Assembly (NCBI RefSeq): GCF_000332175.1
Contig: NZ_KB235914.1
Span: 4,185,793-4,249,792, forward strand
Length of the DNA: 64,000 bases
Direction of reading: 5' to 3'
DNA from: Pseudanabaena sp. PCC 6802
Lineage (GTDB): Bacteria > Cyanobacteriota > Cyanobacteriia > Pseudanabaenales > Pseudanabaenaceae
Below, one piece after another: positions 1 through 64,000 of the stretch. The notes beneath the pieces were generated by a model, which worked only from the letters and a program-made list of their open reading frames with translations, was not told the DNA's origin and made no database searches. Made by a program: the position numbers and the translations under genes. The first letter of the stretch is position 1, and every line of letters begins with the position of its first letter.

Positions 1-333
1 TTGCCCAAGTTCTACCATCGATCGGATTTTGTCCGCTGTCCCTGGAGCGTTAAGGGGGCGTTGATGCGGCATTTAGTGGAGTCATACAGCCAGAAACAAC
101 TGGAACTGGTGGATGGAGTGAAAATTTTCTATTCTCCCTATGATTGGGTACTGGTGTTACCCGATGCTGGCGAGCCGATCGTGCATATCTATGCCAATGG
201 CATTGACAATAGTAGCCATGAGGGACAGAAATGGGTGGAACATCACATGCAGGAATTTCGCAAGCATATTGAATCGTTCTGTAAGCTGCAGTTAGCCCTG
301 TCTAAAGATACGGCGCTGTTAGATACATATTAG
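1..333 (+). CDS. Mannose-1-phosphate guanylyltransferase / phosphomannomutase-like protein, C-terminal part (partial)
   Basis: The frame is open from base 1, so this is the last ~110 residues of a longer gene that starts outside the window; the TTG at base 1 is not a real start. The ending (motifs VKGALMRHL, DGVKIFY, PIVHIYANG) matches, from memory, the C-terminal phosphomannomutase-like domain of the long cyanobacterial GDP-mannose pyrophosphorylase family, in which an N-terminal nucleotidyltransferase is fused to a phosphohexomutase-type region. These proteins supply GDP-mannose or related sugar nucleotides for glycans. The nucleotidyltransferase part cannot be seen here, so the exact substrate is inferred from the family. 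A long hairpin follows at 452-504. Confidence 0.75.
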   Translation: MPKFYHRSDFVRCPWSVKGALMRHLVESYSQKQLELVDGVKIFYSPYDWVLVLPDAGEPIVHIYANGIDNSSHEGQKWVEHHMQEFRKHIESFCKLQLALSKDTALLDTY

Positions 334-683
334 TAGATGCATACTTTAGGTCTGGTTTGTTAACCCTTTTTCCTGGGGTCTGCGCAGGTAGACTTTGTTC
401 TGTGTATAGCGATTATGGAAGTCGTGTTAAATATATCTGTTACTACTGTACATGCAAATCCCCCTAAATCCCCCTTTTCAAGGGGGATTTAGGGGGATTT
501 GCATCTGTAGCATAGCATTAGAGAATTGGTATTACTTTAGCTTTTCTTTTTCGGCGAAATTCCTCATCCAACATCGAATAGAAGGCAGAATATAGCGGTT
601 TTCAATTGGATAAATTATCGATCCATTTCGCCTTGGTGCTATTGAGAAGCTAGAGAAATGGTTGCAGGAGTACGGCGTTATGG
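334..683. other. Non-coding stretch with a long hairpin and MITE ends
   Basis: No convincing gene. It holds a perfect 25-bp-arm hairpin (452-504), an isolated right end of family C (AGAATTGG type end near 521-529, followed by TA) and, near 594-612, an isolated family B end (TATAGCGGTTTTCAATTG). These look like eroded MITEs. The C-terminal half of a split PIN toxin gene begins at 684 on the minus strand. Confidence 0.6.
452..504. repeat. Perfect long inverted repeat, 25-bp arms
   Basis: Arms 452-476 and 480-504 are exact reverse complements around a 3-nt loop; each arm contains two copies of a C5/T-A3T module (AAATCCCCC twice). The RNA would form a very stable hairpin. It lies ~120 bp after the stop of the sugar-nucleotide gene and could end its transcript, but it has no clear T-run and more resembles a dispersed palindromic repeat. 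Confidence 0.8.
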
Positions 684-870
684 TCAGTTTTGAAAAAGGT
701 TTTCAAATGGTTTATTGTTCTTCCAACGGTAGGTATTAAAATCTCGATAATCGATAGACAGAATACGGCCATGACCGATTTCCTCAGCAAGTATAACTAG
801 GGATGCATCAGCTAAGTCCATTGGCAAATTGGCATATTGTTGCATGAGTTGCGCTATTCTTTGAGCGTGT

Positions 871-1010
871 TGACATCCTCACCGAGCTAAAGCAACGGTG
901 ATTCCTAAGACTCACGACTTAGGTTTCTGTTTCTTCCCATTACTGGGGTTTCGCAACTGCCCTTTAAACTCATGCCTATCGGGTCTTATGTTCGCTCCAC
1001 AGACTGCCAC
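871..1010 (-). ncRNA. Predicted omega-RNA region at the tnpB right end
   Basis: In tnpB elements the guide RNA scaffold covers the end of tnpB and the right end, with the guide being the flanking DNA. Here the tnpB stop is at 912 and a hairpin (CACCG/CGGTG) sits immediately before the presumed end at ~871. The guide would therefore be the PIN toxin sequence beginning at ~870. This is inferred from position and structure only. Confidence 0.35.
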
Positions 1011-2099
1011 GGCAAGCCCTGCCGCCAAAATATTCTTACTTGCGTTGATATCTCGGTCATGGTTCATCCCACATTTAGGGCAATCCCACTCTCTAATATT
1101 CAACGGCAACTTTTCGACGATGTAGCCGCAATGCCCACACCGTTTAGAACTCGGAAACCAACGGTCAATCTTAATCAATGTGCGGCCATACCAGTCGCAC
1201 TTATATGTGAGTTGTCTGACCAGTTCGCCCCAGCTAGCATCACTGATAGAGAGGGCAAGCTTCCGATTCTTGACCATATTCTTCACAGCCAAATCCTCAA
1301 TGGCAATGGTTTGGTTTTCACGCACCAATTGAGTCGTCAACTTGTGAAGAAAATCTTGTCGTGCATCGCTAATTTCTTGATGCACCCTGGCTACTTTGAG
1401 ACGGGCTTTTTCTCGGTTGCTAGAACCTTTTTGCTTACGACTCAACGCTTTCTGTGCTTTACGCAGTTTTTGGCGTTTCGCTTTAAAGCCTTTAGGGTTA
1501 GCAATCTTTTCACCGTTACTCAATGCAACCAAACTTGTAATGCCCAAATCTATTCCAATCTGATTAGGAACAATTGGCAATGGTTTTATCTCGACATCTA
1601 CCAACAAAGAAATTGTCCATCGTCCAGAGGGCGAGAGCTTCACCGTAACAGTGGATGGCTCAACACCTTCTGGCAGCATCCTACTCCAACGAATCGGCAA
1701 CGATTCGGAACATTTGGCAAGATATACTTGCCCGTCCTTGAACTTAAATGCCGATTTAGTAAATTCAGCACTGCCGCCATTACGCTTTTTCTTAAAGGTT
1801 GGGTATCCAGCCCGACCCGCAAAGAAGTTAGCAAATGCAGACTGGAGATGTCTCAATCCTTGCTGCAATGGAACGCAGCTAACCTCATTGAGAAATTGAA
1901 GCTCGGCTTCCTTTTTCCAATCGGTCAGCATTGCAGAGCTTTCAACGTACCCTACTCGTTCTTGCCGTTCATACCATGCCTCAGTCCTGGCGGCGAGGGC
2001 ACGATTATAGACGAGACGAGTACAGCCCAACGTTCGTCTCAACAGGGTTTCCTGTTCGGGCGTTGGGTAAAATCGGTACTTGAATGCTCTTTGCGTCAT
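912..2099 (-). CDS. tnpB: RNA-guided endonuclease TnpB (IS605 OrfB)
   Basis: A 395-residue TnpB, the full family length. It has an N-terminal helix-turn-helix-like OrfB segment, a split RuvC fold with GIDLG (Asp184), AIEDL (Glu268) and HDRDINASKN (Asp348/Asp350), and a zinc ribbon CGHC...CPKC (Cys321, 324, 340, 343). All catalytic and zinc residues are present, so the nuclease looks active. Family knowledge: TnpB uses an omega-RNA from the right end of its element to cut DNA next to a transposon-associated motif, which keeps the element in the population. ATG start at 2099 is followed by the usual MTQRAFKYRFYP opening. The element has no tnpA. The opposite-strand 389-residue frame is an antisense shadow. 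Confidence 0.93.
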   Translation of the reverse strand: MTQRAFKYRFYPTPEQETLLRRTLGCTRLVYNRALAARTEAWYERQERVGYVESSAMLTDWKKEAELQFLNEVSCVPLQQGLRHLQSAFANFFAGRAGYPTFKKKRNGGSAEFTKSAFKFKDGQVYLAKCSESLPIRWSRMLPEGVEPSTVTVKLSPSGRWTISLLVDVEIKPLPIVPNQIGIDLGITSLVALSNGEKIANPKGFKAKRQKLRKAQKALSRKQKGSSNREKARLKVARVHQEISDARQDFLHKLTTQLVRENQTIAIEDLAVKNMVKNRKLALSISDASWGELVRQLTYKCDWYGRTLIKIDRWFPSSKRCGHCGYIVEKLPLNIREWDCPKCGMNHDRDINASKNILAAGLAVAVCGANIRPDRHEFKGQLRNPSNGKKQKPKS

Positions 2100-2416
2100 G
2101 CTTCACATTATAGCACGCATTCTGTGAAGTGCTCAACTTGATTGATGTAAAGCCGTCCTCCGCGTTGCTAAAGGACGGGGTTTCAAACCCATTTTTCTGA
2201 TGATTTTGAAGGTCAAACAACTCAAATGCTCCGTTTGCGATCCCGGTCATGAAAGCGGTCTGGGCAGGTACTCCCTTGCGTGTCAGCAGCATATAGCAGG
2301 TTTCTGTAACTACACACCATGTTGTAATCAGTGGCTCATCGATCTTTCGTAGCGTTTGTTTAGCTAACTTGTGATTAGTGTCCTGGCGATCTGCTAAAGC
2401 CAGCCAGAAACCTGTA

Positions 2417-2683
2417 TCAACGATTACCATATTTTGCTTCAAGTTCGGTGGCAAGAACTTCCTTGTACTTAACAGAGAGATCGCTTTCTACAGAACAGCA
2501 GCCAATAAAACCTGATTCTTCTAAAAGTTCAAAGGGTGTTTTTTCCTGTTTACGCTTTAGCTTTTGATAATAAGCATCAATGGCATCACTAAGAATATCG
2601 GGCAGGGATTGGTTGGTTTGTTGCTGAATATATGCGAGTTTTTCGCTAGTTTCGCGATCGATTTGGGTAATGATTTGTGACAT
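2417..2683 (-). CDS. Antitoxin of the PIN toxin pair (CopG/RHH-like)
   Basis: An 88-residue protein opening MSQIITQIDRETSEKLAYI, which fits a short ribbon-helix-helix-type DNA-binding start (beta strand then two helices), followed by a charged linker and a C-terminal tail that would contact the toxin. Its stop overlaps the start of the PIN toxin (ATG 2430) by 14 nt, the usual arrangement for antitoxin then toxin. Because the toxin is broken by a tnpB element, this antitoxin is now orphaned. The RHH assignment rests on length and pattern only; the toxin-antitoxin link rests on the overlap. Confidence 0.7.
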   Translation of the reverse strand: MSQIITQIDRETSEKLAYIQQQTNQSLPDILSDAIDAYYQKLKRKQEKTPFELLEESGFIGCCSVESDLSVKYKEVLATELEAKYGNR

Positions 2684-2714
2684 TTAAGCTTCTCCTAAAG
2701 GCGATCGAGAGTTA

Positions 2715-2793
2715 TAGCTATAGCCAATAGGCTTAGGACGGGGTGCAGGGGTTCCACCCCTGCACCCCGTCCTAATAGATCTGTCTACGGCTA
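2715..2793. repeat. Family A MITE-like repeat, copy 1
   Basis: Begins TAGCTATAGCCAATAGG and ends with CTGTCTACGGCTA, imperfect inverted ends; the centre is a G/C hairpin of GGGTGCAGGGGTTCCACC type. It matches copies at 13664 and 32196. A TA precedes it (2713-2714); the right TA has mutated to CA. It lies just upstream of the antitoxin gene. Confidence 0.75.
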
Positions 2794-2922
2794 CATTAAC
2801 TAAGACTAGATTTATTTTGGCAAATTTACTAGCATATCGATCACGGCATTGGATGAATTATCACTCTATTGAGCTTTGGTACGACCGAGCCGTCCGATAA
2901 ATGGTTGCAGGATCGGGTGAAA

Positions 2923-3429
2923 TCAAGATAAGTATAGGGCGATCGCATCAGCAAATAAGCTCTGCAAGCGCAGAAGTTGCGCCCCAGACTGATATAACAA
3001 ATCGCCTTTACCCAATAAATTTGCAGCAGATGTTTCCTTGCCACCTAAGATAATCGCCGAGTCAGCTTCGCTAGCTGTGCGCAATGCAACCCTTCTGGGC
3101 AGATTGGAACGAATTAAGGGAGTGACTACTTTGGCCTCTGGGCGCTGCGTGGCAACAATTAAGTGGATGCCTGCGGCGCGAGCCATTGCACCGAGGCGTT
3201 TGATACTTTGTTCTAGTTCAGTACGCGTTTCTTTTTCTGCCATAAAGTCGGCATATTCATCAAAAATACAAACAATGCGCGACAGGAATTGTCCATCCTG
3301 TCCTTCCATTTTCTGATTGTAGGTTTGGATATCTGCGCATTTAGCTTTCTCAAATCGGTGATAGCGCTGTCCCATTTCTGTTACTAGCTCTGACATCAAA
3401 GCGATCGCTCGATCCCTATCTTTAACCAT
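2923..3429 (-). pseudogene. FtsK/SpoIIIE-type DNA translocase fragment
   Basis: A 168-residue frame that carries only the second half of an FtsK/SpoIIIE-type motor domain: a Walker B strand (RIVCIFDEYADFM), then GAMARAAGIHLIVATQRP, IRSNLPRRVALR and ILGGKETSAANLLGKGDLL. The Walker A half and any N-terminal region are missing; a stop codon lies in frame 18 nt before the first ATG (about 3445-3447), and no remnant of the missing half was found upstream. The end (DAIALYLS) is also unlike a normal gamma domain. It is therefore most likely a decayed piece of a translocase or a mobile-element ATPase. It could still be expressed as a short protein, but it could not hydrolyse ATP. Confidence 0.6.
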
Positions 3430-3514
3430 CTTAAACTGCCTATTTTATACGCTTATTGATCCATTTTTAGGACTTAACAATCTATACAGTTGTAATCCTG
3501 CCATTTTTCAGGAG

Positions 3515-5008
3515 TTAGATATGCATCATCCCAACGCCAAGAGCCCCAGAATTAACTAACACTGTTTGACGTTGAAATATACCAGTATTGCTCATTCGCA
3601 AGTAAGTTAGCTGAGTTGAGTTTTTTTCTATGGAATTGTCACGTAGAGCCATCTTAATATCATTAATATTGGCAATAGTCTTATCTCCATATCCAATAAT
3701 AATGTCACCAACTTTGAGTCCAGCACGATCAGCTATTCCACTTTGCTCAATCTCGTATAGATAAACTCCACCACTAACATCAAGCTTTTTAAGTTGCATT
3801 GTAAAATATTGAGCAGTTCGTGAATACTGTTTTGCTGTTGGATCTTTTTCAGAGAACATATCAGCGTAACGAGAGAATGCTACAACAGCTTCATTAGTTC
3901 GACCTAGCTCCCGTAAGATAATTGCTTTACGCACAACCTCGTTTTGAGGATCGGAAGGTTGAATTACTATCTCTTTGTTGAGTTTTGCGTACTCATCAAG
4001 TTTTGCGTCTCGGAGATTCTTGGCTTCTTCAACAAGCGCGGCCCGTCGTTTTACAAGGCTTTCTGCTTGTTTAACTTTTACTACTAACAGTTGATTTGCT
4101 TCTTCTCTACTAATCAGTTCATGTGGCTTAAGATGTTGGAGAAGGCTGAGATGGTCTTGAGCCTTAGGTAATGGAGTTTTTAGACTATCTAGCACCATCA
4201 AGCCGTAGAGATATGCAATTTCAGATCGATTGAGTAACCGTTCTAAATCAAGCTTTACACGTTTCTTATGATGGGAAACTATTTCCAAATCTGTAGAAGT
4301 TTCTGCTGCTGCGGTAGACAACCCCTTAAGCAGAGATTCTGAGACATCTTGAACTTCTGCTAAACTGCTGTAAAACACTCGCACTCTTTCTGCATCTGCA
4401 TTTCCATCAATCAATACCTGAATCAACGGCCCTCGCACTTCGGATAATTGGCGACTAGCAAAGGCTCCTCGAAGCGATGAAATTTGTTGTTGACGAATCA
4501 GCCTGTTATAGCCTGAATCGAAGATATGATTGAGAGAAGGAGCAATCTGATTACGGACATCTTGAAGACGTTGATCAAAATTATCATCTTCTAGAGCAGT
4601 TTCAACATAACTTAATCGGGCATCCATGTTGGTAATGTTTGTGAAGATCTCCTCAGCAATTAAGCTTTTGGCTTGTTCTAGTTTCCTTTGCCGAACCTCT
4701 GGAGGATCTCCTTTATAAATAGTTAATTCATTAGCAACAGTAGATCCCTCTCCAACATTTCCTTGAATGCTGATAATATAATGTTTACCACCAAAGATAA
4801 TACCAACTGCACCAACAATAGCTGTTAAAACCCCAACAGTAATACTGACAGGTTTTTTAATGATCTTGACTACAGAGTCTCGAATTTGTGTCAAATTACG
4901 TCCCGCTTGACCTAGTTGGCTATTCTGCACTGAGGAGCCTGAAATGCTAAGGTCTTGATCTTGTTCTGAGGGTTTGGGGGAATTCTCTGCCATATATCTA
5001 TGCATCAA
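3515..5008 (-). CDS. Membrane-anchored PDZ-domain protein with N-terminal GQAG-type motif
   Basis: A 497-residue protein of unknown function. Residues ~20-42 hold a motif SISGSSV...GQAGRNLTQI, then one transmembrane helix (~55-73), a long mostly helical region (~90-400, many charged residues, coiled-coil-like) and a C-terminal PDZ-like domain (~405-490: SGIADRAGLKVGDIIIGYGD). The motif matches the N terminus of the adjacent 142-residue protein. The topology is a cytoplasmic N terminus and either side for the PDZ; this is not decidable from sequence. Two close ATGs (5008 and 4993) are possible. Low G+C and simple codon use compared with the housekeeping genes suggest an accessory origin. A role in a conflict or stress response is inferred only from the shared motif. 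Confidence 0.7.
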   Translation of the reverse strand: MMHRYMAENSPKPSEQDQDLSISGSSVQNSQLGQAGRNLTQIRDSVVKIIKKPVSITVGVLTAIVGAVGIIFGGKHYIISIQGNVGEGSTVANELTIYKGDPPEVRQRKLEQAKSLIAEEIFTNITNMDARLSYVETALEDDNFDQRLQDVRNQIAPSLNHIFDSGYNRLIRQQQISSLRGAFASRQLSEVRGPLIQVLIDGNADAERVRVFYSSLAEVQDVSESLLKGLSTAAAETSTDLEIVSHHKKRVKLDLERLLNRSEIAYLYGLMVLDSLKTPLPKAQDHLSLLQHLKPHELISREEANQLLVVKVKQAESLVKRRAALVEEAKNLRDAKLDEYAKLNKEIVIQPSDPQNEVVRKAIILRELGRTNEAVVAFSRYADMFSEKDPTAKQYSRTAQYFTMQLKKLDVSGGVYLYEIEQSGIADRAGLKVGDIIIGYGDKTIANINDIKMALRDNSIEKNSTQLTYLRMSNTGIFQRQTVLVNSGALGVGMMHI

Positions 5009-5033
5009 GTAAAAATAACTTCATTCCAGTTCT

Positions 5034-5462
5034 CTAGCCTAATAAATTAGAAGCAAAACCTAGCCAAGATAGCAATTGATTGAGAATTGGCTGTACTTTT
5101 TGCCAAATACCTTGACTTGCTTCGATAGTTTCATTAGCCTCTTTTAGAACACCAGCAACTTTTTTCAAGCTATCTGCTGTGAACTGCTTGTCAGGATTTA
5201 TAGTTTGTGATTCCTCTTTAGCAGCACCTAAATATCGCAGAGCCTTATTCTGGTACTCTAAAGGCAAGGCAGGCATTTTCAATAGTTCCTCAAGCTCTTC
5301 TAGTAACTCTACTGCGCGTTGTTGCGTTACAACTTGCATTCCTGAAGCCTGGGAATCGTGCTGAATTTGAACTAAATTCTCACCTGCTACTCCAACTAAG
5401 CCAGAAACTTGACCGCCATTAATTGAAATAGATTGAGACGAATGCGGTTTCTTACCAAACAT
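5034..5462 (-). CDS. Small helical protein with N-terminal GVAG-type motif
   Basis: A 142-residue protein of unknown function, first gene of a two-gene operon (25 nt before the PDZ membrane protein). Residues ~12-34 (SISINGGQVSGLVGVAGENL) align with the N terminus of its neighbour: S-I-x-G-x-x-V, then G-x-A-G-x-N-L-x-Q-I. The rest is predicted helical (ELLEELEELLKMPALP, VAGVLKEANETIEA), finishing in an amphipathic, hydrophobic tail (QKVQPILNQLLSWLGFASNL) that could contact a membrane. Matched short N-terminal motifs in adjacent genes are a hallmark of bacterial amyloid-type signalling pairs, so this could be a sensor or effector partner; that is inference. Confidence 0.65.
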   Translation of the reverse strand: MFGKKPHSSQSISINGGQVSGLVGVAGENLVQIQHDSQASGMQVVTQQRAVELLEELEELLKMPALPLEYQNKALRYLGAAKEESQTINPDKQFTADSLKKVAGVLKEANETIEASQGIWQKVQPILNQLLSWLGFASNLLG

Positions 5463-5841
5463 AGATTTTCCCTAAGTCAAAAAGTTAATCAATGACACTA
5501 TTCTAGACAAATAGAATTGCACTTGAGTTAAGTCTTAACAAAAAGATCTCTTTGCTACGTTGTCAGTTTCTCTTGCTTAATACTGATAATGCCTACAGGT
5601 GGATTTTAAGGCTTTGTTGTTAGCCATCTACTTTTAACCTTGTTTCCCACTTTTGAACAAAAGCCTCATATCTCATCTATTATTTCCGGATCTGCTGATG
5701 GGGGTTCATTTAACAACATGATTTTGGATCTGCACCAGTATTATCGGTATATCCACGATCATACCTCCTTCTAGAGCATACTTATCATAGCCAAGTTTTT
5801 GGGTAGCAGAAATATCCTCATTCATCTAAAAGGTCATCACA
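5463..5841. other. Non-coding stretch with a short ABC-ATPase relic
   Basis: No intact gene. The only coding-like trace is a ~47-bp relic at 5684-5730 resembling the Walker B region of the ABC gene at 6622-7374. The part next to 5462 should carry the promoter of the GVAG/PDZ operon; AT-rich hexamers are present, but none is convincing. Confidence 0.5.
5684..5730 (-). pseudogene. Relic of an ABC ATPase Walker B region
   Basis: Read on the minus strand it gives MLLNEPPSADPE, close to [13 protein letters not shown] of the ABC ATPase at 6622-7374; the underlying DNA aligns with 6838-6885 with a 3-base gap and about three quarters identity. Nothing around it extends the match, so it is a short decayed copy. 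Confidence 0.4.
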
Positions 5842-6192
5842 TTAAGAAAAAGGAACAAAAAGAATTTGATTTTCGTAATCTTCAGGCTTACCACACAAAA
5901 CTAGTAGTTCTAAATCATCAACAATCTTACCAATAGGCGCTGTTGCGATCGCCTCAACAACTCCAGGCATAGGCAGTCCTCGATCGATTCTTTCATAGGC
6001 ATACATCGTAATAGTCGCTACATCGTGGGTAAGCAAGATGCGTCCCTCGCTGGCAGCCCACTCTAAAATATCTGGATCGCTAGCATTTATAAGCCCAACA
6101 TCTTGAACTCGTACTATATCCAAGTCAGGCAAGCGTCTCATCAGACCGCGTAATATAGCTCCGTTAAAGTTTTCATCAGTTAGAAGCCGCAC
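5842..6192 (-). CDS. DUF5615 PIN-like toxin
   Basis: A 116-residue protein of the DUF5615 (PIN-like, Mut7-C-related) family. It opens MRLLTDENFNGAIL with the first acidic pair (DEN), then DIVRVQDVGL, DPDILEWAASEGRILLTHD (second acidic cluster), the normal family order and length. Such proteins are toxins, probably RNases, of type II systems. It follows the DUF433 gene by 3 nt on the same strand, the usual antitoxin-then-toxin arrangement. All expected acidic residues are present, so this pair appears intact, unlike the PIN pair at 0.7-2.7 kb. RNase activity is family inference. Confidence 0.85.
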   Translation of the reverse strand: MRLLTDENFNGAILRGLMRRLPDLDIVRVQDVGLINASDPDILEWAASEGRILLTHDVATITMYAYERIDRGLPMPGVVEAIATAPIGKIVDDLELLVLCGKPEDYENQILFVPFS

Positions 6193-6195
6193 TTG

Positions 6196-6549
6196 CTATT
6201 TACTTCCTTTTGACTGATAGCGGGCAAGCAAGCGCTGCCTCAGATCGATTAAGTTATGCCTTTCCGTAAGTTGATGCCTCAGTTGTTGAGCTTGATTGCT
6301 GCGCTGTTCTAAATAACCATCAATTTCCTGACGATGGTTTAGATAATAAGTAATGGCGCTGTATATGTCTTCTAAACGCAGAGATGAAAACTGAATAGCA
6401 ATTTCTTCGGGTGTAGAGCCATTTTGATATGAGGCAAGCACGCTATCCAGGGTTACTCGACTCGAACCGATACGGATACCGCCAGCTTCGTCATAACGGA
6501 AAGGAGGAGAGGTTGCTTCAAATTTGATTGGGGTAGTTGTTAGAGACAT
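6196..6549 (-). CDS. DUF433 antitoxin
   Basis: A 117-residue DUF433 protein: GGIRIGSSRVTLDSVLASYQNG and TPEEIAIQFSSLRLEDIYSAITYYL form the helix-turn-helix-like core, followed by a charged tail rich in Gln and Arg that would bind the toxin. It is the first gene of a two-gene operon with the DUF5615 toxin 3 nt downstream. Family knowledge: DUF433 proteins are antitoxins that bind their own promoter. Start ATG at 6549 gives MSLTTTPIKF and a length normal for the family. Confidence 0.85.
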   Translation of the reverse strand: MSLTTTPIKFEATSPPFRYDEAGGIRIGSSRVTLDSVLASYQNGSTPEEIAIQFSSLRLEDIYSAITYYLNHRQEIDGYLEQRSNQAQQLRHQLTERHNLIDLRQRLLARYQSKGSK

Positions 6550-6621
6550 ATTGTACCTGAGCTAAGCAGTACAAGGGTATTTTTAGCAATAAGTTTATCA
6601 ATCGAGATTGGGACTTAATCT

Positions 6622-7374
6622 CTATAAAATCTGCGATAGGAATTTCTGAGTGCGCTCCTCTTTGGGATTTTGGAAAAAGTCAGCGGAGTTTCCCTCTTCG
6701 ATAATCGCGCCACCATCCATCAAGATGATCCGATCCGCTACTTCCCTTGCAAAACCTACCTCGTGCGTCACCACTACCATTGTCATTCCCGAATCAGCCA
6801 GCGATCGCATCACATCCAATACCTCTCTCACCATTTCCGGGTCGAGTGCCGATGTGGGTTCGTCGAATAACATGATTTTGGGTTGCATGGCGAGAGAACG
6901 GGCGATCGCCACGCGCTGCTGTTGACCGCCAGATAGCTGACCTGGATACTTGTGCGCCTGCGGGAGAATTCCCACCCGTTCTAAAAGCTGCAAGGCGACC
7001 TCCTCTGCCTTGGGCTTCTTCCAACCTCTCACGTGCATTGGTGCGAGGGTGATATTTTGCAAAACCGTGAGATGAGGGAAGAGATTAAACTGCTGAAATA
7101 CCATCCCAACTTCGCGGCGAATCGCATCCACATTTTTCTGCTTGGGAGATAATTCGATGCCATCGATAACAATCTTGCCCTGCTGATATTCTTCTAAAGC
7201 GTTAAAGGTACGGGCTACAGTGGATTTACCGGAGCCAGACGGCCCCATAATTACTACTACTTCACCGCCGCTAACAGTGAGGCTAACCCCTTTTAAAACG
7301 TGAAAGCTGCCATACCACTTATGGACATCCTCTGCCACAATCATAGGTTGTTTGACGGTTGACCGATCGCTCAT
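6622..7374 (-). CDS. Polar amino acid ABC transporter ATP-binding protein
   Basis: A 250-residue ABC ATPase of the GlnQ/HisP type. Walker [10 protein letters not shown] (residues 44-52), Q-loop [10 protein letters not shown], signature [15 protein letters not shown], Walker [12 protein letters not shown] and H-loop THE are all intact. It would energise uptake of polar or basic amino acids at the cytoplasmic membrane. No permease or binding-protein gene adjoins it, so it is an orphan subunit that must pair with proteins encoded elsewhere. The residue after Walker A is Val (KSTVART), where Leu is usual. Start ATG 7374 leaves a short leader before [11 protein letters not shown]. Confidence 0.9.
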
Positions 7375-7475
7375 ATGGGTTAGCTCCTAAGCCTGTATCT
7401 ATTGCTAGCATACTGTAGCCGCGATCGAATTTTTGTGCCTCTTGCTAGATTCCGATCCGGCAACGATCGTACAAC

Positions 7476-7500
7476 GCAAAAAGCCTGCGATCGCAGGCTT
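7476..7500 (-). terminator. Intrinsic terminator of the ribosomal protein operon
   Basis: Palindrome AAGCCTGCGATCGCAGGCTT at 7481-7500, followed on the minus strand by TTT. It lies 55 bp after the rpsI stop and would end the rpsM-to-rpsI transcript. The stem contains a GCGATCGC octamer. Confidence 0.7.
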
Positions 7501-7555
7501 AAAGTTTTATATTTGTACGGCAAACTCAAAAGCTGAGCGCTGAAAGCTATAAAAA

Positions 7556-7969
7556 TTACCGCTTCGAGTATTGGGGAGCCTTACGTGCTTTGCGCAAGCC
7601 GTACTTCTTGCGTTCCTTAGAACGAGGATCGCGGGTTAAGTAACCTTCTACCTTCAAGGGCTTGCGGTTTTCTGGTGCTAGTTCGCAGAGGGCGCGAGCT
7701 ACGCCCAACTTGATCGCATCGGCTTGTCCGGTCACGCCGCCGCCGTGGGCATTCACCAGGACATCGTATTCGTTTTCCAGTCCTAAGGTTTCTAACGGAG
7801 CTTTTACACCAGAGATGTGATCTGGATTGAACTGCAAGTATAGATCGCCAGGCTTGCCGTTAATTACGACATTACCGCTGCCAGGAACGAGACGCACTCT
7901 GGCGATCGCAGTTTTACGGCGACCTGTGCCCCAGTAAACGGCACGATTAGACTGATCGGTGGCTTGCAT
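7556..7969 (-). CDS. rpsI: 30S ribosomal protein S9 (uS9)
   Basis: A 137-residue uS9 with the family marks [16 protein letters not shown] near the start, [19 protein letters not shown], and the basic tail ending [15 protein letters not shown] that reaches the P-site tRNA. It sits in the 30S head. It is the last gene of the operon, 3 nt after rplM, and is followed by an intrinsic terminator at 7476-7500. Length is normal for cyanobacteria. ATG 7969. Confidence 0.97.
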
Positions 7970-7972
7970 GTT

Positions 7973-8440
7973 CTATTTATCTCCAGGAATAGTGTTGAGT
8001 ACGAGTGTTTGAGGCTGCTGTGCGGCATGGGGATGATTTTCGCCCGCATAGACTTTTAATTTGGTGAATAACTGACGACCTAAGGTGTTTTTGGGCAGCA
8101 TCCCCTTCACAGCATGTTCGAGGATGCGCTCCGGTACGCGCTTAATTAGCTTATCGAAGGTCTCTTCCTTCATGCCGCCCGGACGACCGGAATGACGGCG
8201 ATAAACTTTTTGGGAACTCTTTTTGCCCGTTACGGCAACTTTCTCAGCATTAATTACGATCACGAAGTCGCCCGTATCGAGGTGAGGGGTGTAGGTAGGC
8301 TTGTTCTTGCCGCGCAGGATTCTGGCAATTTCAACAGCCAGTCTACCCAGGCGCTGATCGGCAGCGTCAATCAGGTACCACTGGCGATCGCTGTCCTTTG
8401 GTAAAAAGGTACGGTTTTGATTGAAGGTTGATGTAGTCAT
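7973..8440 (-). CDS. rplM: 50S ribosomal protein L13 (uL13)
   Basis: A 155-residue uL13, recognised by [50 protein letters not shown] and [13 protein letters not shown]. It is an early assembly protein of the large subunit. It precedes rpsI by 3 nt, the universal rplM-rpsI pairing. The C terminus is slightly longer than in E. coli, normal for cyanobacteria. An ~85-nt gap separates it from truA upstream. Confidence 0.97.
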
Positions 8441-8525
8441 GGAATTGATTGAGATTTCAGAGGTGGTTGGGTTTAACGTATTTGGTCAAAGCGTATGCAA
8501 AGCTGCGGAGCAGTAACGATCGAAC

Positions 8526-9386
8526 TTAAACTTGCATGACTATCTCCCCAGGCAATCTCGCCACTGGCCTTTGCCGCCTGTCAGCCGTAATATTATCGGC
8601 AGAAATTTGAGCAAAGGGATCGTTATTATAGCCCACACCGAGCAGGCATAACCCCTGTGGTGGTGCGGCATATTTGACATCGCAACGGCGTTGCTGCTGC
8701 CAGATGCGAGTGAACTCGCCCACGCTCAGGCGCGATCGCCCCACTTCCACCAGCATCCCTACCAACAGGCGCATCATGCCGTAGAGAAATCCACTTGCCT
8801 GCATTTCCAAATAGACAAAGTCGCCCTCGCGCCAGCAGATCGCCTCCTGCACGGTTAACCAGGCATGGGGACGCTTGGAACCAGCACGCTGAAAGGCCGC
8901 CAGGTGTTGTTTGCCTAACATCGGTGCGATCGCTGCCTGAATTAAATCTCGATCTAGCGGATCGAGATAATAATGCCAACTGTAATCGCGCACGAACAGG
9001 TTGGGCGTGGCATTAGTAAATATGGTGTAGCGATAGCGCCGCCAGGTGGCGGAAAATCTGGCGTGCCAGTCGGAGGAAACCGCGACAGAAGCCTTAATCA
9101 GAATATCGGCGGGCAAGTAAGCATTCAGTACCTTTGCCCAGCGCTCCGGGGGTACCGGGCTGTTGGTATCAAAATGAGCCACCTGTCCGGAGGCGTGCAC
9201 GCCCGTGTCCGTGCGTCCTGCCGCATGTAAGACCACTTTATGCTTGCAGATACCCGTGAGAATATCTTCAATGGTTTGCTGCACTGATATGCCGTTTGAC
9301 TGCCGCTGCCAACCATGAAAACGAGTGCCCAGGTACTGGATCGCGAGGGCAACTCGATGCATTGGGGAGTCTACAACAGCAACCAT
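8526..9386 (-). CDS. truA: tRNA pseudouridine(38-40) synthase
   Basis: A 286-residue TruA. Motifs YLGTRFHGWQRQ, the catalytic AAGRTDTGVHASGQVAHFD (Asp of RTD), and FLYGMMRLLVGMLVEVGR are all present. It converts uridines 38-40 of tRNA anticodon arms to pseudouridine. Its place between rplQ and rplM is the standard cyanobacterial operon order. Two possible starts exist (Met1 and Met9, MHRVALAIQYLG); the second gives a protein nearer to the E. coli N terminus. Confidence 0.95.
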   Translation of the reverse strand: MVAVVDSPMHRVALAIQYLGTRFHGWQRQSNGISVQQTIEDILTGICKHKVVLHAAGRTDTGVHASGQVAHFDTNSPVPPERWAKVLNAYLPADILIKASVAVSSDWHARFSATWRRYRYTIFTNATPNLFVRDYSWHYYLDPLDRDLIQAAIAPMLGKQHLAAFQRAGSKRPHAWLTVQEAICWREGDFVYLEMQASGFLYGMMRLLVGMLVEVGRSRLSVGEFTRIWQQQRRCDVKYAAPPQGLCLLGVGYNNDPFAQISADNITADRRQRPVARLPGEIVMQV

Positions 9387-9409
9387 GACAGCTTCTACAG
9401 TCTCTTACG

Positions 9410-9760
9410 CTAGACCAACTGAATTACTGCCATTTCCGCATTGTCACCGCGACGACGAATCGTGCGCACGATGCGAGTATAGCCACCATCGCGATCGCTG
9501 TAACGCGAAGGCACTTGTTCGAACAAGGAATGTACTAGCGCCTTGTCATAGATATAACCAAGTGCTTGGCGACGCGCGTGCAGAGAGCCATCCTTAGCCA
9601 GGTTAATCATCTTATCGGCAGTGGATTGCACGGCTTGTGCCCTTGCCTTAGTGGTTTTGATTTCACCTCGACGGATTAGCTCGGTGGTAAGGGTACGCAG
9701 GAGAGCCTTGCGCTGATCGGCAGGCTTGCTCAGTTGGGGAGTACGACAACGGTGACGCAT
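9410..9760 (-). CDS. rplQ: 50S ribosomal protein L17 (bL17)
   Basis: A 116-residue bL17: [37 protein letters not shown] and [28 protein letters not shown]. It binds 23S rRNA near the exit tunnel. It follows rpoA after a 139-nt gap that contains an inverted repeat (9811-9887), and is followed by truA 23 nt on. Confidence 0.97.
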
Positions 9761-9810
9761 GGCTTTTACTTACTAGACCTTTACTTAATTAGTTAACTAA
9801 CTTAAATGAC

Positions 9811-9887
9811 TTTAGATGGATTCTGTTAATACAGGGGGTGGGACTGCATCCCATGCAAGGGATAGCATCCCATGCACCCCATCTAAA
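9811..9887. repeat. Inverted repeat between rpoA and rplQ
   Basis: Ends are exact: TTTAGATGG (9811-9819) and CCATCTAAA (9879-9887). Inside are two copies of GCATCCCATGCA-like sequence. As RNA it could fold in the middle of the rpoA-rplQ transcript; it may be a small dispersed element rather than a terminator, since no T-run follows. Confidence 0.6.
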
Positions 9888-9899
9888 ATAATCGAATCT

Positions 9900-10850
9900 T
9901 TAACCAGCTTTAGCTGCTTTTTCTTGGGGCAGGGTCAACCCAAGATGGCGCTTGAGCGCTTCAACGACTTCCTCCGCCGATTTTTGACCGAAATTCTTGA
10001 TTTCCAGCAAATCGTCCTGGGTGTAGTCCAGCAAGTCAGCAACCGTATTGATTTGGGCGCGTTTGAGACAGTTGTAAGCTCTTACCGAAAGCTGCAGCTC
10101 TTCGATATGAATTTGCTTGGTCTCATCGCCGTCATCTTCCAGAGTTTCCTTGGGTGGAGCCAGGGTGATTTCCTGGAGCGGTGTAAACATGCCAACCAGG
10201 ATGTCGGCTGCCTGAGACAGTGACTCTTGGGGGGTTAGGCTGCCATTGGTGGTAATTTCAATTACAAGGCGATCCTTTGACGTACCGCTGCCAATGCGAG
10301 CGTCCTCCACCATGTACTTAACCTTACGCACGGGCATGAAAATCGCGTCAATTTGCAAAAAGTCAATTGCCGAAACTTCTTCCTTCGTGCGCTCTACGGA
10401 GCGATAGCCCTTACCCGTTTCAACCTTAAATTCCATTTCCAGAGTTGCCCCCTCGCAGAGAGTAGCGACGTACTGATCGGGGTTGATTACCTCAACATCC
10501 GAGGGCAGATTAAAATCGCCAGCCGTAACCGTACAAGGGCCTCTGGCAGTGAGGCGACAGATTTGTGAATCGGAGCTGTACGATTTCAGTACAATCTCCT
10601 TCATATTGAGAATTAGATCCAGAACGTCTTCGCGTACGCCAGGAATTGTGGCAAATTCGTGGTTAACTCCGGCGATGCGCACGGCTGTTACGGCTGCGCC
10701 TTCTAGATTGGATAGCAATACTCGCCTGAGGGAATTACCAACGGTAGTACCTTGTCCTCTTTCTAGGGGCTCCAGTACAAACCTGCTGTACTGACTTTTG
10801 TTCTTTGGATCTTCATAAGACTCAATACACTCAACCGTGAAGTTTGCCAT
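9900..10850 (-). CDS. rpoA: DNA-directed RNA polymerase subunit alpha
   Basis: A 316-residue alpha subunit. The N-terminal domain has FVLEPLERGQGTTVGNSLRR (dimerisation and beta contact), and the C-terminal domain has IEELQLSVRAYNCLKRAQIN and a helix-hairpin-helix (DLLDYTQDDLLEIKNFGQKS) that binds UP elements and activators such as NtcA. It assembles with beta, gamma and beta' in cyanobacteria. It lies between rpsK and rplQ, the normal order. The ATG at 10850 gives MANFTVECIES. Confidence 0.97.
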   Translation of the reverse strand: MANFTVECIESYEDPKNKSQYSRFVLEPLERGQGTTVGNSLRRVLLSNLEGAAVTAVRIAGVNHEFATIPGVREDVLDLILNMKEIVLKSYSSDSQICRLTARGPCTVTAGDFNLPSDVEVINPDQYVATLCEGATLEMEFKVETGKGYRSVERTKEEVSAIDFLQIDAIFMPVRKVKYMVEDARIGSGTSKDRLVIEITTNGSLTPQESLSQAADILVGMFTPLQEITLAPPKETLEDDGDETKQIHIEELQLSVRAYNCLKRAQINTVADLLDYTQDDLLEIKNFGQKSAEEVVEALKRHLGLTLPQEKAAKAG

Positions 10851-10926
10851 TTTTGTACCGATGCGATCTCAGAAGGATTGGACTAGAGTGAAAAATTTGC
10901 AGATTGCAGACTGAAAGCAAGAAATA

Positions 10927-11322
10927 TTAAACGCGACGGCGCTTGGGCGGGCGGCAACCATTGTGCGGAATGGGAGTGATATCGCGAATGAGCGTAATTT
11001 CTAAACCTGCTGCCTGTAAGGCTCTGACCGCAGTTTCGCGACCCGATCCCGGCCCTGAGACCATCACTTCAACTTGACGCATTCCCTGTTCCATAGCCCG
11101 TCTGGCAGCACCTTCAGCTGCGGTTTGTGCCGCAAACGGAGTGCCTTTCTTGGCACCTTTAAAACCACTGGAACCAGCGGAAGCCCAAGAAATCACATCA
11201 CCGCCAGTATCGGCAATAGTAATAATTGTGTTGTTAAAAGTAGATTGCACGTAGGCGATTCCGGTCGGGACATTCCGCTTTTGCTTACGCACACCAGTGC
11301 GACGAGTTGCTGGGCGAGCCAT
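10927..11322 (-). CDS. rpsK: 30S ribosomal protein S11 (uS11)
   Basis: A 131-residue uS11 with [35 protein letters not shown] and the C-terminal [18 protein letters not shown]. It forms part of the 30S platform. It lies between rpsM and rpoA; the 152-nt gap to rpsM is long for this operon and contains a strong stem-loop (11403-11457). Confidence 0.97.
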
Positions 11323-11402
11323 AGTTAAATTTAGTTGGTTGCTTTAGTAATTTTGAATTATTGTTTAGATGGCGATTTTGTCGAGCGATCCAGTTGCCGA
11401 TC

Positions 11403-11457
11403 GCGTTGGTAATTTTTCTGCCACAGAAATTACTCTGGCTAGCTCGATTACCAACGC
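11403..11457 (-). repeat. Stem-loop between rpsM and rpsK
   Basis: Perfect 11-bp arms GCGTTGGTAAT (11403-11413) and ATTACCAACGC (11447-11457) enclose a second, imperfect hairpin (GTAATTTTTCTG / CAGAAATTAC). No T-run follows, so it is not a clear terminator. It could be an RNA-processing or autoregulatory structure, or a small repeat element. The structure is seen; the role is unknown. Confidence 0.6.
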
Positions 11458-11474
11458 TCGATATCGTAGAAACT

Positions 11475-11858
11475 CTATTTCTTAGAAGGAGCTTTCTTCT
11501 TACCAGCAACAGTGCGACGACCACCGCGTCGAGTACGTGCGTTAGTCCGGGTACGCTGACCGCGTACGGGCAAGCCAAGACGATGTCGCCTGCCCCTATA
11601 CGTACCGATATCTACAAGGCGCTTTATGTTTAAACCTTCAAGACGGCGCAGGTCTCCCTCGACCTGGTAATTTGTCTCAACCTCTTGGCGTAAGGCTGTT
11701 ACTTCCGCGTCACTAAGATCTTTTACTCTGGTGTCGGGGTTGACTTTTGTTTCTGCCAAAATCTTCTTAGCACTCGATAGTCCGATGCCAAAAATATAAG
11801 TCAAGCCAATCTCGACGCGCTTTTCACGAGGAAGGTCTACCCCTGCAATGCGAGCCAC
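11475..11858 (-). CDS. rpsM: 30S ribosomal protein S13 (uS13)
   Basis: A 127-residue uS13: [34 protein letters not shown], a helix-two-turns-helix, and the tail [19 protein letters not shown] that contacts tRNA. It is the first gene of the transcript here, preceded by a ~116-nt leader and a strong promoter. The rpmJ and infA genes that commonly precede rpsM are not found between this gene and the next one upstream. Confidence 0.97.
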
Positions 11859-12165
11859 TATTTATCTCCCTAATACTCCTTTTGGTGCCATGCTAAGTAA
11901 TATGAAATCATATGCTAGCTGGCAATTTTGCAGCCGTAGTTTAAGCTTCTAAGCGAAGCAAAATTTTGGGCAAATTCTATAATATACCGATTGTGCCAGT
12001 ACGTGTCAAACTTATTTTTTGGGTTTTCCAGTTTCTCTTATGGCAGTTGCGGGATTGGCGAGGATGGAGTGCAGGGGGAGAATCCCTGCGTGGGGGTAGT
12101 AGCTCCTCCACGCGCTCATTTCAAAATTTGATTATTTACAGCTATATTTGCGTGGCGTTTGGGGA
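11859..12165. other. Divergent intergenic region, rpsM / PLP decarboxylase
   Basis: 307 bp between divergent genes. It contains the rpsM promoter (11981-12009) and, at about 12062-12115, a short G/C hairpin (GTGCAGGGGGAG...TCCTCCACGC) of the type found in the centre of family A repeats. No rpmJ or other small gene was found on either strand. Confidence 0.55.
11981..12009 (-). promoter_or_regulatory. Sigma70-type promoter of the rpsM operon
   Basis: Minus strand TTGACA (12009-12004), 17-nt spacer, TATATT (11986-11981). Both hexamers and spacing fit a strong SigA promoter; transcription would start near 11974, leaving a leader of about 116 nt before rpsM. Seen by sequence only. Confidence 0.7.
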
Positions 12166-13626
12166 ATGAATCAAGAAATCGCTCCTTTGCTAGAATTTGC
12201 GCGCGATTATTTGCGGGTTAATCATGCCCCATTTTATATGCCCGGACATAAACGCGGTCAGGGTATAGATCCTGAGTTTGCAGATTTGATCGGCAACAAT
12301 CTATTTCGCTTAGATCTGCCCGAACTCCCTGGTTTACCTGAAGCGATCGCCGTGGCGCAGGAATTAGCAGCAAATGCCTATGGTGCCGATCGCACCTGGT
12401 TTCTAGTCAATGGTTCTACGTGCGGCATCGAAGCGATGCTGCTGGCAACCTGTCAGCCAGGCGACAAGATTTTATTAGGGCGTAACTGTCATAAGGCGGC
12501 GATCGCGGCGCTGATCCTATCCGGTGCCGTACCTGTTTATCTGGAAACGTCGTATGATGCGACGCTCGATCTCGATCTGGGTGTAACCCCAAGTACTTTG
12601 CGGTCTGCTCTGGAAGCTCATCCCGAGGCTAAAGCTGCGTTTGTCGTCAGTCCGAATTACTTTGGGGTCTGTGGTGAGATCGAGGAATTAGTGGCGATCG
12701 CCCACGATCGCAGCATACCCCTATTAGTCGATGCCGCCCACGGCGCGCATTTACACTTTCATCCCGATCTGCCCATTTCGGCGGTGGCGGCGGGCGCGGA
12801 TCTGGTGGTGCAATCTACGCATAAAGTCAATGCCGGACTAACTCAAGCTTCTATGTTGCATCTACGCGGCAATCTGGTAGGGGGCGAGCGAGTCAGCCAG
12901 GCGTTACAGCTCGTGCAGTCAACCAGTCCCAGTTTGCTCCTACTGACATCGCTGGATGTGGCGCGGCGGCAAATGGCAGTACATGGCAAGGAATTGCTAG
13001 GCCAAACTTTAGCGCTGGCAGAATGGGCGCGATCGCAAATTCACAACCTACCCAACCTGGATACCTTCGATCGCCAACAAATTCCCACGCTCGACCCCAC
13101 GCGCCTCACAGTTATGGTAGATCGACTAGGCATCACTGGCTTTGATGCCGATGCCATTCTGTACGAGCAATTGGGTGTAATGGCAGAAATGCCCACCCTG
13201 CGACAACTGGTATTTATTCTGACGTTTGGCAACACCAGTCAAGATATCGAGCGCTTAGTGAGGGCATTAATTCGTTTAGAGCAGGCACGCAGAGGGCAGT
13301 CACAAGGTAAGGGTTTAGCATTTGTGCGACAGTCTGGGCATCAAACACAAGAATTCATGACAAATGCTAAACCCCAACCCCAAATCTCCCCAAGAGAGGC
13401 GTTCTTTGCCAAGCGCGATCGCGTGGAATTTAAGTTAGCTTGCGATCGGATCAGCACCGAAATAATCTGCCCTTACCCACCAGGTATTCCCGTTATTTGT
13501 CCTGGCGAAGTTATTACTCGCGATGCCATAGACTTTGTGCTGGCAATTAAACAAGCAGGAGGCACGGTTAATGGTAGTTCAGATCCCACCCTAGAAACGA
13601 TCGGAGTAGTTGCCCACAACAGCTAG
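12166..13626 (+). CDS. Orn/Lys/Arg decarboxylase-type PLP enzyme
   Basis: A 486-residue fold-type I PLP enzyme of the Orn/Lys/Arg decarboxylase class. HAPFYMPGHKRG opens the major domain, FLVNGSTCGIEAML binds cofactor, PLLVDAAHGAHLHFH holds the PLP Asp and DLVVQSTHKVNAGLTQAS the PLP Lys. The small C-terminal domain ends PYPPGIPVICPGE. It probably decarboxylates arginine or lysine for polyamine synthesis; the substrate is not decided by sequence. Start chosen at ATG 12166 (GGGGA just upstream) rather than GTG 12148. Odd: a palindromic repeat (13311-13374) is read in frame in the linker before SPREAFFA, adding about 20-25 residues. Confidence 0.88.
   Translation: MNQEIAPLLEFARDYLRVNHAPFYMPGHKRGQGIDPEFADLIGNNLFRLDLPELPGLPEAIAVAQELAANAYGADRTWFLVNGSTCGIEAMLLATCQPGDKILLGRNCHKAAIAALILSGAVPVYLETSYDATLDLDLGVTPSTLRSALEAHPEAKAAFVVSPNYFGVCGEIEELVAIAHDRSIPLLVDAAHGAHLHFHPDLPISAVAAGADLVVQSTHKVNAGLTQASMLHLRGNLVGGERVSQALQLVQSTSPSLLLLTSLDVARRQMAVHGKELLGQTLALAEWARSQIHNLPNLDTFDRQQIPTLDPTRLTVMVDRLGITGFDADAILYEQLGVMAEMPTLRQLVFILTFGNTSQDIERLVRALIRLEQARRGQSQGKGLAFVRQSGHQTQEFMTNAKPQPQISPREAFFAKRDRVEFKLACDRISTEIICPYPPGIPVICPGEVITRDAIDFVLAIKQAGGTVNGSSDPTLETIGVVAHNS
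13311..13374. repeat. Inverted repeat embedded in frame in a coding gene
   Basis: Arms GGGTTTAGCATTTGT (13311-13325) and ACAAATGCTAAACCC (13360-13374) are perfect 15-bp reverse complements with a 34-nt loop. It lies inside the PLP decarboxylase gene and is translated (KGLAFVRQSG...TNAKPQ) without breaking the frame. It looks like a small palindromic element that settled in an interdomain linker. Confidence 0.8.
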
Positions 13627-13663
13627 CAAGGGGCAGGTTTTGTTTGGGCACGATCGATAATTA

Positions 13664-13763
13664 TAGCTATAGCCAATAGGCTTAGGACGGGGTGCAGGGG
13701 TTCCACCCCTGCGTGGGGGCGCAGCCCCCACACCCCCTGTCCTAACAGATCTGTCTACGGCTA
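13664..13763. repeat. Family A MITE-like repeat, copy 2
   Basis: 100 bp starting TAGCTATAGCCAATAGGC and ending CTGTCTACGGCTA, flanked on both sides by TA (13662-13663 and 13764-13765). The centre has two nested G/C hairpins. Sister copies are at 2715 and 32196. It lies between the convergent PLP decarboxylase and hliP genes. Confidence 0.8.
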
Positions 13764-13794
13764 TAAAGCAAGCGATCGGAAATTAGCCAGCGCC

Positions 13795-13818
13795 AAAAAA
13801 AAAGGAGCTGCTAGCTCC
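13795..13818 (-). terminator. Intrinsic terminator of hliP
   Basis: On the minus strand GGAGCTAGCAGCTCC (13818-13804) is followed by nine T (13803-13795). A textbook rho-independent terminator 60 bp after the hliP stop. Confidence 0.85.
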
Positions 13819-13877
13819 CTCAATTCACGTCTTAAATTCGGTTTACCTGTTTTGGAGATTTTGGAGATTTTTGGAGA

Positions 13878-14093
13878 TTAGTTGATGGAGCGCAACAGGC
13901 TTATAAAGCCCTCATCGGCACCATATTCGATCACGAGCAAAAGGACAAAGCCCAGCATGGCAAAGCGACCGTTCCACTTTTCGGCAAACTCGGTGAAACC
14001 TACACGGGGTTCCTCATCGAAATATACGGGGGGTTCGTAGGCAAAATTGTTGAGGAGTCCGCGATCGTCTTTAATTACTGTGCGTTGGGTCAT
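13878..14093 (-). CDS. High light-inducible protein (one-helix chlorophyll a/b-binding-like)
   Basis: A 71-residue HLIP/SCP. The single membrane helix carries the chlorophyll-binding signature EKWNGRFAMLGFVLLLVIEY (E-x-x-N-G-R-x-A-M), preceded by a ~35-residue hydrophilic N terminus (PPVYFDEEPRVGFTEFA). HLIPs sit in the thylakoid membrane, bind chlorophyll and carotenoid as dimers, and protect or help assemble photosystem II and chlorophyll synthase. Monocistronic: own terminator downstream and an HLR1-like site at 14115-14132 upstream. Which of HliA-D it matches is not clear. Confidence 0.92.
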   Translation of the reverse strand: MTQRTVIKDDRGLLNNFAYEPPVYFDEEPRVGFTEFAEKWNGRFAMLGFVLLLVIEYGADEGFISLLRSIN

Positions 14094-14114
14094 GGCTTTT
14101 CGTGGCTTGAATTT

Positions 14115-14132
14115 TATATTAAGTAATGTAAC
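14115..14132 (-). promoter_or_regulatory. HLR1-like (RpaB) site before hliP
   Basis: Minus strand GTTACATT-AC-TTAATATA, compared with the known HLR1 consensus of two TTTACAWW half-sites 2 nt apart. The first half-site is perfect and the second matches 6 of 8. It lies 22-39 nt upstream of the hliP ATG. RpaB binds HLR1 to control high-light genes, which fits the gene; binding here is inference. Confidence 0.45.
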
Positions 14133-14172
14133 AAAAACTCAAGCGATCGCCATCATTCCTTAGAAATAAGAT

Positions 14173-16092
14173 TCAACCCTTTTTATTAGGGGTTTCCACT
14201 TCTGAAGGTACAGGGAAGTTCTGGACGGGCGATCCGGCAAGTGCCCTATCCATGAAGTTGCGCCAGATCGGTGCGACGTAAACACCGCCCGTAACGCCGT
14301 TTGCCATTGGCGAATAGTCATCATTACCAATCCAAATCGCGGTTGCTAATTGGGGTACGTATCCGACGAACCAGGCATCGCGGAAGTCAGAAGTCGTGCC
14401 AGTTTTGCCTGCGACGGGGCGACCGTCGCTCAGGGCTGCGGATGTACCGGTACCATTGTTAATTACACCCCTAAGTACATCTGTAACTTCCGCAACCGCA
14501 ACCGGATCGAGCAATAGTTCGCGCTTTGGCGTGTTATCGAGGATGACATTGCCATTACTATCGGTTACTTTAGCAATCAGGGTTGCCCTCACCTTGTAAC
14601 CGCCATTGGCAAACATGGCATAGGCTCCGGCAATTTCAAGTGGCGTAACATCAGCCGCTCCTAATGGCAGGGACACTACGGGTGCGAGTGGACTGGTAAT
14701 CCCCATTTTGCGACAGTCTTCGATTACCTTCTTAATTCCTACATACTGCCCTAGTCGAATAGCAGGAATATTGCGCGAAACAGCCACGGCTTGACGAATA
14801 CTAATCGGCCCCATGAAAGTATTGTCATAATTGCGCGGCACGTAAGGTTCATCACCATCAGAATAGGTCACGGGAGTATCTTGGATGGTTGAGTCGGGCG
14901 CGTAGTCTCGGGTAGCAAATGCGGAATAGTAAACGAAAGGTTTAAATGACGAACCTAGCTGGCGGCGGGCTTGCACGGCGCGATTGAATTGATTGTTCTG
15001 ATAGGGGCCAACTCCACCCACTAACGCTTTCACAAAGCCCGTACGAGGATCGACTGCCACCAGTGCTAGTTGATCGGCATATGCGCCGCGATCGACTAAC
15101 TCCCGATGGCCTTGATTGGCGACTTCTTCGGCAATGCGCTGCATTTTTAAGTCGATCGTAGTTTGAACCCGCAGTCCACCCTTTAAAACCGCATCTTTAC
15201 CGAATTTTTCCTCTAGCTCGGCGGCAACAGCTTGGGTAACATAAGGTACGCGGCTAGCTTCGTAGGATGTTCCCTTACCGAGTTTAATTGGTTGAGCTTT
15301 TGCTACTTTTACTTCCTCGGGTGTAGCCCAGCCTAGCTCTAGCATCCGATCCAGGATCAATCCCTGGCGGTGTTTTGCGGTTTTATAGCTGTCAAACGGG
15401 TTGAATACCGAGGGAGCCTGAATGATTCCTGCCATCATGGCTGCCTCGGCGAGGGTGAGGTCGGCGGCGGATTTGTTGAAGTAATTCTGGGCTGCGGTTT
15501 CGGCTCCGTTAGTATTTCTGCCCCAAAATACTTGATTGAGATACATTGCCAGGATTTGATCCTTGGTAAATACCTGCTCTACTCGCATTGCCAATACAGC
15601 TTCAGCTAATTTGCGGCTAATGCTTTTTTCGTTGGGCAGAAACAGGTTTTTGACTAGCTGCTGGGTCAGAGTAGAGCCACCTTCCACTGTTTCGCCGCTT
15701 CTAAAGTTAACCAGCACGGCACGAGCAATGCCGCTAGGATCGACACCTTTGTGCGTGTAAAAGTAAGCGTCTTCGATCGCCAGGACAGCGCGTTTGAGAT
15801 GGGGGGAAATGCGATTAAGCGGAACGACTTCGCGATTCACATCGCCGTGCAGCCTGGCAATCAGATTGCCGTTAATATCGTATATATAGCTGGTTTCTGT
15901 CGGTGCGTATCCTTTTAACACCCTGACATCAGGTAGATCTCGGAAACTCAGCGCCAAACCTACTAAACCACCAGCGATCGCGCTGCCGCCTAGCAAAACT
16001 GCTGCCAGCATAGTACCACCAACGGTTTTAGCAACGGTTTTTAAAACATCTCTTTTCACAGGTCTAGGCTGTTTTAAACTATTAGATGCCAC
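14173..16092 (-). CDS. Class A penicillin-binding protein (transglycosylase/transpeptidase)
   Basis: A bifunctional class A PBP of about 639 residues. After a membrane anchor ([21 protein letters not shown]) comes a GT51 glycosyltransferase domain with [15 protein letters not shown] and [13 protein letters not shown], then a transpeptidase domain with SSFK (nucleophile), SRN and KTGT ([17 protein letters not shown]). It polymerises and cross-links peptidoglycan on the periplasmic side. The open frame extends to TTG 16152, but GTG 16092 ([15 protein letters not shown]) is preferred because the longer form runs 26 nt into the divergent tyrS gene. All catalytic motifs are intact. Confidence 0.92.
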
Positions 16093-16126
16093 TGTAATAC
16101 ACTCGCTCAACAAAACCAATTCTGCT

Positions 16127-17443
16127 GTGAGTTTAACCGACACTGACCCCAATTTGCCACAACAAGAAATTAAGTTACTGAAGTCGCTGCTGGAACGCGG
16201 CGTAGTCGAAGTCTTTCCCGATACTGTCGGAACAGAAACTACTGATGGCAGTTTTTGCTCTCATACTTTGGCAGACAAACTTAGGATTGCTAAACAAGAA
16301 GGTCGCCGTTTGCGCGTCAAGTTAGGCATAGATCCCACTCGTCCCGACTTACACCTCGGGCACACGGTTGCTCTCCGTAAATTGCGTGCCTTTCAAGATG
16401 CCGGTCACGTAGCAGTATTGATTATTGGAGATTTTACTGCCCAAATAGGCGATCCAACTGGCAAATCGGAGGCTCGCCCGCGTCTTAGCGCCGAAGATGT
16501 AGCTCATAATGCTGCTACGTATCTCGATCAAGCTCGAAAGATCCTGGACTTCAGCCCCAAATGCTTGGAGTTACACCACAATAGCGAATGGCTGGGCAAG
16601 CTAGACTTGTCAGAAATAATTAGCTTGTTGTCAAGCATGACCGTAGGACAAATGCTGGCAAAGGAACAGTTTGGAGAGCGCTATGAGAAAGGCACTCCTA
16701 TTTACCTGCATGAGTTTCTTTATCCATTACTACAAGGCTTTGACTCGGTGGCGATCGCATCAGATGTCGAGTTGGGCGGCACAGATCAAAAATTCAACAT
16801 CCTGGTAGGTCGAGATCTGCAATCGCATGGTGGGAAATCTCCTGGCGGTTTTATGGCTCAGCGCCTGCGCGACTATGATGGGCCAAGGCAATTCGGTATG
16901 CTGTTGCCGCTGTTGGTTGGTCTTGATGGCGTGCAAAAAATGTCCAAGTCACTGGACAACTACGTCGGTCTGACTGAAGATCCGCTCTCCATGTATTCAA
17001 AACTGGAAAAAGTGCCAGATAATTTGGTTAATAGCTATTTCGAGCTATTAACCGATCTCGAAATAGCTTCGCTACCTGCAAATCCTCGGGAAAAGCAAAA
17101 GCTGCTGGCGCTGACAATTGTGGGTCAGTATCACAGCCCTGAGGCGGCACGGCAAGCCCAACAGGATGCGGAGAAGATCGTCCTATCCGGCTCAACTGAA
17201 AGTTTAGGCGAAGTGCCGGAATTCGATCTGTCTCAAGTGCAATTTCCTACGCCTTTGTTTTATTTGGTGAAAGCAAGTGGATTGTGTAAAAGCAATAGCG
17301 AAGCGCAAAGTCAGATCAAAAATGGTGCGGTGCGTCTAGATGGCGAAAAATTGCAAAATGCCGACCTAGGCTTTGCTACTGCTGAGGAATTGAGAGGTAG
17401 AGTCCTACAGGTTGGCAAAAAGAAATTTCTTCGCTTAGTTTGA
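16127..17443 (+). CDS. tyrS: Tyrosine--tRNA ligase
   Basis: A 438-residue TyrRS. Class I signatures HLGH (76-79) and KMSKS are present, with the tyrosine-site stretch [10 protein letters not shown] and [19 protein letters not shown]. The C-terminal S4-like RNA-binding region ends [15 protein letters not shown]. It charges tRNA-Tyr in the cytoplasm. The start is a GTG at 16127 with only a weak ribosome-binding site; the N terminus matches the longer TyrRS form seen in cyanobacteria. Start regions of tyrS and the divergent PBP gene are only 34 bp apart, so their promoters must overlap. Confidence 0.95.
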
Positions 17444-17607
17444 CATCCAAGCGTAGTTTTAGTTAGTCTTTCAGGAATGATGAAAACATTGATAAATAGA
17501 TTATTATCAATGCATATCTTTGTCCCCATTGATAATTGGTAATAGATGCTAGAACCCCTGAATTCGAGATCGCTAATTAAGAATACCTAACCTCGTGCAG
17601 CAACGTC

Positions 17608-20190
17608 ATGCAGCAAAAAAACAAGCGATCGCGCTCATTGCCATTAAATTTAATCCTGATTGCCCCATTTGTAGTTCAAATTGTCGCAGCAATTGGCATT
17701 ACAGGTTGGCTGTCTTATCAAAACGGACAGCGCACGGTTAGCGATCTTGCCACTGGGTTGCTCGTCCAAGCTAAGTTGCGCGTCAAGGAGCGATTGGATG
17801 GACTGTTAGATCGGTCCGAGGCGGTCGTCCAATCCAATACTTTTGCTTACCAACAAGGTCATATATCTCTAGATAGAGAGGCAGATTTACAAAAATACTT
17901 TTGGGAGCAAGTTCGTCGCAATCGTTCTTATCAAAGAGCCTTTTTTGTAGGGGATGAAAAAGGCAGGTTTCTGTCAGTACGTTCTGATAATACAATGACA
18001 GCGATCGAAAATCTTGAGACTCAACAAAGAGTTCTCTATTCCCTGGATAGTCAAGGAAATCGCCAACAGCCGCTCAAGCGCATTCGCTACGATCCTCGCC
18101 AACGGAATTGGTACAAGCAAGCCTTGCTTGAGCTAAAACCGATCTGGACAGAGCCATACCTTTTTGCCTCTGGGGTGCTGGGTATTACCACTGCTGAGGC
18201 GATTCGCAACCCTAGCGGACAAGTTATTGCAGTATCAGGGATTGATTTGAGTTTAGATGATTTTGATGCGTATTTACAAAGTATTCAGCCCAGTCCATCC
18301 AGTCAGCTATTCGTCATCGAGCGATCGGGACGACTAGTTGCTGCTTCTCATAAGCCATCTAACGTAAACGCACCCAACGATACCGCACCGTTGCAGCGTA
18401 TTCTGGCAACTGACACTAACAATCCCATCATGCGCGAGAGCACAAGGTACCTGTTGTCAACTGAGGGTAATCTCAAGCAAGTCAATGAGTCTCTGACAGT
18501 TGAGTTGTTTATTCAAAATGACCGATATTTTCTTTCAGTGCTTCCGTATCGATTTAACGAAAACCTGGACTGGTTAGTCCTGACAGTTGTTTCAGAAAAG
18601 GACTTCTCGCGTCAAATCCAGGAAAACAATCGCACGACGTTTCTGCTGTGCGGCATCTCTCTGTTTGTAGCGATCGCGATTGGGATGCTGACTTCGCGAT
18701 CGCTGACGCGAACAATTGCACGCTTGACTAAAGCAACTGATGAAGTGGCACAGGGTAATTGGCAATTACCAGTGGTATCGAACGGCGGCTCCAAAGAGAT
18801 GAATACTCTAGTTGATTCGTTCGATAGTATGGTGGAGCGCCTGCAAGAAGTGTTCGGCAAACTTGAGAACTTTGCCTATGTTGATGCCTTAACCGGCCTG
18901 CCTAATCGTGCGGCATTTCTCGTGAGCTTGCAACAGGCAATTGCGACGGCTAAGCATTCTACACCGCAGTCATTTGCAGTACTGTTAATAGAGCTTTACT
19001 CTTTTAAGTTGATCGAGAATAGTCTGGGGCCAGCGATCGGAGACTTATTGTTAAAAAGCGTTGCCACTAGACTACAGGAATGTCTGCAAGTCAATGAAAA
19101 TAGTGCGGTCTACATATCGCGACTCGAACGCGACGAATTTGCCATTCTCGTCAAAGACATCGCTGAGGCAAGTTCTGCAGTTACTACCGCTCAAAATATT
19201 TTACAGGCATTCCAGCAGCCTTTTCGTCTCGGACAACAGGATATCCTGGCAGAGGCGATTGTCGGTGTAGTTGTCGATCCCGAGCAATTCAATTTACCTG
19301 AAGAAATCCTGCGTAATGTCAACCTTGCTAAGTTTAGCGCCAAGGCGCAAGGAAAGCAGCGCTATGTTGTATTCGATGGCTTGATGCGGATTGAAACTAC
19401 CGAGCGATTGCAGTTGGCAGCCAACCTGCAATACGCGATCGCTCGAAACGAGCTTGAGCTTTGGTATCAACCGATTATCACGCTCGATCCAGGGCGGATT
19501 GCTAGCTTTGAAGCACTGGTACGCTGGAAACATCCCACTTTAGGTCTAGTGTCTCCTCTGAAATTTATTCCGATCGCTGAAGAGACCGGCACAATTGTCA
19601 GTATTGGTGAATGGATTCTGCGTACTGCCTGTCTGCAGAAACTAATGTGGAACGAGCAAAGCCCAACTCTACAAGCGGTTCAGATTAGCGTGAACGTATC
19701 TGCTCAACAACTACTATCACCTGATTTTGCCGATCGAGTAGAACAAATTTTGCAAGAGACAGGTTTAGAAGGGCATCACATTCAACTAGAGATTACCGAA
19801 AGTGCTGCTGTGAGCCAGCCAGCCACGATCGGACAGATGCTAAAACGCATACAAGCGCTAGGAATGAAGATTTGTATTGATGATTTTGGTACGGGGTACT
19901 CGCATTTAAGCCATCTTTTGCAACTACCAATAGATATACTCAAAATCGATCGCTCGTTTGTGGGAGAGATTGGGGTCAATCCCAAAAATGCCGAGATTGC
20001 GAAGACAATTCTGGCGTTGACTAAGAGTTTGGGAATCGAAGCGATCGCTGAAGGTGTAGAGACATCAGGTCAGTTGGAGCATCTGCGATCGCTCAACTGT
20101 CTGAAATTCCAGGGTTATCTCTTCTCGCCTCCTATCCCTGCGGATCGAGTACTTAGTTTCCATCCCACCATTCCTGGGCTTAAATCCTGA
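17608..20190 (+). CDS. Cache-HAMP-GGDEF-EAL membrane protein (c-di-GMP turnover)
   Basis: An 860-residue membrane sensor. TM1 (~12-34), a large periplasmic Cache-type region (~40-335), TM2 (~345-365), HAMP, a GGDEF domain and an EAL domain. The GGDEF signature is degenerate (RLERDEF near residue 506), so cyclase activity is doubtful. The EAL domain is intact: EALVRW (~634), NVSAQQL, LEITES, IDDFGTGYS, LKIDRSF and EGVE, so c-di-GMP phosphodiesterase activity is expected. The N-terminal segment resembles that of the kinase at 61430-63421 (QIVAAIGITGWLSYQNGQ compared with QICGAVGLVGWLSFRHGQ), suggesting a shared sensor origin. ATG 17608. Confidence 0.9.
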   Translation: MQQKNKRSRSLPLNLILIAPFVVQIVAAIGITGWLSYQNGQRTVSDLATGLLVQAKLRVKERLDGLLDRSEAVVQSNTFAYQQGHISLDREADLQKYFWEQVRRNRSYQRAFFVGDEKGRFLSVRSDNTMTAIENLETQQRVLYSLDSQGNRQQPLKRIRYDPRQRNWYKQALLELKPIWTEPYLFASGVLGITTAEAIRNPSGQVIAVSGIDLSLDDFDAYLQSIQPSPSSQLFVIERSGRLVAASHKPSNVNAPNDTAPLQRILATDTNNPIMRESTRYLLSTEGNLKQVNESLTVELFIQNDRYFLSVLPYRFNENLDWLVLTVVSEKDFSRQIQENNRTTFLLCGISLFVAIAIGMLTSRSLTRTIARLTKATDEVAQGNWQLPVVSNGGSKEMNTLVDSFDSMVERLQEVFGKLENFAYVDALTGLPNRAAFLVSLQQAIATAKHSTPQSFAVLLIELYSFKLIENSLGPAIGDLLLKSVATRLQECLQVNENSAVYISRLERDEFAILVKDIAEASSAVTTAQNILQAFQQPFRLGQQDILAEAIVGVVVDPEQFNLPEEILRNVNLAKFSAKAQGKQRYVVFDGLMRIETTERLQLAANLQYAIARNELELWYQPIITLDPGRIASFEALVRWKHPTLGLVSPLKFIPIAEETGTIVSIGEWILRTACLQKLMWNEQSPTLQAVQISVNVSAQQLLSPDFADRVEQILQETGLEGHHIQLEITESAAVSQPATIGQMLKRIQALGMKICIDDFGTGYSHLSHLLQLPIDILKIDRSFVGEIGVNPKNAEIAKTILALTKSLGIEAIAEGVETSGQLEHLRSLNCLKFQGYLFSPPIPADRVLSFHPTIPGLKS

Positions 20191-20283
20191 TTGCAACCTA
20201 GAACTATCGGTGGTAGGCTCAAAATCTGTCTCCTCAAGCCAGGTTCGCTATGACCCTTATTATTCTTTGCAGCAAGTCAGTCG

Positions 20284-20859
20284 TTACCAAATTGCTTCAA
20301 GATTAAGCGTGAATCCAGGTAATACATCTTCACCTGAGAGCGAAGTTGGAGATTGTAGTATCTCGACCGATCCGTCAAGACGATAGATTTCGACTTGCCT
20401 ATCCTTGCGATTAATTAACCAACCCAGCCTTACTCCATTTTCCTGGTATTCTCGCATTTTCTCTTGAATGACTTTGAGGTTATCGCTTGGCGACATTAGC
20501 TCCATCACAAAGTCGGGACAGATGGGTGCAAATTTTTCGCGTTGTTCTAAGCTCAGTCCTTCCCACCGTTCTGTTAAGATCCACGCTGCATCTGGAGAGC
20601 GATCGCTCCCGTTAGGCAACTTAAACCCAGCAGAAGAGTCAAAGGCAACTCCTAGTTTTGCTTGACGATTCCAAATTCCCAGATCGGTATTAAATTCAAA
20701 ATTACGCCTGCCTGTATCGCTACCTGCGGGTGCCATGATAATTAAATCTCCTTGTGCATTGCGCTCAAATCTAAGGTCAGTATTTTTTTGACAAAGTTGA
20801 AAAAATTGCTCGTCTGTCAGTTCAATTGCAGGTTTTAAGCTTACAGTTAGAGAGTTCAT
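20284..20859 (-). CDS. Uma2 family endonuclease (DUF820)
   Basis: A 191-residue Uma2 protein with a PD-(D/E)XK-like fold: MAPAGSDTGRRN, then SPDAAWI (metal Asp), FVMELMSPSD (catalytic Glu region) and GVRLGWLINRKDRQVEIYR. This family is greatly expanded in cyanobacteria; the role is unknown and may be DNA repair or a mobile-element function. It stands alone between two conserved genes. A related but distinct copy is at 25710-26303. Confidence 0.88.
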   Translation of the reverse strand: MNSLTVSLKPAIELTDEQFFQLCQKNTDLRFERNAQGDLIIMAPAGSDTGRRNFEFNTDLGIWNRQAKLGVAFDSSAGFKLPNGSDRSPDAAWILTERWEGLSLEQREKFAPICPDFVMELMSPSDNLKVIQEKMREYQENGVRLGWLINRKDRQVEIYRLDGSVEILQSPTSLSGEDVLPGFTLNLEAIW

Positions 20860-20902
20860 AGATTAATCGCCAACTTATTAATACTTATTGTACATGCCCA
20901 AT

Positions 20903-21916
20903 CTAGCCGCCAATCTGTGACATGGTACGATGATATGTCTTTTGTTCGCCCGTGCCGCGATCGCGATCTTTAAAATTAATCTCTGTCTTTAAAAACAGTA
21001 ATTCCTCTACTTTGCCTCGTAATATTTCATATCCATCTCCCTTCCGGAGCGACGTTTTTAAATCGATTTGACCGGACTCATTCAGTAAGCAGGGACGCAA
21101 CCAGCCATCAGCAGATAGACGCACGCGGTTGCAGCGATCGCAAAAGCACTCTGACATCTGACTGATAAAACCAAGCGTACCTTTGGCACCAGGAATTTGG
21201 AAGATATCGGCGGGGCCATTACCGCGACAGTTACTTTCGATCAAGCCGTAGCGATCGCTAATCAGTTGTCGAAGGGTGGCAGAATCTACCCAGCCTTTAT
21301 GCTCGAATAAATCGGTGTTGCCAATCGGCATGAATTCGATAAAGCGGACGTGCCAAGCGCGATCGATACTGAGGGCGGCAAGATCGAGAATTTCGCGATC
21401 GTTTACACCTGGGATAACCACCACATTCAGCTTTAACGGATCGAAGCCCACTGTATGGGCTGCTTGAATGCCTTGCCAGACTCTCTCCCAGCGATCGCGT
21501 CCGGTAATTTGCCGAAAGACATCGCGATCGAGCGAATCGAGACTGATATTGATCCGTCGCAGACCTGCATCGTAGAGCGATCGCGCCATATCCGATAGTA
21601 GATAAGCATTTGTCGTCATCGCCAGATCTTCTGTCTCTGGAAGAGCCGCAATTTCCCTGACTAGATCCACTATGCCCCGCCGCAGCAATGGTTCTCCGCC
21701 TGTAAGACGAAACTTATGAAAGCCCAGGGGAATGAATACTTCGCGTAGAAGCGAGATCAATTCCGAATTTGTTAACATCTCCTGCGACTGAATGTAGTCA
21801 AACTCTGCTCCCTCGGGCATGCAATATTGACACCGAAAATTACAGCGATCGATTAAGCTGATGCGAAGATAGTCAACAGTATTCCTGGATATATTCCCTG
21901 ATGTATTCACGAACAA
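20903..21916 (-). CDS. moaA: GTP 3',8-cyclase (molybdenum cofactor biosynthesis)
   Basis: A 337-residue radical SAM enzyme MoaA. The N-terminal cluster motif is C25-x3-C29-x2-C32 (CNFRCQYC), and the C-terminal cluster ligands are in [20 protein letters not shown]. It ends in Gly-Gly (SQIGG), the family tail needed for activity. It converts GTP to 3',8-cyclo-GTP, the first step of molybdopterin synthesis. No other moa genes adjoin it. ATG 21916. Confidence 0.95.
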
Positions 21917-21960
21917 AGTTCCTATCAGCTAGTAAATCGCATGGCAAAGCATACCTTGCT

Positions 21961-22026
21961 GTAGGGGCAGGTTTTGTAGTTAACCTACAACTAGATTCGT
22001 TAGATACGGGCTAAACCTGCCCCTAC
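21961..22026. repeat. Inverted repeat, 14-bp arms
   Basis: GTAGGGGCAGGTTT (21961-21974) pairs with AAACCTGCCCCTAC (22013-22026); between them lies a near-palindrome TTGTAGTTAACCTACAA. It is in the gap between moaA and the EgtC-like gene. A similar GTAGGGG/CCCCTAC element is at 43389-43452. Confidence 0.7.
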
Positions 22027-22104
22027 TAGAATCTCCCTGAGTCCCTCATCGAATGTATGATAATCCATCCTAGCCTATGCCGCTTCGATCGCGGCGTTGG
22101 TTGG

Positions 22105-22893
22105 TTAGGTAAGCCCGTGCCACTTGACTTGCAAATCCTGAGAAACCGCTAAGATGCTGTTCTCTGGGAAAGCGATCCAGGCTTCATCCGGGAATAATCG
22201 TTCTGAAGCAACTACGATCGCACGGGGAAATTCGACACAACCTTGCAACCAGTATAGCGATGGTGCGGGTGAAAGGCTGGCGCAACGGCAGGCAACCAGT
22301 TGTTTGCCATCGCTGAGGATTAAATTTAAAGAGACTTTCACGCCAAATACTCGCGCCCAATCCAGTACCTGTAGAAGCGTGGTTTGCAGTCCTGCAATGA
22401 GGTCGTTCGATCGCTGCAAATTATGGCACAATAGCGCGAAAATATGTTCGGAATCGGTCGTACCGCCAATTGCCTGATAGCGATCGTCATCGAGTTCCTT
22501 GCGCATAGGACGATAGAGAGAAGCGCGAAAGTTTTCGATATAGCCATTGTGAATGCCCAGGAGGCGATCGCTGCTAAAGGGCTGGCAGTTACTGAGATCG
22601 ACGGCTTGACCGGGCGTGGCGCTTCTGACATTAGCGAGAATGCAACTCGACTCGATGTAGTGGCTGAGATGAGGTAGATTGATATCGCTCCAGATCGGCA
22701 GGATGTTCTTGTAGGTGAAGGGCGTAGCTTGTCGAGATAGGTCATACCAACCAATGCCAAAGCCATCCGCATTTAACAATCCCCCCGTCATTTCCTGAGG
22801 CTTGTAACTCTGTACTACTAAGGAGTGCGTTGGTTTTTCGATCAGATTATGTAAAAGTGTAGGTTGACCTAAATAGCCCAGTAAGCGACACAT
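22105..22893 (-). CDS. Class II glutamine amidotransferase, EgtC-like
   Basis: A 262-residue N-terminal-nucleophile amidohydrolase. It begins MCRLLGYLG, so Cys2 is the nucleophile after Met removal; NADGFGIGWY, ANVRSATPG, QPFSSDRLLGIHNGYIENF and GTTDSEHIFALL are the glutaminase motifs. The family matches EgtC, the gamma-glutamyl hydrolase of ergothioneine synthesis, but no egtB or egtD gene is near. It may act on another gamma-glutamyl substrate. ATG 22893 is fixed by the nucleophile. Confidence 0.8.
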   Translation of the reverse strand: MCRLLGYLGQPTLLHNLIEKPTHSLVVQSYKPQEMTGGLLNADGFGIGWYDLSRQATPFTYKNILPIWSDINLPHLSHYIESSCILANVRSATPGQAVDLSNCQPFSSDRLLGIHNGYIENFRASLYRPMRKELDDDRYQAIGGTTDSEHIFALLCHNLQRSNDLIAGLQTTLLQVLDWARVFGVKVSLNLILSDGKQLVACRCASLSPAPSLYWLQGCVEFPRAIVVASERLFPDEAWIAFPENSILAVSQDLQVKWHGLT

Positions 22894-22953
22894 AGTAGTA
22901 GAACTTTTAATTGCATACTATTGCATATTACTAGCGATTTACCAGTCAACCCT

Positions 22954-23535
22954 ATGCTCAAACCAGCGGTATTTCTCGATCGCGATGGCGTGCTCAACCA
23001 GGAAGCAGGCTACATCGATCGCCTCGAAGACTTAGTACTTATGCCTGGAGCGGCAGCGGCGGTGCGATCGCTAAACGATCGGCAAATTTTTTGCTGTCTT
23101 GTTTCCAACCAGGCGGGAGCAGCCAGAGGTTACTACTCTTTAGACCACATAGAGGCTCTGCACGTCCGCCTGCAATCTTTACTGCAACAGGAGGCAGGGG
23201 CACGCCTGGACGCGCTCTACTACTGCGGTTCGCTCAGCGCTCCAGAGGGGGGAGTTAATCCCGAGCTAACCTATTGGTCTACCTGGCGCAAGCCGAATAC
23301 GGGTATGTTAGTGGCAGCCGCGTGGCAGCACGATCTGGATCTGCGCTGCAGTTTTATGGTGGGCGATAAAGCAACCGATATCGATCTAGCTCGTAATGCA
23401 GGCTGTAAGGCTATTCTGGTTGCGAGTGGCTATGGAGCGCAGGTACTATCTGGAGATTATCAACATCCGGTTCAAAGCGATTATGTTGCGGCGGATCTGC
23501 CCAAAGCTGTAGGCTGGATTCTGCAACAGCAATAG
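22954..23535 (+). CDS. HAD-IIIA phosphatase, heptose-1,7-bisphosphate phosphatase-like
   Basis: A 193-residue HAD phosphatase of the GmhB type. [10 protein letters not shown] holds the nucleophile and acid/base Asp, [11 protein letters not shown] motif [10 protein letters not shown] motif III Lys and [16 protein letters not shown] motif IV. A zinc-loop region like that of GmhB is not obvious. GmhB removes the C7 phosphate in ADP-heptose synthesis; a heptose-7-phosphate kinase is encoded at 51586. Start chosen at ATG 22954, directly before the conserved [11 protein letters not shown]; the upstream TTG 22921 is unlikely. Confidence 0.85.
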
Positions 23536-23576
23536 CAAGTCCAATTTTAACTATTCTGAATCGCACTGCGATTTTT

Positions 23577-24470
23577 ATGACATTGTCCGATCTAAAGTCT
23601 GTCCCAGCACAAGAATTTCACCATGTTCCAGTTCTAGCTGATGCTCTGATTGCAGGGCTAGAGATTGTAGCTGGCGGAAATTATTTGGATTGTACTGTGG
23701 GTGGTGGCGGGCATAGTGCTTTAATCCTCGCGGCTGCGCCGCAGGTGCAGTTAGTCGCAATCGATCGCGATGAAATGGCGATCGCCGCCGCACGAGTAAA
23801 GCTAGCCCCCTTCCCATCGCAGGTACAGTTTTGGCATGGTAACTTCAAAGACTACCTGCCCCCTAATGGACTGCTATTTGATGGCATCATTGCCGACCTG
23901 GGCGTAAGTTCGGCACAACTGGATCTGCCGGAACGAGGTTTTAGCTTCAGAGAAACGGGCAATCTGGATATGCGCATGGATCGGCGGCGATCGCTTACTG
24001 CCGCAGAGCTAATCAACCACAGTTCCGAGGAGGAATTAGCCAATATCTTTTACCAACTTGGTGAGGAGAGACTATCGCGCCGGATTGCCAAGACAATTGT
24101 GACCCAAAGACCGTTTTATACCACTACCGCACTGGCAGAAGCGATCGCCCGTTGCGTGCCGCGCAGCTATCGCTACGGCAGAATTCATCCCGCCACTCGC
24201 GTATTTCAAGCTTTGCGCATTGCAGTCAATCAGGAATTGGAATCTCTGGAAACATGGCTAAAACTGGCACCAGACTGGCTCAAACCGGGTGGCAAGATCG
24301 GCGTAATTAGCTTCCACAGCTTAGAAGATCGCTTAGTCAAACATGCATTTAAGGAAGACGATCGCCTGCAAGTTATTACCAAAAAGCCAATTATCGCTAC
24401 CGAAGCGGAAATGGCGACAAATTCGCGATCGCGATCGGCAAAATTACGATTAGCGCAGCGCGTAGGTTAG
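23577..24470 (+). CDS. rsmH: 16S rRNA (cytosine(1402)-N(4))-methyltransferase
   Basis: A 297-residue RsmH (MraW). [10 protein letters not shown], the SAM-binding [10 protein letters not shown] and VAIDRD, the central [19 protein letters not shown], and the C-terminal [13 protein letters not shown] are all typical. It N4-methylates C1402 in the decoding centre of 16S rRNA. It lacks the usual mraZ-ftsL cell-division neighbours, which is common in cyanobacteria. A GGCGGC-TTGC-GCCGCC hairpin follows about 50 bp downstream, without a T-run. Confidence 0.95.
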
Positions 24471-24596
24471 TTACTTGAGTTCCCACTTTTTCTAGTACTT
24501 CCTTCCATGCCCGTCTTAATTTTTAGGCGGCTTGCGCCGCCCGACTGCCTGCGTCTAAAATACCTCATTCGCTAAGTCTATTTTTGAGGAACACTC

Positions 24597-25565
24597 ATGA
24601 AAGCGTTTGTATGCACAGAGTACGGATTGCCTGAGGTTATGCAGCTAAGGGAGATAGAAAAACCTACTCCCAAGGGCAATGAAGTACTGATTAGAGTATA
24701 TGCAACGACAGTAACGTCAGCAGACTCGCGCATACGAAAAGCCGATCCATTTCCCGTCAGATTTTTTTATGGGTTGCTCAGACCCAAGAAAAACACCGTA
24801 CTGGGGTGCGAACTGGCTGGAGAAATTGAAGCAGTAGGCAAAAATGTAACTCTTTTTAAAGCAGGCGATCGCGTGTTTGGGGGAACGGGAATGGGGTTTG
24901 GCGGCAATGCTGAGTACGTATGCCTGCCTGAAGAAGGAGCGATCGCCATAAAGCCCGTCAACATCCCCTATGAGGAAGCCGCTGCCCTTACTTTTGGAGC
25001 AACAACCTCATTGATTTTCCTTAGAGATAAGGGAAATATTCAGAGCGGGCAAAAAGTGCTGATCTATGGAGCTTCTGGAGCGTTAGGGACGGCAGCCGTG
25101 CAGCTTGCCAAATACTTTGGTGCAGAGGTTACAGGGGTATGCAGTACGGCGAATTTGGGATTGGTAAAATCCCTAGGAGCCGACGAGACGATCGATTACA
25201 CTAAAGAGGACTTTACCAAAAGCGGTAAGAGCTACGATATTGTGTTTGACACGGTAGGCAAAAGTCCGTTTTCAGGTTGTCTGCGATCGCTAAAACACAA
25301 TGGAATCTATCTCAGAGCCGTCCACATCGATCTGTACTCGATATTTCGAGGTCTATGGGCTTCAGCGACAAGCAGCAAGAAAGTAATTGGTGGGGTAGCA
25401 ATGGAACGTGCGGAAGATTTGCGCTTCCTTGCGAGTTTAGTTGAGGCAGGAGCGTTCAAACCAGTCATAGATCGCCGCTATCCATTCGAGCAAATCGCAG
25501 AGGCTCACCGCTACGTCGATACCGGACACAAGCAGGGGAATGTAGTTATAGCGCTTTTCAATTGA
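24597..25565 (+). CDS. NAD(P)-dependent zinc-less alcohol dehydrogenase / quinone reductase-like (MDR)
   Basis: A 322-residue medium-chain dehydrogenase/reductase. GroES-like domain ([14 protein letters not shown]) then Rossmann domain with [25 protein letters not shown]. Catalytic zinc Cys/His ligands are absent, as in quinone oxidoreductase-type members, so an NADPH-dependent enone or quinone reductase is likely. Well-placed AGGAA before ATG 24597. Odd: the final residues (IALFN) and the TGA stop are encoded by the left end of a family B MITE whose body starts at 25549, so the native C terminus has been replaced or extended. Confidence 0.88.
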
Positions 25566-25701
25566 GAAAGGGTTTTTGTTTATGGGGTAAAGGGGTTCCA
25601 CATGGCAGTGGCTCTAGCGGGGAACCCCAAGACCTCCCTGCATCCCCTTCTTGAGGGCAACGCCCCCAAATCTCCTCCTCGGTTTCATCTGAAAACCGCT
25701 A
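25549..25701. repeat. Family B MITE (long form, 153 bp)
   Basis: Ends TAGCGCTTTTC and GAAAACCGCTA; flanked by TA (25547-25548 and 25702-25703). It has an extra internal module (CATGGCAGTGGCTCTAGCGGGG) that reappears inverted in the remnant at 60080-60168. Its left end supplies the last codons and stop of the MDR gene. Confidence 0.85.
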
Positions 25702-25709
25702 TAATTCAA

Positions 25710-26303
25710 TTACGTCTCTGCTGTTTTGGGCGATCGCGACACAAATATCTGTGCCACCTCACAGGTGAAGCCGGGTAGCAAAGGAGAAGTAATTGCGTCT
25801 CCAACTAACAGCGTTTTTGCTAGCGCCAACTGAGCCTGCTCGCGACGATATACTTCAATTCTTTGGGCGATGCGATCCACAATCCAATATTCCCGCACGC
25901 CCTGCACCGAATACAACTTCAGCTTGGCAGAGCGATCGCGATCTTCATTCGCCTTCCCAGGCGATAGTACTTCCACCACTAGTTCCGGGGCACCGCGAAA
26001 ATGTCCGGCATCATCTTGAATTTGAGCGAGTCGTTCGTAACTGACCCAAACTAGATCGGGAGCAACATTGTCAGAATCCGAAAAAATCAGGCCGGGCATA
26101 ATTGAGGGTTCCCCTAAACCGCTGTCAAGAGACCAATTGTCCAATACTGAGAAAATTCGTCCGATTACATACTGGTGTTTATGGTGAGGGGCACGCGTCA
26201 CAAACAGTTCTCCATCTATAATTTCATAACGAATCCATTCGTTATCTGGTAACGCTTCTACATCCTGAATAGTCCAACGTACGCCGACCTTAGTTTGGCT
26301 CAT
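25710..26303 (-). CDS. Uma2 family endonuclease (DUF820)
   Basis: A 197-residue Uma2 protein: LPDNEWIRYEIIDGELFVT, NVAPDLVWVSYERLA, PELVVEVLSPGKANEDRDRSAKLKLYSVQGVREYWIVD (PD-(D/E)XK-like core) and EVYRREQ. Function of the family is unresolved. Only 6 bp separates its stop from the TA of a family B MITE. It is not close in sequence to the Uma2 gene at 20284, so they are independent family members rather than a recent duplication. Confidence 0.88.
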   Translation of the reverse strand: MSQTKVGVRWTIQDVEALPDNEWIRYEIIDGELFVTRAPHHKHQYVIGRIFSVLDNWSLDSGLGEPSIMPGLIFSDSDNVAPDLVWVSYERLAQIQDDAGHFRGAPELVVEVLSPGKANEDRDRSAKLKLYSVQGVREYWIVDRIAQRIEVYRREQAQLALAKTLLVGDAITSPLLPGFTCEVAQIFVSRSPKTAET

Positions 26304-26452
26304 GATGGTTTCTCGGCAGAGTAGTGTATGAGGTTATTTTAGGCGATCGCTCTACCCAGACCAACAAGTACCGGAAGGTTTTGTGATTTGAGATACAAAG
26401 TCAAGGGCTTATTTGCGCGTCAATTAGGACTGAGTATGTTTCATGTAGGCAA

Positions 26453-27571
26453 ATGTCTAACGCCCTGAGCGATCGCTTAGAAGCAACGCGGATTCTGTTT
26501 GACCTGCAGCAGGGGACGGAAATCGTTCAGAGTTTGGCGGGATGCTTGGAGCCAGAGGAAATCGCTCGACGGGTGACGGATGGTTTAGTCGCTCGCTTTG
26601 ATTGTGCGTTTGCACGGCTCTGGTTACTAGAGGAAGATCTTGGCATTCTCAAACTCGTCGCTTCGTCAGGGCTATATACCCACACAAACGGTTCCTTTTC
26701 CCGCGTGCCGATGGGGGCTTACAAGGTAGGCAAAATCGCGCAGAATCGCGTATCTTTTCTCAGCAACAACCTGCCTCAAGAATCCTGGGTAGGCGATCGC
26801 GACTGGGCGATCGCCAATAATATGAATGGGTTTGCAGGCTATCCTTTAACGGTGGGCGAGCGGGTGGTGGGAGTTCTGGCGTTTTTTAGTCACGGACGCT
26901 TAGAGCCAGAATTCCTGGAGGTGCTACAAACCCTATGCGCGATCGCTACGATCGCCTTAGATAACGCGATTCAATACCAAAAGGAAAAACAAATCTGGCT
27001 TAGCCATCCGCCTACAGTGGAAAATCCGGTTCTATCCGATCGACTGGTTAGCATTCTCAAAACAACACGCTTAACTTTGATTGGAACTGAGCGATCTCTC
27101 AGTCCTCCGGTAAATTTTCTGTTTCTACAAGTGGCTGAGTGTTTGAAGCAGAGCGGCTGCAGCTACGGTCGATTGATTTATGCTGAGGAGTCAGTGACTT
27201 TAGAAGCGCTCGTACCAACAATGCGCTCGAAGGCAAAGCATTGGCTACAAGTTCAGCTAGAACAACTTAATTTTATGCTGCGCTCTCTTGGCGGCGCGAT
27301 GCGCGTTCAAATCAGCCCAAATAATCGCGCGATTGAGGTGGTGCTCAGTATTCCCTATGTTTGCGAGCGCGATCGACAAGTGCTATCGGAGCGAGAAGTG
27401 GAAATTCTCACTCTTTTAACCAGAGGCGATCGCGATCGAGATATTGCCGATCGACTGGTCATTAGCGAAAGTACGGTCAAGTTTCATATCAATAGCGTAA
27501 TGGCTAAACTTAAAGTGCGGACTCGCTATCAAGCCATTCATCAGGCTCTGATTAATGGGTGGATTCAGTGA
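26453..27571 (+). CDS. GAF domain LuxR-type transcriptional regulator
   Basis: A 372-residue regulator. An N-terminal GAF domain (~15-175: EEIARRVTDGLVARFDCAFA, GYPLTVGERVVGVLAFF) may sense a small ligand; a middle region follows, then a C-terminal LuxR helix-turn-helix (~310-372: LSEREVEILTLLTRGDRD, SESTVKFHINSVMAKL). It reads in the same direction as, and directly upstream of, the Nit1C cluster, which makes it a candidate local regulator; that link is inferred from position only. No receiver domain is present. Confidence 0.88.
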   Translation: MSNALSDRLEATRILFDLQQGTEIVQSLAGCLEPEEIARRVTDGLVARFDCAFARLWLLEEDLGILKLVASSGLYTHTNGSFSRVPMGAYKVGKIAQNRVSFLSNNLPQESWVGDRDWAIANNMNGFAGYPLTVGERVVGVLAFFSHGRLEPEFLEVLQTLCAIATIALDNAIQYQKEKQIWLSHPPTVENPVLSDRLVSILKTTRLTLIGTERSLSPPVNFLFLQVAECLKQSGCSYGRLIYAEESVTLEALVPTMRSKAKHWLQVQLEQLNFMLRSLGGAMRVQISPNNRAIEVVLSIPYVCERDRQVLSEREVEILTLLTRGDRDRDIADRLVISESTVKFHINSVMAKLKVRTRYQAIHQALINGWIQ

Positions 27572-27655
27572 CCTGTTGATTTAGATAGGAATTTGGAAGC
27601 AAGAGGAGTATTTGCGATCGCTCTACCTCTCCTTACCGCTAGACTTATCGCTTCT

Positions 27656-27698
27656 GTAATCAATGCTACAAAAAGATATCTCCACTCAAATCTAGTCT
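27656..27698 (+). promoter_or_regulatory. NtcA-activated promoter of the Nit1C cluster
   Basis: GTA (27656-27658)-N8-TAC (27667-27669) is a perfect NtcA consensus palindrome. A TAGTCT -10 box (27693-27698, pattern TA-N3-T) follows after 23 nt, within the spacing known for NtcA-activated class II promoters. Transcription would begin near 27705. A family B MITE lies between it and the first gene. NtcA control fits a nitrogen-starvation cluster. Confidence 0.75.
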
Positions 27699-27723
27699 TG
27701 TAGGGTGGAGAATGCCCACCTTA

Positions 27724-27819
27724 TAGCGGTTTTCAGATCGGAAAGAGTAGTGGGTTTGGGGGCGTTGCCCCCACCCCTTCACCCCAAAAATAAAACCCGT
27801 TCTCAAGTGAAAACCGCTA
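27724..27819. repeat. Family B MITE in the Nit1C leader (96 bp)
   Basis: TAGCGGTTTTCAGATCGG to CAAGTGAAAACCGCTA, with TA at 27722-27723 and 27820-27821. It lacks the AAGAAGGGGTTCC block found in 109-bp copies. It would lie in the 5' untranslated region of the cluster transcript and fold into a long hairpin. Confidence 0.85.
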
Positions 27820-27876
27820 TAGCTATAGGCTCTCTGCATCAGTTCTAACCAGTTTATATAATCGAGAAATAATCCC

Positions 27877-29163
27877 ATGACAGAGCATTATGCTGTAGCC
27901 ATTGTTGGAGGAGGGCAGGCAGGTCTATCCATGAGCTACTGCCTCAAAGAACGTGGCATAGACCATATTATTTTCGAGCAAAACCAGATCGGTTATGCGT
28001 GGCGCGATCGGCGTTGGGACTCGTTTTGTCTGGTAACTCCCAACTGGCAATGCCAACTGCCGGGCTTTCCCTATGCCGGGAACGACCCGCATGGGTTTAT
28101 GCAAAAAGACGAGATTGTCGAGTACATTAAAGATTACGCGCGATTTGTTGACCCACCCATTCGAGAAGGGGTTTCCGTGACAAGCGCGCGCCAAAATAAA
28201 TCGACCGATCGCTTTGAAATTACAACATCCATTGGAGACTTCACCGCAGATCAGGTCATAGTTGCGGTGGGTGGCTATCACATTCCCAAACGTCCAAAGA
28301 TGGCGGAACGCCTTCCTGCGCAGATCGTACAAATCCATGCTTCTGAATATAAAAACCCGCAAAGTCTTCCGGATCGCCCCATCCTGGTAGTGGGAACAGG
28401 ACAATCCGGGTGTCAGATTGCGGAGGATTTACATTTGGCAGGCAAAAAGGTGCATTTATGTGTTGGCAGCGCACCGCGCTCTCCCAGACGCTACAGAGGC
28501 AAGGATGTCGTAGATTGGCTGGATCGGATGGGATATTACGATCTAACCATTGACGACCATCCCCAACAGGAAAAAGTGAGAGCGAAAGCAAATCACTATC
28601 TCACTGGCCGGGATGGGGGGCGCGAAATCGATCTGCGTCAGTTTGCTGTGGCGGGGATGCAGTTGCACGGTAGACTAATAGATATTTGCGATCGCAAATT
28701 GAAATTCAGCCCCGATCTCAAGCAGAATTTAGATGGAGCCGATGCGGTGTCGGAAAGCATCAAAAAAACAATCGACAATTTTATTCAAAAACATCAGATC
28801 GAGGCACCCTTGGAAGATACCTACCAGGCTGTTTGGGAGCCTGAAGCAGAAATTCTGGATCTAGACTATGTGGAAGCAAATATTGGCGCAGTAATCTGGT
28901 GTACGGGATATCATGCCAATTTTAGTTGGGTTGAAATTCCCGTCTTTGATGGCAAGGGCTATCCAGGTCACGAACGAGGAGTTACGACTGTTTCCGGTCT
29001 TTACTTTTTAGGGTTGCCCTGGCTCTATACCTGGGGATCGGGCAGATTCTCAGGCATTGCCCGCGATGCCCAATATATTGCAGATTACATCGCTGCTCGC
29101 AAGAAGAAAGCAGTCAGTTCAGGCGGCTGGAGTGTCGTAAATGAATTTTTGCTGGGATCGTGA
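27877..29163 (+). CDS. MSMEG_0569 family flavin-dependent oxidoreductase (Nit1C)
   Basis: A 428-residue FAD/NAD(P)-binding enzyme. AIVGGGQAGLSMSYCLKERG binds FAD; ILVVGTGQSGCQIAEDLHLAG binds NADPH; VIWCTGYHANFSWV is the flavin-monooxygenase-like third motif. It belongs to the family that travels with Nit1 nitrilase clusters. Its substrate is not established; by context it may oxidise or reduce an intermediate of nitrile or cyanide use. It is first behind the NtcA-type promoter, with the Sll0783-type gene 161 bp downstream. Confidence 0.88.
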   Translation: MTEHYAVAIVGGGQAGLSMSYCLKERGIDHIIFEQNQIGYAWRDRRWDSFCLVTPNWQCQLPGFPYAGNDPHGFMQKDEIVEYIKDYARFVDPPIREGVSVTSARQNKSTDRFEITTSIGDFTADQVIVAVGGYHIPKRPKMAERLPAQIVQIHASEYKNPQSLPDRPILVVGTGQSGCQIAEDLHLAGKKVHLCVGSAPRSPRRYRGKDVVDWLDRMGYYDLTIDDHPQQEKVRAKANHYLTGRDGGREIDLRQFAVAGMQLHGRLIDICDRKLKFSPDLKQNLDGADAVSESIKKTIDNFIQKHQIEAPLEDTYQAVWEPEAEILDLDYVEANIGAVIWCTGYHANFSWVEIPVFDGKGYPGHERGVTTVSGLYFLGLPWLYTWGSGRFSGIARDAQYIADYIAARKKKAVSSGGWSVVNEFLLGS

Positions 29164-29324
29164 CACCCCCCTATCGAAATCGATAGGTCAATCGCGAGCA
29201 TATGGAGCCTGACAGCCTTTCCCCTAACCATAGTGATAGACTTCGCACTTCGGTAACGTGCTACACAAAATGGCAGTTTCACGAACCGTAACCTAGTGAT
29301 TTAGAACCATTTAAGGAGAAAGTT

Positions 29325-29807
29325 ATGCCTGAGGTTACAACGCCTGCCCATAAAGTTGGCGATTTCTTTGTAGATTATGAAGAGAAAGTTTTTCCTGATG
29401 TCAAAGCGGAGCCAGGAGAGAAAGCCTTAGTCACTTTTCATACTGTTGCCTTTGAAGGATCGATTGGACTTGTAAACATGTTGCAAGCAACTCGCCTGCA
29501 ACGGAAAGGATTTGAAACCTCTATTTTGTTATATGGCCCAGGCGTAACCTTAGGAGTTCAACGAGGGTTTCCAAAGCTCGGGGATGAAGCCTTCCCAGGA
29601 CATCAGAATTTCACAAATCAAATCACCAAGTTTATGTCGGAAGGCGGCAAGGTTTATGCCTGTCGCTTTGCTTTGCAAGCACTCTACGGTCACGGCGAAC
29701 CTTCTCTAATTCCCGGTATTCGCCCCATCAATCCCCTTGATGTGCTCGATCTAGTCCTGCTACATCGTAAAGATGGCGCGTTTATCCTGGATACCTGGAC
29801 GCTTTAA
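29325..29807 (+). CDS. MSMEG_0572/Sll0783 family nitrogen starvation response protein
   Basis: A 160-residue protein of the Sll0783 family: [63 protein letters not shown] and the DsrE-like body. Good AAGGAG site 7 nt before ATG 29325. In Synechocystis, sll0783 is strongly induced on nitrogen starvation and needed for normal polyhydroxybutyrate formation (published work). Biochemical function unknown. A 109-bp MITE separates it from the nitrilase gene. Confidence 0.92.
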
Positions 29808-29924
29808 TTTTGGATCGAAACGCAGTCCTAATTTAACTTGTTGGAAACCCGATCGATTGTAAAGGAGGCAATTCCTCTCGATCGCCCGAGTGCTGAGGGG
29901 TAAGGATTTGATATCAGTTGTGTA

Positions 29925-30033
29925 TAGCGGTTTTCAGATCGGAAAGAGTAGGGGGTTTGGGGGCGTTGCCCCCAAGAAGGGGTTCCACCCCTTCACCCCA
30001 AAAATAAAACCCGTTCTCAAGTGAAAACCGCTA
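29925..30033. repeat. Family B MITE inside the Nit1C operon (109 bp)
   Basis: TAGCGGTTTTCAGATCGG to AAGTGAAAACCGCTA with TA at 29923-29924 and 30034-30035. Same length as copies at 36862 and 54201. It sits between the Sll0783-type gene and nit1, so read-through of the cluster must pass a strong hairpin. Confidence 0.9.
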
Positions 30034-30091
30034 TAGGATGCGTTAGCGATTAGCGTAACGCATCACTGTTTCTCTACTTAAGGAGGAATTT

Positions 30092-31135
30092 GTGAACAAT
30101 TTAAAAATTGTGCGAGCCGCCGCCGTACAAATCGCTCCAGTTCTATTTAGTCGGGATGGTACAACGGAAAAAGTTTTGGAGGCGATCGCAAAAGCAGCTC
30201 AAGCAGGCGCTCAACTGATTGTTTTCCCAGAAACCATTATTCCCTACTATCCCTATTTTTCCTTTGTTCAACCCCCTGTTCTCATGGGCAAAGAACACAT
30301 GCGCCTCTATGAAGAAGCGGTTGCGATCCCCAGTGCTGTCACCGATGCGGTCGGTCGTGCGGCGCGATCGCATGGGATTGTCGTGATATTGGGGGTGAAC
30401 GAACGGGAGCATGGTTCCCTCTATAACACCCAACTCGTATTTGATGCCGATGGCACTCTACTTCTAAAACGGCGCAAAATCACGCCCACCTATCACGAAC
30501 GCATGGTTTGGGGACAGGGCGATGGCGCTGGATTGCAAGTTGTGGAAACAGCCGTGGGAAGATTGGGCGCTCTGGCTTGCTGGGAGCATTACAACCCTTT
30601 AGCTCGCTTTGCTTTAATGGCTCAGCACGAACAAATCCACTGCGGTCAATTTCCAGGTGCGATGGTGGGACAAATTTTTGCCGAGCAGATTGAGGTAACC
30701 ATGCGACACCATGCTTTGGAATCCGGTTGTTTTGTGGTGAACGCGACGGGCTGGCTTACACCGGAACAGGTCAGTCAAATTACACCGGACGAAAAACTGC
30801 AAAAGGTCTTGAGTGGAGGTTGCTATACCGCGATTATCTCACCCGAAGGCACGCATCTCTGCCCTCCTATTGCGGAAGGAGAAGGGATGGCGATCGCGGA
30901 TCTGGACTTCTCTCTAATTGCAAAGCGCAAGCGCATGATGGATTCGGTTGGACACTATTCCCGCCCCGATCTACTGCAACTGCAAATCGATCGAACAGTG
31001 AGGAGCTCCATCAAACCCCTGGCAGAATTGCCCAATACCTCCAGCAACTTGCCATTAATAACAGAGCTAACTGTTCCCGAACCCACTTTCCCTGAATCTA
31101 TCCGTAACAATGAACAAACAACAGCTCATAACTGA
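30092..31135 (+). CDS. Nit1-type nitrilase (Sll0784 family)
   Basis: A 347-residue nitrilase. The catalytic triad is Glu47 ([14 protein letters not shown]), Lys129 ([17 protein letters not shown]) and Cys163 ([12 protein letters not shown]). It hydrolyses nitriles to acids and ammonia; close Nit1 relatives act on aliphatic and fumaro-type dinitriles and the cluster supports cyanide use in other bacteria. GTG 30092 follows a perfect TAAGGAGG. Its end overlaps the radical SAM gene by 26 nt, so they are translationally coupled. Confidence 0.94.
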
Positions 31136-32198
31136 ACTCCAATCCTTTGGCTTAAAGATATTGGATAAAGAATCTGGGGTCGCTGGCAGAAAGGGCGGTG
31201 CAGGTCCCTCCGATCACAAAGCCGTAACGATTGGAGGCACCACTGTTATGGTACCGATCTATAATAATTCTGCTGCCGTATCTCCCTATACGGTCAATAT
31301 TCAAGCTTCTCCTGGCAATACGATCTTGGAATTTAAAGGGGAAAGTATATCGCCAATTCTTTTCCCCCCACATCCCAAGTTCTACAGCCTCTCCACTGCA
31401 GACGGAATTCCCTACTGGAAAATAGCCCTGCTTCACAGTCAAGACGTGCTAGCGACAACAGTGTTGCAAACCTGCATGCGCTATAACAATGTCGCTACCG
31501 CGTGCCAGTTTTGCGCGATCGGACAGTCCCTAGCAGCAGATCGCACGATCGCCCGCAAAACCCCAGACCAGTTAGCCGAAGTGGCTGAAGCAGCAGTAAG
31601 ACTGGATGGAGTGAAACATATGGTGATGACGACCGGAACGCCCAACACCAGCGATCGCGGTGCCGCCTATTTAACAGAGTGCGCCGGAGCGATCGAAGCG
31701 CGCGTCAATCTGCCGATTCAAGCTCAGTGCGAACCTCCCGATGATTTCATCTGGTTCGAGCGGATGAAGGGTGCCGGAATCGATAGTTTGGGCATGCATC
31801 TGGAAGCAGCCGATCCGGAAGTGAGAGCGAGGATTATGCCTGGGAAAGCCACTATACCTCTAGATTATTACTTTGCCGCATTTTCCAGCGCCGTGCAGGT
31901 GTTTGGTCGCGGCCAGGTCAGTACCTATCTGCTTGCCGGGTTAGGGGATAGTTTGGATACTCTGGTGGCGACGTGCGATCGCTTAATCCAACTGGGCGTG
32001 TATCCCTTTGTCGTGCCCTTCGTCCCGATTACAGGCACCCCGTTAGCCCAACATCCAGCTCCAAGGAGCGAGTTTATGTTCGCGATATACGAGCGAGTGG
32101 GGGATATGTTAAAGCGATCGAGCATGTCTTCCACAGATATCAAAGCCGGGTGCGCTAAGTGCGGCGCTTGCTCGGCGCTCTCTCAGTTTGAAGTATAG
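31110..32198 (+). CDS. MSMEG_0568 family radical SAM protein (Nit1C)
   Basis: A 362-residue radical SAM protein. Cluster ligands appear as C122-x9-C132-x2-C135 ([14 protein letters not shown]) rather than C-x3-C-x2-C; a further Cys-rich tail is [10 protein letters not shown]. Its substrate is unknown; it probably modifies a nitrile- or cyanide-derived metabolite in the Nit1C pathway. It overlaps nit1 by 26 nt. The TAG stop (32196-32198) is the first three bases of a family A MITE, so the original stop was displaced. Confidence 0.9.
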
Positions 32199-32281
32199 CT
32201 TAGTACGGGGAGTGTGGGGGCTGCGCCCCTACGCAGGGGTTTTACCCCTGCCCCCAGTCCTAAGCCTGTTGGCTATAGCTC
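32196..32281. repeat. Family A MITE-like repeat, copy 3
   Basis: Starts TAGCTTAGTACGGGG after TA (32194-32195) and ends GTTGGCTATAGCT; it is in the opposite orientation to copies at 2715 and 13664. It lies between the radical SAM and acetyltransferase genes and contributes the radical SAM stop codon. The right boundary is uncertain by a few bases. Confidence 0.75.
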
Positions 32282-32309
32282 TATAAAACATAAACCTGGA
32301 TGTCAAATC

Positions 32310-32849
32310 GTGTCTCACTACGAATTTAGATTAGCGACAAAACTATCGGAAATCGAAGCCTACTTTGACCTGCGGCGGGCGATCTTCGCCCAAGAGCAGC
32401 AACTTTTTAGCAACAATGACGATTGGGATGAAATCGATCGAACTGCCTATCCTATAGTGGCGATCGCCATCGATACGCAGAAAGTTGTAGGAGTCGTGCG
32501 GATTTATCAGCCGGAACCAGGTCTCTGGTATGGCGGACGCTTGGGTACTCATCCCGAATATCGCAAAGGATGGGAGATCGGCAAGGGCTTGATCTATAAA
32601 GCCGTTACTACCGCGAATGCTTGGGGGTGCGATCGCTTCCTCGCTACGGTACAACTGCAAAACGTGCGCTTCTTTCAACGACTGCACTGGCAATCTTTAG
32701 AAGAAGTAACCATTTGCGATCGCCTCCATCACCTGATGGAAGCAGATTTGAGTTACTATCCACCCGATCCATCATATCTTTCCATTACATCACCGCAAGA
32801 GGCAATCAATGCTAGCATCCCTCGCCGTTCAACTGCGACAGTCGCTTAG
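32310..32849 (+). CDS. MSMEG_0567/Sll0786 family nitrogen starvation N-acetyltransferase
   Basis: A 179-residue GNAT protein. YEFRLATKLSEIEAYFDLRR starts the fold; KVVGVVRIYQPEPGLWYGGRLG and THPEYRKGWEIGKGLI (acetyl-CoA loop) follow. Acceptor unknown. Start set at GTG 32310; the frame is open further upstream (to 32214), but that part is encoded by the MITE at 32196-32281 and is not conserved. Its end overlaps the next gene by 41 nt. Confidence 0.9.
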   Translation: MSHYEFRLATKLSEIEAYFDLRRAIFAQEQQLFSNNDDWDEIDRTAYPIVAIAIDTQKVVGVVRIYQPEPGLWYGGRLGTHPEYRKGWEIGKGLIYKAVTTANAWGCDRFLATVQLQNVRFFQRLHWQSLEEVTICDRLHHLMEADLSYYPPDPSYLSITSPQEAINASIPRRSTATVA

Positions 32850-33789
32850 TTTGCTGCAAAAGCAGGATATCCAAATCGCGGCAAAGTTCCATTCCTCGTT
32901 CGCAAACAAAACTACATCGGCGATAAGAGTGGGTGACGATTGTGCGGCAATCCCAGATGGGGATGGGTATTTGCTATTTGCTGCTGAGGGGATGCTGCCA
33001 GAGTTTCTGGAAACCGAACCCTGGTTTGCGGGTTGGTCCGCTATTATGGTGAACGCGAGCGATATTTACGCGATGGGCGGTCGCCCGATCGCTGTAGTCG
33101 ATACTCTCTGGAGCCAGCCCCAGGATACAGCTAGAATTTCGATCGATCGCATTTGGGCTGGCATGAATGCGGCGGCTCAAGCCTACCAAATTCCCATCGT
33201 GGGCGGACATACTAATTGTCACAGTACCTATAATGCTCTCTCAGTGGCAATTTTAGGTCGCGCTCAGAAATTGATTTCCAGTTTTACCGCTCGACCGGGA
33301 GATCGCCTTCTGCTTGCCATCGATCTGCGTGGCAAACCCCATCCCCACTATCCCTTTTGGGATGCCGCTACCACTGCCCCCCCAGAGAGACTCCGTCAAA
33401 ATCTTGCGATTCTGCCCCATCTAGCAGAAGCAAAATTATGCGATACTGGGAAAGACATTAGCAATGGAGGGCTAATTGGCACAGTTTTGATGTTGCTGGA
33501 AACCTCGAGTTGCGGTGCCGTTCTGAATTTGGATTGGATTCCTCGTCCAGATGGAGTGTCTTTAGATCGCTGGCTGCTGAGCTTCCCCAGCTACGGTTTT
33601 CTACTCAGCGTTCGCCGCGATCGAGTGGCAGCAGTGCGGGATTGCTTTCAGGAACAGGATTTAATTTGCGCAATTATCGGTGAAGTGGAAGTGGGAGCGA
33701 AATTGACTCTGCGATCGCAGCAAGAAGAAGTGCTCTTTTGGGATCTCGAACAAAAGGCTCTGACTGGATTTGGTGGAATAAAGCCATGA
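32809..33789 (+). CDS. Sll0787 family AIR synthase-like protein (Nit1C)
   Basis: A 326-residue PurM-type ATP-binding protein: IRVGDDCAAIPDGDGYLLFA, the ATP/Mg region NASDIYAMGGRPIAVVDTLW and GGHTNCHSTYNALSVAILG. Related enzymes (PurM, SelD, ThiL) activate amides or carboxylates with ATP, so it may do a similar step in the Nit1C pathway. It overlaps the acetyltransferase by 41 nt and the damaged glycosyltransferase start by ATGA. Confidence 0.9.
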   Translation: MLASLAVQLRQSLSLLQKQDIQIAAKFHSSFANKTTSAIRVGDDCAAIPDGDGYLLFAAEGMLPEFLETEPWFAGWSAIMVNASDIYAMGGRPIAVVDTLWSQPQDTARISIDRIWAGMNAAAQAYQIPIVGGHTNCHSTYNALSVAILGRAQKLISSFTARPGDRLLLAIDLRGKPHPHYPFWDAATTAPPERLRQNLAILPHLAEAKLCDTGKDISNGGLIGTVLMLLETSSCGAVLNLDWIPRPDGVSLDRWLLSFPSYGFLLSVRRDRVAAVRDCFQEQDLICAIIGEVEVGAKLTLRSQQEEVLFWDLEQKALTGFGGIKP

Positions 33790-34138
33790 GTCTCAAGATT
33801 GCCCTATTTACCTACTCAACCGCACTGCCGATGCTTTTGTGTTTCCATCCCTAGTGGAAGGATGGGGCTTAGTAGTATTAGAAGCGATCGCCTCTGGTCT
33901 ACCTGCGATCGCTTCCGATCGAGCGCCCTTCACGGAGTTCCTCTCTCCCGATCTAGCTCTGCTCGTCAATCCCAACGATCCTGGAGCGATCGCTCAGGCT
34001 ATGAAAGCGATCTTGTCGTCCGATATTTCCCATGCATTGATTCAAAACAGTCAGTCTGCAGTCGCTCAGTATACCTGGGAATCTTCTGCTAGAATGCATA
34101 TTAAACACTATCAAACACTTCTTGATTCCTATGCCTGA
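33786..34138 (+). pseudogene. MSMEG_0565 family glycosyltransferase with internal deletion
   Basis: The ATG at 33786 overlaps the previous stop (ATGA) and encodes MSLKIALFTYST, the normal start of this GT4-type family. The reading then breaks: in another frame from about 33805-33820 comes the C-terminal end (LLNRTADAFVFPSLVEGWGL, the E-x7-E nucleotide-sugar motif region, then VLEAIASGLPAIASD) through to 34138. Roughly 230-250 central residues and the acceptor domain are missing. Only about 118 codons remain of an expected ~350. The protein cannot be functional, although flanking genes are intact and coupled. No insertion sequence is seen at the junction. Confidence 0.85.
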
Positions 34139-34427
34139 AATTCATTTTAAAATCCAATGGCCTGATGGTAGCGAAGAGACTTGCTACTCTCCTTCCTTAG
34201 TTGTCAAGAAATACTTCACTCCCAGTAGCGATTATACATTAAAGGATTTTGTGGAGCGATCGCGCCAATCTCTCACAATTGCCAGCGATCGGGTTCAGGC
34301 GAAATACGGAATGCCCTGTAGTTTGGCTCTCGGACAATTACAGACGATAGAAGCTAAGTCGGCTCAATTCCAGAATCTTCCTCAGCCCACGGTTAGATTT
34401 ATCGAGTTTATCGACCAGGACGAGTAG
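34131..34427 (+). CDS. MSMEG_0570 family nitrogen starvation response protein
   Basis: A 98-residue protein: MPEIHFKIQWPDGSEETCYSPSL start, YTLKDFVERSRQSLTIASDRV, YGMPCSLALGQL. It is the last gene of the Nit1C cluster. Function unknown. Start at ATG 34131, which overlaps the end of the glycosyltransferase remnant by 8 nt, rather than the TTG at 34122. Length is normal for the family. Confidence 0.9.
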   Translation: MPEIHFKIQWPDGSEETCYSPSLVVKKYFTPSSDYTLKDFVERSRQSLTIASDRVQAKYGMPCSLALGQLQTIEAKSAQFQNLPQPTVRFIEFIDQDE

Positions 34428-34471
34428 TAGAGAATCGCGATTCACCCTTACTAGAATTTGGAGAATTGATA

Positions 34472-35110
34472 TTACCGTTGTAGCATTGCCCACACAAATC
34501 CCGCACCTCGACCCTGCACCCTTGCCATATTAATCCACAATAAAGTCATATGTTCCAGGTGCAGGCTCATGGAAAGATTACCCGTATCAATTGGCTCCCA
34601 CCCGAGTTGATGGCATAGATCGGCGACTACTTCTTTTGCAGAGAAATCATTCCCAGCAACCAACATGACAGGTTTCAACTCTCCATAACCAGGATAGTTG
34701 CTATCTTCAAAGTTTTCGTAGCCGTAAATCGTGAATGCTTTGACAACCCGAGCATTCGGCACCAATTGCTGAACGGTTTCGCTGCCTGAGATTTGACTTT
34801 GCAAACCGTGGGTCAAATTAGCACCGACAGGATTGGTACAGTCCACTAAAATCTTACCGTCGAGGACAGACTTGAGAGGTGTTAGGGCAGGCTCGATCGC
34901 GGCAAAAGGAGTTGCTAAAAATACCACTTCGGCTGACTCGATTGCTTCTAAAGGTGCCTGCACAAGCAAATTAGGATTGCGACTCAGTGCATCTCGAACT
35001 TTTTGGGACTGAGGATCGCGAGCGGCGATCGCCACTGTATGACCTTGGTCTTGCAGCCGATCTGCAAGCGGCGCGCCCACATTTCCTACTCCGATAAAAG
35101 CAATATTCAT
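34472..35110 (-). CDS. NADPH-dependent F420 reductase-like oxidoreductase
   Basis: A 212-residue Rossmann protein. IAFIGVGNVGAPLADRLQDQGHTV binds NAD(P); ILVDCTNPVGANL and VVKAFTIYGYENFED are typical of the COG2085 NADP-oxidoreductase/F420-reductase family. Coenzyme F420 use is not assured in cyanobacteria. It follows the DJ-1/PfpI-type gene by 2 nt, so they form one operon divergent from a LysR regulator that probably controls them. Confidence 0.85.
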   Translation of the reverse strand: MNIAFIGVGNVGAPLADRLQDQGHTVAIAARDPQSQKVRDALSRNPNLLVQAPLEAIESAEVVFLATPFAAIEPALTPLKSVLDGKILVDCTNPVGANLTHGLQSQISGSETVQQLVPNARVVKAFTIYGYENFEDSNYPGYGELKPVMLVAGNDFSAKEVVADLCHQLGWEPIDTGNLSMSLHLEHMTLLWINMARVQGRGAGFVWAMLQR

Positions 35111-35112
35111 TA

Positions 35113-35832
35113 CTAAACTCCCAACGCCTGTAAAACCAGTTTTGCAGTTTCCGCACCAGAATTTTGCTGCTGCCCTGAGATCAGATTACCATCTCTGAGT
35201 GCGTGGGGAGTAAAGGGTTCTTTGGTCACAAAGTTAGCTCCTAATTGTTTAGCTTCATCTTCGATGCGGAAGGGCATGACCTTCTGACCGACAACCCGAT
35301 CGGCATAATCTTCTTCGCTGTTGGCAAATCCCGTAATAGTTTTCCCTTCAATCAAATATGCTCCATTTGGCAGTTTAACTTCTAATAGCACACAAGTACC
35401 GTGGCACAGAGCTGCCGTAGGTTTGCCAGTGAGATAGAAGTTGGAGAACAGTTGAATGAGAGCCGTGTCTTGACGGAAAGTAAACATGGGAGACTGTCCA
35501 CCACACACGACAATAGCATCAAACTCGCCAATATCCAAAGCGGCGATCGCAGGTGTATTCTCCAGCAATTGCATGAATTCTGGCTGGTTGATGTACTGAA
35601 GTGAAAGAAGATCGTCCTTGGAATAACCCGATGCATCGCGAGGGTCGCTCATAGCATCAAATTCCACCTTGCCCCCCTTGGGGCTAGCAATCGTCACCTG
35701 GCAGCCCACTTTGACAAAGACATCATAGGGGTGGATTAATTCAGATGCCCAGAAACCGACGGGTACTCCCAGCGTTGTTGACATCGCAGGATTGGCAACA
35801 ATTAGCAGAATAGATTTAGCGATCGTCTCCAT
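35113..35832 (-). CDS. DJ-1/PfpI family protein (class I glutamine amidotransferase-like)
   Basis: A 239-residue DJ-1/PfpI protein: ILLIVANPAMSTTLGVPVGFWASELIHPYDVF, EFDAIVVCGGQSPMF and the nucleophile elbow AALCHGTCVLLE. Relatives include Hsp31-type glyoxalases and deglycases. It is the first gene of an operon with the reductase at 34472. ATG 35832 (METIAKSILLIV). The divergent LysR gene begins 91 bp away, suggesting its promoter is LysR-controlled. Confidence 0.85.
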   Translation of the reverse strand: METIAKSILLIVANPAMSTTLGVPVGFWASELIHPYDVFVKVGCQVTIASPKGGKVEFDAMSDPRDASGYSKDDLLSLQYINQPEFMQLLENTPAIAALDIGEFDAIVVCGGQSPMFTFRQDTALIQLFSNFYLTGKPTAALCHGTCVLLEVKLPNGAYLIEGKTITGFANSEEDYADRVVGQKVMPFRIEDEAKQLGANFVTKEPFTPHALRDGNLISGQQQNSGAETAKLVLQALGV

Positions 35833-35923
35833 AACTATACTGACAAATATGCGAACGTTCTTAGTGTGGATCGGATACCATGTATTTGTCCAATAGATAT
35901 TTCGTATAAGTTACATTCATCAA

Positions 35924-36829
35924 ATGAATCTTACTAGTATAGATCTCAATTTACTTGTTGTCTTTGATGCGCTGATGAACGAACGCCAGGTTACCCGTGC
36001 CGGAGAGAGCATTGGACTCAGTCAACCAGCGACCAGTAATGCCTTGGCACGATTGCGCAATTTAACTAGCGACGAACTATTTATCCGAACCAGGGTTGGG
36101 TTACAGCCCACACCTCATGCGATCGCCATCGCCCAGCATATTCAACCCGCACTAAAGCAAATTCAGGCTGCCCTGTCACTAGAACGGAATTTTGACCCCA
36201 TGACTAGCGATCGGGTCTTTACAATTGGCATGACAGATTATGTCGAGTTTGTATTGCTTCCAAGCCTGCTGTCGCTTCTGGGAACACGGGCTCCCAATAT
36301 TAAAATTCAGGTGCGATCTGGCGATCGCCAGCATCTCCTTGCCTTATTAGATAGCGGTGAAGTCGATCTTATTTGCGGATTATTCCCAGAGAAAGTTCTC
36401 TGGCATGAGGAACAACCTCTCTTCCAGGAAAAATACGTCTGTGCGTGTCGCTACGATCGTCCAGCAATCGGAGATCGTCTTACTTTGGATGATTACCTAT
36501 CGGTTTCCCATTTATTAATTTCAATTCAAGAGGATATGGTTGGTCGTGTAGATAAAATTTTGGCTGAGCGAAACTTGAAGCGACATATCTCGATTTCTAT
36601 CCCCCATTTTCTAGTCGCGCCCTTCATTTTGTCTCATACCGACCTAATTGCAACCCTTGCCAAACGAGTAGCGAATGAATTTTCTACTACTCAAAACTTA
36701 AAAATCTTTCCATGCCCACTACCTATTGAAGGATTTTCCGTATCGATGCGCTCGCACCGCAGTACTCATAACCACGCTGCACATGTCTGGCTAAGAGAGA
36801 TAATTACAGAAGTAGCTAGGACAATTTGA
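35924..36829 (+). CDS. LysR family transcriptional regulator
   Basis: A 301-residue LysR protein. Winged helix: LNLLVVFDALMNERQVTRAG and SQPATSNALARLRNL; then a substrate-binding-like effector domain. It is divergent from the DJ-1/reductase operon with 91 bp between, the classic LysR arrangement. In that gap ATACCATGTAT (about 35875-35885) is a short dyad that could be part of its operator. Effector unknown. A family B MITE starts 32 bp after the stop. Confidence 0.92.
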   Translation: MNLTSIDLNLLVVFDALMNERQVTRAGESIGLSQPATSNALARLRNLTSDELFIRTRVGLQPTPHAIAIAQHIQPALKQIQAALSLERNFDPMTSDRVFTIGMTDYVEFVLLPSLLSLLGTRAPNIKIQVRSGDRQHLLALLDSGEVDLICGLFPEKVLWHEEQPLFQEKYVCACRYDRPAIGDRLTLDDYLSVSHLLISIQEDMVGRVDKILAERNLKRHISISIPHFLVAPFILSHTDLIATLAKRVANEFSTTQNLKIFPCPLPIEGFSVSMRSHRSTHNHAAHVWLREIITEVARTI

Positions 36830-36861
36830 AATTGGCAAGCCACGTATTCTATGGGAACTTA

Positions 36862-36970
36862 TAGCGCTTTTCAGATCGGAAAGAGTAGGGGGTTTGGGGG
36901 CGTTGCCCCCAAGAAGGGGTAGAACCCCTTCACCCCAAAAATAAAACCTGTTCTCAAGTGAAAACCGCTA
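36862..36970. repeat. Family B MITE (109 bp)
   Basis: TAGCGCTTTTCAGATCGG to AAGTGAAAACCGCTA; TA at 36860-36861 and 36971-36972. It directly abuts a family C element at 36975. It follows the LysR gene and may serve as its terminator. Confidence 0.9.
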
Positions 36971-36974
36971 TATA

Positions 36975-37068
36975 CCAATTCTTCAAAATTGAACTATAGA
37001 TCGATCTATGTACGGACGAACAGCCGTTCGCCCCTCCAGCAATCTGTAATTTTACTTTAGAGAATTGG
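36975..37068. repeat. Family C MITE-like repeat, copy 1
   Basis: Starts CCAATTCTTCAAAATTGAAC after TA (36973-36974) and ends TTTAGAGAATTGG; the middle contains GGACGAACAGCCGTTCGCCCC. It matches 45447-45528 closely. The right flank is TG instead of TA. Confidence 0.8.
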
Positions 37069-37070
37069 TG

Positions 37071-37283
37071 TTAGCTAGCAGTATATGCCCAAATTTCAAA
37101 CTTTGCCTTAGATGATATCTCTGCTTCCAAGGAGCCATAGCGATCGAGGCAAAACTCTTCAAACTCTTCCTCCAAGCGATCGCGAGCGCGCCTGCACTGT
37201 TCCTCATCTGGTATGTAGTGAGGATCTTCAGGAATTAGAATAATCCAAACATCGGATATTTGAGTATGCCTGCAATATAACGG
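37071..37283 (-). pseudogene. Small ORF remnant without a start codon
   Basis: Directly after the Rieske gene, one frame is open for about 65 codons: ISDVWIILIPEDPHYIPDEE, then CRRARDRLEEEFEEFCLDRY and ending FEIWAYTAS before TAA (37073-37071). It looks like real protein by composition, but no ATG, GTG or TTG lies in frame after the last stop. It is either a gene that lost its start or one using a rare start. Its stop is 2 bp from the family C element, which may have cut it short. Confidence 0.35.
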
Positions 37284-37285
37284 GC

Positions 37286-38695
37286 TTATGACTTTCTATC
37301 GCGCTTTGATTCGGGCAAATTGCGGGGAGGGATGCTTCGACCTTCAAAGAACTGACGTTCTAATCGTCCCAATCCCATCCATCCTGCGCCACAGACTAGA
37401 CTGAGGGCGGTCAAAATCGCGATCGCGCTTACAGAACCCTGACCCAGCGTCACCGCTAATAATGGCGAGATAATGCAGGCGATCGCCCCTATAATTGCCG
37501 CTCCCTTGCGCAGGCGCTGAATATTTGCCAATGCCGTACGACAGCTAGCGCAATTAACCGTATGGGAATGATAGCGATCCAGGAGCTTTGCCTTAGGTAT
37601 AGCTGGCGGCAAAACGTCGCCAGGGAATGGATCGATGCTGTAGCAATTTACCCATTGCCGCAATTCTATGACAAACAAATCGGCCTTTGTGGGTAAATAA
37701 AACGCTTTGGCAAAGTTATCGCTACCACCATGTGCTTCCAGGTAGCGCTCTTGTCTGTATAAAAAGATTTGATCGTCTTCTAAAATCGCATTCTGATTGA
37801 TATGAGAGTACCAGCGCGGTGAGAGTTTAATTAAAAAACCCGGTAATTTGGTGGCAAATTTGAAGGGAAATCTGGCAAATAATCGACATTCACCTTTGCG
37901 AATGGGAGTTGCATAGACAACGGTTAACGTGCGCCCGAATTGCTTTGAGGTCAGATCGTGCCACATCAAACCAGGAGCGATATACGTGGTATCCTGTCGT
38001 CCCAATTTACCGCGTCGGGGGCCTTCTTCCCATTTTCCTTGAAATCCCCATTTACCTGATGCCACAACTTCCAACTCTACTGGGGCAGCATTGGCGCGGT
38101 TGCCAACGGAGCGGTGGTGAGTATAGGGCAAGTGGCTGGAATCCAAGACATTTTCCATAAGAGTTAGCGCGTCGTAGGGGAGATCGCGAAATGTATCGAC
38201 GCAAACCCACTCATCGGCAGATTCCTCTAGTGGCTCGACAATGGGAATATCTACCTTCGCTGCATTATCTGCCTGACCGGGATAGACGAATAACATGCCC
38301 TGGCGAATCGCCGTGGGAAACGATCTGACACAAGCTCGTTTGGAGATTTCTGCGGTGCTGCCATCAACCTGCTGTGGAATGCGATCGCAAGCCCCCGTCC
38401 CTGTAAACGCCCAACCGTGGTACGGGCATTCCAGCGTACCATCTTCGGCAATACGCCCCTCGGATAGCGGTGCGAGGCGATGCGGGCATTTATCCTCGAA
38501 TACGCGCCAGGTCGCCGCCGTTCGATCCCACCAGATGACAAGATCTTGTCCCAGCAATGTAAATGACAGGGGCTTAGCGCGATCCAAATCCCGAACGTAG
38601 TAAATGGGGTACCATACTTCTTTCCAGTCGAAGCGAGCTGGATCGTTGCCGCCTGCTAAACTTAACTCTCTGTTGGTAGCGATCGCCTGCACCAT
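37286..38695 (-). CDS. Rieske 2Fe-2S oxygenase, PaO/Tic55 family
   Basis: A 469-residue Rieske non-haem iron oxygenase. Rieske ligands are C70-x-H72 (EDKCPHRLAPLSEG) and C90-x2-H93 (LECPYHGWAF). The mononuclear iron region is NVLDSSHLPYTHH. Near residue 380 a CxxC (VNCASC) precedes two C-terminal hydrophobic helices (IIGAIACIISPLLAVTL, AILTALSLVCGAGWMGL). That layout is that of the pheophorbide a oxygenase / Tic55 / PTC52 group of plants and cyanobacteria, bound to membranes. Substrate unknown, possibly a chlorophyll catabolite or another ring compound. ATG 38695. Confidence 0.9.
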   Translation of the reverse strand: MVQAIATNRELSLAGGNDPARFDWKEVWYPIYYVRDLDRAKPLSFTLLGQDLVIWWDRTAATWRVFEDKCPHRLAPLSEGRIAEDGTLECPYHGWAFTGTGACDRIPQQVDGSTAEISKRACVRSFPTAIRQGMLFVYPGQADNAAKVDIPIVEPLEESADEWVCVDTFRDLPYDALTLMENVLDSSHLPYTHHRSVGNRANAAPVELEVVASGKWGFQGKWEEGPRRGKLGRQDTTYIAPGLMWHDLTSKQFGRTLTVVYATPIRKGECRLFARFPFKFATKLPGFLIKLSPRWYSHINQNAILEDDQIFLYRQERYLEAHGGSDNFAKAFYLPTKADLFVIELRQWVNCYSIDPFPGDVLPPAIPKAKLLDRYHSHTVNCASCRTALANIQRLRKGAAIIGAIACIISPLLAVTLGQGSVSAIAILTALSLVCGAGWMGLGRLERQFFEGRSIPPRNLPESKRDRKS

Positions 38696-38756
38696 GTTTA
38701 CCCTCTCTATTATCGAGCTTCAAGTCGTTTGCTTAATATAACTTAATAATAACTTA

Positions 38757-38860
38757 TTAGCCCCTTTGTCGCACTGTGTTATTAAACCGCTCGATATAGC
38801 TCGTTCTACCAGTTTCTTTACCAACTGTCCGATGGTGTCTGCTAGGAGGGTCATTATTAC
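38757..38860 (-). pseudogene. IS1-family transposase fragment
   Basis: On the minus strand the frame reads HHRTVGKETGRTSYIERFNN then TVRQR before a stop. This is the well conserved DDE-region end of IS1-type (InsB) transposases, with the catalytic Glu in SYIERFNN. About 25-35 residues remain; no other part or terminal repeats were found. Left boundary approximate. Confidence 0.7.
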
Positions 38861-38877
38861 TGTGCAGCACTGCCAAT

Positions 38878-39624
38878 TTAGTTAAGAATTTTGATATCCA
38901 GGAGATAACCCTTCCCACGTATAGTTTTAAGGAATTGCGGTTCGCCAGCATCTCGCTCAATTTTATCGCGTATTCCCCAGACCAAGGCACTAACTTCATT
39001 GGTAGAATGACCAAAGGCTTCTGTCCAGATCGCTGGAATCAGTTCCTCATAATCGCAAACAATTGGTTCGTCGTTATTAGCACGATTGCGCTTTGCCATA
39101 TGGTGAACGAGCAATCGCTCTTGGGGTCTGAGGCGGATCTCTTCGCGGGTTTGGCGAGTAGCTCGATATAGTCGTTGCTGGCTGAAGTGATATTCGATAA
39201 ACTCGGGTGTCTGAAACTTATCGATCAGGTCAGTCTCGTTGGGATCGCGAAAGGTCAACTGCCAGAAGATAGGCGTATCGTTTTCAGTCCACTTACCCAG
39301 AATCAGAATCACATTCCCATTTTTGAGGGGGACGCTGCCTTCGGAGCGGACATCGATTTCGGCTTTGCCATCTCCCTGGCGGAGGAAGGTGCCATTGGCG
39401 CTATCTGTATCCACCAGCCACCAGCGGCCAGAGCCGCGTTCGATCGCGGCATGTTGGCGGGAGACTTTTTTGTGCGGATCGGGTAGGACGATATCGTTAT
39501 CATCGCCGCGTCCGATCGTGATGCGAGGTTGGGCTTGTTGTCGCTCGATAAACTCTTTGAGTTCGATCGTGGATGTTTTACCTTCTGGATCTTGAATCTT
39601 TAGGAATGGATATTCGGGGTTCAT
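38878..39624 (-). CDS. FHA domain protein with C-terminal winged helix
   Basis: A 248-residue protein. The FHA domain (ITIGRGDDNDIVLPDPHKKV, then SRQH and DSANGTFL) binds phosphothreonine peptides. The C-terminal part (RLRPQERLLVHHMAKR, then a stretch ending TIRGKGYLLDIKIL) is an OmpR-like winged helix that probably binds DNA. An FHA module joined to a DNA-binding domain implies gene control by a Ser/Thr kinase; one is encoded at 44063-45214. Start at ATG 39624 (MNPEYPFLKI) rather than the 39693 start. Confidence 0.82.
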   Translation of the reverse strand: MNPEYPFLKIQDPEGKTSTIELKEFIERQQAQPRITIGRGDDNDIVLPDPHKKVSRQHAAIERGSGRWWLVDTDSANGTFLRQGDGKAEIDVRSEGSVPLKNGNVILILGKWTENDTPIFWQLTFRDPNETDLIDKFQTPEFIEYHFSQQRLYRATRQTREEIRLRPQERLLVHHMAKRNRANNDEPIVCDYEELIPAIWTEAFGHSTNEVSALVWGIRDKIERDAGEPQFLKTIRGKGYLLDIKILN

Positions 39625-39725
39625 AATTTTTCTCGATCGGTAGAAAATAGTATACTTTCCTTTAAATATTGGATCTAATCTAGAGATGGGCAAATGGCTG
39701 ATTGAAATTACCCTTCAAGAAATAA

Positions 39726-41561
39726 CTAACGACTGATTTGGCTTAGCAGACGAATTACTTCTCGATATCTAGATTGCTTACCCTGATCCTCATATAGAAT
39801 GGCAGCCTTCTGAAGATCGGCGATCGCTCCTTTTTTATCTCCTAAAGCAAGGCGATTAATCCCCCGATTCTTATAGGCAAGCGCACTCTTAGGATTCAGA
39901 TAAATTGCCCGATCGAAATCCGCGATCGCACCCTGCTTATCTTGCAACTCGGCGCGGGCGATCCCTCTATTAGTAAAAAAACTATCATTATTAGGATTGA
40001 GGCGAATCGCCTGGGTATAATCTGCGATCGCACCCTTTCTATCACCCAAATCAGAGCGGTTAATCCCCCTTCCATTGTAAGCAATATCAATATTGGGATT
40101 GAGGCGAATTGCCCGATCGTAATCTGCGATCGCAGATTTTGGATCTCCTAACTGAGTATGAGTTATTCCTCGGTTAACGTAGGCATCAGCATAGTTAGGA
40201 TTGAGGCGAATTGCCTGGTCAAAATCTGCGATCGCTTCCCTGTGAGATCCCAAATCAGAGCGACTATTCCCACGGTTCATGTAGGCTCGGTCAAAGTTAG
40301 GATCGAGGTGAATTGCCCGATCGTAATCCGCGATCGCTCCTTTTTTATCGCCTAGAGCAGAGCGGGAAAGTCCTCGATTATTATAGGCTATCTTCAAATT
40401 AGGATTGAGACGAATTGTCTGGGTATAATCTGCAATCGCTCCCTTTTTGTCACCCAAATCAGAGCGAACTTTTCCACGATTATAATAGGCGGGGGCAAAA
40501 TTGGGATTGAGACGGATTACCTCGGTATAGTCTGCGATCGCTTCCTTGGGCTCTCCTAAGCTAAAACGGATATTTCCTCGTCCAAAGTAAGCAGCAGCAA
40601 ATTTAGGGTTGAGACGAATTGCTCGGTTGTAATCTGCGATCGCTCCTTGCCGATCGCCTGCAATATGCTTATCAAGCCCTTGAAGAAAAGCATCATCTGC
40701 CTTCTGCTCAGGAGGTACTGTCGGAGCAGCAACGGTCTGAAATCCTAATCCTGGCTCTAACTGGGCAATGAAACGCATAGGGATATAGATAGGAATAGCT
40801 AAGTTCAATCCAAATTTCATCCCTATTTCGGGGTCAATTCCCTTCTGTTCAACTAAATCAGTCGCAACTTTGCTCTGTCCATGAATACCAATCAATTTTC
40901 CCTGCTCATCCAATACTGGCCCTCCACTCATCCCACTGAAAGTGTCATTGTAGTAGGCTAGAGCATATCCTTCTTTCAGTGGATATCCTGCATTAGCCGA
41001 AATCTGCCCATCACTAAAGCGATAGTTCTGCATAGTGCTTTCCTCAGATTGGAGGGGAAATCCTGCTACATAATTTGGTGTATCTGCCACTGCTTTTGCA
41101 GAATCGCCAATCTCCACCACGCGGTAGTCCTTGTCGCTAGTAAATTGCAAAATAGCGAGATCGATTTTGTCAGGGAAGCGTTTGACCGTTTTGTAATCGA
41201 TGGAATACTGTTTGCTATCGGGTGTGACAACCTTATACTTATCCTCAGTTGCTACCACATGCGCTGCTGTGAGGACAGTGTAGACATTACCTTGGCGTTT
41301 GATAATTACGCCAGAGCCAGGGGTCTGGCTGGTGATGCAGACCGTCACCGCTCTGGCAATTTCGCTCACCTTTTGGACTGTGGAGCCAGTATAGGCAATA
41401 GGAACACCATGAGAGCACGAGGTGCTACTACTAGCGCTTTCCTGGACTGCGGGTGCAGGTGCGTTCTGTTTCTCTGTTGGCTGAGGTGCGCAACCAACCA
41501 GAGTCATCGTTCCTGCTAAGACGGTTCCCAAAATTAATATTAATCGGTTTAAAGTGTTCAT
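39726..41561 (-). CDS. Trypsin-like serine protease with TPR repeats, lipoprotein
   Basis: A 611-residue lipoprotein. Signal peptide with lipobox LVGC (Cys24). A trypsin/HtrA-type protease domain follows with His101 (VLTAAHVV), Asp134 (KIDLAILQF) and Ser212 (FSGMSGGPVLDEQGKLIGIHG). The C-terminal half is about nine TPR units of 34 residues (AIADYDRAIRLNPN type). It should sit at the outer face of a membrane, degrading or sensing proteins, with TPRs for partner binding. It is a tandem paralogue of the next gene upstream. ATG 41561. Confidence 0.9.
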   Translation of the reverse strand: MNTLNRLILILGTVLAGTMTLVGCAPQPTEKQNAPAPAVQESASSSTSCSHGVPIAYTGSTVQKVSEIARAVTVCITSQTPGSGVIIKRQGNVYTVLTAAHVVATEDKYKVVTPDSKQYSIDYKTVKRFPDKIDLAILQFTSDKDYRVVEIGDSAKAVADTPNYVAGFPLQSEESTMQNYRFSDGQISANAGYPLKEGYALAYYNDTFSGMSGGPVLDEQGKLIGIHGQSKVATDLVEQKGIDPEIGMKFGLNLAIPIYIPMRFIAQLEPGLGFQTVAAPTVPPEQKADDAFLQGLDKHIAGDRQGAIADYNRAIRLNPKFAAAYFGRGNIRFSLGEPKEAIADYTEVIRLNPNFAPAYYNRGKVRSDLGDKKGAIADYTQTIRLNPNLKIAYNNRGLSRSALGDKKGAIADYDRAIHLDPNFDRAYMNRGNSRSDLGSHREAIADFDQAIRLNPNYADAYVNRGITHTQLGDPKSAIADYDRAIRLNPNIDIAYNGRGINRSDLGDRKGAIADYTQAIRLNPNNDSFFTNRGIARAELQDKQGAIADFDRAIYLNPKSALAYKNRGINRLALGDKKGAIADLQKAAILYEDQGKQSRYREVIRLLSQISR

Positions 41562-41608
41562 AATCTGATGCTGAGAGGAGTATGTAGTTTGTTTGGAATG
41601 GGAAAAAA

Positions 41609-43246
41609 CTAACGACTGATTTGATTTAGCAGACTAATTACTCGCTGATATCCATCTCGATCGCCCTGAGCTTGATATAGATCTGCCGCTTTCTGAAGAT
41701 CGGAGATCGCTCCCTTGTTATCTCCCAAAGCAGAACGGGCAAGTCCTCGGGTGCCGAAAGCCTGCGCATCATTAGGGTTGAGACGTATCGCTTGGCCATA
41801 ATCGGTGATCGCTCCCTTTTTGTCTCCTAAAGCAGAGCGGGCATTCCCTCGGTTATAGTAGGCATCGGCATCATTAGGATTGAGACGAATTGCCTGGTCA
41901 TAATCGGCGATCGCTCCCTTTTTATCACCTAAAGCAGAGCGGGCAACTCCTCGGTTATAGTAGGCGCTAGCATAGTTAGGATTGAGACGAATCGCTTGGT
42001 CATAATCTGCGATCGCTCCTTGTTTGTCTCCCAAATCAAAGCGGTCAATCCCTCGGTTATAGTAGGCGCTAGCATAGTTAGGATTAAGACGAATCGCTTG
42101 GTCATAATCTGCGATCGCTCCTTGTTTGTCTCCCAATGCAGAGCGGTTAATTCCTCGTTCATTGTAGACATCGGCATAGTTAGGATTAAGACGAATCGCT
42201 TGGTCATAATCTACGATCGCTTGAATTTTTTCTCTCACATCAAATTTATGTATAACAGAGCGGGCATACCCTCGCTTAAAGTAGGCGTCGGCATAGTTAG
42301 GATTAAGACGAATCGCTTGGTCATAATCTGCGATCGCTCCTTGCTGATCGCCTACGATTATCTTATCAAGTCCCTGGAGAAAGAAATCATCTGCAGTCTG
42401 TTGTGTCGACACTGCAACAGCAGCCACAGGCTGAAATTCCAGTACTGGTTCTACCTGTGTAATCAAACTCAAAAAGGTATAGATGGGAATAGCCAGGCTT
42501 AAGCCTCTTTTATCGCCAGTTTCTGGGTTAATTCCTTTGTTCTCAATCAAGTTATTCCTAACTTTACTCTGTCCGTGAATGCCAATCAGTTTTCCCTGCT
42601 CGTCTAATACTGGGCCTCCACTCATCCCACTAAAAGTGTCATTGTAGTATGCAAGAGCATATCCTTTTTCCAGTGGATGTACAGCATTGGCCGAAATTTG
42701 TCCGTCACTAAAGCGATAGTTCTGGATCGTACTTTCCGCAGACTGAAGTGGAAATCCAGCTACATAACTGGGCGTGCCTATCACGGCTTTTTGAGAATCG
42801 CCAATCTCAACCACGCGGTAGTCCTTGTCGCTGGTGAATTGCAAAATCGCGAGGTCAATTTTGTCAGGAAAGCGTTTGATTTTGCTGTACTCGACGGCAT
42901 ACTGGTTGCCATCAGGTGCAACGAGTTTGTACTTATCCTCAGTTGCTACCACATGCGCTGCTGTGAGAACTGTATAGACGTTACCATGACGTTTGATAAT
43001 TACGCCAGAACCAGGGGTTTGACTGGTGATGCAAACTGTGACTGCTCTGGCAATTTCGCTCACCTTTTGGACAGTGGAGCCAGTATAGGCGATAGGAGCG
43101 CCATGAGAGCAGGAAGATGGTATATCCACGCTAGCGCTCTCCTTCACAGAACTTGTCGTCGAAGAAGTAGGCTGTTGGGTAGTACAGCTATTCAGCGTAA
43201 TAGCTGAGACCAAAGTGAGGGCAAACAACAGTTTTGGGAATCTCAT
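41609..43246 (-). CDS. Trypsin-like serine protease with TPR repeats, lipoprotein (paralogue)
   Basis: A 545-residue paralogue of the downstream gene. Lipobox LNSC (Cys21), then the same protease core (VLTAAHVV, KIDLAILQF, GMSGGPVLDEQGKLIGIHG) with complete triad. About seven TPRs; one carries an inserted HKFDVREK segment. Neighbouring TPRs are almost identical in DNA (41860-42330), so the array has recently expanded or been homogenised. The 47-bp gap to the downstream copy suggests an operon. ATG 43246. Confidence 0.9.
   Translation of the reverse strand: MRFPKLLFALTLVSAITLNSCTTQQPTSSTTSSVKESASVDIPSSCSHGAPIAYTGSTVQKVSEIARAVTVCITSQTPGSGVIIKRHGNVYTVLTAAHVVATEDKYKLVAPDGNQYAVEYSKIKRFPDKIDLAILQFTSDKDYRVVEIGDSQKAVIGTPSYVAGFPLQSAESTIQNYRFSDGQISANAVHPLEKGYALAYYNDTFSGMSGGPVLDEQGKLIGIHGQSKVRNNLIENKGINPETGDKRGLSLAIPIYTFLSLITQVEPVLEFQPVAAVAVSTQQTADDFFLQGLDKIIVGDQQGAIADYDQAIRLNPNYADAYFKRGYARSVIHKFDVREKIQAIVDYDQAIRLNPNYADVYNERGINRSALGDKQGAIADYDQAIRLNPNYASAYYNRGIDRFDLGDKQGAIADYDQAIRLNPNYASAYYNRGVARSALGDKKGAIADYDQAIRLNPNDADAYYNRGNARSALGDKKGAITDYGQAIRLNPNDAQAFGTRGLARSALGDNKGAISDLQKAADLYQAQGDRDGYQRVISLLNQISR
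41860..42330. repeat. Near-identical 102-bp tandem repeats in a TPR array
   Basis: Four to five units of 102 bp, each encoding one TPR, share almost all bases (for example the block containing TTAGGATTAAGACGAATCGC recurs at each 102-bp step). This is more alike than the protein needs, so recent duplication or gene conversion is likely. Confidence 0.8.
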
Positions 43247-43388
43247 AATCTTTATCCATAGAATTTTTGCTTATTGCCCTTCTCTCACAAGGCGAGAAAA
43301 GGTTGAGACATAAGAGATAGGCACATTTCCGCATGAAATGATTCCACAAAATAGAGGAATCTATCTATTTGCAATTGAACAAATCCTG

Positions 43389-43452
43389 TAGGGGCAATCC
43401 CCTCGTGGTTGCCCCGATGCGTGGGGGGTAGGCACGGGGGCGCTACCCCTAC
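43389..43452. repeat. GTAGGGG/CCCCTAC inverted repeat
   Basis: Begins GTAGGGGCAATCCCC and ends GCTACCCCTAC; imperfect palindromic centre with GGTTGCCCC and GGGGGGTAGGCAC. Lies between the COP23 gene and the protease gene and resembles the element at 21961. Confidence 0.6.
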
Positions 43453-43504
43453 AAGAATTGCATCGGTCATTTAAATATCGTCAAAAAGAACCAAAATCAT
43501 ATCC

Positions 43505-44041
43505 TTACCAGAGTGGCTTCGGCGATCGCCCCGAAGAGTCAACTCCTAGAAATTTATCAACATCTAGATAAGGTCGTTTCCCAGTCTCTGTCAAAGTTTC
43601 GTTGCTGCCATGCCGAATCGCAATTAGCCTTTGCAAAGTCACCTGCGGGTTAAATCCAGGTTTGACCGTGAATAATAAGTCCGTGCAGTCGCCACCTTCG
43701 CGGCTAGCAGTACAGATCGCATTCTCACCATTGATCTGTCCCGTGGTGATATATTTCAAAGAGCCAGATTGATAAAAGGTTTGAAATCTACCAGACACCT
43801 CCGCACAGCGTTTCTCCGGCGACCAACCTGCCGCATCAAAGCTATTAGATACCCATTTAATGATAGGAATATCAGAATTTTTTGTCTTTGCCACCGTAGT
43901 GGGAACTCCGTCAACCTGAGCGCAAACAAAGCTAGCCTCTTTAGCCTGTACCGAAGAGAAGTTAGAGCAACCGGAGATATTGCCAACCAAAATCGCCACG
44001 ACTGGAACCATCAGAATTATTGAAAACCTTTGATTTAACAT
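43505..44041 (-). CDS. COP23 domain lipoprotein
   Basis: A 178-residue COP23-domain protein. N-terminal signal with lipobox ISGC (Cys25). Conserved cysteines lie in FVCAQVDGVPTTVA, SPEKRCAEVSGRFQTFY, INGENAICTA and GGDCTDLLFTV, likely forming disulfides outside the cytoplasm. The name comes from a circadian-oscillating membrane protein of a cyanobacterium; the function is unknown. It lies between the Ser/Thr kinase and the TPR proteases, all in one direction, so it is probably part of their module. Confidence 0.88.
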   Translation of the reverse strand: MLNQRFSIILMVPVVAILVGNISGCSNFSSVQAKEASFVCAQVDGVPTTVAKTKNSDIPIIKWVSNSFDAAGWSPEKRCAEVSGRFQTFYQSGSLKYITTGQINGENAICTASREGGDCTDLLFTVKPGFNPQVTLQRLIAIRHGSNETLTETGKRPYLDVDKFLGVDSSGRSPKPLW

Positions 44042-44062
44042 AAACCACCTACAAACTTTAGT

Positions 44063-45214
44063 TCACTTTGATTTATCAAATAGATCGGTATTCTTGGGAC
44101 AGTTGTTGAGCAACCGACATACCTCAGAATTACGAGGCAACCAAATCCCCACAATTGTGCCAAAGATGGCAATGCAGACAATACCAACCAGACCGCGCCA
44201 GACCAACGCCCTAATTTTCAACTGGTTTGGGTTCAATTGATACCCACTATTGTTAGTCTTGTTGTTAGAAAGACCCTCAGTCGAGCCGCCACCCTGCTCC
44301 ATTCCCTTTAGATCTTTCAAAACTTCAGTTGCACTCTGATAGCGGTCTTGCGGCTGCTCCCGCAATAGTTTGCTTAAAATCCGGATGAATGGATCGCTGA
44401 GCGGAACCGGAGTATCCCACCTCCAGTTTTTTGTTCCGTTATTAAACAATTCCCATCGATCCTTGCCCGTGAGTAAATTTAGGGCAGACAAAGCTAGGGA
44501 ATATAAGTCACTGCTAGACGAGCATTCTCCGGTGAGCATTTGTTCCGGTGCCGAAAATGCGTGTTTGCCGACAGTTGTTCCCCAGATCTTCCTGGCTTCG
44601 GGTGAAATATCCACACCAGCTTCAATTACCTTCGCAACACCAAAATCAATCAACATTGATAGAGGTTCATTTTGCCGATCGCTCCGATCCCCAGATTCCT
44701 GGATCGAAGGTTGCATAATGTTATCCGGGGAAATATCGCGATGAATTACCCCTTGTGCGTGTATATACGCTAACACTGGTAACAGATCCTTCAACCACTG
44801 GATCGCCTCAATTTCTGAGAAGGTTTGCCCTCTTTGCAGGCGTTGCCGCAGAATATCGGCATAGGTAAGCCCCTCAATATAGTCCTGTACCAGAAACCAA
44901 CGATTATCCTGCAAGAACCAGCCATGGAACTTGGGGATCTGGGGATGGCTGAGCCGATCCAAGGTTTTAGCCTCTCGTTCAAATAGTTCCAACGCCTTCG
45001 GTATAGCAGCTTCCGACACGTTCCGCGGACAAAACTCTTTAACCACACAATTGCGATCGAAGCGCTTGTTATCCACGGCAAGATAGGTACGCCCTAATCC
45101 ACCCTGCCCAAGCACTTTTACAATTTGATAGCGACTATCCAACACTGTATCAATTGGTACAGGCTTCTCAAAATCTAAAAATGGGTCTGAAGACGGGTCT
45201 GATGTAGGGTACAT
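44063..45214 (-). CDS. Membrane-bound serine/threonine protein kinase
   Basis: A Hanks-type kinase of about 383 residues. Residue numbers are for the longest frame from 45271: Gly loop GQGGLG (55-60), Lys78 (VVKEF), Glu100, HRDISPDN (His177, Asp179, Asn184) and DFG (Asp209), all present. A C-terminal transmembrane helix (WRGLVGIVCIAIFGTIVGIWL) anchors it with a short outer tail. It begins a same-strand series with COP23 and two TPR proteases. Start is uncertain: ATG 45214 (MYPTSDPSSDPF) is preferred over 45271. Confidence 0.92.
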   Translation of the reverse strand: MYPTSDPSSDPFLDFEKPVPIDTVLDSRYQIVKVLGQGGLGRTYLAVDNKRFDRNCVVKEFCPRNVSEAAIPKALELFEREAKTLDRLSHPQIPKFHGWFLQDNRWFLVQDYIEGLTYADILRQRLQRGQTFSEIEAIQWLKDLLPVLAYIHAQGVIHRDISPDNIMQPSIQESGDRSDRQNEPLSMLIDFGVAKVIEAGVDISPEARKIWGTTVGKHAFSAPEQMLTGECSSSSDLYSLALSALNLLTGKDRWELFNNGTKNWRWDTPVPLSDPFIRILSKLLREQPQDRYQSATEVLKDLKGMEQGGGSTEGLSNNKTNNSGYQLNPNQLKIRALVWRGLVGIVCIAIFGTIVGIWLPRNSEVCRLLNNCPKNTDLFDKSK

Positions 45215-45780
45215 GACCGTTAACGAAGGGGAGAATGCCAAAATGGTATCAAGAACAATCATGTCAGTCAAACTCCGGCAACATTAATCAATAGTCTCGT
45301 AACTAACCTGAAACATAAATACATCTTGCGGCTAAGCGAAATATATTCAACTACATTCATAGTAGGGGAGAAATATCTTGGATAAACCAGTCAAAGATTT
45401 AAATTAGATCTAAACTAGATATAATTTGGCTTCAAACAGCCTAATACCAATTCTTCAAAATTGAACTACAGATCGATCTATGTACGGGCGAACGGCCGTT
45501 CGCCCCTCCAGTAATCTGTAGGAATTGGTATAATTTGGGTGCATCTCATATTTGCAGATTAATAATCCCATCCATCCTGCCCTTCTTGAGAGGCAACGCC
45601 CCCACCCCACTACTCTTTCCGATCAGAGCGATCGCCGCTTTGTGGTCAATCCTACCGTGTGCCCCCGATACTTGTCACATGCCATGCAACAGACGACAGA
45701 TATTGAGATCGCGAGCAAATTGGATGCGACTTGAGTTTGAGAGTGTCATAGAGATGGGATAGATATGTGCAACGATCGGT
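45215..45780. other. Intergenic region with MITE remnants
   Basis: The kinase frame is open up to 45271; beyond that lie a family C element (45447-45528) and a family B remnant without terminal repeats (about 45575-45637, GCCCTTCTTGAGAGGCAACGCC...ACTCTTTCCGATC). No gene was recognised. Confidence 0.6.
45447..45528. repeat. Family C MITE-like repeat, copy 2
   Basis: 82 bp from CCAATTCTTCAAAATTGAAC to GTAGGAATTGG, with TA at 45445-45446 and 45529-45530. Near-identical to 36975-37068 apart from a 12-bp shorter right side. Confidence 0.85.
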
Positions 45781-47214
45781 TTACTCGACTTCCATAGGCG
45801 AAAGCTCGATCAGAGATTCCAATGCTAGCTGCAATTCCTTCGTCAATTGACTGTTGCACTCTTTGGCAGCAGCGCGACTGGATTTGTAGGTTTCGTAGCG
45901 ATCTCTGACTGATATAGGTTCGCCGATGGAGATAATAATTTTGCGATTGCCAATGTAGGGATGCCTGCCAAATGTCTCAGATTTTACCCGACTCAGCGCC
46001 CGCCAGATCAGGAGTAACGTGTCGGCAAAGCGGGTAGGACTGGGATTTTCCTTGACATAGTTACCCGTGACTGCTGTTAAACTTTCCGCAATCCGCATGT
46101 GCCATTCACTTATATGCGCTTCTTTGGCTAGTTGGTTGGCGAAACTGCGTTCCAAGGTGGAAAGAGCTTTAATCCCTTGCATATCCTTGATATCGTTGCG
46201 GAATATTCTCTCCCAAACAGATTGTTCCAGGCGGCGGCAGCGATCGACGATGCTGCCCTTTGGCGTGATATCGAAAGTAGCTTCTGAAACCGATAAAATT
46301 TGATTTAAGAGAGCCTCCAACCTCACGTTAATTGACGCGCTGTCATCTGGTAAAGATTTAGCGTACGCAGAGTAGTACTTTTTATAGCGATCGCTCGCAT
46401 AGCCAATTAAATATTCGCCTAGATCGACTAATCGTTGGTAACGCTCTTGAGGTTGCAGAGGAGGTTTCGTCAAACCGCATTCCCGTTCTAATTCCATTAA
46501 TAAGCGATCGATTGTCTCCCAGGGCGCTCCCAGGTACTGATATTGAATGCCCACTGGTAAAACCACCACACTTTCATGCCGTCCGGCTTTTTCGAGATCC
46601 TCAGCCGCCCAGAACGCGATTTGCGCCACGCCTGGTTCGATCGCGCTGACTAATTCGTTGTGTCCGTTGGTACCGCCCTCAGGCGCGATCGCGATGGGAT
46701 ATTCTCCCGTTAAGATATGCTGGCGGATGGTAGTAAAGCCCTGGCGATCGGCTTTGCCGCGATAAATGGGCAAGCCCCCCACGCGAGGATAGAGCCACTT
46801 CGCAATACCGCCTGCCCATAATGGAATACCGCGATCGTAGACAAAAAAACTATGTGTGGGCTGTTTAATCTTGACTCCCATTCGCGCCGCCGCCTTGGGA
46901 ATATTCCGCGATAGGAGATGCAGCATGGCAAACTGATCGTCAATTGTGGGATGCCGAAATGCCAGAATATACTTTACTTTCCCTGCCTGAAACTGCTGAG
47001 TTAAGCGCACCAGGCGATCGATATTGCGGGTTTCGATTTTGTGAATGCCAGCTCGATAGCGCAGCCAGTAAGGTAAAAGGGATCGTACCCCCGACAGCAC
47101 CCAATCGTTGATATTGGGGTGAAGGTACTCCATGCTGGGTTGAACTTGGTGCAAGGAAATAGCCATTAATCTAATCTTTACAGGGAATGTGGACATCATT
47201 GGTAAGGTGGGCAA
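45781..47214 (-). CDS. PlsC-like acyltransferase (1-acylglycerol-3-phosphate type)
   Basis: A 477-residue protein with a PlsC-type domain (~95-260): AFRHPTIDDQFA is the H-x4-D catalytic motif, VGGLPIYRGKADRQGF and IAIAPEGGTNGHNE the substrate motifs. The C-terminal half has no recognised domain. It probably acylates lysophosphatidate or a related acceptor at the membrane. It is longer than typical PlsC (~240). Several in-frame ATGs near the start (47214, 47166) leave the N terminus uncertain. Confidence 0.8.
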   Translation of the reverse strand: MPTLPMMSTFPVKIRLMAISLHQVQPSMEYLHPNINDWVLSGVRSLLPYWLRYRAGIHKIETRNIDRLVRLTQQFQAGKVKYILAFRHPTIDDQFAMLHLLSRNIPKAAARMGVKIKQPTHSFFVYDRGIPLWAGGIAKWLYPRVGGLPIYRGKADRQGFTTIRQHILTGEYPIAIAPEGGTNGHNELVSAIEPGVAQIAFWAAEDLEKAGRHESVVVLPVGIQYQYLGAPWETIDRLLMELERECGLTKPPLQPQERYQRLVDLGEYLIGYASDRYKKYYSAYAKSLPDDSASINVRLEALLNQILSVSEATFDITPKGSIVDRCRRLEQSVWERIFRNDIKDMQGIKALSTLERSFANQLAKEAHISEWHMRIAESLTAVTGNYVKENPSPTRFADTLLLIWRALSRVKSETFGRHPYIGNRKIIISIGEPISVRDRYETYKSSRAAAKECNSQLTKELQLALESLIELSPMEVE

Positions 47215-47311
47215 TGCGCACCCTACTTATTCAGAATGTGGGAATTAGTAAATTAAATATCTCATCCTACTCCACAGTTTTGTTGGTGTATTTGTGCCAC
47301 TAGTAGCTGTG

Positions 47312-47995
47312 TCACAATTCATCGCGATCGAGCAGATCGGGACGGCGATCGCTGGTGCGCTGTCGTTGTTGTTGTTCGCGCCAGGCTGCTATGTGGGCGT
47401 GATTGCCCGACAGGAGTACCTCTGGCACTTCCCAACCCCGAAAATTCTGGGGACGGGTATATTGCGGGTAGTCTAGCAATCCAGACTCAAAGCTCTCTAG
47501 CTTGAGGGATTCTGTTTTGCCCACCGTGCCTGGTAGCAGCCGCACCACGCCATTAATCAGGGCGATCGCCGGAATTTCGCCGCAGGTCAGGACGAAATCG
47601 CCGAGGGAAATTTCGCGGGTGGCAAGATGCTGGCATACCCGTTCGTCCACGCCCTCATAACTACCGCAGATCAAAACTAGCTGGTCGTAGGTAGCTAATT
47701 CCTTCAACAGGTTCTGATGCAGGCGATCGCCCTGGGGTGTCAGCAAGATTACCTCGCGCCGTGCCAAAACGGGCAAAGACTCCACTGCCGCAAATAACGG
47801 CTCTGGCTTCATCAACATGCCCACACCACCTCCATAGGGTTCGTCGTCAACCCGATGGTGCTTGTCGGTGGTAAAGTCACGCGGATTGGTCAGGTGGACG
47901 GAGGCAATGTTACGGGCGATCGCCTTGCCTAGCAAACTGGTGGATAGAGGTGATGTAAAAAATTCGGGGAAGAGGGTAACAACGTCGATGCGCAT
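47312..47995 (-). CDS. trmD: tRNA (guanine(37)-N1)-methyltransferase
   Basis: A 227-residue TrmD: MRIDVVTLFPEFF, VDDEPYGGGVGMLMKPEPLF, the knotted SAM site LICGSYEGVDERV and SLGDFVLTCGEIPA. It methylates G37 of tRNAs to prevent frameshifting. Its ATG overlaps the stop of the upstream phasin-like gene (TAATG), so the two are coupled. Length is normal. Confidence 0.95.
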   Translation of the reverse strand: MRIDVVTLFPEFFTSPLSTSLLGKAIARNIASVHLTNPRDFTTDKHHRVDDEPYGGGVGMLMKPEPLFAAVESLPVLARREVILLTPQGDRLHQNLLKELATYDQLVLICGSYEGVDERVCQHLATREISLGDFVLTCGEIPAIALINGVVRLLPGTVGKTESLKLESFESGLLDYPQYTRPQNFRGWEVPEVLLSGNHAHIAAWREQQQRQRTSDRRPDLLDRDEL

Positions 47996-48411
47996 TAGTT
48001 ATTCTGCTGCCGTATGCTTTCTAGCTCTGCTCTGAGGTCAGCGATCTGCTGCGTCAGTTCCTTGAGATCTTCTGGTACGGATTTTTCCCCTACGGTAGAA
48101 GCCGTGGTATTCACAGTCACGTTAGTAAAATTATTCGCATCAGTCTCTGATGTGCTGGAGTAATTAGACGTTTGTTGGTCCTTATTAATCTGGCGCGATA
48201 TCAGCGTATCGACAAAGTTACGGGCTTCTGCTTCTGTAACTGCGCCTTTTTCTGCTAATTCCTGCGTAAGGCTATCGATGTCCTGACGGAGAGAATTGAG
48301 ATTCTGCTCGCGCTTGGCAGGATCCTGGAGCATCTCTAGCAAACTTGCGGTTGCACCCAGGGTGACATAAAACCCTTTTTGTAATATCTGAGTCAGATCG
48401 GTAGCGTTCAT
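47995..48411 (-). CDS. Phasin-like / helical hypothetical protein
   Basis: A 138-residue protein. FYVTLGATASLLEMLQDPAKRE and LTQELAEKGAVTEAEARNFVDTLI resemble small phasin/PHA granule-associated proteins, which coat storage granules. The middle is Ser/Thr/Asn-rich and low complexity; the tail (DLKELTQQIADLRAELESIRQQN) is a coiled coil that could oligomerise. It is the first gene before trmD and overlaps its start. The phasin link is by pattern only. Confidence 0.6.
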   Translation of the reverse strand: MNATDLTQILQKGFYVTLGATASLLEMLQDPAKREQNLNSLRQDIDSLTQELAEKGAVTEAEARNFVDTLISRQINKDQQTSNYSSTSETDANNFTNVTVNTTASTVGEKSVPEDLKELTQQIADLRAELESIRQQNN

Positions 48412-48511
48412 AGAATGACTGGCATGATTATAGTTTTTTCTTGCTCCTCAATCTTAACCGACCCTCAACGATCGTTGCAGGGATAAGCACAAATTTGGAT
48501 CGAGTTCTACC

Positions 48512-49279
48512 TCAATCTTCGGTTGAATTTTCGGATTCGAAGAGGGCAAAATCAGTGACAAGACAAGTTGCTTCCCCACTTGCATCATAGCCCCAATAAG
48601 ATGCATATCCACCATCTCCCCAACCTGATGAAAATAAAATTATATTTGCAGAAGTCTCTTCATCGACTTGAACATCTGCCCAACTTGCTATACCAGAATA
48701 AAGACCAAATTGGTTTTCTTCCATCTGTTCAATCGCTTTGTCACAAAACTCACGCTCAAATCTTTCTGATGCTGCTAAAGTTAGGTTCCATGCTTGCTCT
48801 GAGCTAATTTCACTTGCTGCTGCATAAGCAAGGGGATCGGGGTGTGCCAAAGTACAAAGAGATTGCATGGCATCAAAATCCATGAAGCACCCCGTACCAG
48901 AATCAACACCATATCCATACATCTCTCCTTCGTCGTGTAGGGGATACTGGTCGTTAACAACAGCTATTTCCCATTTTTCAGTGGGTTGTTCGCTAATGCG
49001 AAGCATAGCACAAGCGAAACGAGTGGTTCCAAATGGTTGAAAGTCTGCAACACTAACAAATACTGGATATCGTCCTGGAGGTATAGATCTAGTGAAGTAG
49101 TAACGAGAGTCTGGTGTCATCAAAGGATCGCAGGCAATTATTCTGCCTGATGTAAGAATTAGCTCTCCAATTCGGTGAACTGAGGTTCTTACAGTTTGCA
49201 TACCTTTATATGAAATGTTGTATTGAAAGGAGTTCCCACTTTCTTGTAGAACTGACTTTAAGTCTGTTATAGGATTCAT
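48512..49279 (-). CDS. DUF4241 domain protein
   Basis: A 255-residue DUF4241 protein: GELILTSGRIIACDPL, PPGRYPVFVSVADF, YGYGVDSGTGCFMDFDA and the C-terminal SGWGDGGYASYWGYDASG are family marks. Function unknown; DUF4241 proteins are often found beside toxin immunity genes and in accessory regions. The gene has no operon partner and its G+C is lower than its neighbours, which suggests transfer. Confidence 0.8.
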   Translation of the reverse strand: MNPITDLKSVLQESGNSFQYNISYKGMQTVRTSVHRIGELILTSGRIIACDPLMTPDSRYYFTRSIPPGRYPVFVSVADFQPFGTTRFACAMLRISEQPTEKWEIAVVNDQYPLHDEGEMYGYGVDSGTGCFMDFDAMQSLCTLAHPDPLAYAAASEISSEQAWNLTLAASERFEREFCDKAIEQMEENQFGLYSGIASWADVQVDEETSANIILFSSGWGDGGYASYWGYDASGEATCLVTDFALFESENSTED

Positions 49280-49471
49280 ATTAATATATAGTCTCTAGGG
49301 TTTGCAGTGCCCACGTCTTCCACTTTCATCGTCAAGCGATCTATGCAAGAATCGAGCGATCGCCATGCTTTCAAAAATAATGGAAAGCGATCGCTTTTTC
49401 GAGAAACTGCTAGAGCGATCGCTCTGGTACGGAATATGTAGATTAATTACAAAGCGATCGCCTCAGGTCAC

Positions 49472-50317
49472 TCAATTTTGACGCAACCAACTTGATAGAT
49501 CGTCAAGAGTTGTAAAGTCTAGCAAAGCCTCGCCCAACTCTTCCAGTTGAGCCGTTGACAATTGTTGAATTGTTTTTGCCAGTTGAGTAGGAATATTGCC
49601 AAACTTACGCTTGAGTTGCTTTACCACAAGGGTGAATTCTCCTTGTTGTAGACCTCGTTGTAAGCCCCGTTGCTCGCCCCGTTGCTCGCCTTCTTGCAAA
49701 ATATTCTGGTAGATTACAGACTCGCGCATCGCTTCACTCCGTAAAATCTGACGAATAGAAATTGTATCCAGAACCAACCCCGCCAACACTGCCGAAGCGG
49801 CCATTACATCCTGCCGAATGTTTGCTTCGCTAATCTGCTCAGCTTGGTTAGCAACCTGTCGCAATACCTCCAACCGTTTCCGACCATTAGCTAGTATAGC
49901 AAACGGCAATAGCCCCGGTGCTTGTAAAAACGCATCCACAGGCTGCTCCCACAACCTGATAACCTCAAACTCATGCCATAAACCAGAGATCTCAAACTTC
50001 GTTTCACGTACCAAAGGCGATCTTGTTGGACGCAAATAAATGACCACTTGTCGCACAACTTTAGTAGGAAAGCGGTTATAGATTCTGAGGCGATAGTTTG
50101 CCATGCAAGCCGGGATTGTGGAATCGGGCTTAACCTGAAATTCGCCATGCAGTAGTAGTTCAGGAGAGTCTAACAGAATCAGAGAATCAGCACGGATTGG
50201 TTCGACATTGAGTTCGGTGGGACTGAGTTGGGTAAAAGCAATGGGACGACCGACCAACCAGGAAGCGAGGTCCGCGGAGAAATTTTCCGCCAGGAATTTG
50301 CAGACATTGTCGTACAT
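49472..50317 (-). CDS. Rpn-type nuclease/putative transposase, DUF4351 domain
   Basis: A 281-residue protein of the cyanobacterial Rpn/PDDEXK group: SLILLDSPELLLHGEFQVKP holds the Glu-x-x of the nuclease core (HGEFQ), and the C-terminal DUF4351 segment is LKRKFGNIPTQLAKTIQQLS then ALLDFTTLDDLSSWL. Between lies a short repeat EGEQRGEQRGLQRGLQQGE. Such proteins promote RecA-independent recombination in relatives. Function here is inferred. Confidence 0.8.
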   Translation of the reverse strand: MYDNVCKFLAENFSADLASWLVGRPIAFTQLSPTELNVEPIRADSLILLDSPELLLHGEFQVKPDSTIPACMANYRLRIYNRFPTKVVRQVVIYLRPTRSPLVRETKFEISGLWHEFEVIRLWEQPVDAFLQAPGLLPFAILANGRKRLEVLRQVANQAEQISEANIRQDVMAASAVLAGLVLDTISIRQILRSEAMRESVIYQNILQEGEQRGEQRGLQRGLQQGEFTLVVKQLKRKFGNIPTQLAKTIQQLSTAQLEELGEALLDFTTLDDLSSWLRQN

Positions 50318-50367
50318 GGGTAGTCACTAGAGGAGCGATTGCGATTCAAAACCGAATTCCCATCACC

Positions 50368-51501
50368 TTAAAATCCCATGATTTTGGCTACCGTACTAAT
50401 TTCCGGCGTTACGCCTTGATGAAACTTGGCTTTGGCACTCTTGACGGCGGTGTCGGGATCTTTCAAACCATTACCGGTGAGGACGCAAACTACGGTGGCA
50501 CCATTCGGAATGCGATCGCTCACCTTAAGCAACCCAGCCACTGATGCCGCACTGGCGGGTTCGCAGAAAACGCCTTCCTCGGAAGCAAGCAGGCTGTAGG
50601 CTGCGATAATCTCGTCATCGGTGACGCTGTTGAATTCTCCACCGCTTTCTGCTTTTACATTCAAAGCCTTTTCCCAATTCGCGGGATTGCCAATCCGAAT
50701 TGCCGAGGCAACCGTCTCGGGGTGTTCTACTTTAATCCCCGTGACTAGAGGTGCCGCACCCGCTGCCTGGAAGCCCATCATGCGCGGTAGTTTGGTTGCC
50801 TTGCCAATGTTGTAATACTGGTTAAATCCCATCCAGTAGGCGGTGATATTACCAGCGTTCCCCGTGGGAATGCACAGCCAATCCGGCGCTTCGCCCAAAG
50901 CTTCGACAATTTCAAATGCCGCTGTTTTCTGTCCTTCCAGGCGATAGGGATTCACGGAATTCACCAGGGTAATCGGGTAGTTATCCGCCATCTGACGTAC
51001 GATTTCAAGGGCGCGATCGAAGTTACCGTCGATCGCAATCACCTCGGCACCGTACATCAAAGCCTGCGCCAGCTTGCCCTTGGCGATATTGCCATCGGGT
51101 ATCAACACGAACGCTTTCATCCCTCCCCGCTTGGCATAGGCTGCCGCTGATGCGGATGTATTTCCGGTACTGGCACAAATTACTGCTTCTGCGCCAGCCT
51201 CCTTCGCCTTCGAGATCGCCATCGTCATGCCCCGATCTTTAAAGCTGCCTGTGGGGTTCAAGCCGTCGTATTTAACCAGAACTTTGATGTCGCGACCGAG
51301 GCGATCGCTAAGCGCAAATGCCGGAATTAGTGGGGTATTGCCCTCATGCAGCGTGATAATTGGCGTACGATCGGACACGGGCAAGTAGTCGGCATACTGG
51401 CAAATCAGACCTGGCCAACCGTAGGGAAATGTACAAGCAGGATAGCGATCGAGACTAGTTGAGAGCACGCTGATAGGTTTAATTACTGAGTTATTGGACA
51501 A
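50368..51501 (-). CDS. thrC: Threonine synthase
   Basis: A 377-residue fold-type II PLP enzyme. The PLP Lys is Lys88 in [30 protein letters not shown] binds phosphate, and PTGNAGN the cofactor phosphate. It converts O-phosphohomoserine to threonine, the last step of threonine synthesis. It is the shorter class of ThrC, typical of cyanobacteria. The divergent heptose kinase gene starts 84 bp away. Confidence 0.95.
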
Positions 51502-51585
51502 TTAATAAAGGTTATATTATTTTGCTTTGCTTTTTTGCCTTTAGCTTGCTAGAGAATAATAGTCGCCTTTCCTTAATTATCCCCC

Positions 51586-52605
51586 ATGCTTGCGCCTGAT
51601 TTCAAAACTGAGCTAGTCAATGCCGCACCAATTTTGCGCCAACTCATCCAAAGCTTTACCAAGCATCGCATTCTGGTCGTGGGGGACTTAACCCTAGATG
51701 AATTTTTAACTGGGCAGGTGGAGCGCATTTCTCGCGAAGCCCCAGTACCGATTATTCGTCATGAAGGTACAAAGCAAGTTCCAGGGGGAGCTGCCAATGC
51801 CATTTACAATCTTGCCAAGTTGGGAGCCAGCGCGATCGCGGTTGGCATTGTGGGCGATGACATGCAGGGTGAAGCGTTAAGGCAGATTTTTGCGGAGGCA
51901 AACATCGACACGGCAGGCTTCATCGTCGATCCGAGCCGCCCTACGGTAACTAAAACTCGCATTTCCGCCCATGCCAGACAATCCGTGACGCAGCAAATCG
52001 TGCGGGTCGATCGCAAGTCAGATGCCTTACCTAACGAGGCAGTCCAGGCCCAGCTTGCCGATTTTATCGAGGCAAATTTGGATCGGGTGGACGCGGTGGT
52101 ATGTTCCGACTACGGCGAAGGCGTAATGATGCCCAGCGCGATCGCGACAGCATTAAAACATTCCTTAACTATTGTGGATGCCCAAAAAGATTTACACCGC
52201 TACCAGGGTGCCACCATATTTACCCCCAACCTGCCAGAAGCCGAACTGGCTTTGGGTTATCAAATTGGCGATCGCTTCGACAAAGCCGCACGGGATTTAC
52301 TCGCTCTGACGAATGCCAAGCAGATTTTAATCACTCGCGGCGAAGATGGCATGAGCCTGTTCGGGCAGGATGGCACGGCAGCAAACATTCCCGCCTTTAA
52401 CCGCACTGAAGTGTTTGACGTGACAGGGGCAGGAGATACGGTCGTTGCCGCCCTAACTCTAGCTTTAGCTGAGGGTGCAACCTACTGGCAGGCAGCCGTG
52501 CTTGGCAATCTGGCTGCTAGCATAGTGGTAAGGCAGTTTGGCACCACCACAACTACCGCAATGGAAATGCTGACAGCCCTGGAGCATCTGATATCGGAAT
52601 TCTAA
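51586..52605 (+). CDS. D-glycero-beta-D-manno-heptose-7-phosphate kinase (HldE kinase domain only)
   Basis: A 339-residue PfkB-type sugar kinase. LVVGDLTLDEFLTGQVERIS, REAPVPII, VPGGAANAIYNLAKLGA and the catalytic GAGDTVVAALTLAL match the kinase half of HldE/RfaE. The nucleotidyltransferase half is absent, so a separate HldC-type enzyme would be needed. It phosphorylates heptose-7-phosphate at O1 for ADP-heptose. The matching phosphatase type is at 22954. ATG 51586. Confidence 0.88.
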   Translation: MLAPDFKTELVNAAPILRQLIQSFTKHRILVVGDLTLDEFLTGQVERISREAPVPIIRHEGTKQVPGGAANAIYNLAKLGASAIAVGIVGDDMQGEALRQIFAEANIDTAGFIVDPSRPTVTKTRISAHARQSVTQQIVRVDRKSDALPNEAVQAQLADFIEANLDRVDAVVCSDYGEGVMMPSAIATALKHSLTIVDAQKDLHRYQGATIFTPNLPEAELALGYQIGDRFDKAARDLLALTNAKQILITRGEDGMSLFGQDGTAANIPAFNRTEVFDVTGAGDTVVAALTLALAEGATYWQAAVLGNLAASIVVRQFGTTTTTAMEMLTALEHLISEF

Positions 52606-52984
52606 ACGTTATACTTGAAGGGGCGCAGGGGCACAGCCCCTGCCTGAGTTCTATTCCCCTCTCCCTGAGGGTGAAAATATCCTATGGATCGCGGGTTAAA
52701 TAAGCTGTAATTTTCGTAGGGTGCGTTACGCCGCGCTAACGCACCGTGTTCGAAGCTTTTGGTGCGTTACGGCTTCGCCTAACACACCCTACTTTATTTA
52801 ATTCGCATTCCTAAGGGTTGCAGGGGCGCAGCCCCTGCCTGAGTTCTATTCCCCTCTCCCTGAGGGTGAAAATATCCTAAGGGTCGCAGGGGCGCAGCCC
52901 CCGCCCTGGTTCTATTCCCCTCTCCCTCAGGGAGAGGGGTTAGGGGTGAGGACATTAAGATTAAGTCATTACAAATTTCTCAAT
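52606..52984. repeat. Intergenic repeat cluster
   Basis: Three copies of a ~70-bp unit (about 52619-52690, 52811-52881 and 52881-52949), each with GCAGGGGCGCAGCCCC-like hairpin and TTCTATTCCCCTCTCCCT. Between the first and second lies an inverted repeat (GTAGGGTGCGTTACG...ACACACCCTAC, 52718-52793). No gene is visible. Confidence 0.75.
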
Positions 52985-53752
52985 ATGGAATGGAAGCAAG
53001 TCGAACAAAATTGGGTATTAACACCATCACAGCCTAAAGGGGTAGTGCATTTTTTAGGTGGCGCATTTTTTGCTGCCGCACCGCAAATTAGCTACAGCAG
53101 GCTACTCGAAAAACTTGCCAGCCACGGCTACGTCATCGTAGCGACTCCATTTATCAATACATTCGACCACCGACAGATTGCAGTTGACGTGCATCGCTCG
53201 TTCCAACAAGCACGCAGCAAACTATTCCTGGATTACTTTCCCATCTTCGGCCTCGGCCATAGCATGGGCTGTAAACTGCATTTACTGATTAATTCCCTAT
53301 TTCAGTCAGACCGCAGCGGCAACATCTTTATCGCTTACAACAACTACAGTGCCGATCGCTCCATTCCATTCTTCAAGGAACTTGCCAGTACGATTCCAGA
53401 GATGTCCACCATGGAATTTGAACCCTCACCTCAAGCAACTTTAGAAATTATCGAGAGGGGCTATCAAATACCCCACAATCTTCTTATCCGCTTCTTCAAC
53501 GATGACATCGACGAAATTCCCGCTTTATCAAAATTACTGACGCGCAAATTCCCTAGCTCCGTCAAAACTCAGACACTGCCAGGCACGCACCTGACATCTA
53601 TGGGAGTGGATTTTAACTGGCAAACGGGATCGAGCTTTACCCCGATCGACGCGATCGCCCAGTGGCTCAAACAAGGCATCCATCGCGATAATCATACCTT
53701 AGAGCAAGTATTGCTGCGTTGGTTATCTCAGCATGAAGGCGCGATCGTCTGA
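52985..53752 (+). CDS. DUF1350 family alpha/beta hydrolase-like protein
   Basis: A 255-residue protein. VVHFLGGAFFAAAPQISYSRLL and GLGHSMGCKLHLLIN (nucleophile elbow G-H-S-M-G) mark the DUF1350 family, widespread in cyanobacteria and chloroplasts. The fold is alpha/beta hydrolase; substrate unknown. Start at ATG 52985 (MEWKQVEQNW), the conserved beginning, instead of 52946. The next gene begins 23 bp after its stop. Confidence 0.85.
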   Translation: MEWKQVEQNWVLTPSQPKGVVHFLGGAFFAAAPQISYSRLLEKLASHGYVIVATPFINTFDHRQIAVDVHRSFQQARSKLFLDYFPIFGLGHSMGCKLHLLINSLFQSDRSGNIFIAYNNYSADRSIPFFKELASTIPEMSTMEFEPSPQATLEIIERGYQIPHNLLIRFFNDDIDEIPALSKLLTRKFPSSVKTQTLPGTHLTSMGVDFNWQTGSSFTPIDAIAQWLKQGIHRDNHTLEQVLLRWLSQHEGAIV

Positions 53753-53775
53753 AAATTCAACCATGAGGTGCAATT

Positions 53776-54528
53776 ATGCAAACAATCTCTGCGGCAAATC
53801 TTGACATCACCGATCTGATACAGTCATTCAGCTTAGAACGCTGTTTCGATCGTGAGTTTTTTTCGGAGTGGCAGGAGGATCTCCCCGAGCTATCCGAGAC
53901 AGAACAGCAAGTACTGGATGAGGTGCGTGCGGACTACGAAAACCTTTCTGCCTATGGGCTGCTCGAACCTCTGGTAAAGATGGTGGTGCTATCGCCATTA
54001 TTGAAACTAGCGGGTTTCTACCGTCTGCCGTTTCGGGTCGTAGCAGAACAGGAAATGGAGATTCGATCTGATGAGGACGGTATTCAGATTACTGGCAAGA
54101 TCGATATTCTGGTATTCGTGCCCGAACTATGGGTTACAGTAATTGAGGCAAAACGCACTAGCTATTCGGTCATTAGGGGAATCCCGCAACTGTTGGCATA
54201 TAGCGGTTTTCACTTGAGAACGGGTTTTATTTTTGGGGTGAAGGGGTGGAACCCCTTCTTGGGGGCAACGCCCCCAAACCCCCTACTCTTTCTGATCTGA
54301 AAACCGCTATATCTAGCCAGCCCTAATGTAAGGGTGCCCGCCTACGGATTCATTACCACGGGTTACGAATTTCTATTTCTAAAACTCGAGCGTACTGAGA
54401 ACGATCCGGAGAAATTTGTTTACGGGCAATCCTATTCTTTAATTATCGATCGCGAAGACGATCTATACCGAGTTGTCAGGATTTTGAAGAAGTTGCGAGA
54501 TTTGGCGATCGCGCACAGTGCGAAGTAA
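53776..54528 (+). pseudogene. HsdR_N-like nuclease gene disrupted by a MITE
   Basis: Reading from ATG 53776 gives 141 residues with a PD-(D/E)XK-type nuclease core (GKIDILVFVPELWVTVIEAK: Asp, Glu-x-Lys) of the restriction type I R N-terminal family. A 109-bp MITE (54201-54309) then inserts a premature stop at 54298-54300. The rest (VPAYGFITTGYEFLFL to stop 54528) follows in the same frame. Removing the MITE and one TA gives LLAYLASPNVRVPAYGF and a 213-residue protein, so the break is exact and recent. Confidence 0.88.
54201..54309. repeat. Family B MITE inserted in a coding gene (109 bp)
   Basis: TAGCGGTTTTCACTTGAG to GAAAACCGCTA with TA at 54199-54200 and 54310-54311. It is in the reverse orientation to copies at 29925 and 36862 and nearly identical to them. 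Its insertion in the HsdR_N-like gene proves the TA target duplication. Confidence 0.95.
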
Positions 54529-54563
54529 TCTGGTGAGTTCGCTAACCTGAGGCTATGTCGCAA

Positions 54564-55805
54564 TTAACCCCCGCTAGCAATGGTGCGCTTATTGGGGCGG
54601 GTGGCAGGAGTAGGGAGCATAGTTTGAAAAGCGGCATCGCGATCGCCCAGACTCTCGTAGAAAAAGAAAGAAAATCCGTGGAACTTGCGATCGCGGGTAG
54701 CTTTGACTTGACTGGCAATTTGTTTGATATCGACATTGCGAACGCGCAATCCCGTGAGGATGCCGATGCCCACTGGCATTTTGCGGCGTACTTCCTTCAG
54801 ATCGGGTTGGTCGATTTCGCGGAGGAAATCTTTGAGCTGGTAGCGGTAGACCTGCACGACGATTTCATTGACGAAGCCCAACCTCACCCACTGCGACCAA
54901 TTTTGCAAGTAATTCGTATAAGCAAAGTCCTTGGAGTTGGGGGAAAGAGAAATGAGACAGTTGGGCTTGTTGGTTTTGACGGCGGCGAAGATCTCAATGA
55001 GCAAATTTGTAATTAAGCGAGTGCGCCAGCGCGTCCATTCTGGATCTTTAGGGTTGTTGGGAGGGCGCTTGCCATTATGTTGTTGTTGATAAAGAGCGAC
55101 AGTGTAGTCATCATAGCCAAACTCTACTGGTACGCCAAAATGATCGTCAAATTGAATGCCATCAACGTTATATTTGGTAACCACCTCAGTGGCGAAGTTA
55201 ACCAACATCTTTCGCACCTCTGGGCGGGCAGGATTGAGATAAACTAAACGATGCTGCTGCTTATCGCCCTGAACGATTACGGTGGAACCATCTCGACGGT
55301 GCGTCAGCCAGTCTGGATGCTGGCGGACTAGATCCGTTCCCTCATCTGCCATCAGACCGTACTCAAACCAGGGGATCACGCTTAGTCCTTTGGCATGACC
55401 GATTTCCACTGCCTCCGCGAGCATATCTCGTCCCTGGAACTGAGGAATTGGCTCCACGGCCTTGCCATACACGCGCTCTGCTGTAGGACTGGGATAAAGC
55501 GTATATCCACCATTCCAGATCGTGGGATAGATAGTGTTGAAGTTCAAACGTTGCAATCTTTGCACTGCTTGCTCAAGTTTGGCACGAGAGAAGAGAACGT
55601 CGCTATCTACGTTTGTGAGCCATACGCCGCGCAATTCGGTTAAGGGTGGCGCTGTTTGTGAAGTGGATTGAGGTGCGGATGGGTTGACAGATTGAGCGAC
55701 AGCGAAAAAGGGGACGTTAGCGGCCAGGGCGATCGCTAGACCTAGAAAAATTAATAAAAGCGATCGCACCTGTTTCTGCCAAGTTATTTCACGCGCTTTA
55801 CGCAT
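54564..55805 (-). CDS. Glycoside hydrolase family 10-like (DUF187) secreted protein
   Basis: A 413-residue secreted protein. N-terminal signal helix (LLLIFLGLAIALAANVPFFAVA), then a TIM-barrel of the GHL10/DUF187 type: ELRGVWLTNVDSDVLF, NFNTIYPTIWNGGYTLYPS, GLSVIPWFEYGLM, VDGIQFDDHFGVPVEFGYDDY, CLISLSPN. The DDH region (QFDDHF) probably holds catalytic acids. It should act on a glycan or peptidoglycan outside the cytoplasm. It is a tandem paralogue of the gene at 55887. Confidence 0.88.
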   Translation of the reverse strand: MRKAREITWQKQVRSLLLIFLGLAIALAANVPFFAVAQSVNPSAPQSTSQTAPPLTELRGVWLTNVDSDVLFSRAKLEQAVQRLQRLNFNTIYPTIWNGGYTLYPSPTAERVYGKAVEPIPQFQGRDMLAEAVEIGHAKGLSVIPWFEYGLMADEGTDLVRQHPDWLTHRRDGSTVIVQGDKQQHRLVYLNPARPEVRKMLVNFATEVVTKYNVDGIQFDDHFGVPVEFGYDDYTVALYQQQHNGKRPPNNPKDPEWTRWRTRLITNLLIEIFAAVKTNKPNCLISLSPNSKDFAYTNYLQNWSQWVRLGFVNEIVVQVYRYQLKDFLREIDQPDLKEVRRKMPVGIGILTGLRVRNVDIKQIASQVKATRDRKFHGFSFFFYESLGDRDAAFQTMLPTPATRPNKRTIASGG

Positions 55806-55886
55806 ATCACACTCCTCAAATTACATATCTATATCCTTTGCCATACCCTTTGTCCAGGATCGACCGATCGCTCCCATTTGGTAAGA

Positions 55887-57134
55887 TTATCCACCAGCCT
55901 TTGTGAGTAAGATACTGCGCTTATCAGGTCGCGTAGCCATAGCTGGAAGCATGGTCTGAAAAGCATTGTCGCGATTGCCTAAAGTTTCGTAAAAGAAAAA
56001 GGAAAAGCCATGAAAGTTGCGATCGCGCGTGGCTCTAACTTGCCGTTCGATTTGTCCGATGCCGACTTTCTTGACGCGCAACCCGGTGAGAATACCGATT
56101 CCGACAGGAATCCTACGGCGCACCCGACGTAGTTCCGGTCGATCTAATTCTTCTAAAAATGTATCTAACCCATCGCGATATACCTGTACTAGCAACTCAT
56201 CAACAAATCCTAATCCTACCCATCGATACCAGTCCTGAGCATAGTTCTCATATGAAAACTTCATGGGATTGGGCGAGAGGGAGATTATACAATTCGGCTT
56301 TGAAGTTTTGACGGCGGAGTATATTCTCACCATCAAATCCGTAATGAAGCGAGAGCGCCAATGCACCCATTCCGGATCGTTAATATCGTCTGGTGGTGGG
56401 TTGCCGTTGTGTTGTTTCTTGTAGAGGTTAACCGTATAGTCGTCATAGCCTAACTCGACGGGCATACCAAAGTGATCGTCTATTTGAATGCCATCAACCT
56501 TATATTTAGAGACAACTTCAGCAATCATGTCAACCAAAAGATTCTGTACTTCCGGGCGCAGGGGGTTGAGCCAGACAAAGTGATGTTGCTTGCGATCGCC
56601 GTAGATAAATACCTTCGAACCATCCTTGCGCGCAGTCAGCCATTCGGGATGCTTGCGAGTTAGTTCGGAGCGTTCCTCCGACATCAAACCGAATTCAAAC
56701 CAGGGAATTACGGTTAAATTACGGGCGTGTCCCAACTCGATCGCTTCCGCTAACATGTCGCGGTTTTGCAGTTCTGGGATCGGACTAATTGATTCTCCAA
56801 ATGCTTGTTTTGTCACCATGCTAGGGTAAAGTGTAGAACCCTCATGCCACACTGTGGGATAAATGGTGTTGAAGTTGAGACGTTGCAGTCTTTGAATTGC
56901 CGCATCGAGTTTTTGGCGCGAGAAGAGGACATCGCTATCGACATTAGTCAGCCATACACCTCGCAATTCTGATGTGGGTAACCCGGACTGAGCTGCGGCC
57001 AAAAACGGAAAATTTGTCGCCAGGGCGATCGCCAAACCCAGGAACATTAATAAGAGCGATCGCCCTCTTCGCCGCCATCTTGCTATGTTTTTTGTTTTCA
57101 AAGCCTGCCAGCCCGCTAAACTCTGCCCGTGCAT
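55887..57134 (-). CDS. Glycoside hydrolase family 10-like (DUF187) secreted protein (paralogue)
   Basis: About 415 residues from ATG 57134 (MHGQSLAGWQALKTKN), followed by signal helix LLLMFLGLAIALATNFPFLAAA. Same barrel motifs: ELRGVWLTNVDSDVLFSRQK, NFNTIYPTVWHEGSTLYPS, LTVIPWFEFGLM, VDGIQIDDHFGMPVELGYDDY. It is very similar to the downstream gene, so a tandem duplication is clear. The frame is open further up to 57263, but that part has no signal-like character. Substrate unknown. Confidence 0.88.
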   Translation of the reverse strand: MHGQSLAGWQALKTKNIARWRRRGRSLLLMFLGLAIALATNFPFLAAAQSGLPTSELRGVWLTNVDSDVLFSRQKLDAAIQRLQRLNFNTIYPTVWHEGSTLYPSMVTKQAFGESISPIPELQNRDMLAEAIELGHARNLTVIPWFEFGLMSEERSELTRKHPEWLTARKDGSKVFIYGDRKQHHFVWLNPLRPEVQNLLVDMIAEVVSKYKVDGIQIDDHFGMPVELGYDDYTVNLYKKQHNGNPPPDDINDPEWVHWRSRFITDLMVRIYSAVKTSKPNCIISLSPNPMKFSYENYAQDWYRWVGLGFVDELLVQVYRDGLDTFLEELDRPELRRVRRRIPVGIGILTGLRVKKVGIGQIERQVRATRDRNFHGFSFFFYETLGNRDNAFQTMLPAMATRPDKRSILLTKAGG

Positions 57135-57277
57135 ATATCTATACTTTACGTTGCCAAGTATCCGAGATAGCAATTTACCCTGAAGGGTTCCCATATGCAA
57201 GATCGATCTGTTAGCCTCATCTACGAGTGCGGTTAAGTGCAACGGCACGTGCAGTATAAGCAAACGGTTATTCCCCT

Positions 57278-58087
57278 ATGAGAACAGTATTAATCACTGG
57301 TGCCTCTACAGGTATTGGTAAAGCCACCGCTATCTTGTTTCAGCAACGCGGCTGGAATGTGGTAGCGACTATGCGATCGCCCCAAAAGGCAGCGGATCTG
57401 GCTAACCTGGAACGCATAACCTGCTTGCCCCTTGACGTAACCGATCCAGACTCTATCCGCAGCGCGATCGCCACTAGCTTAGAAAAATTCACGACCATCG
57501 ATGTAATAGTCAATAACGCTGGCTACGGTTTAGTGGGGGCGTTTGAGACTTCCACACGCGAGCAAATTCAACGACAGTTTGACACGAATGTATTTGGCTT
57601 GATGGAAGTAACTCGTGCCATTTTGCCGCATTTTCGCGCTCGAAAGCAGGGTGTAATTGTGAATATCACGTCAATGGGCGGTCGCCTCACATTCCCGCTC
57701 TACAGCCTCTACCACGGCACAAAGTGGGCAGTGGAGGGGTTTTCAGAAGCTTTGCAGTTCGAGCTGCGCCCCTTTAATATTCGCGTCAAAATTGTAGAGC
57801 CAGGGCCAATCAAAACTGATTTCTACGATCGCTCCGCCGATGTGACTGCCAATCCTGAAATTCCTGATTACGATCGCTTTATTGCCAAGGTACTCCCCAA
57901 AACCAATCAAGCCGGAGTAGATGGCGCACCACCGGAAGCAGTGGCGGAGGTAATCTACAAAGCCAGTACGGATCGCTCCTGGAAGTTACGTTACCCAGCC
58001 GGAGGTATTGGCTCGCTTTTACTCCTGCGTAAATTCTTGCCAGAGGGTTGGTTCACCGCACTGGTAAATCGTTTGCTCGTTGATTAA
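57278..58087 (+). CDS. SDR family oxidoreductase
   Basis: A 269-residue short-chain dehydrogenase. NAD(P) motif LITGASTGIGKATA (TGxxxGxG), NNAG (VIVNNAGYGLVGAF), catalytic Ser (VNITSMGG), and Y-x3-K in SLYHGTKWAVEGFSEAL. Substrate unknown. It is divergent from the GH10-like genes; a family B MITE starts 30 bp after its stop. Confidence 0.9.
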   Translation: MRTVLITGASTGIGKATAILFQQRGWNVVATMRSPQKAADLANLERITCLPLDVTDPDSIRSAIATSLEKFTTIDVIVNNAGYGLVGAFETSTREQIQRQFDTNVFGLMEVTRAILPHFRARKQGVIVNITSMGGRLTFPLYSLYHGTKWAVEGFSEALQFELRPFNIRVKIVEPGPIKTDFYDRSADVTANPEIPDYDRFIAKVLPKTNQAGVDGAPPEAVAEVIYKASTDRSWKLRYPAGGIGSLLLLRKFLPEGWFTALVNRLLVD

Positions 58088-58116
58088 GGGTAAGTTTAGA
58101 AATTCACGCGATGCGT

Positions 58117-58226
58117 ATAGCGTTTTTCAATTGAGAACAGGTTTTATTGACGGGGTGAAGGGGTTCTACCCCTTCTTGGGGGCAACGCCCCCAAACCCCC
58201 TTCTCGTTTTCATCTGAAAACCGCTA
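58117..58226. repeat. Family B MITE (110 bp)
   Basis: TAGCGTTTTTCAATTGAG to ATCTGAAAACCGCTA; TA at 58115-58116 and 58227-58228. It lies between the convergent SDR and membrane-protein genes, 5 bp from the latter's stop, where its hairpin could end transcription from both sides. Confidence 0.88.
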
Positions 58227-58231
58227 TACTC

Positions 58232-58663
58232 CTACAATTTAAACGATCGCGTCAGGATCCATCCCAAACCCAGTCCCAGCCAGGAGACACTACCCAGCCA
58301 CACCACAATTTTGGGTTTGGGTAAGCTTTTCCAGAGATGGTTACCAGCTAGGGGCAAAAGCACAAATCCCAGCCACACCACGACAAATGCGGCGATTTGC
58401 GTGTTTTTAATTTGCCCTGTCGCTATGGTCATCGCCAGGGCTAAGCCGCCGCCGACTGCGGAAATCCCAGCTACAAGTGGGAACCCTGCCAAGGCGGAAA
58501 ATCCAGGCAGGACAAAGGCTGCAACTACAACTGTCGCCCAGATTTTGAATTGACTGGACGAAACCAGCGCAAACTCGGTATACCCCAAAGCGAGAATCAC
58601 GCCAATTAGGGTAAATAAAAAGAAGATGCCGCCTAGCCACAACCAATTAGAGAGCTTCATCAT
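58232..58663 (-). CDS. Hypothetical integral membrane protein
   Basis: A 143-residue, strongly hydrophobic protein with four to five predicted helices (WLGGIFFLFTLIGVILAL, FKIWATVVVAAFVLPG, GISAVGGGLALAMTIA, AAFVVVWLGFVLLPL, WLGSVSWLGLGLGWIL). No family recognised. It is upstream of argB's end on the same strand but 33 bp away from it, so it may be co-transcribed after argB. Likely in the plasma or thylakoid membrane. Confidence 0.7.
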   Translation of the reverse strand: MMKLSNWLWLGGIFFLFTLIGVILALGYTEFALVSSSQFKIWATVVVAAFVLPGFSALAGFPLVAGISAVGGGLALAMTIATGQIKNTQIAAFVVVWLGFVLLPLAGNHLWKSLPKPKIVVWLGSVSWLGLGLGWILTRSFKL

Positions 58664-58696
58664 GATTTGTTTGCGAGAACCAGTTTTAGAGTATCC

Positions 58697-59575
58697 CTAA
58701 ACTGAGTAATCTGAGTAATCCGAAGCCAGAAGCATAGAGCCAACCCCAGAATCGGTGAAAATTTCCAGCAGCAGGGAGTGCGGTACCCGTCCATCAACGA
58801 TATGAGCTGCGCGCACGCCCTGGGCTAGCGATCGCACGCAACACTGCACCTTAGGGATCATGCCACCACTGACAACGCCTTTGTTAATTAGTTCCCGTGC
58901 TTGTTGAATGCTGAGACCGCGAATCAAGCTATCGGGGTTTTTGTAGTCTTCTAAAATACCAGCAATATCAGTCAGCAAGATTAACTTTTCGGCTCCGAGC
59001 GCTGCCGCCAGTTCCCCCGCTACCGTATCGGCATTGATATTGTATGCCTGTCCTGTTTCGTCGCTGGCAACACTAGAAACAACAGGAATATGTCCTGCCT
59101 TAATGAGCGTTTCTAGCAGTCTTGTATCAACGCTACTAACTTCGCCCACAAACCCGATCGCCTCATTGTCATGGGGTCTGGCTCGGACTATGTTACCGTC
59201 TTTGCCACATAGTCCAACTGCTGAGCCACCTTCGAGGTTGATCATCTCCACAATTTGCTTATTGACTCGGCCAACCAGTACCATTTCCACCACCTCCATA
59301 GTGGCAGCATCGGTCACCCTCAGGCCATTATTGAACTGCGGCTCGATATTTAGCTTGCCCAGCCAGGTATTAATTTCTGGCCCGCCACCATGCACTAAAA
59401 TTGGGCGAATACCTACCGATGACATAAATACAACATCGCGGATCACCTGCTGCCGCAGCGCCTCTTCCTTCATCGCCGCACCACCGTACTTGACGACAAT
59501 GGTACGCCCCACAAATTTTTGCAAATACGGTAAAGCTTCGCTCAATACCTGCACGCGATCGTTATCTGTTAACAT
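58697..59575 (-). CDS. argB: Acetylglutamate kinase
   Basis: A 292-residue [20 protein letters not shown] binds phosphate, [14 protein letters not shown] the substrate, and [20 protein letters not shown] the ATP site. It carries the N-terminal helix of arginine-inhibited NAGKs ([14 protein letters not shown]), the type controlled by the PII protein GlnB in cyanobacteria, so it links arginine synthesis to nitrogen status. ATG 59575. Confidence 0.95.
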
Positions 59576-59678
59576 TCAGCCCCTCAAGAATCCTTTTGCT
59601 TTGACTTAGTTTAAATTAATGGCTTAGCCTAAGCAATTAAGGCGGTACTTATTGTTGTTTGCGATACGGGCTTGAAAA

Positions 59679-60038
59679 CTAAATTAGCCCTTGCACGATA
59701 CCGATCAATTGTTCGGCATCTACTGGTTTAGTGACGTAAGCATCTGCACCTAGATCTAAACTCCAGACCTTGTCAAAGTCAGTATTCTTAGTAGAGCAGA
59801 CCACAACCGGAATCCGTTTGGTTTTCTCATTCTCGCGCAGCTCGCGCAGCACATCAAAGCCATTCACGTGCTCCATAATGATGTCCAGTACGATCAAATT
59901 TGGCTTATGCAGTTCGACATTCTTCATGACTTCATCACCATCATTGGCACGACTAACAATAAAGCCTGCATCTTGCAGAGCGCGGCAGATCGATTCTTGT
60001 TGGCTGGCAACAGCATCGACAACTAGAACTTTAGGCAT
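59679..60038 (-). CDS. CheY-like response regulator
   Basis: About 119 residues, a lone receiver domain. Start at ATG 60038 (MPKVLVVDA). Phospho-acceptor Asp52 (NLIVLDIIMEHVNGFD), Thr/Ser in VVVCSTKN and Lys in VTKPVD are present. The acidic pair is reduced to a single Asp (VVDAVAS). Probably a signal partner for a histidine kinase or phosphotransfer chain, such as twitching motility regulators. It lies downstream of and parallel to the RR-EAL and kinase genes. Confidence 0.88.
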   Translation of the reverse strand: MPKVLVVDAVASQQESICRALQDAGFIVSRANDGDEVMKNVELHKPNLIVLDIIMEHVNGFDVLRELRENEKTKRIPVVVCSTKNTDFDKVWSLDLGADAYVTKPVDAEQLIGIVQGLI

Positions 60039-60079
60039 TTGGAACCTCCAATAAATTATTTGCAATGTGGGTTACAACA

Positions 60080-60168
60080 AGCGGTCTTGGGGGTTCCCCG
60101 CTAGAGCCACTGCCGTGTTCCACCCCTTCACCCCAAAAATAAAACCCGTTCACAAGTGAAAACCGCTA
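60080..60168. repeat. Family B MITE remnant with long-form module
   Basis: The right end CAAGTGAAAACCGCTA with following TA (60169-60170) is intact; the left end is eroded (AAGCGGTCTTGG). It contains CCCCGCTAGAGCCACTGCC, the inverted version of the extra module in the 25549 copy. Confidence 0.75.
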
Positions 60169-60185
60169 TAAGCGATCGCATACGC

Positions 60186-61415
60186 TTACGAGCTTATTTG
60201 GTTTAAAAATTGTGCTGCGGGTATGGGTGGGCTAATTAGAAATCCTTGAATTTCATCGCATCCAAGCTGCTGCAAGCAGTCCCGTTCCGCTTGGGTTTCC
60301 ACCCCTTCAGCCACAACTTTGATGTCGAGCTTGTGGGCTAGGGAGATGATAGAGCTGGCAATGGTAATATCTTTCGGACTGCAATCGATATTTGTGATAA
60401 AACAGCGAGCTAGCTTGAGGGTGTCAAAGGGGAAATGATGCAGCAAAAGCATTGAGGAAGATCCCGTCCCAAAATCGTCGATCGCCACGTTGACTCCCAA
60501 AGATTTGAGAGCATGGAGTTGCTTAACCGTCCAATCCATATCTTCGATTAAAGTGCTCTCGGTAAGTTCTAACTCAATAAATCTCGGGTCAATTTGAGTA
60601 TCCTGAAGAATCCGCTCGACTTGAACGTGCAGATGGGGCAACTTAAGTTGAGAGCCTGACAAATTGACGCTAATACTTAAATTTTTTAAGCCGCTTTCCT
60701 GAAAGGCTTGCAATTGATCGCAGGCCGCCCTGAGTACCCATTCTCCAATCGGATCGATTAAGCCATTTGCCTCCGAAATCGCAATAAAAGTTGCGGGTAA
60801 AACAGTTCCATGTTGCGGTCGGTGCCAGCGCAGCAACGCTTCTGCACTGACAATGCGATCGGTGCGCAAATTGACTCGGGGTTGGTAATACAAGCTAAAT
60901 TCTTGATTTTTCAGTGCTTGAGATAAGCCTTCGGCGATGCTGCGGTGCTCTTCTTGCAGCCGCTTAAGTTGGTTTAGTTCAGCTTGAGAATCTTCCAGTT
61001 GTTCTGCAAAACGTTGTTCTTTTACGACTTCATCGCGATATTTTTGGAGAGCAACCTCAATACTGACTCGCAAGTTTTCAAATTTGAAGGGTTTTACTAA
61101 ATAGCCATATGGATTGGTTGATTTAGCTCGATCTAATGTTTTGCTGTCAGTATAGGCAGTTAAATAAACTACAGGAATTTGTAACTGATGGCCAATCCGA
61201 TCTGCCGCTGTGATGCCATCAATAGAACCTTGCAGCGATATGTCCATCAGCACCAGGTTGGGACGTAGCTCGGTGGATCTAGCGATCGCCTCTTCGCCCG
61301 ATGGCACAATGCCTGACACTTCATAACCTTGCTTGCGAAGATGCTTGGCAATGTTTTCCGCTGCCAGGATTTCATCTTCCACAATCAAAATTTTAGATGG
61401 AGTTGTAGTTGTCAT
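60186..61415 (-). CDS. Response regulator with EAL domain
   Basis: A 409-residue regulator. Receiver domain with Asp58 (NLVLMDISLQGS), then a coiled linker (~125-165) and an EAL domain: EALLRW (Glu192), NLSGSQL, IELELTES, IDDFGTGSS, AEGVET. The usual K-I-D-R-S-F reads LKLARCF, so the Asp after Lys is Ala; Lys is kept. Probably a phosphorylation-controlled c-di-GMP phosphodiesterase. It lies 14 bp after the kinase gene at 61430 and is its likely partner. Confidence 0.9.
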   Translation of the reverse strand: MTTTTPSKILIVEDEILAAENIAKHLRKQGYEVSGIVPSGEEAIARSTELRPNLVLMDISLQGSIDGITAADRIGHQLQIPVVYLTAYTDSKTLDRAKSTNPYGYLVKPFKFENLRVSIEVALQKYRDEVVKEQRFAEQLEDSQAELNQLKRLQEEHRSIAEGLSQALKNQEFSLYYQPRVNLRTDRIVSAEALLRWHRPQHGTVLPATFIAISEANGLIDPIGEWVLRAACDQLQAFQESGLKNLSISVNLSGSQLKLPHLHVQVERILQDTQIDPRFIELELTESTLIEDMDWTVKQLHALKSLGVNVAIDDFGTGSSSMLLLHHFPFDTLKLARCFITNIDCSPKDITIASSIISLAHKLDIKVVAEGVETQAERDCLQQLGCDEIQGFLISPPIPAAQFLNQISS

Positions 61416-61429
61416 CTTTGAGAGTTTCC

Positions 61430-63421
61430 TTAAAAGCGAGGTTTGTACTTTAGCGGTTCAAATGCAAAATGGAAGAAAACACCATTTGCGAAGGCATGGT
61501 GCATATCTGCTCTTAACTGTTGCGAAAACAGTCCGATCAATTTCAAGCCTAGGGAATTAGAATTCTGCCAATCCAAACTATCGGGGATGCCAATACCATT
61601 GTCCCAGACGTATAAATGCAGCTTCTGTTCGGCCTCTTGATGGAGTTCGATATGAATTTCTCCAGGCTGACGATTTGGGAAAGCATACTTGAGAGAGTTA
61701 GTCACCAGTTCGTTGATCAATAATCCACAGGGAATTGCTGTTTCTATAGCTAATTTCACGGGTTCGATCTCTAGAATTGCTCGAACGTTGCCATTAACTT
61801 CACTATAAGAAAGCAGCAAATTCTCAACCAAGCGCTGAATATAATCATCAATATTGATAAAGCCCGAATGTGCCAATTGATAAAGGTGGTCGTGGATTAG
61901 TGCCATTGCTTGAATGCGATCTTGACTATCTGACAAAAAAGACAAGACTCGCTCGTCCTCAATGGAGTCTGCCTGCATATCTAGTAAGTTGGAAATCACG
62001 TGCAGATTATTCTTCACCCGATGGTGAATCTCCCGTAGAAGAATTTCTTTCTCTGCTAGCGAAGTTCGCAGTTCTGCCGTGCGTTGTTCAATGCGCGATT
62101 CGAGTTCGACATTGGCTGCTTCCAGTGCCTCGAAGGAATCCTGCAACTTTACTGACATGCGATTGAACGATTCTGCTAATTCCTCCACTTCACTGATTTG
62201 AGGCAACCACGACAAAGGAGGGATAATATCAACGGTTTGTTTTAGATCTCCTTCAGTAATCTCCTTGGATGCTTGGCTTAATTGTAGAATTGGAGTTGCT
62301 AACCAGCGGGCTGTGAGGGAGGTCATAAACATGGATGAGAAGAATGCTGCCAGACACAACAGGATTGTAGAACGTGTATTAGCGCGAATGTGCTCCATAA
62401 AGTCCGATTCGGGTATTACGATCGCGATCAGCCAATCTAAGCCCATCTCATCTCGCCAGGGTAACACCTGCACGAACTGCTTTTCGCCTGCAATGCTAAA
62501 TTCCATCTCCCGATCGGCTTGAATGGTAGCCAGATCGCCAAATTGTCCGACCAAATGCGCTGCTGTGGCTTTAACCAGGGGATCGCCACTTTGACTGGCT
62601 AAGATCCGCTTTGCCTCTCCATTTGCGAGTGCAAACGAAGGATGTGAGGAGGAACTAGCTACTAGAAAACCCGAGCGCTCCACGATGAAGACAACGCTCG
62701 ATCGCCCGATCTGGATCTGCCTCAAAGAATTAGACATATCTGAGATAACTCGATCGACTCCCAAAACTCCAATTAGCTTGGATCGAGCATCATACAGAGG
62801 ATAGCTAGCAGATATCGCTAGCACACCGGGCATTCCGTCCCATTGATAGACATCGCTCCAAACGGGCTTACTCGCTTGCACGGCATTGGCGTACCAACTT
62901 TCCAGTCGGTGGTTGTATGGGTATTGGTTTAATAATTTCGTGCGATTTCCTTTTGAGTCAGTGGCATATTCGTAAAGCCTACCGGGACGATCGCGAGTTA
63001 ACAGGTCAATCCCAAATTTGCCGTTGGGCTTGCGTTCTGCGCCTACTAATTCTCCTGATGGAGTGCCAAAGTTAATGTAACTCACATGGAATAACTGCAC
63101 TTGCTTCCAGAAAAAGCTTCCCATGTTGTCCATGTTGGATAGCTTCAGCAGCCCAGACTGTATTGCTTGCTTGTTAATCTGATTGATTACTTTAGGAGCA
63201 GATAGGTAGTCTTCCAGGTTGTGAGAGACTGTGTTAGCTGCTTGACGCTGTAAATTCGTTACTAATTCTTTAATAGCTTGTTGCCCGTGTCTAAAAGACA
63301 GCCATCCAACCAAACCGACAGCTCCACAAATTTGTAGCACAAACGCGATCGCTAGAATCGATTGCAGTGAGGCTTTGCGTGTTTGCTTTTGGTTTTGGTT
63401 CAAAATAATTGTGAAAGGCAT
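61430..63421 (-). CDS. Cache-HAMP sensor histidine kinase (HisKA_2)
   Basis: A 663-residue membrane kinase. TM1 (~20-45), a dCache-like outer domain (~50-330), TM2, HAMP, coiled coil (VELESRIEQRTAELRT), HisKA_2 with the phospho-His in IHHRVKNNLHVISNLLDMQ (~465) and an HATPase (LLINELVTNSLKYAFPN, DNGIGIP). Its outer part resembles that of the GGDEF-EAL protein at 17608. It passes phosphate to the RR-EAL at 60186. ATG 63421. Confidence 0.92.
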   Translation of the reverse strand: MPFTIILNQNQKQTRKASLQSILAIAFVLQICGAVGLVGWLSFRHGQQAIKELVTNLQRQAANTVSHNLEDYLSAPKVINQINKQAIQSGLLKLSNMDNMGSFFWKQVQLFHVSYINFGTPSGELVGAERKPNGKFGIDLLTRDRPGRLYEYATDSKGNRTKLLNQYPYNHRLESWYANAVQASKPVWSDVYQWDGMPGVLAISASYPLYDARSKLIGVLGVDRVISDMSNSLRQIQIGRSSVVFIVERSGFLVASSSSHPSFALANGEAKRILASQSGDPLVKATAAHLVGQFGDLATIQADREMEFSIAGEKQFVQVLPWRDEMGLDWLIAIVIPESDFMEHIRANTRSTILLCLAAFFSSMFMTSLTARWLATPILQLSQASKEITEGDLKQTVDIIPPLSWLPQISEVEELAESFNRMSVKLQDSFEALEAANVELESRIEQRTAELRTSLAEKEILLREIHHRVKNNLHVISNLLDMQADSIEDERVLSFLSDSQDRIQAMALIHDHLYQLAHSGFINIDDYIQRLVENLLLSYSEVNGNVRAILEIEPVKLAIETAIPCGLLINELVTNSLKYAFPNRQPGEIHIELHQEAEQKLHLYVWDNGIGIPDSLDWQNSNSLGLKLIGLFSQQLRADMHHAFANGVFFHFAFEPLKYKPRF

Positions 63422-63640
63422 GTTCTATCCTGCGAGTTGCAGTCCGTCTGGTTACATTCAGCAAATGGTGCTGTTTGATTGCTTCAACTCTAGGATTTTC
63501 TTGAATATGCTTCAGTAAGGATTGGTGCGATCTTTAGGTAAGCAAAGGTGTCATTTTCTTGTCATATGGTTTGGGTAGGTGTGTAGTTCCTACCCGTATC
63601 CGCATTAGCTACCATCGCAACGATCGATAAAATTTTCTAT
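63422..63640. other. Intergenic region upstream of the kinase
   Basis: 219 bp divergent region. No repeat or site was recognised besides scattered AT-rich hexamers. Confidence 0.4.
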
Positions 63641-63871
63641 ATGGGGGATGTGTGTGGTATCCTCTGCGCGCTATCTGTTGAGTCACAAGATGGTGAGAAA
63701 AAGCCCAATCTGGTAGTAATTTCGATTACGCACCTGCAAATCGACTCTAAGCATCCCCTCGCTGCAAAATTTCGGGAATATCAGAAAAAACGCCTCATAC
63801 GCATGGCTATGTTCGAGAAACTGCAAGGGCATCCCCCTGGGAAAGGAAAAAGGGTCGTTAGCGTTCGATAG
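63641..63871 (+). CDS. Small hypothetical protein
   Basis: A 76-residue frame: start at ATG 63641 with GGGG at its front, ending QGHPPGKGKRVVSVR. The centre (VVISITHLQIDSKHPLAAKF) reads like a real strand-helix segment and the tail is basic. No family recognised. Its end overlaps the minus-strand gene at 63858 by 14 bp. Probably a true small gene, but the first ~20 residues are doubtful. Confidence 0.4.
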   Translation: MGDVCGILCALSVESQDGEKKPNLVVISITHLQIDSKHPLAAKFREYQKKRLIRMAMFEKLQGHPPGKGKRVVSVR

Positions 63872-64000
63872 ATGCGTCTTGGTCAGATTTGAGCTTACTC
63901 TTTTGGTAGGCTAACGTGGCGACTAACTCTTCGATCTGATAGCGTTTATAACGCTCCGCTTCACGCCAACAGGTAATTGTCAGCAGCACTAAGGTGCCAC
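63858..64000 (-). CDS. C-terminal end of a membrane protein gene (partial)
   Basis: The frame enters from the right edge and ends TAA at 63860-63858. The 46 visible residues start hydrophobic (GTLVLLTITCW) and continue as a charged helix (REAERYKRYQIEELVATLAY, then KSKLKSDQDASIER). It resembles a single membrane helix with a cytoplasmic tail. No family can be named. Confidence 0.5.
   Translation of the reverse strand, partial: GTLVLLTITCWREAERYKRYQIEELVATLAYQKSKLKSDQDASIER

Follow-up and report, generated by a model that had tools for sequence, protein, structure and literature searches.

The window analysed here, a stretch of 64,000 nucleotides from Pseudanabaena sp. PCC 6802, carries a row of five genes in which two recurrent modules meet. 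COP23 proteins and trypsin-like proteases are very probably partners, as indicated by gene order and gene fusions, and proteins combining an FHA domain with a winged helix probably have a neighbouring Ser/Thr kinase as theirs. That all four families form one envelope-to-DNA Ser/Thr phosphosignalling pathway is proposed tentatively, at somewhat below even chances; the pairings are supported, the pathway itself is what we infer. In the literature searched, no published description of a kinase-COP23-protease-FHA set was found.

Organization of the locus

The five ORFs occupy the minus strand from 45271 to 38878 in the order kinase, COP23, protease copy 1, protease copy 2 and FHA protein, separated by 21, 258, 47 and 32 bp. 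Both this single direction and the gene families named in the original prediction were confirmed, the latter by Pfam (PF00069, PF14218, Trypsin_2 with TPRs, and PF00498 with PF00486). The features are as follows (window coordinates):

44063..45271, minus strand: Hanks-type Ser/Thr kinase, 402 aa from TTG (PF00069, E=1.2e-34)
44147..44221, minus strand: predicted C-terminal transmembrane helix, kinase residues about 351-375 (hydropathy scan)
44096..44119, minus strand: post-membrane tail motif CRLLNNCP of the kinase (sequence)
43505..44041, minus strand: COP23 protein, 178 aa, lipobox ISGC (PF14218, E=3e-39)
43380..43460, no strand: imperfect hairpin with 36-nt arms, in the 258-bp COP23/protease gap (repeat search)
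41609..43246, minus strand: trypsin-like protease with C-terminal TPRs, copy 1, 545 aa (PF13365, E=3e-24)
39726..41561, minus strand: trypsin-like protease with C-terminal TPRs, copy 2, 611 aa, lipobox LVGC (PF13365, E=6.6e-24)
38878..39693, minus strand: FHA and OmpR-type winged-helix protein, 271 aa from TTG (PF00498 and PF00486; fold model)
39301..39522, minus strand: FHA domain (PF00498, E=4.3e-16; residues GR, SRxH, NG)
38899..39144, minus strand: OmpR/PhoB-type winged-helix DNA-binding domain (PF00486, E=8.2e-10)

Judging from the sequence, ATG codons are likelier starts than the two TTG codons: 45214 or 45262 for the kinase and 39624 for the FHA protein, which would then measure 248 aa.

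Promoter and terminator scans of the locus returned sites no commoner than in shuffles and gave no sign of an operon. The hairpin was not among the terminator-like sites, its 29-base core has one copy within the window, and it resembles an intergenic repeat more than a terminator. Repeats serving as shared binding sites were looked for at the locus and none useful was found.

Properties of the encoded proteins

The kinase displayed the glycine loop, VVKEF, HRDISPDN, DFG and APE motifs; with its Pkinase domain, catalytic lysine, HRD and DFG it can be assigned to the Hanks type on sequence grounds. Hydropathy located a single membrane helix, C-terminal and followed by a short tail only. The earlier description as a membrane Ser/Thr kinase was thereby upheld, and the kinase is left without a visible sensor domain of its own. 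A whole-protein search for C-x2-[LF]-N-[NH]-C, corresponding to the tail motif, matched three of 69 collected kinases, namely those of the window, of L238 and of L211 (the last five genes away from COP23); the motif was absent from both plasmid kinases adjoining COP23. HRDISPDN had been considered as a hallmark of a COP23-linked kinase subfamily and was rejected, being common across the wider family. Neither COP23 nor trypsin genes were found in the 29 loci (1.5 kb flanks) of the best relatives of the window kinase.

The COP23 product scored 134.4 bits against a Pfam gathering score of 27 bits and is a clear member of PF14218. Its four cysteines were kept in 86-87 of 87 relatives. By eye its ISGC lipobox is canonical, but a lipobox-like motif was present in only seven of the 87 aligned proteins; a lipid anchor is thus no feature of the family. 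The single-sequence fold (mean pLDDT 41.5) was not used, and the best match of COP23 to solved structures had E=0.16. In the part of PMC6315102 consulted, COP23 is presented as a membrane protein whose transcript level changes strongly between day and night and which may take part in membrane function, with no mention of a trypsin-like protease or kinase partner.

The proteases form a tandem duplicate pair, with 74% identity over copy 1 residues 7-329. Both displayed TAAHV, DLAI and GMSGG, the putative His, Asp and Ser boxes, within the Trypsin_2 domain. This statement is restricted to the window copies; a crude regular expression for the His and Ser boxes was rejected as a family-wide test of activity (20 of 102 proteins matched both). 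The Trypsin_2 domain and catalytic boxes are shared with HtrA/Trypsin_2 proteases. In contrast to those, Pfam listed no PDZ domain in the window copies; their C-terminal part carries TPRs, COP23 is a neighbour, and they fell far under the cut-offs of the NCBIfam HtrA models. They had been predicted to be two protease-TPR lipoproteins: the domains are present in both, and by eye LVGC of copy 2 is a canonical lipobox while LNSC of copy 1 is not.

The FHA domain, as modelled, resembles that of EmbR (Z 13.2, rmsd 2.0, 99 residues). With GR, SxxH and NG also in place (for the motif definition see the relevant part of PMC1262709), it would be expected to bind phospho-threonine. The C-terminal domain reached 39.1 bits with Trans_reg_C (cut-off 26.2), and its model resembles the DNA-binding domain of CovR (Z 12.9, rmsd 2.5, 94 residues), pointing to an OmpR/PhoB-type winged helix. 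Pfam matches and models thus agree with the predicted FHA-DNA-binding protein.

COP23 and trypsin-like proteases

COP23 loci were taken from 31 stretches (chosen from a listing of 80 places and from places in the genome of origin), from 59 high-scoring stretches among the matches listed, and from the window. They were hand-picked, highest scores first, with some skipped. Three of the 59 (L203, L204 and L219), where the ORF caller found no COP23, were dropped, leaving 88 loci and 97 COP23 genes; the ORF picker likewise overlooked the annotated COP23 of L311.

Among COP23 genes no longer than 245 aa, 59 of 80 were followed within three genes on the same strand by a trypsin-like gene, 52 of them directly; longer COP23 genes had one downstream in four of 17. 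Ten control regions (169 genes, same profiles) contained no trypsin-like gene and one kinase. On plasmid records carrying COP23 a protease gene adjoined it in eight out of eight, and two genomes (L231, L232) displayed trypsin-COP23 fusions. The proportion among short COP23 genes, the plasmids and the fusions support the suggestion that COP23 and the proteases form an outside arm.

A kinase was directly upstream in six of 56 COP23-trypsin loci, three on the same strand and three divergent (P 1e-6 to 6e-5), or in four of 54 when the window was omitted and two related loci were merged (P 3e-4 to 4e-3). The same-strand order kinase, COP23, trypsin was found in the window, at a further locus of its genome (L068), in L238 and on Nostoc sphaeroides p3 (L313); Microcystis NIES-2481 p1 (L312) showed it with one small ORF interposed. 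No kinase lay within four genes in 49 of 60 COP23-trypsin loci. As trypsin-less COP23 loci had one as frequently (7/28; p=0.57 for the comparison), the kinase association is one with COP23 rather than with the COP23-trypsin pair. The 'kinase' of L217 resembles an ABC1-type protein.

FHA genes occurred within five genes of five of 63 COP23-trypsin anchors, two of them sharing one locus and one being the window. A general FHA-COP23 link is not claimed.

FHA-winged-helix proteins and kinases

FHA-winged-helix proteins were sporadic (9/388 class genomes). Of 96 candidates in the named-genome scan, which were relatives, 80 were kept, and own profiles detected FHA-winged-helix genes in only three of these 80 loci (L097-L099). 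L049 and L097 represent a single contig; the close relatives L057 and L099 were counted as one lineage, as were the two Stanieria plasmids, and same-genus pairs (G056/G201 and G230/G096) were merged by locus.

Nine of the ten other lineages had a kinase within four genes (P 7.5e-11 to 4e-9), eight on the same strand and six directly adjacent. Kinase counts per genome are lower bounds, and the chance calculations assumed higher densities. As a control, the remaining FHA genes of the window's genome had a kinase nearby in one of 12 cases (Fisher p=2.9e-4 against 9/10); these were 12 by Pfam and 11 by own profile, the one missed (in L282) having no kinase. The partnership of kinase and FHA protein foreseen originally is therefore well founded. 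A row of FHA-winged-helix, PP2C phosphatase and kinase genes was present in L065, and in L058 PP2C was upstream of the FHA gene.

The quartet of kinase, COP23, trypsin and FHA-winged-helix genes recurred in two Stanieria plasmids, where 269 bp separate the FHA gene from a divergently oriented row of protease, COP23 and protease genes. Stanieria FHA proteins were placed as sister of the window FHA (85/75). The Stanieria kinase, COP23 and proteases were only 27-33% identical to their window counterparts, which argues that the quartet was re-assembled from family members and not inherited intact. The more distant FHA-winged-helix loci examined contained no COP23 or trypsin gene; in Calothrix (L098) a kinase was present and neither of the two was found in the 3.5 kb upstream or the 8 kb downstream of its FHA gene. 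The conservation of neighbourhoods on which the original prediction hung is accordingly partial: the pairs recur and Stanieria repeats the quartet, but no other FHA-winged-helix locus does. The idea that all five genes make up a single conserved operon was rejected, the pairs being recurrent and the quartet rare. The window kinase was placed outside the clade accompanying distant FHA-winged-helix proteins.

Comparison with mycobacterial systems

PknH-EmbR of Mycobacterium tuberculosis offers an analogy, in that a Hanks kinase acts there through an FHA protein bearing an OmpR-type DNA-binding domain (EmbR is described in PMC4601284 and PMC6213207, both consulted in part). EmbR has the order OmpR-type domain, BTAD, FHA (PMC4601284, same part), whereas in the window protein FHA comes first and the winged helix last, with no BTAD match in Pfam, placing it outside the EmbR/SARP order. 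COP23 or protease genes are unmentioned in those parts of the two papers. FHA genes of M. tuberculosis cluster with kinases and phosphatases (PMC1262709, in part), to which the L065 and L058 arrangements are alike. The window differs in that its FHA protein itself appears to be of DNA-binding type and in that COP23-protease genes separate kinase from FHA gene.

Interpretation of the locus

In the proposed pathway, COP23, a disulfide-type protein, and the two trypsin-TPR proteins would be exported and act together, with COP23 most likely a regulator, adaptor or substrate of the protease. The kinase would be anchored in the membrane through its C-terminal helix with a short tail outside. With nothing but this tail exposed, its input would probably come from the COP23/protease complex, for example through binding or clipping of the tail. 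The inner steps are modelled on EmbR as a precedent, on the domain structure and on the kinases found nearby: the kinase would autophosphorylate on threonine, the FHA domain would dock there, and phosphorylation or docking would alter how the OmpR-type winged helix binds DNA. Likely targets would be its own operon and other envelope genes; the divergent Stanieria FHA gene fits direct control of the protease-COP23 row across the shared gap.

Almost as plausible is that two independent modules became chance neighbours through a mobile accessory gene pool, a kinase-COP23-protease envelope unit on one side and an FHA-winged-helix regulator served by another kinase on the other. The modules were found apart far oftener than together, the regulator is sporadic, both modules reside on Stanieria plasmids and COP23-trypsin on six other plasmids. 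Furthermore, kinases adjoining the window's FHA clade were scattered over the kinase tree and did not form one clade, the genome holds at least 34 kinases, and the sole recurrence of the quartet had chance odds of about 2-11% (one match among 10 lineages). However, the constancy of a close kinase in the other FHA-winged-helix lineages makes the nearby kinase the expected FHA partner, and in the lineage that is probably sister to the window's, the FHA gene likewise has COP23 and trypsin genes next to it.

It is rather unlikely that information runs from inside to outside, with COP23 and the proteases serving extracytoplasmic quality control or protein processing and the kinase controlling their expression or export. 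Such a role would suit the many COP23-trypsin loci without a kinase within four genes (49/60), the divergent Stanieria FHA gene and the intact catalytic boxes of the window proteases, but the short kinases show no sensor domain, and partner proteins would be the simplest source of an external signal.

A defence or conflict system is very improbable. In its favour, known anti-phage and ternary conflict systems have parts similar to the kinase and to the trypsin-like proteases, trypsin-like peptidases recur in conflict systems (PMC7159879, in part), PADLOC profiles matched the kinase (PD-T4-6, E=3e-75) as well as both proteases (LmuA, E=9.9e-18 and 2.7e-17), and the modules can be plasmid-borne. 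Against it, these matches are probably generic, COP23 and the FHA protein had no PADLOC match at E 1e-5, COP23 and the proteases have export-type leaders at their N-termini (by eye), and Pfam found no effector or NTPase of those systems among the five genes.

In print, COP23 is strongly day-night-regulated without a mechanism (PMC6315102, in the part consulted), and its frequent trypsin-like partner provides a lead to its role, as a candidate regulator, adaptor or substrate of the protease. A stronger reading of the proposed pathway is speculative and stands below the pathway in likelihood. It holds that the locus represents a kind of cyanobacterial receptor system not recognised before: an exported COP23-trypsin complex would supply the signal to a membrane kinase lacking a sensor, which would pass it on through phospho-threonine to an FHA-OmpR transcription factor. 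If true, this would be the Ser/Thr counterpart of two-component systems, with its sensing outsourced, and COP23 would gain a molecular role. To our knowledge, few outputs of the many Ser/Thr kinases of cyanobacteria have been established; pairing with an FHA-winged-helix protein may be a simple way for such kinases to act on transcription.

The five-gene row

In the genome of Pseudanabaena sp. PCC 6802 (5.62 Mb in 6 contigs, the window lying on C5), the kinase, COP23, two trypsin-TPR and FHA-DNA-binding genes of the original prediction were confirmed as open reading frames running in one direction, and all five labels were backed by Pfam.

Genes of the row (each from an open reading frame and Pfam)
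45271-44063, minus strand, Ser/Thr kinase
44041-43505, minus strand, COP23 protein
43246-41609, minus strand, trypsin-TPR protein, copy 1
41561-39726, minus strand, trypsin-TPR protein, copy 2
39693-38878, minus strand, FHA-winged-helix protein

The two proteases were tandem duplicates, with His, Asp and Ser boxes present in both (motif check). The kinase retained its catalytic motifs and displayed a single C-terminal membrane helix (hydropathy) followed only by a short tail. Promoter and terminator scans of the window returned no more sites than shuffled sequence. The gap between COP23 and protease carried a long imperfect GC-rich hairpin (43380-43460), found in one copy only within the window, which resembles a dispersed cyanobacterial intergenic repeat.

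FHA-winged-helix proteins and their kinases

The FHA protein model, built from four sequences (mean pLDDT 77.8), consisted of two domains. The first resembled FHA domains, including that of the Mycobacterium tuberculosis regulator EmbR (2fez; Z 13.2, rmsd 2.0, 99 residues), and its phospho-threonine residues were in place; the second resembled OmpR-family DNA-binding domains (CovR 3rjp: Z 12.9, rmsd 2.5, 94 residues; YycF 2d1v: Z 12.4, rmsd 1.8, 93 residues). EmbR shares the FHA fold, but by domain order the window protein is not an EmbR. Distribution was sporadic: such proteins were detected in nine of 388 class genomes with an alignment model (E 1e-15 or better) and in seven with a single-protein query (E 1e-12 or better), the window's genome included in both cases.

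The loci of 17 FHA-winged-helix proteins were read and, after merging of close relatives, represented the window and 10 other lineages. A kinase gene was encountered within four genes in nine of these 10 (exception L060) and directly adjoined the FHA-winged-helix gene in six, upstream in L061 and L205 and downstream in the rest. Eight of the nine kinases shared its strand; that of the Stanieria plasmids was on the opposite strand, third from the FHA gene, past a TnpB-family and then a Uma2-family gene (L296:9803-11672; L297 likewise). By chance, nine of 10 would be expected with P 7.5e-11 to 4e-9 (kinase density assumed 0.75 to 1.2%), and only one of the 12 other FHA genes of the window's genome had a kinase at this distance (Fisher p=2.9e-4), which supported the predicted partnership of kinase and FHA protein.

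A PP2C phosphatase gene lay upstream of the FHA-winged-helix gene in L058 and between it and the kinase gene in L065, a locus of the window organism's own family where the three formed a compact phosphosignalling cassette (L065:1132-3735). The kinase adjoining the Calothrix FHA-winged-helix gene had a long C-terminal region (L098:4463-6691), presumably similar, as judged by eye, to a TRAP-type solute-binding protein. Elsewhere in the window's genome, another FHA gene (L279:8516-11693, FHA domain 8516-8704) directly preceded a same-strand kinase gene (10122-11693).

In the kinase tree, flagged for long branches, 11 kinases of more distant FHA loci from six genomes (G230, G096, G011, G100, G056, G201), several of them from kinase rows within one locus, formed one clade (100/99). 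Kinases beside the window's FHA clade occupied scattered positions.

COP23 and trypsin-like proteases

The sample comprised 97 COP23 genes from 88 loci, picked by COP23 score or kinship irrespective of neighbours. A same-strand trypsin-like gene followed within three genes in 59 of the 80 COP23 genes of up to 245 aa, and directly in 52; among longer COP23 genes, four of 17 had one within three genes downstream. Ten control regions (five in the window's genome, five in five others; 169 genes) contained no trypsin-like gene and one kinase. Trypsin and COP23 domains were fused into a single protein in two genomes (L231:5275-6498; L232:7385-8683). All eight plasmid records matched by the window COP23 (E 1e-8) displayed a protease gene beside COP23, upstream in L308 and on both sides in L309 and Stanieria. 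Four cysteines were kept in 86-87 of 87 short COP23 proteins, as would fit an exported, disulfide-bonded domain. In one locus (L092:4474-11470), a kinase and an FHA gene preceded three tandem COP23 genes, which were in turn followed by a pair of trypsin-like genes.

Association of kinases with COP23

Of 60 COP23-trypsin loci, 11 had a kinase no more than four genes away (P 1e-5 to 4e-3). In six of 56 a kinase was the next gene upstream (P 1e-6 to 6e-5), on the same strand in three (window, L068, L238) and divergent in three (L192, L230, L234). With the window left out and the close relatives L230 and L234 merged, four of 54 remained (P 3e-4 to 4e-3). Since COP23 loci without trypsin had a kinase within four genes equally often (7/28; p=0.57), the link is with COP23 itself.

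The window's order recurred in L238 (kinase, COP23, trypsin, trypsin-TPR) and on Nostoc sphaeroides p3 (kinase, COP23, trypsin); Microcystis aeruginosa NIES-2481 p1 carried a kinase, a small ORF, COP23 and two proteases. Both plasmid kinases were short (370 and 369 aa) and, like that of the window (402 aa), ended in a single C-terminal helix followed by a short tail. The motif C-x2-[LF]-N-[NH]-C, situated after the membrane helix, occurred in three of 69 kinases (window, L238 and L211, the last five genes from COP23), all in COP23-trypsin loci, and was not found in the two plasmid kinases. The family of the window kinase is a large one among cyanobacteria (members in 260 of 388 class genomes, E 1e-60); in the best 29 other loci read, most relatives had long C-terminal regions and none had COP23 or trypsin within 1.5 kb. 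The window's genome held a second kinase, COP23, trypsin row (L068:6372-10302, contig C1), with a kinase that branched elsewhere in the tree.

The full set outside the window

A plasmid-collection search retrieved two full-length relatives of the FHA protein (49% identity), one from a plasmid of Stanieria cyanosphaera PCC 7437 and one from a plasmid of Stanieria sp. NIES-3757. There, 269 bp separated the FHA gene from a divergent row of protease, COP23 and protease-TPR genes, the kinase lying on the side away from this row; in NIES-3757 the first protease was interrupted by transposase genes. The Stanieria FHA proteins were the window's sister in the tree with moderate support (85/75), and the nearest by identity was that of L049, whose contig was too short to show presence or absence of COP23 or trypsin. 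As the Stanieria kinase, COP23 and proteases were only 27-33% identical to the window's, the set recurs by kind, without strict descent. Chance alone would place a COP23 gene no more than four genes from the FHA gene in one of 10 lineages with odds of ~2 to 11% (1 to 7 COP23 genes per 5000), so that this recurrence is suggestive and on its own no proof. Conservation of the neighbourhood was mixed: the full set reappeared in Stanieria with diverged members, but Calothrix MO_167.B12, of the window's FHA clade, had the kinase and neither COP23 nor trypsin in the 12 kb read.

Proposed system

In keeping with the expectation that the unit was undescribed, neither module was found described among the matches listed from text searches of open-licence literature or in passages of PMC7159879, PMC1262709, PMC2176072, PMC10470591 and PMC6315102; COP23, serine protease and kinase together gave no match in that literature, and COP23 was absent from the main text of PMC7159879. 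Domains, motifs, a membrane helix (predicted by hydropathy) and recurrent neighbourhoods are established from sequence. COP23 and protease would act together and may modulate the kinase. Docking of the FHA domain on this kinase and a change in DNA binding by the FHA-winged-helix protein would be plausible because of the EmbR precedent (PMC4601284, PMC6213207). The best reading is a system with an outer COP23-protease module, a sensor-less kinase as membrane link and the FHA-winged-helix protein as output.
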